NCBI GenBank assembly: GCA_028583405.1
Contig: CM053256.1
Span: 14,910,107-14,974,106 of the forward strand
Reading direction: 5' to 3'
DNA from: Pogonophryne albipinna
Taxonomy: Eukaryota; Chordata; Actinopteri; Perciformes; Artedidraconidae
Length of the DNA: 64,000 nucleotides
The translations under genes were made by a program, and so were the position numbers. Shown in pieces: positions 1-64,000 of the stretch (position 1 is its first letter; every line of letters begins with the position of its first letter). The notes beneath the pieces are model-generated. The model worked only from the letters and a program-made list of their open reading frames with translations, was not told the origin of the DNA and did no database searches.

Positions 1-725
1 TTATTCCCTTTTTACCGTCTGTACTTTCAGTTGTCCAGAAGTGAAGTCTTCATTTGAATAAGTACTTAGTTTTAGGCTCCACAGAAGGGCCTGTGGGTGT
101 TTAGGTGATGCATTGATTTAGAGGATTACAAAAGTGACTACATCAACATGTATAAATACTAAAGCTTTTAACAGTGTATGAGAACAGCCTGAGCTCAGCG
201 ACAGAAGTAACAACAATGTGGGTGTAACGTCACGTGTTAAAGTGGGGGTCACAGTAAAGGCACACACCACATTATCTGTCAGTATCTTCACGTCATCCAG
301 CCATATCTCTCAACATGCTGCCTGTACAATTCACATAATGGACCATTGGGAAAATGGGCTTCCTTTCAGCCTCGCTCTCTGCTCGCCCCTCCAGGTCACT
401 AATGTTAGGTAATGGCAGCTTTTAAAGTCCTGACCTCTTCACATCCATATCCTGCCTTCTGATGAGATGAGTCGGCTGTTTATTTACACGTGACTCAATA
501 AAAAGGAAATGGACTTCAGATGGAAAGACGCTCTGTGATCAATCAGAGATGTGAGGGATTTAGTGGAGGAACTTCTGAAACTTTTTTGACTCAATGACAA
601 TCTCAAGGGATATGCAACCAACACAAAAAAATCTCTTAACAGGCTTTTTGCACCTTAACCTGTTGAGCCCTGAGCCTGTTTTCCAGGTCTCAGGCTCGAA
701 AATGACATTCCCAGAACTAATGACT
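1..725. other. AT-rich sequence without a recognised gene
   Basis: No exon with collagen-like or other recognisable coding content was seen on either strand. Because the first col14a1 exon in the window encodes the end of its TSPN domain, this stretch is probably intron of the same gene, but that is inference from position only. Short ORFs here look like chance. Confidence 0.4.
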
Positions 726-902
726 ATATCTTCTAGGGCTGCACGGTATTGAAAAAAACTGACATCGCGATTTCCCCCCCCCCTGCGGTATATATTGCGG
801 TTTTTTTAACCTGTTAAGCCCCAAAATCCACGCGGGTACTTTACTTTTTTTTTTCACGACAGTGTCTCAGGGGATCGTAATATTTAAGAACCTATTAATG
901 TG

Positions 903-1305
903 TGTGATGCCCCTGTGGGTTCATCAGTAGAGAGGAGGTGGCTGTCCTGTCTGTGCTGTGGTGATTGGTGATTGCAGTAACTCAGGGCACCTGGGTCTGG
1001 TATCCTGCAGCTATTTAACGCCTCTCTGCTCCTCTCTGTGCTCTCTCTGCTTCTCCCTGCAGGCACACCGGTTTTGTTGAGTATATTAGGAGTTTCTTCA
1101 GTTGCTTTACTTTGTGCACTTCAACACTCTCACACACATACATGTCCATACAATCCTCACCCTGCATTTACATTACTGATACCACTGACATCCACACCTC
1201 ATACTTTACTGGATTTGATTTGTTTGTCCTAAATAAACACCTTTACCTACCCGTTGACATGTTGTGTCTCCTTTTTGTTGTGGCCTTTTGAGCCAGGTCG
1301 CAACA
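903..1305 (+). repeat. 5' LTR
   Basis: It begins TGTGATGCCCC and ends GGTCGCAACA. A TATA-like CTATTTAACG lies at 1011-1020 and an AATAAA at 1232-1237, giving a plausible U3-R-U5 layout. It is the same length as the 3' LTR, with a single difference noted. Confidence 0.93.
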
Positions 1306-1307
1306 AA

Positions 1308-1325
1308 TGGGGGCTTGTCCAACGG
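1308..1325 (+). other. Primer-binding site, tRNA-Pro-like
   Basis: TGGGGGCTTGTCCAACGG starts two bases after the LTR. The first eight bases and GTCC match the familiar proline-tRNA primer site of gammaretroviruses, with a diverged 3' half. The choice of tRNA is inference from this resemblance. Confidence 0.7.
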
Positions 1326-1874
1326 GTTATTTGTTTAAAAAGTTTGTGTAGTGCTCAGAGCACATGGTGTCATTGAGCAGCTGATTCATTGTTGTGGTCC
1401 AGCTGTGTGCTGGCTTGTCGCTGCTATTTGGGACACACATCATGTCTTTTGGGTTTCAGGAAGCTGTAGTGTTTGACATGTCGTCAGGTTTTGTGTGCCA
1501 ATCAGAAGGTAAGATGTTGCTGTTTGTTACGCTTTTGTAAAAGAGATTTTCCCCGCTAGGCTTAAGTGGCGTTTCCCCTTGGGTTGCGTCTGTTTTTTGT
1601 TTTTTTTCATAGTGTTGTGGCGACGTGGTTAGTGTCAGCTGTTTTCGGACAGCTGTCTCGGGGGCACGTCCGCGTGAGTTCTTGGTGTTACCTGCGTGCA
1701 GGTCGCTCCATAACTCCGCCGGGTTCCAGTGCGTAATTACCCACCGCAAGCCACATGAAGACTAGGTGAGATTAGGAAGATTTTGTTTCGGCAGTTAGGG
1801 GGAAATTCTCTGTTGGGTTCATTTTATGCCCATGCGTGTTGGCAGTTTAATACTTTGCTTTCTGATTGGTTATT
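1326..1874 (+). other. Untranslated leader of the LTR retrotransposon
   Basis: This is internal sequence between the primer site and the Gag start. No conserved protein was seen in any frame. It may hold the packaging signal, but nothing in the sequence shows this directly. Confidence 0.55.
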
Positions 1875-4103
1875 ATGACTTCTTTGTCAGCGTTTGTGGA
1901 TGCGCCCTCAGTGTCTTTCTTAGATGATTGCCAGAAGGCGCAGTTGGTCGAAATAGCAGAGCACTATGACATTGCTGTTGTGGGGAGCAAGCGGAAACAT
2001 GACATTAAAACTGTCATCGTGTCATCTTTGTTTGAGCAGGGGGTGTTGCAGAAGAGTGAGTCTGGTGCGGCAGGGTTCGTACCGGTAGTGGTTCAGACAG
2101 CTGGTTTGACGTTCGAGCAGCAAAAGGAGCTTTTGGCCATGCAGTTTGAACAGGAGAAGTTGCAGTTGGAGTTGAGGTTGGAGCAGGAGAAGTTGCAGTT
2201 GGAGTTGAGGTTGGAGCAGGAGAAGTTGCAGTTGGAGTTGAGGTTGGAGCAGGAGAGATTGCAGTTGGAGATGAGGGGTCAGCAGCAGGAGGTAGAGAAG
2301 CGTTTAGAGGTGGAGAAGGTGCTGGAGGTGGAAAAGATGAAATGTGAGGTGGAACATGCTAGATTACGGCTGATTGGAGAGGGAAAGCTTTCTCTGGTGG
2401 AGGATGGTTCTGATAGGTCGGCATCAGGTAGTGGCGATATTATTTCTTACTTGCGGTTAGTGCCAAAGTTCAATGAGCGTGACCCTGACATTTTTTTTAC
2501 TCTATTTGAACGCATAGCAGAGGCAAGAAACTGGTCAGATTCGGACAAAGTGCTGTTACTTCAGTGTGTACTCACTGGGCGAGCACAGGAGGCCTATTCA
2601 GCTGTTTGTGGCGAAAATGCTTTGGACTATGCCAGAGTAAAATCAGCGGTGTTAAAATCATACGAACTTGTTCCTGAAGCGTATCGTCAAAAGTTCCGAA
2701 GTTGGGTCAAGGGGGATAAGCAGACACATGTGGAGTTTATCCGTGATTTGACTTCTCATTTTCAGCGCTGGTGTGCGGCAGCAAAGGTTGACAGTTTTGA
2801 CGGTCTTTGTGAACTCATTGTATTGGAACAATTTAAAGATGTTATCCCTCAGCGTGTGGCCACTTATGTAAATGAGCAGAAACCTTCCACCGCCCTCAGA
2901 GCTGCTGAATTAGCAGATGATTTTGTGTTGACACATAAGGACAGTTTTACAGAGAAGTGGTCTAGGGGTGATTGGAGACGTGGAGAAGATGGTGGCTATT
3001 CCCGCGGTGGTGCAAAGTTCTCACCAGGCTCCTCCCATAGATTTGCAGGTCCAGGGCGATCCGAGGGCGCCAGAGTGGGCCAATGTCATTATTGCCGAGA
3101 AGAGGGTCATTGGAAGGAGCGGTGTCCGTTGCTGGAACCTGAGGGGAAGCCTCGTTCTTCATCACATGCTCCAGCCATGTGTTGTTCTGCTGTTTTGGTT
3201 AAAAAGCCGCAGGGTGTAAGATCGGGCATGGTGCCTGTTAAGAAGCTGGTTTGTGCCGACTTGGAGGTGGGTTCTGTTTTTGAGCCGTTCATAACGGAAG
3301 CCGTTGTATCGATGGTCGGTAGTGACAAGTATGTTCCGATTAAGGTGTTGCGTGACACAGCAGCTAGATACTCATTTATTGTTGAGTCAGTGTTGCCTTT
3401 TTCGTCAGAGACAGAAACAGGGGATTTTGTGCTGATGAGGGGCATGGAGATGGGCTTGATTCCTGTGCAACGTCATACAGTAGTGCTGGATTGTGAGCTG
3501 GTACGGGGAGTTGTGTCTATCGGCGTGCGTCCCGCGTTGCCACTTGATGGGGTACAGATGATTTTGGGCAACGATCTAGCTGGTAGTGCTGTGTGGGCGG
3601 GTGTGCCACCTCCTGTGGTGGTTTCCAGGCCGTTGGCATCTGTAGAGCCAGATGAGAGCGGTTTGCAATTTCCAAGTGTGTCTCCAGTTTATACTGTTAC
3701 GCGTGCGCAGAGCCGTAGGATGTCGACTGACCTACCTGTTTCGGAGTCTGGAAAATGTGGTCCAGCACGGTCCTTTGACTTTGAGATCGAGACAAAGAAG
3801 AAGGAGAAGAAAGAGAGGAAACCCTGCAAAGTGAAGAAGAGGAGGCCGAACAAGAGGAGGCCGAACAAGAGGAGGCCGAAGGAGGTCGGCGCGCCCAAGA
3901 GGCCGATGAGCGCCTACATGCTGTGGCTCAACGCCAGCCAACCCAAGGAGGAGTGGGACAGCGGCGGAGGAGGAGCGTCCTCCAGTCCTAAGAAGGAAAT
4001 TAAAAAAGCTGGAGTTAAGAAGGAGGATATTGGGTTGTCGTGGATCCCTTTGGGGCCCCATCTTAAGGGGGGGGCTGTGATGCCCCTGTGGGTTCATCAG
4101 TAG
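1875..4103 (+). CDS. Gag-protease polyprotein fused to a broken SSRP1-like HMG box
   Basis: The first ATG in this long frame is at 1875, giving 742 residues; the frame opens upstream without an ATG. In order: an N-terminal region of about 70 residues; a glutamate/glutamine/leucine-rich coiled coil (about 76-169) with four near-identical 11-residue units; a Gag capsid region with a SCAN-like helical segment (about 265-355); a zinc knuckle C404-x2-C407-x4-H412-x4-C417; and a retropepsin-like region around D494, where the usual D-T/S-G-A reads DTAA. The C-terminus changes abruptly to lysine/arginine-rich sequence and GAPKRPMSAYMLWLNAS, the start of the SSRP1 HMG box, then jumps to KEEWD and a glycine/serine/lysine tail. 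The frame ends at a TAG 28 bases inside the 3' LTR. The ORF is intact, so a Gag-like protein could be made. The DTAA motif makes protease activity doubtful, and the HMG box lacks its middle. Confidence 0.88.
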   Translation: MTSLSAFVDAPSVSFLDDCQKAQLVEIAEHYDIAVVGSKRKHDIKTVIVSSLFEQGVLQKSESGAAGFVPVVVQTAGLTFEQQKELLAMQFEQEKLQLELRLEQEKLQLELRLEQEKLQLELRLEQERLQLEMRGQQQEVEKRLEVEKVLEVEKMKCEVEHARLRLIGEGKLSLVEDGSDRSASGSGDIISYLRLVPKFNERDPDIFFTLFERIAEARNWSDSDKVLLLQCVLTGRAQEAYSAVCGENALDYARVKSAVLKSYELVPEAYRQKFRSWVKGDKQTHVEFIRDLTSHFQRWCAAAKVDSFDGLCELIVLEQFKDVIPQRVATYVNEQKPSTALRAAELADDFVLTHKDSFTEKWSRGDWRRGEDGGYSRGGAKFSPGSSHRFAGPGRSEGARVGQCHYCREEGHWKERCPLLEPEGKPRSSSHAPAMCCSAVLVKKPQGVRSGMVPVKKLVCADLEVGSVFEPFITEAVVSMVGSDKYVPIKVLRDTAARYSFIVESVLPFSSETETGDFVLMRGMEMGLIPVQRHTVVLDCELVRGVVSIGVRPALPLDGVQMILGNDLAGSAVWAGVPPPVVVSRPLASVEPDESGLQFPSVSPVYTVTRAQSRRMSTDLPVSESGKCGPARSFDFEIETKKKEKKERKPCKVKKRRPNKRRPNKRRPKEVGAPKRPMSAYMLWLNASQPKEEWDSGGGGASSSPKKEIKKAGVKKEDIGLSWIPLGPHLKGGAVMPLWVHQ
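2148..2279 (+). repeat. Four 33-bp coding repeats in the Gag coiled coil
   Basis: Four tandem 33-bp units each encode a version of EQEKLQLELRL; the last is diverged (EQERLQLEMRG). The third and second units are nearly identical at DNA level, which suggests recent slippage that lengthened the coiled coil in frame. Confidence 0.85.
3796..4035 (+). other. Captured host ssrp1 fragment inside the retrotransposon ORF
   Basis: The translated segment runs through KKKEKKERKPCK, three 15-bp repeats (RRPNK units), then GAPKRPMSAYMLWLNAS, KEEWD, GGGGASSSPKKE and a lysine-rich end. APKRPMSAYMLWLN is highly characteristic of the HMG box of SSRP1, a subunit of the FACT histone chaperone. About 30 residues between helix 1 and the KEEWD of helix 3 are missing, judged from memory of the family. 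After it, the frame resumes element-like sequence down to the polypurine tract. It occupies the place where pol would be expected. The boundaries are approximate. Confidence 0.78.
4063..4075 (+). other. Polypurine tract
   Basis: TTAAGGGGGGGGC directly precedes the 3' LTR. This is the expected position and composition for priming plus-strand DNA synthesis. Confidence 0.85.
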
Positions 4104-4478
4104 AGAGGAGGTGGCTGTCCTGTCTGTGCTGTGGTGATTGGTGATTGCAGTAACTCAGGGCACCTGGGTCTGGTGTCCTGCAGCTATTTAACGCCTCTCT
4201 GCTCCTCTCTGTGCTCTCTCTGCTTCTCCCTGCAGGCACACCGGTTTTGTTGAGTATATTAGGAGTTTCTTCAGTTGCTTTACTTTGTGCACTTCAACAC
4301 TCTCACACACATACATGTCCATACAATCCTCACCCTGCATTTACATTACTGATACCACTGACATCCACACCTCATACTTTACTGGATTTGATTTGTTTGT
4401 CCTAAATAAACACCTTTACCTACCCGTTGACATGTTGTGTCTCCTTTTTGTTGTGGCCTTTTGAGCCAGGTCGCAACA
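4076..4478 (+). repeat. 3' LTR
   Basis: It is the same length as the 5' LTR with one difference noted (G instead of A about 98 bases in). The Gag-fusion stop codon (4101-4103) lies in its first 28 bases. The flanking ATGTG duplicate is at 4479-4483. Confidence 0.93.
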
Positions 4479-4590
4479 ATGTGTTATACCAGATTAACGG
4501 AAATAATCTCAGCTAACTGACGATACAAACCATTTTTACCAAAACAAAACACAAGTCTCATAAGAAGCATCTAAATGACCCCTGAGCGGA

Positions 4591-5750
4591 AAATGCTAAC
4601 GCACTTTGGCACAGAACTCAAGATAAAAGATACCCTTATTACTTATCGTAGCTGCACATACAAGATATCCGATTAAAGCTGAGGTTCCACAGATTATTTA
4701 GGTATATAGTATCATCACTGAGTGATCTGAACTCGGACAGGGGAAGCAAACACAGACATCACAACACGTACCTTTACGTAGCTTCTAGGGGAGATGTCTC
4801 ACCGTAGCTGTCAATCTGATCAAAAGACGTGTTCAATGGCATTAAAACGAGAAAGAAAAAACGCGGCTGAATCGGTTAATCCATAGGTTTTTAACGTCTC
4901 TGTATAAAAAAATGATTTAATTTATAATCCATAATTCCATTTTTATGTAAATATCGCAGAGCAAAAGTTAGCTGCTAATGGTAGCCACCAGAGTGGCTGC
5001 TGCTTCCGGTCTTGGCATGTTGCTTACCCTCAAATAAGGGGGTTCATCTGTGAATGAAGAAGAGTGGTAAGGGATCCAAGAGATTAAACGTATTTGTTAC
5101 GACCCATTAAACTATAGGAAGCTTCTTGGAAGTAAATCTTCATTCTCTCCGGTATTGTCCTCCTGTGCCTCGCTCATTTTTTACCAGTGTTTTGATGGTC
5201 TGCAAACTAGCGGGGCGGGGCCTGCTGTGATCTGATCAAGAATGATTGTGATTGGTAGTTTGCTGTGCATGCAGGGGAAGTTCTACACACACCAACACAT
5301 AAACAAATAAGGAGTGAGAGTGACGCGTAGCCAAAACCGGAAGCTGCATACACTCTGGTGGCTACCATTAGCAGCTAACTTTTGTGCTCCGATTTTTACA
5401 TAAAAATTGAATTATGGATTATAAACAATTGCTTCAAAGCCACAGATACATTATCAACCTATGGATCAACCGATTCAGCCGCGTTTTTTCTTTCTCGTTT
5501 TAATGCCATTGAACACGTCTTTTGATCAGATTGACAGCTACGGTGAGACGATCTCCAGTAAAAGCTCCGTAAAAGGTACGTGTTGTGATGTCTGTGTTTG
5601 CTTTCCCTGTTGCGAGATGGGATCGCTTAGATACTATACTTAAATAATCTGTGGAGTCTCAGCTTTAATCGGATATATTGTATGTGCAGTTTCGATAAGT
5701 AATAAGGGTATCTTTATTTTGAATTCTGTGCTAAAGTGCGTTAGCATTTT
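4591..5750. repeat. Large foldback (inverted repeat) inside the hAT element
   Basis: The left arm (about 4591-5011) and right arm (about 5335-5750) are reverse complements over roughly 415 bases, with some indels. Matching landmarks are GTTAGCTGCTAATGGTAGCC on the left and GGCTACCATTAGCAGCTAAC on the right. The spacer is about 320 bases. Transcripts through it could form a long hairpin. Confidence 0.8.
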
Positions 5751-5856
5751 AAAAAAAAAATGAATAAAACCGCACGTCCCTGCGGTGTGAATACCGCGCA
5801 TGCGCATACCGCGGTTATCGCCATGACACGGTATATCGTTCAGCCCTAATATCTTC

Positions 5857-7677
5857 ACTTCTAAAAAGGGGTAAATTAATCATCTTTTTTCTCAAAGCAA
5901 TGATAAACCTGTGAGTTGGATGTAAAAAAGTCCGAATCAAAATAGATTTTTTTTATTTTAAAGTAAATTCAGATTGAACATAGTAAAAAAATGTAAATTA
6001 TAGTGTCCGTCCAAAAATAATACCATTACTTATAGTGAAAACCACCCTTGAATGAGGGGATAGTAGACTAAAAGCTTTAGGAATCCAAACTATAAGATTA
6101 ATAAGTACCCTGTATCAAGGTTGATGCAAAACATGTTAAACTTGACCTTTTTAGAGAGATTTAGCACACAAAAAAACACCTTTGGGGTCATTTGGGTGGA
6201 TGTGGGTTTCTCTGGAACCCATTGGTCGATTTTGATGATTGACACCTCTTTTGAACCGTTAGAGCCAATAGAATCGATTGGAAAGTTCCACACACACACA
6301 CGTTACCATTGAGAAGTGAAAGCTATGCGCACGCAGTCGAAAGCTATCTTATGCTCTGAAATCTGAAAACTGAAAGCTATTTATTGTTGATGGATTATCA
6401 GGAATCATTTCAAAGTGACACAGACACATTGGATTAACCTTCAGCAGCGTTTTTATCGTTTTAATGCCATTGAACACAACTTTTGATCAGAAACAGCAAA
6501 AGGTAAGACATATTGCAGTTTTTCCTCCGTAATGCTACGTGTTGTGAAGTCTGGTTTTGTTTCCCATGTCGCGAGTTATGATCGTACAGTGATGATACTA
6601 ATAACCGTAGAATCTGTGGAATCTCAGCTTGCTAACTGATATCTTGTTTTTGCAGATACGATAAGTAATAAGGGTATTTTAAAGTGAGTTCTGTGCTATA
6701 GTGAACTATTCTCAAGATTTCTTTCAGGTCTCAATGTTAGTTCAGTTTGACTGACACTGCCCAGCTTTTAAGAGTCTAAGACCCCCTGTGGTGCCGTAAT
6801 AGAAGAACTATCAACACAAGGATTAGATAGTATCACACAGGGCAGGAATTATAAACATTTGACTCACATTTCCGTTCGTTGTCTTAGATTTGTCAAATAT
6901 AAAGTTAATAGAGTTGAGGTAACAGAGTCCACTGGATGCTCTTAAACTTTTTGACTTCTGTACCTTTTTAAACTAATGCGGGCCATGTGAATATGAAACC
7001 TGACCGAAACAGGTAGCATTTTTCCATACAGAAGCCTGCACTTAAAATAAATAATAATGATGATTACAATAAAGTAAAAGAGTAACTGCCCATATTTTAA
7101 CCAGTCGAAAGAATCTGATCTCATGTGTTTGTGTTTGTATTTAACTTCCTATATAAAACAGTTCCAGGTTAGGTTGTGTCTGTGATATCTATCCGTCTAA
7201 AGTTTGTTATGGATTTTAGTTGAGTATTAAAATGTCCTGTTTTGGGATGGTTAGAAATGTTCACACAAAAACTGCCTTTCTAATGGAAAGAATGAGAACA
7301 GTTTTCTATGTCAGACGGCTGCCTTTTCAGTAGTGACAGGAAACTTTAAATCAGAGATCATGACTTAATTAATGTATGGCCTGCTTTATAGTTTAAGACT
7401 GGTGGGGCCTCCCGCACATTCTTGTTACTTGTTGAAGATATCCGCCAGATGTCACATATCTCCCAGTTCTTTTCAGCTGCTCATTAGCGCCAAACTGCAT
7501 CTGTTCTCATTTCTTATCGACACAGAAACACCAAATGACCATGATAAATATATTCCATTTGTAATGTTGCCTCTTTACTTCTTGAAATGTTTAAACTGAT
7601 ACTATTTTGATTGCATTATTACTGGGATCTGCTTTGTGTGTGGGTGTAAGTGTACTCAAACTTGTGTGGGTTTACAG
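5857..7677. other. Non-coding, probable intron, with a diverged copy of the foldback arm
   Basis: About 6405-6705 repeats landmarks of the right foldback arm: TTAATGCCATTGAACAC, CTTTTGATCAGA, GATACGATAAGTAATAAGGG and a version of the arm end. It is more diverged and has no matching partner arm. The remainder is AT-rich and shows no gene. The interval ends at the acceptor of the first col14a1 exon seen. Confidence 0.55.
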
Positions 7678-43762
<36,085 letters not shown>

Positions 43763-44850
43763 GTGAGGAGGAGGACGGACTCACCTGAAGTGCTTGAGCC
43801 CCCCACAACGCACACAGCAAAAACAATCAAACACTTACATGCACACACCCCGTCCAACGTCTAAAACTGTGGTGAGAACCCCCCTCCCCCTCCCATCCAG
43901 TGGTTTGCTCCCCCTGGTGAAACAATGTAAATAGCTCTGTGGACTATTGTACCAGATCTCTGTAAAAGGGGGGGTCCGAAAAGTGCCTGATATATGTAAG
44001 CATCGTGTTAATGTAAAAGGTAAGACCTGTTCGTCTCTCAGCTGATTTCAGGACTAAACCCTTCTTCTTTTTGTGTGACGCTGCATGTCCCCTGTCAGCA
44101 AACATCGAGAGTAACTGGACATGTGCTTCTTGTTTTGGTTGTCTGTAACTAGCTAGATTATTTTACAACTCAAATGGAGGATGCTGAGATGGCAACAGTT
44201 GTACAGGCTGCTTTTTATAAGGATGAATCACGATTTCCAGATTCCATGCTGTCTTTATTTCAACGTGTTGAGGAATATTGAAATGCTTCTTTATACCATC
44301 CATTATTGGAGTTAATCCCATGAAATGCTGGTAGAAGCAACATTTCTGTGACGTTTAGTATCACTTGCACTGTGGAACACAATTAAATGTTTAACTTTTT
44401 CAAGTTATCTGTAATCACAGAATATATGGCTACCACCACATTTCCTTCTTAAAGATGGACGGTCTGTTTTGGGTTCTTATTGTTATACTTGTGGTAAATT
44501 CAGAAGAGGAATCTGTGTCTCGTGTTGCCGCCCCAGTTTCATCTGTTTATTGTTCTTATGCAATGCCAGGCCTGCTCACTGTGGAACCTCTGACCTCCTG
44601 CTGGCATGAGACCTGGATCCAGTTATTACTTAAAACAGTCCGCTGCCTCGGTGGAACCAATGAGGTGTGAACCCCCCCTTCCCCCCTCTAACTAAAGAGC
44701 TGTGAGCGGACCTGCTGTTTTACATTTGAACTGTGCAACCTGAACAGCGTCAAAGAGGAATGTGTCTCGTCTGGTCTTGTCACCACGCCCCTGAATACAA
44801 CATGAACTTATTTATTTTATATCCAATAAATCTGTAATGAGACTATGAAA
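43763..44850 (+). other. col14a1: col14a1 3' untranslated region
   Basis: Non-coding sequence follows the stop. It ends near a canonical AATAAA at 44825-44830. No recognisable repeat was seen in it. The exact cleavage site is inferred. Confidence 0.65.
44825..44830 (+). terminator. col14a1: Candidate poly(A) signal of col14a1
   Basis: This is an AATAAA about 1.06 kb after the stop codon, followed by a TG-rich stretch (GAAAGGTGTTTCAGG). It is the best candidate before the convergent mrpl13 signal. Confidence 0.6.
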
Positions 44851-44904
44851 GGTGTTTCAGGTCATTTCACTTTTAACTAGATGTTACAACTTCAAAAGAA
44901 CAGG

Positions 44905-44922
44905 TTTATTCAATTGTTTATT
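44905..44922 (-). terminator. mrpl13: Candidate poly(A) signals of mrpl13
   Basis: Two AATAAA hexamers on the minus strand (44917-44922 and 44905-44910) lie about 620 bp beyond the mrpl13 stop. They are the nearest strong pair before the opposing col14a1 end. Confidence 0.5.
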
Positions 44923-45536
44923 ACATTATTTTACAACTCGCTAACTTTCACAACACACTGACAAGACAAGGGGCTCTGGATTTTCTGACTACAGTAAAGA
45001 TATTCACCTGAAACCACACTGATGGCCTGAATGATGTTAATTAACATTAATTGGTTTCCCGGTGAATCCACAAAGCTCCAAAAGGCAGGACAACAGAGGT
45101 CATATTTTTTAAGCCAGATCTGATCAGTTCATGGTTGCGTAATCAGAGCAAACCCCACAGAATCTTATTTTCTCTGATCAAGGCTGAGCTGCACGGGAAA
45201 GTGTCCTGAAGATTCAGTTCGGCTGTGGAGGGAATACGACTGACAGTGGGGTATTGAGGAGCAGAGTCTCTGGCATCGTGGTTAAGACTTGTGTGATGTT
45301 GAAGTCAAGTCTTATTGCCAGTGCTGTTTCCTGGACTTCCCCCCCATTTAATCCAAACAGAAAAAAGCAGATTTGTGTTTTAGAACAGAGAACATCTCAG
45401 AGCAAATCCTATTAATAATGCCTTGGATTTTAAGCATCATAACGAGAAATGTAATCGAGAATGCTTTTGCTTTCAGGGTTGAGTTAATGTGAAACTGAAG
45501 TCTCTTCAGCTTTGGTCATGTCGGGCACCCTGGATC

Positions 45537-45561
45537 TCATTTCATCTTGTAGTATTCAGGT
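45537..45561 (-). CDS. mrpl13: mrpl13 last coding exon of 25 nt
   Basis: The acceptor AG (45562-45563) is preceded by TGTTCTCTCCAC. One base completes the proline codon left by the donor at 48541, then PEYYKMK and TGA follow. This restores the family ending W-T-P-P-E-x-Y, which reading through the previous donor would not. Confidence 0.88.
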
Positions 45562-48500
45562 CTGTGGAGAGAACAGAAGACAACACATTAGTATGGAGAG
45601 GCATACAAGTCTGGGAAAATAACTGAATACAAGGAAAAACATGGAGAGAAAGTGACACATGAGAAATCATGCAGATCTTATCAGTATTTTTTTATTTCAA
45701 AATGAGCCCAGACACAGAAACCTCTTTTTGTGTTTTTCTCCCTTTAAATTTGAGCAGCGACTGCAGCAGACAGATATCAGGGCATGCTGTATTAGTTTTG
45801 ATACAAACGAGACAAAAACGTTATCAACTACACCACTGTGTTTATGCTGTTGGTGTTCTGAATCTCGTGTGTGGTAATCTATTTATTCTGCTCCAAGGTT
45901 TTTCTGAGAGAATATTAACTGTGTTTAATAAAGGGTAACGATTTAATCGCCCTCGATGACCTCACTCCCCCCCCCTTTCACTGACACACACATTTGATCA
46001 GTGAAATGAATAAGACAGAATGTGAGTGAATTTTAACTAAGCTACGGCCCATCCCTTAAATAAACCAGGATTAGCTTGACCTTGGCTACCACGCGGCGAC
46101 AGGCCTGAACACAAGCTCTGATTGGCTGAGGAGATTGGACCAGTAAACAATAAGAAGTGGCTCATTTATCACCGCGCGCACACACCCTGACAGCCGAATG
46201 TGATTCAGACGTGCTGTATGCGTCTGTACAGAATACAAGTGAGTATAGAACACACACCCCAACACACACAGAGAGGACAGTAACTGAATGAAAACTTTTT
46301 GGGAAAATAGATTCAGCATTTCTATATATTCTACCAAATGTGTGTTTTGTTTAAATGTGTTATAAATGGAGATGGATGGTTTATTACATACAAATTATTG
46401 AAATGCTTCAATGGTTAAAGGCTCAGTCCCTATAAAACATTATATTGACTATAGCCCCCTCAGTACAGTGAAGGCAAAATAAATGTCATTCAACAGCAGA
46501 TTATTTGTGAAATAATGTCCCCAAGTCTCTTTTACTCTGGATAATCTACAAAACATGCTGTCTCGTTTAAATGAGACTATTTCTACACTAAAAAAGGTTA
46601 TGGGACATCATTTCCTGAACATCGTGTTGCTTTTATACCTTTGTCATTTATTACTAGTATCATAAAAATCCCTACATTTATAAGATGGAGGCAGAGGTGT
46701 AAAGATTTCCACCAAAAAGAAAACGATCTGCATGGCTGGATATGTTTCGGGATGATACAATTGTGTTTTATTAAAAATGTGGGTAAACTGAATCTCTAAT
46801 GAGTTGAAACATAATGCAGTCCTAATATCCTGGGAGTCATCCTGTCCTTGTGGAAATCATTTCATGCAAATTGTGTATCAAACACAATGCAAAAACAACT
46901 ACGCGAATGGTATGCAAATCACATTATGGAATGTATAAAAGTTGCATGAGCGTGTTGTTAACGGGGTAGTTACTGTGTTAAATAGAAACATAAACATCCT
47001 GGAGACTCAGTATTGACTGCAGTGAAGTTGGTGTTAATATATATAAGACTGCTGTGAAGCAAAAAGTTTAGCTACGATGTAAAACCCTTTATTTTGTACA
47101 CTTTGTATACGAGCATACCAGCAGATACAATCTCTAAGCAGTTAAACTAAAGACAACCAGAGGACTTGGGTGTTGAACCTCCCCCTCTGTGGGTGAGGAG
47201 GACTCACCGTAACTGAGATAAAGAGCTAGGAGTGCACGGCAGGCGTCAGAGTGAGAGCTCTCCGTTAACCTGTCGGAGAGATGTTCACTGTGGGTGAAGC
47301 CAAAGCAACACAACGACACTATCAGCAAACCACGGGTCACAGTGTCAGCCTAATCTCCAGCCAGAAAACACTACTCAAAAAGCTATGAATATGATTACAC
47401 CAAATACCAGGCGCTCCCTCACACCCTGCAGAGGTCACACAGGAAGTGGTGAAAACAGCCGACGTTCCTCACATGTGCTCCTGACATTTTAACTTTTATG
47501 TTCACATGTTTGCCACTACAATAGGCCAGGAGAAAACAGACATATAAGATACAAAGTCTGTAAAACAATACATCTGCTGACAAATCTACAGAGGCCGGTT
47601 GTGTTGCATTGTTATTATTTAAAAGCATAAGGTCTCTCTCCTCTGTGCATCCTGTCCACACTGACAGCTGTCTGCAGGCTGATAATCATTCAGACTGCAT
47701 CCATCTGGTCAAAAAGTGAGTCTGCAAGTGTTCTAATTGGATCTAAACATAGGTTGCGTAGAAGTAAAACATGCAGAACTGCAGAAGCTCCGGCATCGTT
47801 CACTGCTGAAGGTCTGAGCAGAGAATAGGTGTATTTTCATCTCCCTTACCTCATTGACATAAAGACTGCTGAGCTGGGTAATGGTCAGTGACACACCACC
47901 TACTGCTGGTGCTATCGCCATCTGCACTCAGTTTTAACAACCTGCATTTATTTTGAATTTGAGTCTCTAAAAACGTTATTCGTTTATTTTCGACAGCATG
48001 ACTAAATTAAATATTCAAAATTATTAAACAAATATTTTACGACAACTACTGTACACTAAGGCAGGGTGGTTTACACAAACAAAACAATGTGACACCAGAC
48101 CAACATCGCCTCCTGCTGGCTGTCTCATCAGCACACCAAAAATTAATGGATTTGTAAATCATTTTTGTGCGAGGAGAAAAAGTTATAAAGCAAATAAAAA
48201 CCATATAAAGGAAGAAGTTAAAGGTTAGAATCGCCATTAATGTTAAGATTGTTTTTAAAGTTCAATCAATTCAGTTTTTGTTTGACTGTTTTTACTCGTA
48301 TATAGAGTTAGAAAGAATTAATTAGATCCTTGTAGGAATGTTTAACATTTCAGACACCAAAATATCTTTAAAAGGATTGGGGATAAAGGGGGTCACTGTT
48401 GAATGTCCTTTGAAGGTTTCTGTGTGTAACACAGTAAATACAATCTCCTCGTATCTGTTTTACCGCTTATACTGTATGTCGTGTCTGCATCCAAGCTGGC

Positions 48501-51500
48501 GTCAGTGTGTTTGAGAACCGTCTGTATGTGTTTGTACGTACGGGGTCCACAGCCGGGGGAAGGCGTCGATCTCCTCCTGCGTGAACTCGCTGAGCTGCTT
48601 GGGGATCTCTCTGGGCTGCGGCAGCTCCTCCGTCAGGTTGGCCAGGATGTCGTCTGGCAGCTCCTGGTGAGGGGCGCACGAAAGAGGAGGACGTTACAAA
48701 TAAAATGTGGGCAGGATAAGAAACTCAAGATGGATGAAAGAAGGAAATAAGACAAATAGTTGAAAGAGGCTGACAAGAAGGTAACGTTTTTTTGTTTCCA
48801 AAATACTTGAAGCTACTGTAGTCTTCTTCTATATGAGACGGCAGATATTCACGAAGGCTCAGGAAGCCCATTTGCTCGTCATTAGGGACGCACACTGCAC
48901 AACATCCACTTTGACGTTGGATATTAAGTCAGGACCAAAATAAAATGACAGGTATCTGACTTCCTTCAACAAACACCTCGTGTATTACATTACATTTCAA
49001 CAATCAATCAGATGTTCTTCCAACGCCTGGAGTTAATGATGTTCTCTGGCAGCATGGATAAACATTGCATCCATTTCATATTTGGGCAGGCTGTCCAGGT
49101 CAATTAACAGACAGTCAAGTACTTCTTTGTTTCAATTCATTTCAAAAGGCAGACATTTTGGAGAAAACTGAAAACAGCTTCCTGCTGCTAATGGAAATAA
49201 TCTTAGGGACAGCTTTAGGAGCCAAATAAAACAGTAAAGCTGAGACAGTTTAGTTCTAGAAAATCAATAATACTGTCTTTAACCTAGGAAAACTATTATT
49301 GTAAACTAAGTATTCATTTTAGGGCTGTCAAACGATTAAAAATTTTAATCAGATTAATCACAGCTTAAAAATTAATTAATCATGATTAATCACCATTCGA
49401 ACTATGTCCAAAATATGCCATTTCTTTATGTATATTGTGGGAATGGAAAGATAAATGAAAGAAGGCGGATATATCCATTTAACATACAGTATCTATGTTT
49501 ATTATAACATTTTTCTGTGTGTCAAAATGAAAGACAACCCACACACCTATCAATCATCAAACCGTGGGGTCTTAATTCATTACGTGATGATTTCTATCAA
49601 CGGGGGAGTACTTCAGGAAAGTCGACAGAGGGGGGGGCGGCGGCTAGTGGACAGAGTGCGAACGTTGTGATCAGCTGTTTTAGCCCAGTTCTCCAGTGAA
49701 GGGGGGGAGAGAGAGAGTCTCCCTCCGCAGCCGGTTGGCGTAGTTTTGGCACAATTCCGTTGTACAGACCGACGTTAACAGCAGCCCTGTCTGTGCACAC
49801 GGAGACCGACTCTGTCGTCCGGTGATCTAACCGCCTTCTGGAAAAGCTTCACAAGTACGTCGGTACGCAAATGCGCTTTGTGACACAAGGTTCAGATTAC
49901 GCACATAACCTGCGTACCAGTTATGCACCCCTGTACTACAGCAAAAGTATTCTCCGTCGGGACTTCCTGCAACAACACCGACATTACCAAAGATGTTCTA
50001 TTGAGAAGACGATCACTACGTGACAAAAGTTTTCAAAACCGTTTCTGGTCTTCGGTATTTCCAGACAAGTGGCTACTGAAATCAATCTTACTAACTACTG
50101 TCTGTGCAATTTACTCCACGCGAGTTGGCGGACTTTATTTTGCTTACTTTAACATCATTTTTCATGGAGGGGCTAAGCCATTTCTTGGTATGGGTGTAGC
50201 CTACCCCAGCCATACCCTGGCGCTGCCACTGGTGGGATGTATGGGGCGGGCCATTCTGCACATGCGTTAAATGCGTTAAATATTTTAACGCAATTAATTC
50301 AAAAAATTAATTACCGCCGTTAACGCGATAATTTTGACAGCACTAATTCATTTTAAAGTTCATTTATATTATATATAAAGATGACCTGGATTCAAAAAGG
50401 ATTCATTCTTTTGTGTCAGTTCCTGCAAAATGATAGTAGGGCCCCCTCCCTTTCTGACAGTCTTTCTTAAGCCTGGCTGTTTGAGGCGTGAGGTTACGTT
50501 CTGAAGACTCATCAGTTGGAGAGATTTGGAGAAGCTGTACTCACGTCGTCAGGAAAGATGTGTAGCCTCTGCATCATGGTGCGACGGTGCAGATTCCTTG
50601 GCAGCATGCCGTAAACCGATAACTTCACAATCTGGTAAGAGGAAAGATAGTGAAAAAGTTAACATACAATCAGCTTACAGTTTCCCTTCTTTAAACTATG
50701 CATCTATGGCAGCCTTTCATTCTGTTTTCCCAGATTTCCTTCCAAAACTAATTCTCTCAGTGTGAGGCAGGATGCCCAAATGTAAATTCGTCTTGGAGAG
50801 TAACTGGACTGAGACGTTGGACAAAAACATTCTAGAGAGATGTTGGATAGTGAGCTGTGCTGACAAATTATTCATCCGTCCAACACTAATTCTCCTCTTC
50901 ACCCGCCAAAGCTCATTCTAACTAAACCACCATCCGGACACACTCCTGTGGTCGCTGGCTGGACTACAAGTTGCAACAAGAGAGCCGACTGCAGAGTAAA
51001 TGACTCATGGTTTTCCTAAACTACAGATTGAAACCAGTAGAGGTCATTCAATTTGGTTTAGTGTTGACACGAGCAATTTCACAGTATTTTAATTAGCCGC
51101 ACAAAATGATCTGCAAACCCTTTGTTTATGGCTTTCATTCAGCCCTGTTGATATACTGCACCACCAAGTCACCCCTGACCTGTGGAGCTCAGTGTCCAGG
51201 TTCAAACCCTTTTGTTCTTCTGATTAGTCTGAATGAATTAAAATTTTAAAAAGTGTGCAAACCAGAGCCCACGATGGGATGTCAATCACAATATTAACCA
51301 ACACTTTAGAAACATTAATACAGTTTAAATGACATTAGCCTTGTTAACAAATCAAACACCAAAACCAACAATGTGTTCATCAAACTGGCATTTATAACCG
51401 AGTTACGGATCCTATCTGTGGCACAAAACCCCGAGACTATCGGTGCTATCATGGGTGTACATCTTTAAAAACAGGTCACAAATATGTATATTTATTATAT

Positions 51501-53878
51501 AAAAAAGGCAATCTGTGTGGGACTATTCTCTCGTGTGGATTTAATAAACGTGTTGTTCTTGTGAGTATTTACAGCATACGGTGTATGTGGGATCAATTTA
51601 AACAAACAAAATCTACTGTGTCCATATTTATCATTATGCAGGAACAGGATATAATAAAATACAACATATAGTTTTAAGAGAACTATGGCACGTAAAAATA
51701 AGCTATTATGAGGCTTTGGCTACACAAGAAATACTCCTTAGTGGATAGATCTGTTGGTAGTTTGGATCTTTTCATTGGATTTGTTGATAATAAAATAAAC
51801 TTTATTGCCTTCCTTTAGGCAACATTTATCTTTCTATCTATGTTTTGGAACACAGTTGCGTTTACCGGTGGTTCGTTAAGCACAGAATGAAGGTCACATT
51901 CAGGTCTGAATGTAATAATCACTGTGTAACTGTGAAACCATGAATATGCAACACAACTCAAACCCCAGGAGTTACCCTTGAACTGACACACTTGTACTGA
52001 GTTTGAGAAAGCACCCACCACCACCGCAGTAAACCCACCGCTGTGTAATCCCAGTTCACTGCATCTCACATTAATATTCACAAACAGCCCATATGAGGGA
52101 AGGGATAAATGTCACGCCTGCCTCTTCACAGCATGTGGCAGACAAAGACATGACACTAATCTCCATGTGGGGGGAATTCACAGACTGATATAAAGGGGTC
52201 TACGGTTCAATTATACAGTTTATAAGAAACATTATGGTTTAAGAATATCTGCAATTTAAGAATTATCTTGAAATAACAATAAAAATTGAGAATATTGACT
52301 GAAGACTCTTACAGCTTTTGGGTCTTTGTGGTGCAGCTGGGCGGCTGTGAGCTGTTTGAATCCACCCGGATACCTTTAGAGAGAAAGACAAGCTCAGTCA
52401 GTCCTTGTACTGGATCATATAAAACCTTTGAGCTTTAACATTCTCAATCTTTCAGCCTTGAGATATATAGATTGATGAATATATTAAAGATAAATCTTTT
52501 TTTTAATCTTGAAGGACATGTTTCATAGTGACGGTGAACAATAGACTACTAAGACTGAGAAATGCTGGTTCATAGGCATTGAAGAACAAAGCAAAATTGT
52601 AAACACATAAGATAAAGAGACGGGAAAAGTGAAATATCATATGAGCTAGTATGCACTTACCCTGAATGTGATGAGTAGACTTTCTGCTCCCACTTGTTCC
52701 CAGAGAAAGCTATTTGTTTGGTGTTCATTACCACAATATGGTCACCACAGTCACCTACAAAAGAGTTTTATTCCAGGGTTATTCTTTATGATGAAAAATA
52801 TAAAAATATAAAAATACATATTTGACAATAGTTTAAACAGAAATTATAATGTTGTTTAGACCAACAAAAAGTAATCTGAAAAGATCCCTTGATTAAATAT
52901 AAGTAATAAGGAACAAAACATGTTTTTATTAGGGTTGTCCTCTACTGCCATCGTGTGGCCGTTTCATACAGAAACATGAAAGAAAGGATGGGATTTGGGG
53001 ACATGTTGAATGTGCAGTAGTTTATACAAAGCATTAGGGTAATATTAAGGTCATACAGTTACTCTTGACTGTATATGTGTGTGTTTTACAGATGGACTCC
53101 TACTCACTCATTGCATGGTAGATAGGCTTGTGTTTCCCCTGTAATCTGATAGCACACATGGTCGCTATCTTCCCAGGAGGCTGCATCCTGGCATCGATCA
53201 GGAACCAGGAACGAGCAAAGGTGGCCCATTGCTGACAGAAAAACATGAACAAAAAATGCAATTATTGTTAAATAAGTGAGAAGAACTGTGAAAGACATAG
53301 GGGATATACAATTAAAAAGAATGATGGCTGAATTCAATTTCTTTAACTTCAAGGCCCTGGTACTGTGCATGCTAGCCCACTGTCATGGATAACATTGATT
53401 AAGAGTGTGTGTGTCTGTTTGTGTCAATAAAGTCTGAAATTGTTTGTTATGGAAGTTTAAATTCCTTATTTGTTTATTTCTTTTATTTCATCACCAACAT
53501 TAATATAACTTGAAGGCTCAAAGTTGTTAATAAGAAAGATCTGACGATGATGTAAACGTAATGTGAAAAATAACAGGGGCAGAACCAGAGATATATTGGC
53601 TATAAATGTTTATGCAAACACCAACGTTAGGATAAAACATAATTTAACTTTTGTGTATTTATCTAACTGCTGAGGGCAGTCCGCAAGTTTTACTATTATT
53701 TAAAAACATCCACCAAAAAAATGAAATCACACATACCGGCTAGCTAGTTAGCAACATACGTTAGCTATCAGCCTAACATTGACCTAAACGAACATAACGA
53801 TCAAGCTGTGAGACAAGGTAAGATCGTGTAATGTTTAATGTGTACGGTTACCTGGGCAGATCTCGAAAAACTTGACAT
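45537..53878 (-). CDS. mrpl13: Mitochondrial ribosomal protein uL13m (MRPL13), complete
   Basis: This is a protein of the large subunit of the mitochondrial ribosome, imported into the matrix. Seven coding exons on the minus strand, all with AG/GT borders and matching phases, are 53852-53878, 53108-53231, 52661-52754, 52313-52373, 50545-50631, 48542-48663 and 45537-45561 (540 nt, 179 residues plus stop). The product begins [20 protein letters not shown] and contains [59 protein letters not shown] and ends FPRLWTPPEYYKMK. The length is close to the 178 residues I recall for human. The ATG at 53878 is the only in-frame start giving the family's N-terminus. The gene is convergent with col14a1 and divergent from dscc1. 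The intron 48664-50544 contains a hAT element. Confidence 0.96.
45564..48541. other. Last mrpl13 intron, 2.98 kb
   Basis: No element with clear ends was found. The ORFs here are short and lack domains. A C-rich run lies near 45965. Confidence 0.5.
49320..50345. mobile_element. hAT-type non-autonomous element, copy 2, in an mrpl13 intron
   Basis: The ends TAGGGCTGTCAAACG and TTTTGACAGCACTA are flanked by ATTCATTT (49312-49319 and 50346-50353). It is 1026 bp long and in the same orientation as the copy at 24891. Both carry TTAATCAGATTAATCACAG near the left end and TTAATTACCGCCGTTAACG near the right end. Differences are small indels and scattered changes. It ends 200 bp from an mrpl13 exon. Confidence 0.9.
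50632..52312. other. mrpl13 intron; nothing recognised
   Basis: AT-rich intron. Near 51790 TAAACTTTATTGCCTTCC may be a short LINE/SINE tail. No further features. Confidence 0.45.
53232..53851. other. First mrpl13 intron
   Basis: It is 620 bp with no repeat recognised. It contains GGCTAGCTAGTTAGC-type short repeats near 53740. Confidence 0.5.
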
Positions 53879-54357
53879 TTCGATTAAACGTGCAGCATAT
53901 CCTCAAAACATTTGACCCTCAGCGTGAACGGGGGTGCGTCAACTAATTTATCTCGGTTGAAACAGAATGTGAGACAGGTTCTACTCGTTCAACTCGTGAA
54001 GCAATATGAACCATCATGTCATGACTACGCCTATTTATATTGTAATTTAGTATTAAAGACAACCTTTAAATAAATCCTCGAGGATACTTATTTAAAATCA
54101 CAGAAGTTTTAAGTTACCGGTTTTCTAATTTAAATGTACGTGATTTTATGTTTCTACCCGGTGATATTTTTGAGTCGCACACCAACGTAGTTCCTCCACT
54201 TCCTTTCCACGACAGAAAGAACGCGGGGAAATTTGACAGTCACCGACTATTGCTACACAAAGTTAGATACGTGTTGTCTTGTTTTGTACATAGCTTTATT
54301 TCTTGAAGGGCTTTATTCGTTCAGTTATTATCGCTCTAACCTGTCGTCTGACCGGAA
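53879..54357. promoter_or_regulatory. Shared divergent promoter of mrpl13 and dscc1
   Basis: The two start codons are 479 bp apart and point away from each other, so both promoters must lie here or overlap. An ETS-type ACTTCCT lies at 54198-54204 and CCGGAAA just before the dscc1 ATG. An E2F-like GCGGGGAAAT lies at about 54223-54232. No canonical TATA box is placed for either gene. Factor binding is inference. Confidence 0.65.
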
Positions 54358-57300
54358 ATGAGGACTTTAGAGGAGGTTCAGGCCACTCTGCAGATCGCCA
54401 AGCTGCAGGACGAAGAGCTGCAGAAAACCATTCACTGTCTCTCTTTCGGGGAAAACGTTTCCTCTGCAGACTACTGCCTCTTGGAGCTGGACGACACCCT
54501 GTGCAAACTCATAGAAGCAGGGGAAAGGTAAAGTATTAGTAAACTAATAAGCCTATGAAACCGGGTGAGAACAGACCGTCTGTAAACTACTCTCCAGAGG
54601 TGGGAGGAGTACTCAGATCTTGTACTTGAGTAAAAGAAGAGGGTAGGAATACTCTGTTACAAGTAAAAGTCCTGCATTCAAAATGTTACTCAAGTAAAAC
54701 TACAAAAGTATAAGCATCAAAATATACTTAAAGTACCAAAAGAATGTACTTATTATGCAGATTTGTCCATTTCAGAATAAAAATATATACTACATTTTGA
54801 TTATAATTATTGATGCATGAATGTGTTTATCACAGCTGGTAAAGGTGCAGCTAGTTTGAATGACTTTGTATACTGCAGAGTAGAATGTGAATGTACTCAA
54901 GGTATTACTAAAGTTTGATTTCAGTTTTGATTATATTTCACATCATTAATCAAAATCTGCAAAGTAACTAAAGGTATTAAATAAATGTAGTCGAGTAAAA
55001 GTACACTCTTTACCTCTGAATTGTAGTGGAGTAGAAGAACAAAGTATCTCGAAATTGTACTTAAGTACAGTACTTGAGTAACTGTACTTAGTTACTTCCC
55101 ACCTCTGCTACTCTCTTCCCTTTCTTTCTTTTTGCTTGTGTAACTCAAATTATCACTGTGGTTAAATATAATACGAAATAATGAACAGTGTTATGACACA
55201 AGATGCATGAACATGATGGATGAATACATATGAAACCTAACAATTCTTATTTTTTTCTTCAGTTTAGTGATAAGAGGGGATGCGGATGAACATGCAGTGC
55301 TCTGTACAAAAGACAGGACCTACAATCTTAAAATCGCCGACACATCCAACATGCTGATGTTTGTACCAGACTGCCGAACACCAGACCAACTCACTAACAG
55401 TCAGGAAAACTCTCACATTGTGCACACTCAGGTATGGAAAGGACACTGAATGGATCCGGCCTGGTATACTGTGACACCTGCACAAACCCCACTGTGTATA
55501 TGTGCAATTATGACCCAAAAACCCAAGAAAAGTATACTTCTGTTGTAGATCTGGGGATTTAGTAACAGCTACTGGGAGCTGAGGAAGCAGCGGCCTAAGC
55601 TGAAGAAACTGAAGAAGGTCTTAATGGAGAATCCTTACGAAGGACCTGCTTTAGGGGGGAAGGAGGAGGACACCGAAAACAGGGTAAAACATATTCTACA
55701 ATGAAATCATTCAATAAAATATCCTGTCAGACTGTGAGAATGTAAGGATTTCTAGCCATATTTTCAGAAATGTTGAGTATTCTATCTTTTTTAATGTGAT
55801 TGTAGCCTTTAGTAAGTGTGTGTTCCTCTGTTACCAGTACACAATGGAGGATCTGTTGGAGAGCATCCAGGCCAGTGAAGAGGAGCTGAGGACCAGTTTA
55901 GAAGCCGTCCACGCCTGTCAGATAGATGGTAAACGGGGACATTTCTTTATAAAAACTACACATGTAGTAGTTGTTCAAGTTGTGTTTGCTGCAAAGCCAC
56001 AAATAGGTGCCACATTGCTTTCAAAGTAGTTCTCCTGGGAGGTCCAGTGCAAGAAATATGCTTTTATTTATACAAATTCTTTACTTGTAGCATTGCGTAC
56101 TTATATCAATAACAAACCGATGAACTACCAGATGTTGAGAGAGTGTCTTTATCCTCTTCTAGGTTACTGGCGGATGCTGGACTTTGACTACGAGATGAAG
56201 CTGCTCGGTCATGTGACCCAGCTGGTAGATTCTGAGTCCTGGGCTTTCAACAGGGTTCCCCTGCAGACCTGTCTGGAAGAGTTAGCTCCACTGGAGCCCA
56301 AGTAAGTTAACATCTGTGGGTTTTATGCTCAAGTTTTTAGTGGTGTTGATAAGGCTTAGGGGATGAGAAATGGGGTTAAACTAACTTTCTGAGCATCTAA
56401 TTTAAGGCTGGATGAGTCTTATATTAGATGCTCAGCTAGGTTCCAATAACTCCTCTTATCTCTTTCGCAGACAGATGATAGAGCACTGTTTGAACTGCTA
56501 TGGGAAGCGCTATTCTGAAAACGGTAAAGTAAATCAACTGAGACTCAACTGAAAAACCTTCAGTTTGAATTACAGTCAGTTTGTAACTACCCATACTTAC
56601 ATTCCTGTATCCTCCTCCTTCTTTATAGAGGACGTTTTGTATGCCCTGGATGAGGATAGAGTATGTCGGGGCATGGCGCTGATGCTGCTGCAGAACGCCG
56701 TCAAGTTCAACCTGAGGGAGTTTCAGGAAGTCTGGCAGCAGAGCGTCCCAGAGGGCATGAGCACGAGACTGGACCAGCTAAAGGTAAGCCTGTACCCTTA
56801 TATACTTATTGTAAGAGAAAAGATGGTTATTTCCACACATAAGACGCATATTACTCCCAAAAATAGAACTTAATTCTAAATGTCAAATAACTAAAGTAGG
56901 AACATTGTATAGGAATGGCTTCACTAGCACTTGTATAACCCTTTTTCTTTCCAGCCAGTTGACATTGCATTCCATTTTATCTGTGGTTTCGGTTTCCATG
57001 GTCACCTGACATGAGCACAGACAATGTTGCACATTTTCCAGAGCGTGGCCCTGGTGGACCGTAGCTCCCGCCCAGAGACCATCAACCTGCTGCGGGTGGA
57101 GGATCTCTCCGAGGACACGCTGGAGCGCTTCAACCAGCTCTTCACACTCCGAGAGAAATGGACAGAAGACGACATCACACCATACATAAAGTAGGTGTTA
57201 TCCATATTGGACAATATATAAAAGTAAAAGAACAACCATAATGTTTTCTGCTTTACATTTATGTAAATTGTAGGTAAACAAATGGGTCTTGTGAACATTG

Positions 57301-57488
57301 GGGCAGAAACAAATCACATCATTTATTTCTTTAGATTTCTGATAGATCATAACATGTAACGCTTCTCCTTGTTCAGGGACCTGTGTGGAGAGAAGCAGAG
57401 CACCGGAGCGCTCCTCACCAAACACGCTCGCTCCTCCATGCAGAACGGGATCAAGGTCTTCAACTCCAGGAGGCCTGTAGCTACATGA
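54358..57488 (+). CDS. dscc1: DNA replication and sister chromatid cohesion factor DCC1, complete
   Basis: DCC1 joins CHTF18 and CHTF8 in the alternative clamp loader CTF18-RFC, which acts on PCNA and supports sister chromatid cohesion in the nucleus. Nine exons with consensus borders and consistent phases are 54358-54527, 55263-55431, 55549-55683, 55838-55928, 56163-56301, 56471-56523, 56629-56783, 57042-57190 and 57377-57488 (1173 nt, 390 residues). The product starts MRTLEEVQATLQIAKLQDEE, contains ADTSNMLMFVPDCRTPDQL, DGYWRMLDFDYEMKLLGHVT and NLLRVEDLSEDTLERFNQLF, and ends IKVFNSRRPVAT. The length is near the 393 I recall for human. The winged-helix region that contacts DNA polymerase epsilon is expected in the C-terminal half. 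The ATG chosen is the first in the frame and fits the family start. Confidence 0.95.
54595..55107. mobile_element. hAT MITE in dscc1 intron 1
   Basis: The ends CAGAGGTGGGAGGAGTACTC and, reverse-complemented from the right, CAGAGGTGGGAAGTAACTAA are flanked by a perfect CTACTCTC (54587-54594 and 55108-55115). It is 513 bp long, full of AGTAC repeats (AAGTACTTGAGT, AGTAAAAGTAC), which can pair with each other. It is a common teleost element. Confidence 0.92.
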
Positions 57489-58758
57489 TCTCATGTCAAT
57501 TAATGCAAATCATTTTGTAAATCAATGCAGTTATGTTTGTTGCCTTGGTAACGTTTGTATTTGTCAAAAACATTTGACTAATAATTGTTCTTTTTTAAAT
57601 GCCTTGGTAGCAATGTCAATAATTAAACAGCAGTTTAACAAGTTGATTGTCAAGTGTACGAAAAATAAACTGTTAAAATGTGTGTTGTGTATATACAAAA
57701 TAAAAAAATCCTAGTTTTGGCAAATATTTTCCCTTTCTTTGTATTGTTGTTAATAAACCCTTGTTGGACGAACGAGGAATGGAATAAAAAAAACATTAAG
57801 TTACAAGACGCCATGCTAGAGGCTGTCCACCAGGTGGTGGCATACGCTGATACATTCTTCACAAGCACCACAGGCTGACATCCAGTTGGGTTGTTGGTTG
57901 TGTTCTGAATTCAAATGAACATAATTAGTAGGAGAGAACAATATATTGTCACAGAATCGCACACATAAATGTCAATATTACAAACTAAACAATCTCAGAA
58001 AATACTTAACTGAAAAAATTGTCACTCAAGAGCACAATTGTTGAGTTGTTCATTTACTGTACCTTTTTTTCCCATCTTTGCCATTCCTGTGAGCTGTTAA
58101 GGAACTGGTCATATTTATTACATCAATCTCGGTTAAAATGAAATCAATGCATTCTACATTTCCATGACCCGGATATTGTAACTATTCATTCAGCAAGACT
58201 TATCTTTTGGATTTAAAAAAGGAGCCTAAAATTAACCTAAGCATATGTTGTTATACAGACTGGATCATATGGGTGAATGATGGCTGTAGGCTGCATTTTT
58301 GGAATAAAACAGGTTAAACACCAATATCACATCAGCTTGAATGTTCACTGTCACATCGCAGCTGCTGTGAAACAAACAGAAAGCTGCATCTCTTTATTGG
58401 AATGCTTTAAATACAGAGGTAAATGAGAAATAACAGTGACCTGAGATGAGAATATGATAGATACATTTGAAAAAACATTGTTTGGGTCAATATTAATATA
58501 GATTCTAGAAATCATTAAAGAAAGCCTGACTTTATTTATATTTGTTTTGTATGTTCTATCAGATGTTTGTTTCATGTTAATGCGTTCATTTTTTTTTTTT
58601 TTTAATTGTGTCGGCGGTGCATATGTGACTCAGTGTGTGTTAAACATTCACAGACTGTGTGTTTCTTCACTAAAATAACTGTCTGTGTGAATCAGTGTTA
58701 CTGGCATATGAGGAGGAAGACACCAGCAGAAACTGGTTAAAAGTTACACAGCTTTGTT

Positions 58759-58761
<3 letters not shown>
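57489..58761. other. dscc1 3' end and intergenic sequence
   Basis: Candidate AATAAA signals for dscc1 lie near 57664 and 57700. An ORF reading EEWNKKNIKLQDAMLEAVHQ at about 57770-57870 has no splice support and I do not recognise it. Otherwise nothing was seen. Confidence 0.45.

Positions 58762-58798
<37 letters not shown>
58762..58798. repeat. Short (CA)n microsatellite
   Basis: About 18 pure CA units. Confidence 0.95.
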
Positions 58799-58799
<1 letters not shown>

Positions 58800-59099
58800 C
58801 TGGGTTTAAAAAATGACTTCATCTGCACTAGTTGGCTGACTCAACCTGATATCACAGTGCTGACTTATCAGTTCACCGGGTGGAGAGATCCCAGCTGTGT
58901 CTGTGTGTGTGTTTTGTATCTGTTGTGATGGTGAGCATGTCGCCCACACAATGATGAATAACTTGACTTCCTCTCCTCCTCTGTACACCCTTAGCGTATT
59001 AACATCTTTTAGAGCGTTGCTTTTATTGCTTTTAAATTGTCTATTGTTTTTACTTGCACTTGTTTTATGGTGTGTGAGCTGTGCTGTGTTGTTTATTGT

Positions 59100-59285
59100 A
59101 TGTTTTGTTTATTTGACTGTACAGCACTTTGGTCTGGAGGTTTAAAGTGATAAAGCTGTATTGTATTGTACGACTTCTGCTCTTCTTATATCTCAAATCA
59201 AATCAAGTTTTATTTATATAGCACATTTATAAACGATGTTTGGTCGAGCCAAAGTGCTGTACATATAATAAAAATAGCCTACAGT
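59100..59285. repeat. SINE/LINE-type 3' tails
   Basis: CAGCACTTTGGTCTGGAGG (about 59123) and, in the other orientation, TTTTATTTATATAGCACATT with GCCAAAGTGCTGTACATA (about 59205-59268) are the familiar tail sequences of teleost retroposons. No body of the element was found. Confidence 0.55.
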
Positions 59286-60034
59286 AGAGACACTTTACAG
59301 CAAATACAACAGCACAGATTGTTCAGAATATCAGTATGAGAAAAACGACACCCTCTATCCTTAGACCCTCACATCGTACAAGGAAAAACACGATCGCATG
59401 TCCTGCTTCTTCTTTCCACTCAATATGTACGTCTCATTAGTCGTCATCTTCCTCTTTCTTTGAACAAAAACAACACTATCAGCAACATTCAGAGTATTAA
59501 AGCAGAAGAGCAGACGGGGTGACGTGGTAAAGCAAACGATAATACTTTAATTATCATATTACAACACGGCAATGGTGTGTTAAATCTTACCGAACATCCT
59601 TTAAATGTTAAGATGAGGTCATTCTTCTTTCTTATTCTTCTTGAAATTGATGAAAACATTGGGAATTTAGAGAGTTCCACATTTTATTATTTATTAGCTC
59701 ATTGCTGTTGCCTGTTTGATTTTTCAGCGCACAATATAAATGCATTCAGACAGATACAGATTTAAACAGTTCCACATTTTCTCATAATACTTATTTATTA
59801 GCTCATTGTTGTTGCCTGTTTGATTTCTCAGCTCAAAAGATAAAAGCATTCAGAAAAATAAAGTACCTAAGCAAGTCCACTATTCTAACTTTCTTGGTTT
59901 CTTGTCCCAGTCAGTAAACCATACTTTTTAAATGAGCTTTTCCATGAACAAGATCAAATGTCTCTGTGGTTTTAAGCATAGTGTGCTCTTCTCTGCTCAA
60001 AATCATTATAAAACATTTCGTAGAATGGTCATAT

Positions 60035-60100
60035 AATAATAATAATAATAGATTTATTTTGTTAGCGCTTTTACAGGTGCTCAAAGATGCTTTACAGATA
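60035..60100. repeat. AAT microsatellite with an L2-like tail
   Basis: Repeated ATA units lead into TTAGCGCTTTTACAGGTGCTC and AAGATGCTTTACAG, a likely reverse-oriented LINE 3' tail. Confidence 0.55.
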
Positions 60101-60512
60101 TATCAGCATGTGCTATGTTGATTTGACATGCCCTATTTTAGTCCTGGTTATCTTGCTTAAGATTTAAGATAAACATGGAACCGCCCAGAGTAAAACATTA
60201 TGTCAATCTATTGGATATTTATTCTCAAACAAACTTATTGTTGCAATGACAATGTATTTTATTGTAAAATGAAAAAAAATAAAACAGGTTTGTGCTGAAA
60301 TCATGCAACATTCTACTTTTAATCCACTCTTGGATACACTCCTTTATCTGAGTATGATTCACATTCACTGTGTAAACAAAGATTCCCTGAATCAAACCAT
60401 TCAATCTCATGTAAATAAAAAAAGAAGTTTAATTTGACTGTTTGTTTAAAATGAACCCGTCCAGTTCACAGTGATCTTGTGCTGTTCCCTGGGGCTCAGC
60501 ATCCTGAACTGG

Positions 60513-60673
60513 TTACCTGGGCAACATGTCCTGTAGGTCGGCCACCACATAGGCGACCACGGCCCACAATGCCGAGCAGAGGTTCATTTCTTGAGGGTCC
60601 TGAACGCTCATGGTGTCGCCTTCACTGTGGTGGAACCAAAAGTATCGACTGTCTGCCACATGGAGGCTAGCAC
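60513..60673 (-). CDS. cpq: Carboxypeptidase Q, last coding exon
   Basis: CPQ (plasma glutamate carboxypeptidase) is a secreted or lysosomal M28-family zinc peptidase that hydrolyses dipeptides. The acceptor AG lies at 60674-60675. The exon reads GASLHVADSRYFWFHHSEGD, TMSVQDPQEMNLCSALWAVV and AYVVADLQDMLPR, then TAA. FHHSEGDT holds the histidine expected as a zinc ligand in this family. The exon begins in the middle of a glycine codon (phase 2). The rest of the gene lies at higher coordinates, beyond or between later repeats, and no other cpq exon was recognised before 64000. Confidence 0.92.
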
Positions 60674-60675
60674 CT

Positions 60676-61151
60676 GGAGGAGAGATTGAGAAATATATTT
60701 TTCAAACTGTTCCAGTGAATGTTACATGCTGAAAATTGACATGGAATTTAAAGTTAATTTATTTTACATTGGAAAGGAAATTGGTGTAATCCCCAAGGGC
60801 ATTTCTGTGAAGGAGGAACTTGTGTCTGACTAATACAAGGAGTGGTACGTAACTCATCAAAGCTGTTGACCAACTCTGACCTAGTGTTAATGAAACAAAA
60901 GTCACTCAGAAATTCATGGAGAGAGAGAATGCAGAAGTCTCATTTTTAATAAAAAAAAAACGATTTTCACTTCTCATTGCTGTGATGTTTCTATTTAAAT
61001 CATCTTTATCTTCAGTCTGCTTTGGTTTGCTTTTGATTTAGGAAACAAGTGTTATTCTTAAGTGTTGAAAGAAACAACATTTGTATTAGTTTATCTTTTA
61101 TAATTTACCAATGTAGGGGAGCTTTAGTTTATGAGCTGAAACACTAAATAC
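60676..61151. other. Probable cpq intron; nothing recognised
   Basis: No exon or repeat ends were seen in this AT-rich stretch. Confidence 0.45.
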
Positions 61152-61430
61152 TAGGGCTGTCAAGTTAACGCGTTAATAACGCGTTAACGCAAACATTTTT
61201 TAACGCGATTAACGCATGTGTATTTTTTGTCCTCGGCCGCCCCGTAGTTTCAGAGCGCATCGAGTTTAAAATACTATCTACAAGCTGATGCTGACAGCCC
61301 CGCTCCTTCCGCCCGCATACCACACTTCCACGCTCACCGACAGGCACCGACTGGCCATCGGGAGGACCGGGAGTGTGTGTGTATGTGTGGCGCGAGCGAG
61401 CGAGAACGTGCACACCTTACGTATATTGTT
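61152..61430. mobile_element. hAT element left end, truncated
   Basis: It begins TAGGGCTGTCAAGTTAACG followed by CGTTAATAACGCG and TTAACGCGATTAACGC subterminal motifs, a widespread hAT end. No matching right end was found nearby, and a TTG microsatellite follows near 61420-61440. The right limit is approximate. Confidence 0.65.
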
Positions 61431-61439
61431 GTTGTTGTT

Positions 61440-62135
61440 GTTGCTGCGCTAACCTGTTTTAATTTTTCCGAAATAAGGGCTGAAGTCGAATAGTCCATTT
61501 AGTTTAGGAACCTTCCTAACGGAGTGAAATGACCCGGAAGTCCCTCAGTGGCAGCCATGATAAGTGCCGTTCGAATTCTCTAGAATGATAGGAAAGGAGG
61601 TTTCAAACTTCCTTTATAACCTCCTTTAGCTTAGGAACCACTGGACCTTCCTTACGAAAGGAGAGCAAAAAATGCTGCCCCACAATGCCTTGCAGCCGCA
61701 GCATTTGACGTCACACAACAGTCGGCCGTTCACGGAAACAAACGATTATGACCGAGAAATTATATCATGAAAGTTACGGTGCTTGTTTAAGCAATCATAC
61801 ACGAGAGGTCGTTCTTGAACGTCATTATTGGTACGACAGTACTGCGGCAGGACCGAGGCGCTTGCGCCGAGGTCCGTACGCCTGTACTGGCGGGACGAAT
61901 ATCTGAGGATTTCATCGGAGGATGGTCTGGTGGTTCCTCGGTTATCGCTCCTCCATTATCGCTCCTCGCTCCTCTGGCAGAAATAAGAGCCATGGGACGG
62001 TACTCAAGATGGCGCAGACAAATCAACTTCCGGTGAGACCGAGGACCGAGGAGCGAGGAAATGAAAATGGTCGACCTGAGACGGGGCCAGGGTTAGAACT
62101 TAGGAGCTGATTTTTAAACTATCCGACCGCAACCC
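61440..62135. other. GC-richer repeat-like sequence without a gene
   Basis: CpG content is visibly higher than in the flanks. Around 61500-61680 opposed AGGAACCTTCC/GGAAGGTCC-like motifs suggest another miniature element, but no clear ends or duplication could be set. Confidence 0.35.
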
Positions 62136-62853
62136 AGGTCCCATGGAGGCTCCCGGAAGGGGAGGGACTTCGCCTCTCTATTGCCCAACCTCTCATTCAC
62201 ATATAGAGAGGTGAAATCCCTCCCCTTCCGGTTGAGCTCCATGGGACCTTATTTCGGAAAAGTTATGCATTGAAGTCAATGGAGAGAGAAAGATTATCTT
62301 TCGATCCCGTTTGAATTGTGCCACGAATTACACATATGATGTTTGTCAATTTAAAAGATAATTTTACAAGTCAAAAAAATTAAAATGTATCGTAAAACTG
62401 TGAAGTAACATTTTTTTGCGTGAAACCGCTCAATGAACTACATCTCCCGTCTCACACCACACACCAAGACGGCCTTCACGTTAGCACATTTCACTCCTTT
62501 CTTTCAGAATGAGACGAAAAGTATTAAAAGAGGTGAAAATCACTACAAGTCTGGGCATGTGGACAGCTGTACATACACAAACGGGGAGTTAGTCGGTTCC
62601 GTAAGAGCCAGCATGCGGGACCGGGATTCTGGGATTTGTAGTCTTTCTAGTTGCGTATTTGTCATCGTCTTATATTTCAACAGTTTTACGACAAACTGTG
62701 ACTTTTTTGACATGGAAATTATTACTTAAGATTGACAAACATCATATGTGTAATTCGTGTTACAATTCAAACGGGATCGAAAGATAATCTTTCTCTCTCC
62801 ATTGAGTTCAATACAAACTTTTTCCGAAATAAGGTCCCATGAGTCCCACCGGA
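62136..62853. repeat. Nested inverted repeats (foldback)
   Basis: The inner pair is AGGTCCCATGGAGGCTCCC at 62136 against GGTTGAGCTCCATGGGACC ending at 62249. The outer pair is about 62228-62413 against 62655-62853, sharing GAAAGATTATCTTTCGATCC and its complement. The outer spacer is about 240 bp. It looks like a foldback transposon or two opposed copies of one element. Confidence 0.75.
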
Positions 62854-63008
62854 AGGGCTGTCGGCAGCCTAAAGCTCCCCCAGGAGCCGGAGCTAAACCG
62901 AAGAACCGGTTCTGAACCTGAAAAGCTGTAGCACGGAGCTAGAACCGGAGTTGCGTTGGTGTGAATGAGGTACCAGTCACATCTATGTTTTTGCGTACTC
63001 TAACAACG

Positions 63009-63314
63009 ATGTCGTCGAAGGGAGTTAAACGTTGTGTTGTTGTTGGCTGCAATAATATGAACAAGGGCAAGGTACTGCATGCACTGCCATCTCTGGAAAA
63101 ATACAGGAATCTGTGGCTAGAGTTTATTTTCCAGGGACATGTGCCAGAAGACTACAACAGATTTCTGCTTGTGTGTTCAGAACATTTTGCCCCGGACATG
63201 TTTATGAACTTCACTCAAGTCAAAGAAGGATTTGCCTCCAGACTAAGGCTAAAACCGGGATCAATACCCACCATCCGGGACCAGGCCAGTGAGGCCACAT
63301 CCAATTTGGAAGCT
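63009..63314 (+). CDS. THAP zinc-finger protein, first coding exon
   Basis: The ATG at 63009 opens 102 codons ending at a strong donor GTAAGT (63315-63320). Residues show the THAP C2CH pattern: C9-x4-C14-x41-C56-x2-H59 with W36 and the block CSEHFAPDMF. The usual AVPTIF end box is represented by GSIPTIRD. THAP domains bind DNA in host factors and in P-element-like or other transposases. An in-frame ATG 48 bases upstream (62961) is less likely because THAP domains usually start within about 10 residues of the N-terminus. No downstream exon is visible in the window. It may be a host THAP gene or a domesticated or active transposase. It lies antisense to cpq. Confidence 0.75.
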
Positions 63315-63320
63315 GTAAGT

Positions 63321-64000
63321 TTTTATTTAGCGGTGTTTTTCCTGATAAAGCTATTCTAGCTTGTAGCATGTAGCATGTAGCTTCACCGTATCAATGTCGT
63401 CTCAAACCCAAACAGTAATCGGTTAGGTGTTTATATGTATTTGTAACATTTTATTTTTATTTTGTACGCTCCGCTGTCTTTGCTTTTATTTTAATTATCA
63501 GGCATTTGATAACATGCTCAGACATACTGCCGCAATGGCGATCTGTGTGAAGGCTGTAAAGCCACGCCATAGCAGATAACACAAGTATTTATTCTCGTAT
63601 TTATTAGTATTTTTGTATCCTCTAAAATCATATAAAGTAAGTTATAATAACAAGCGTAATCTTCTGTAGCTAAGTGCCGTTTTTTGCAGCGTTATATGTA
63701 CAAGCTTTTATGTGTTTACTTGTTAGCGCACATGAATTTAAATGGGTGTGCGTGTGCACGACTGTTAGGATCTATGGGAGAGGGGGGAGACACACCACGA
63801 GACAGCTATCATACTGAATACATATTTACTGTGAATGTATGCAAATATGTATGGCATATGGCTGTCTAACAGAAGTTAAATTCATTTTTCACTTATTCTG
63901 ACAATGTACTTAACCCCATATAAAAGAACCCAATAAAAAGAGTTGTTAAATGATAGTGAAGTCACGTTATAAAACAATAACTCATCTCTCTCGAGTTTTA
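63321..64000. other. Sequence after the THAP exon; nothing recognised
   Basis: AT-rich with a short TGTAGCATG duplication near 63365. No second THAP-gene exon or cpq exon was supported. Confidence 0.45.

Follow-up and report, generated by a model that had tools for sequence, protein, structure and literature searches.

A Gypsy-type retrotransposon family of Pogonophryne albipinna with a captured SSRP1 tail in place of pol

Architecture of the element

The DNA analyzed here (the window) is a 64,000-nucleotide stretch of contig CM053256.1 from Pogonophryne albipinna. It contains a complete LTR element at positions 903–4478, flanked by identical target site duplications (TSDs; ATGTG) at 898–902 and 4479–4483 and bounded by TG...CA LTRs at 903–1305 and 4076–4478, both on the forward strand, as are the internal parts of the element. 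The element is young, its two LTRs differing at 1 of 403 sites. By eye, a primer binding site (PBS)-like stretch, TGGGGGCTTGTCC, which presumably resembles tRNA-Pro, directly follows the 5′ LTR at 1308–1320, and a polypurine tract (PPT), AAGGGGGGGG, precedes the 3′ LTR at 4065–4074.

A single frame is uninterrupted from 1866 to 4103, with an ATG at 1875. The first-pass annotation of this DNA had proposed one continuous frame passing from Gag into an SSRP1-like tail and back into element sequence before the PPT. The frame and the return to element sequence are both borne out, with the correction that the stop actually lies within the 3′ LTR. The encoded protein begins with a repeat-rich coiled coil, followed by a SCAN-type Gag (SCAN domain at 2673–2942; Pfam PF02023, E = 1.6e-18), a CCHC zinc knuckle (3081–3128; E = 0.0042, below the Pfam cut-off), a protease-like region with spacer (3200–3758) and the SSRP1-derived tail. 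The protease-like region is ∼90% like that of pol-bearing relatives, and its label comes from this relatedness and a DTA motif, Pfam having given no match there. We found no Pfam match to integrase, reverse transcriptase (RT) or RNase H in the four window pieces scanned. The SCAN-related Gag, TG...CA LTRs, 5-bp TSD, PBS and PPT (the last two by eye) are features of Gmr1-like Ty3/Gypsy elements, and an excerpt of PMC3424704 links SCAN-related Gag to this group.

Several minor features were also observed. The protease-like motif at 3354–3362 reads DTA, as it does in the close pol-bearing relative P0121; the usual protease motif is DTG, which is present in the more distant relatives P0124 and P0131. 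Within Gag, 33-bp tandem repeats at 2106–2270 encode the coiled-coil unit LEQEKLQLELR, and their number seemingly differs between copies. The LTR element is nested in a hairpin element (734–5848) with ends TAGGGCTG/CAGCCCTA, an 8-bp duplication, ATATCTTC, and inverted arms of 430 bp that are 87% alike. We take the hairpin element to be hAT-like from its 8-bp duplication.

The tail is derived from spliced ssrp1a mRNA

The best PDB match of the tail is SSRP1 (E = 4.3e-07). The first-pass annotation had placed an SSRP1 fragment at 3796–4035. Its SSRP1 origin stands, but its limits do not: the peptide RSFDFEIETK, upstream of that interval, also matches SSRP1 in the PDB search, and host-derived sequence extends from about 3763 to 4027. 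The host gene, ssrp1a, is located in the same genome at about G000:C3:26387962–26400473. A comparison of the tail with host ssrp1 DNA, as the annotation had suggested, gave matches of 98.7% over 77 nt (E = 1.5e-34), 94.7% over 38 nt and 96.9% over 32 nt, together with further matches, so the similarity goes beyond low-complexity lysine.

At the DNA level the tail follows five ssrp1 exons: part of A, then E, F, G and H. Introns are absent, and the E/F (3833/3834), F/G (3950/3951) and G/H (3994/3995) joins fall exactly at splice sites; a spliced ssrp1 mRNA was therefore the source. The ssrp1a mRNA was captured in frame with Gag, in agreement with the initial claim of an in-frame host fragment.

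The captured part is a mosaic with four junctions and no HMG core. At J1 (3759–3770), the element passes into ssrp1 exon A with an overlap of ∼2–3 nt, giving segment 1 (RSFDFEIETK; 3763–3797, host gene 9029–9066). J2 (3792–3833) is a jump within the ssrp1 mRNA that shares the 6-nt sequence ACAAAG and continues into exon E. Exon F (3834–3939) contributes an expanded 15-nt basic repeat (KRRPN/K) and the HMG start APKRPMSAYMLWLNAS. At J3 (3940–3950), where the HMG core is absent, a filler of ∼4 nt takes the place of an overlap and the sequence lands in the final 7 nt of exon F. Exon G (3951–3994), which carries a later 57-nt in-frame deletion, and exon H (3995–4027) complete the host sequence. 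J4, with a GGA overlap, opens the segment 4025–4075, which includes the PPT; this segment is 3′ UTR in pol-bearing relatives and is translated as protein in the window element. The GGA at which the element resumes lies in that 3′ UTR, downstream of the relatives' RNase-H-like DALSR end and stop codon. Ordinary exon skipping as an explanation of J2 and J3 is ruled out because both breaks fall inside exons.

These junctions recur among 104 tail copies: J3 in 104 (pattern with ≤5 errors), J2 in 102, and J1 and J4 in 101 each. Fuzzy counts of "short" and "long" J3 forms in the same copies overlap (98 and 17) and were set aside. The HMG_box Pfam match is below cut-off and restricted to model positions 1–18 of 69, and with the core skipped at J3 in 104/104 copies a complete three-helix HMG fold is not found, consistent with the earlier description of a box that lacks its center.

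The tail occupies the position of pol

A protease–integrase query identified at least 41 close relatives among 118 matches, with 86–92% identity across 290 or more of the 343 residues; because the 118 are the scored subset of 4011 first-look candidates, 41 is a lower bound. Nine of the 41 relatives listed have stop-free frames of 1500–1622 aa. In Gmr1-like elements, the integrase lies upstream of RT. Integrase follows protease in the relatives P0121 and P0131, and the frame terminates in an RNase-H-like DALSR end. In all four loci read across the protease boundary, on both strands (L052–L055), likeness to the window stops at ∼3755–3764 and the frame continues into integrase-side sequence. At four 3′ ends (L056–L059), the RNase-H-like end leads directly into the 3′ UTR, with no tail. 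The SSRP1 mosaic thus sits where integrase, RT and RNase H would be expected, since the relatives read run from protease into integrase-side sequence without a tail.

The LTRs of the chimera and the relatives are ∼87–92% alike over their shared parts, so that none of the relatives read here is the direct parent of the copy in the window. The backbone distance between window-type chimeras and four relatives is 7–12%, which would leave room for a closer, unseen helper.

Two loci were noted in passing. L052 is a second polymerase-poor derivative, in which a short RNase H end with the 3′ LTR has been attached to the Gag–protease–integrase side; it has stops and an internal deletion, and carries no SSRP1. 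A 2356-aa frame at C7:36635148 was rejected as a pol-bearing tail copy: upstream, the frame extends into a run of N, and an LTR follows the tail.

Copy number, age and distribution

Counting copies of the junction, another check that had been proposed, gave 288 occurrences of J1 genome-wide (35-nt pattern, ≤3 mismatches) and none of a reversed-pattern control. J3 occurs in 257 short-form and 47 long-form copies. The chimera family comprises about 290–300 copies in the P. albipinna genome, where Gypsy and hAT account for most recent TE copies according to an excerpt of PMC10716251. All 150 scored matches of a protein search are stop-free, in a set that is part of 528 first-look candidates and is biased to intact tails. 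Measurable LTR pairs were obtained from 28 of 39 sources. Twelve of these 28 pairs are free of substitutions (a few of them with LTRs of unequal length), the largest K2P distance is 0.0275, and 23 of the 28 copies have a perfect 5-bp TSD.

The fusion is also present, with a longer tail, in the Gymnodraco proteins P0002 and P0003, and the longer form occurs in some P. albipinna copies as well. KKRRPKEVGAPKRP is common to the tail and two icefish ssrp1 proteins (P0004 and P0006), and is absent in Eleginops, Cottoperca and the three other fishes compared; the capture is therefore younger than the split from Eleginops. Long-tail copies lie in local clusters (C14:6.80–7.08 Mb, C2:0.13–0.49 Mb, C4:38.66–38.91 Mb, and on C9 and C11), as if an old copy had been carried in segmental duplications; a search for LTRs in L026 gave none.

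Recombination with the pol-bearing relative

We typed 37 copies at 124 diagnostic sites at which four pol-bearing relatives share an allele that differs from that of the window. In fifteen copies, the alleles are those of the relatives as far as about 3039 and those of the chimera from there on. Thirteen of these mosaics cover the gag blocks from 2290, with up to 50 of 50 sites relative-type; the remaining two (L002 and L003) have an internal deletion and relative alleles at 7/7 sites. Two further copies of the 37 (L023 and L028) switch near 3600 from the relatives' alleles to the chimera tail, L022 represents a third mosaic type, and L014 and L027 are mixed at diagnostic sites. The tail is present on at least three backbones. 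These patterns show recombination mosaics between the chimera and its pol-bearing relative, and along with the host sequence in place of pol and the ∼300 copies, they go beyond what the first-pass annotation had described. Mosaics of this kind would be expected if both RNAs enter one particle. We infer that a pol-bearing relative serves as helper, with the mosaics as the best evidence.

Selection on Gag and on the tail

The use of the tail was assessed from amino-acid-changing (N) and synonymous (S) variants, in groups picked after the mosaics were seen and with small counts. Variants present in two or more of 17 non-recombinant copies give N:S ratios of 6:12 in gag (2290–3036), 0:4 in the knuckle–protease region and 12:4 in the tail. 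A comparison of the tail with gag and protease combined gives Fisher P = 0.0076. Singletons in the same copies are 19 N plus 2 stops to 11 S in gag, 25 plus 1 to 11 in knuckle–protease and 9:4 in the tail. The few shared variants of 13 recombinants are 1:3, 0:3 and 2:2, respectively. Pooling the 30 copies gives 24 plus 1 stop to 44 in gag, 2:7 in knuckle–protease and 16:6 in the tail; at a threshold of 5 copies, the pooled knuckle–protease ratio is 2:1, with no constraint visible. A first count on all 37 copies, recombinants included, had the same direction. Across all 104 tails (threshold 3), the basic half has 22:5 and the other half 20:8 plus a stop. Gag and protease thus appear to be kept under purifying selection, as judged from these small counts, and the SSRP1 tail appears relaxed, which makes it look like a passenger rather than a working chromatin tether.

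Tail length was compared in a non-random sample of 40 tails (36 with a 3′ end), comprising exact J1 matches outside the copies already in hand, taken from the leading 101 entries of the 288. In 25 of the 36, the length matches that of the window modulo 3, and in 11 it does not. The in-frame share exceeds one third, as would be expected for young copies and also if an open tail were favored. Of 11 rows inspected for an 8-nt deletion that puts the HMG part out of frame, 8 have it, and frameshifted copies have therefore multiplied too. In-frame indels were dropped as a sign of selection, many of them lying in triplet or 15-nt repeats.

The tail might instead be functional, acting in nuclear entry of Gag or its RNA or in binding chromatin or RNA, and have driven the spread of the family. 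In its fullest form, this idea holds that a tail module gave a polymerase-less Gag element an edge, that the chimera outgrew its helper, that the cassette recombined onto new backbones and that basicity was selected, a sequence of events that we find doubtful. The tail is strongly basic (29 K+R versus 12 D+E in 92 residues), its KRRPN/K unit, single in the host gene, has expanded to about five in certain copies, it is found on at least three backbones, and tail-bearing copies number ∼290–300 versus at least 41 close pol-bearing ones. Against a function stand the mostly amino-acid-changing shared variants (12:4), the HMG-frameshifting deletion in 8/11 rows and the missing HMG core in the tails read. 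A functional tail that drove the spread is therefore unlikely, although a role that needs positive charge alone may remain. The first-pass annotation had offered chromatin tether and passive remnant as alternatives, and the data favor the remnant over the tether.

DISCUSSION

With a probability of roughly 0.78, we favor an account in which template switching captured ssrp1a mRNA, a pol-bearing relative copies the product in trans and the tail is a passenger. A pol-bearing, SCAN-Gag (Gmr1-like) Gypsy element would have taken spliced ssrp1a mRNA into its particles. While copying element RNA, the reverse transcriptase would have switched to the ssrp1a mRNA, made two jumps inside it and gone back to the element 3′ UTR, yielding a Gag–protease–SSRP1 fusion that lacks integrase, RT and RNase H. 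This defective chimera would then be copied and integrated in trans by a pol-bearing relative, with which it would recombine on co-packaging of the two RNAs. The Gag and protease of the chimera would remain functional and the SSRP1 tail would be mainly a passenger. The intron-free exact joins, the position of the host sequence between LTRs and the 2–6 nt overlaps at three joins are traits of LTR-mediated retroposition, and we infer that template switching was the act of capture. The relative read here is the putative source of enzymes, and the family probably reached ∼300 copies with the borrowed enzymes of an intact relative.

An origin as a LINE-made processed ssrp1 pseudogene inserted into an element copy, or by DNA-repair joining of element and host DNA, is improbable. 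Retrocopies are common in vertebrates, and short-overlap internal deletions are also compatible with end joining. However, both ends of the host segment lie inside coding sequence, its edges have neither poly(A) nor a flanking duplication, and integrase, RT and RNase H are missing between the two joins. The first-pass annotation had itself raised the objection that the tail could be an old, ancestral part of the element family, and ∼300 copies together with its presence in Gymnodraco proteins might suggest this. This reading is rejected as highly improbable: the pol-bearing relatives read have no tail, passing from protease to the integrase side or ending tail-free, and KKRRPKEVGAPKRP is in two icefish ssrp1 proteins and not in Eleginops, Cottoperca or three other fishes. 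Chance or low-complexity lysine similarity, suggested by the lysine-rich repeat that makes up part of the tail, is refuted by a near-identical DNA match away from the lysine-rich stretch (98.7% over 77 nt, E = 1.5e-34) and by the three joins that coincide exactly with exon boundaries.

By analogy with the systems compared below, the family would behave as a helper-dependent transducing retroelement that carries a Gag fusion. The traits of a helper-moved transducing element are found here: no polymerase or integrase of its own, a long-frame pol-bearing relative, and recombination with that relative. Acute transforming retroviruses have a Gag–host fusion, have lost their polymerase, require a helper and recombine with it. 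The likeness lies in the Gag–host fusion, the polymerase loss and the helper recombination, with the need for a helper being probable in the present case; unlike those viruses, the window copy shows no env, no sign of infection and no oncogene.

Maize Bs1, in excerpts of PMC5408686 and PMC13317346, is an LTR element that likewise has host mRNA pieces in a hybrid frame; it is named a low-copy-number element in an excerpt of PMC2774510. Bs1 is a plant element with segments of three host genes and low copy number, whereas the present family is from a vertebrate, with one host gene and ∼300 copies. In metazoan LTR-mediated retroposition (Tan et al. 2016, as reviewed in an excerpt of PMC5408686), template switching likewise takes place at short similarities shared by LTR element RNA and cellular mRNA; the present case differs in being an amplified family with a fusion to Gag and with recombination involving a pol-bearing relative. 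Crocodilian ERVs with nectin3 or KIT-ligand are also vertebrate LTR elements that captured host mRNA and were amplified. An excerpt of PMC4299795 describes nectin3 in place of env, six insertions and captured frames under purifying selection. Those elements are retroviruses with env replaced and constrained frames, whereas this one is Gypsy-type, with pol lost and a relaxed tail. The mechanism is thus already known from Bs1, LTR-mediated retroposition and ERV capture. The SSRP1 family itself was not found in print: in the open-licence literature, we found no SSRP1-carrying notothenioid Gypsy element, SSRP1 chimeric retrogene or host capture by a Pogonophryne retrotransposon.

In this vertebrate family a single mRNA capture can be traced from the parent gene through its junctions to an expanding non-autonomous family and on to recombinants with a pol-bearing relative. 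The family provides a natural setting in which to study the frequency of host mRNA packaging by Gypsy-type elements, the dependence of a defective Gag element on Gag supplied in cis, and the fate of captured host peptides, which may be put to use or simply carried along. It is also a warning that SSRP1-like gene models of Antarctic fishes can be transposon proteins. P0122, a fusion protein of 675 aa, has the basic part of SSRP1 and lacks the HMG start; this protein, and P0161 in Dissostichus, hint at further variants.
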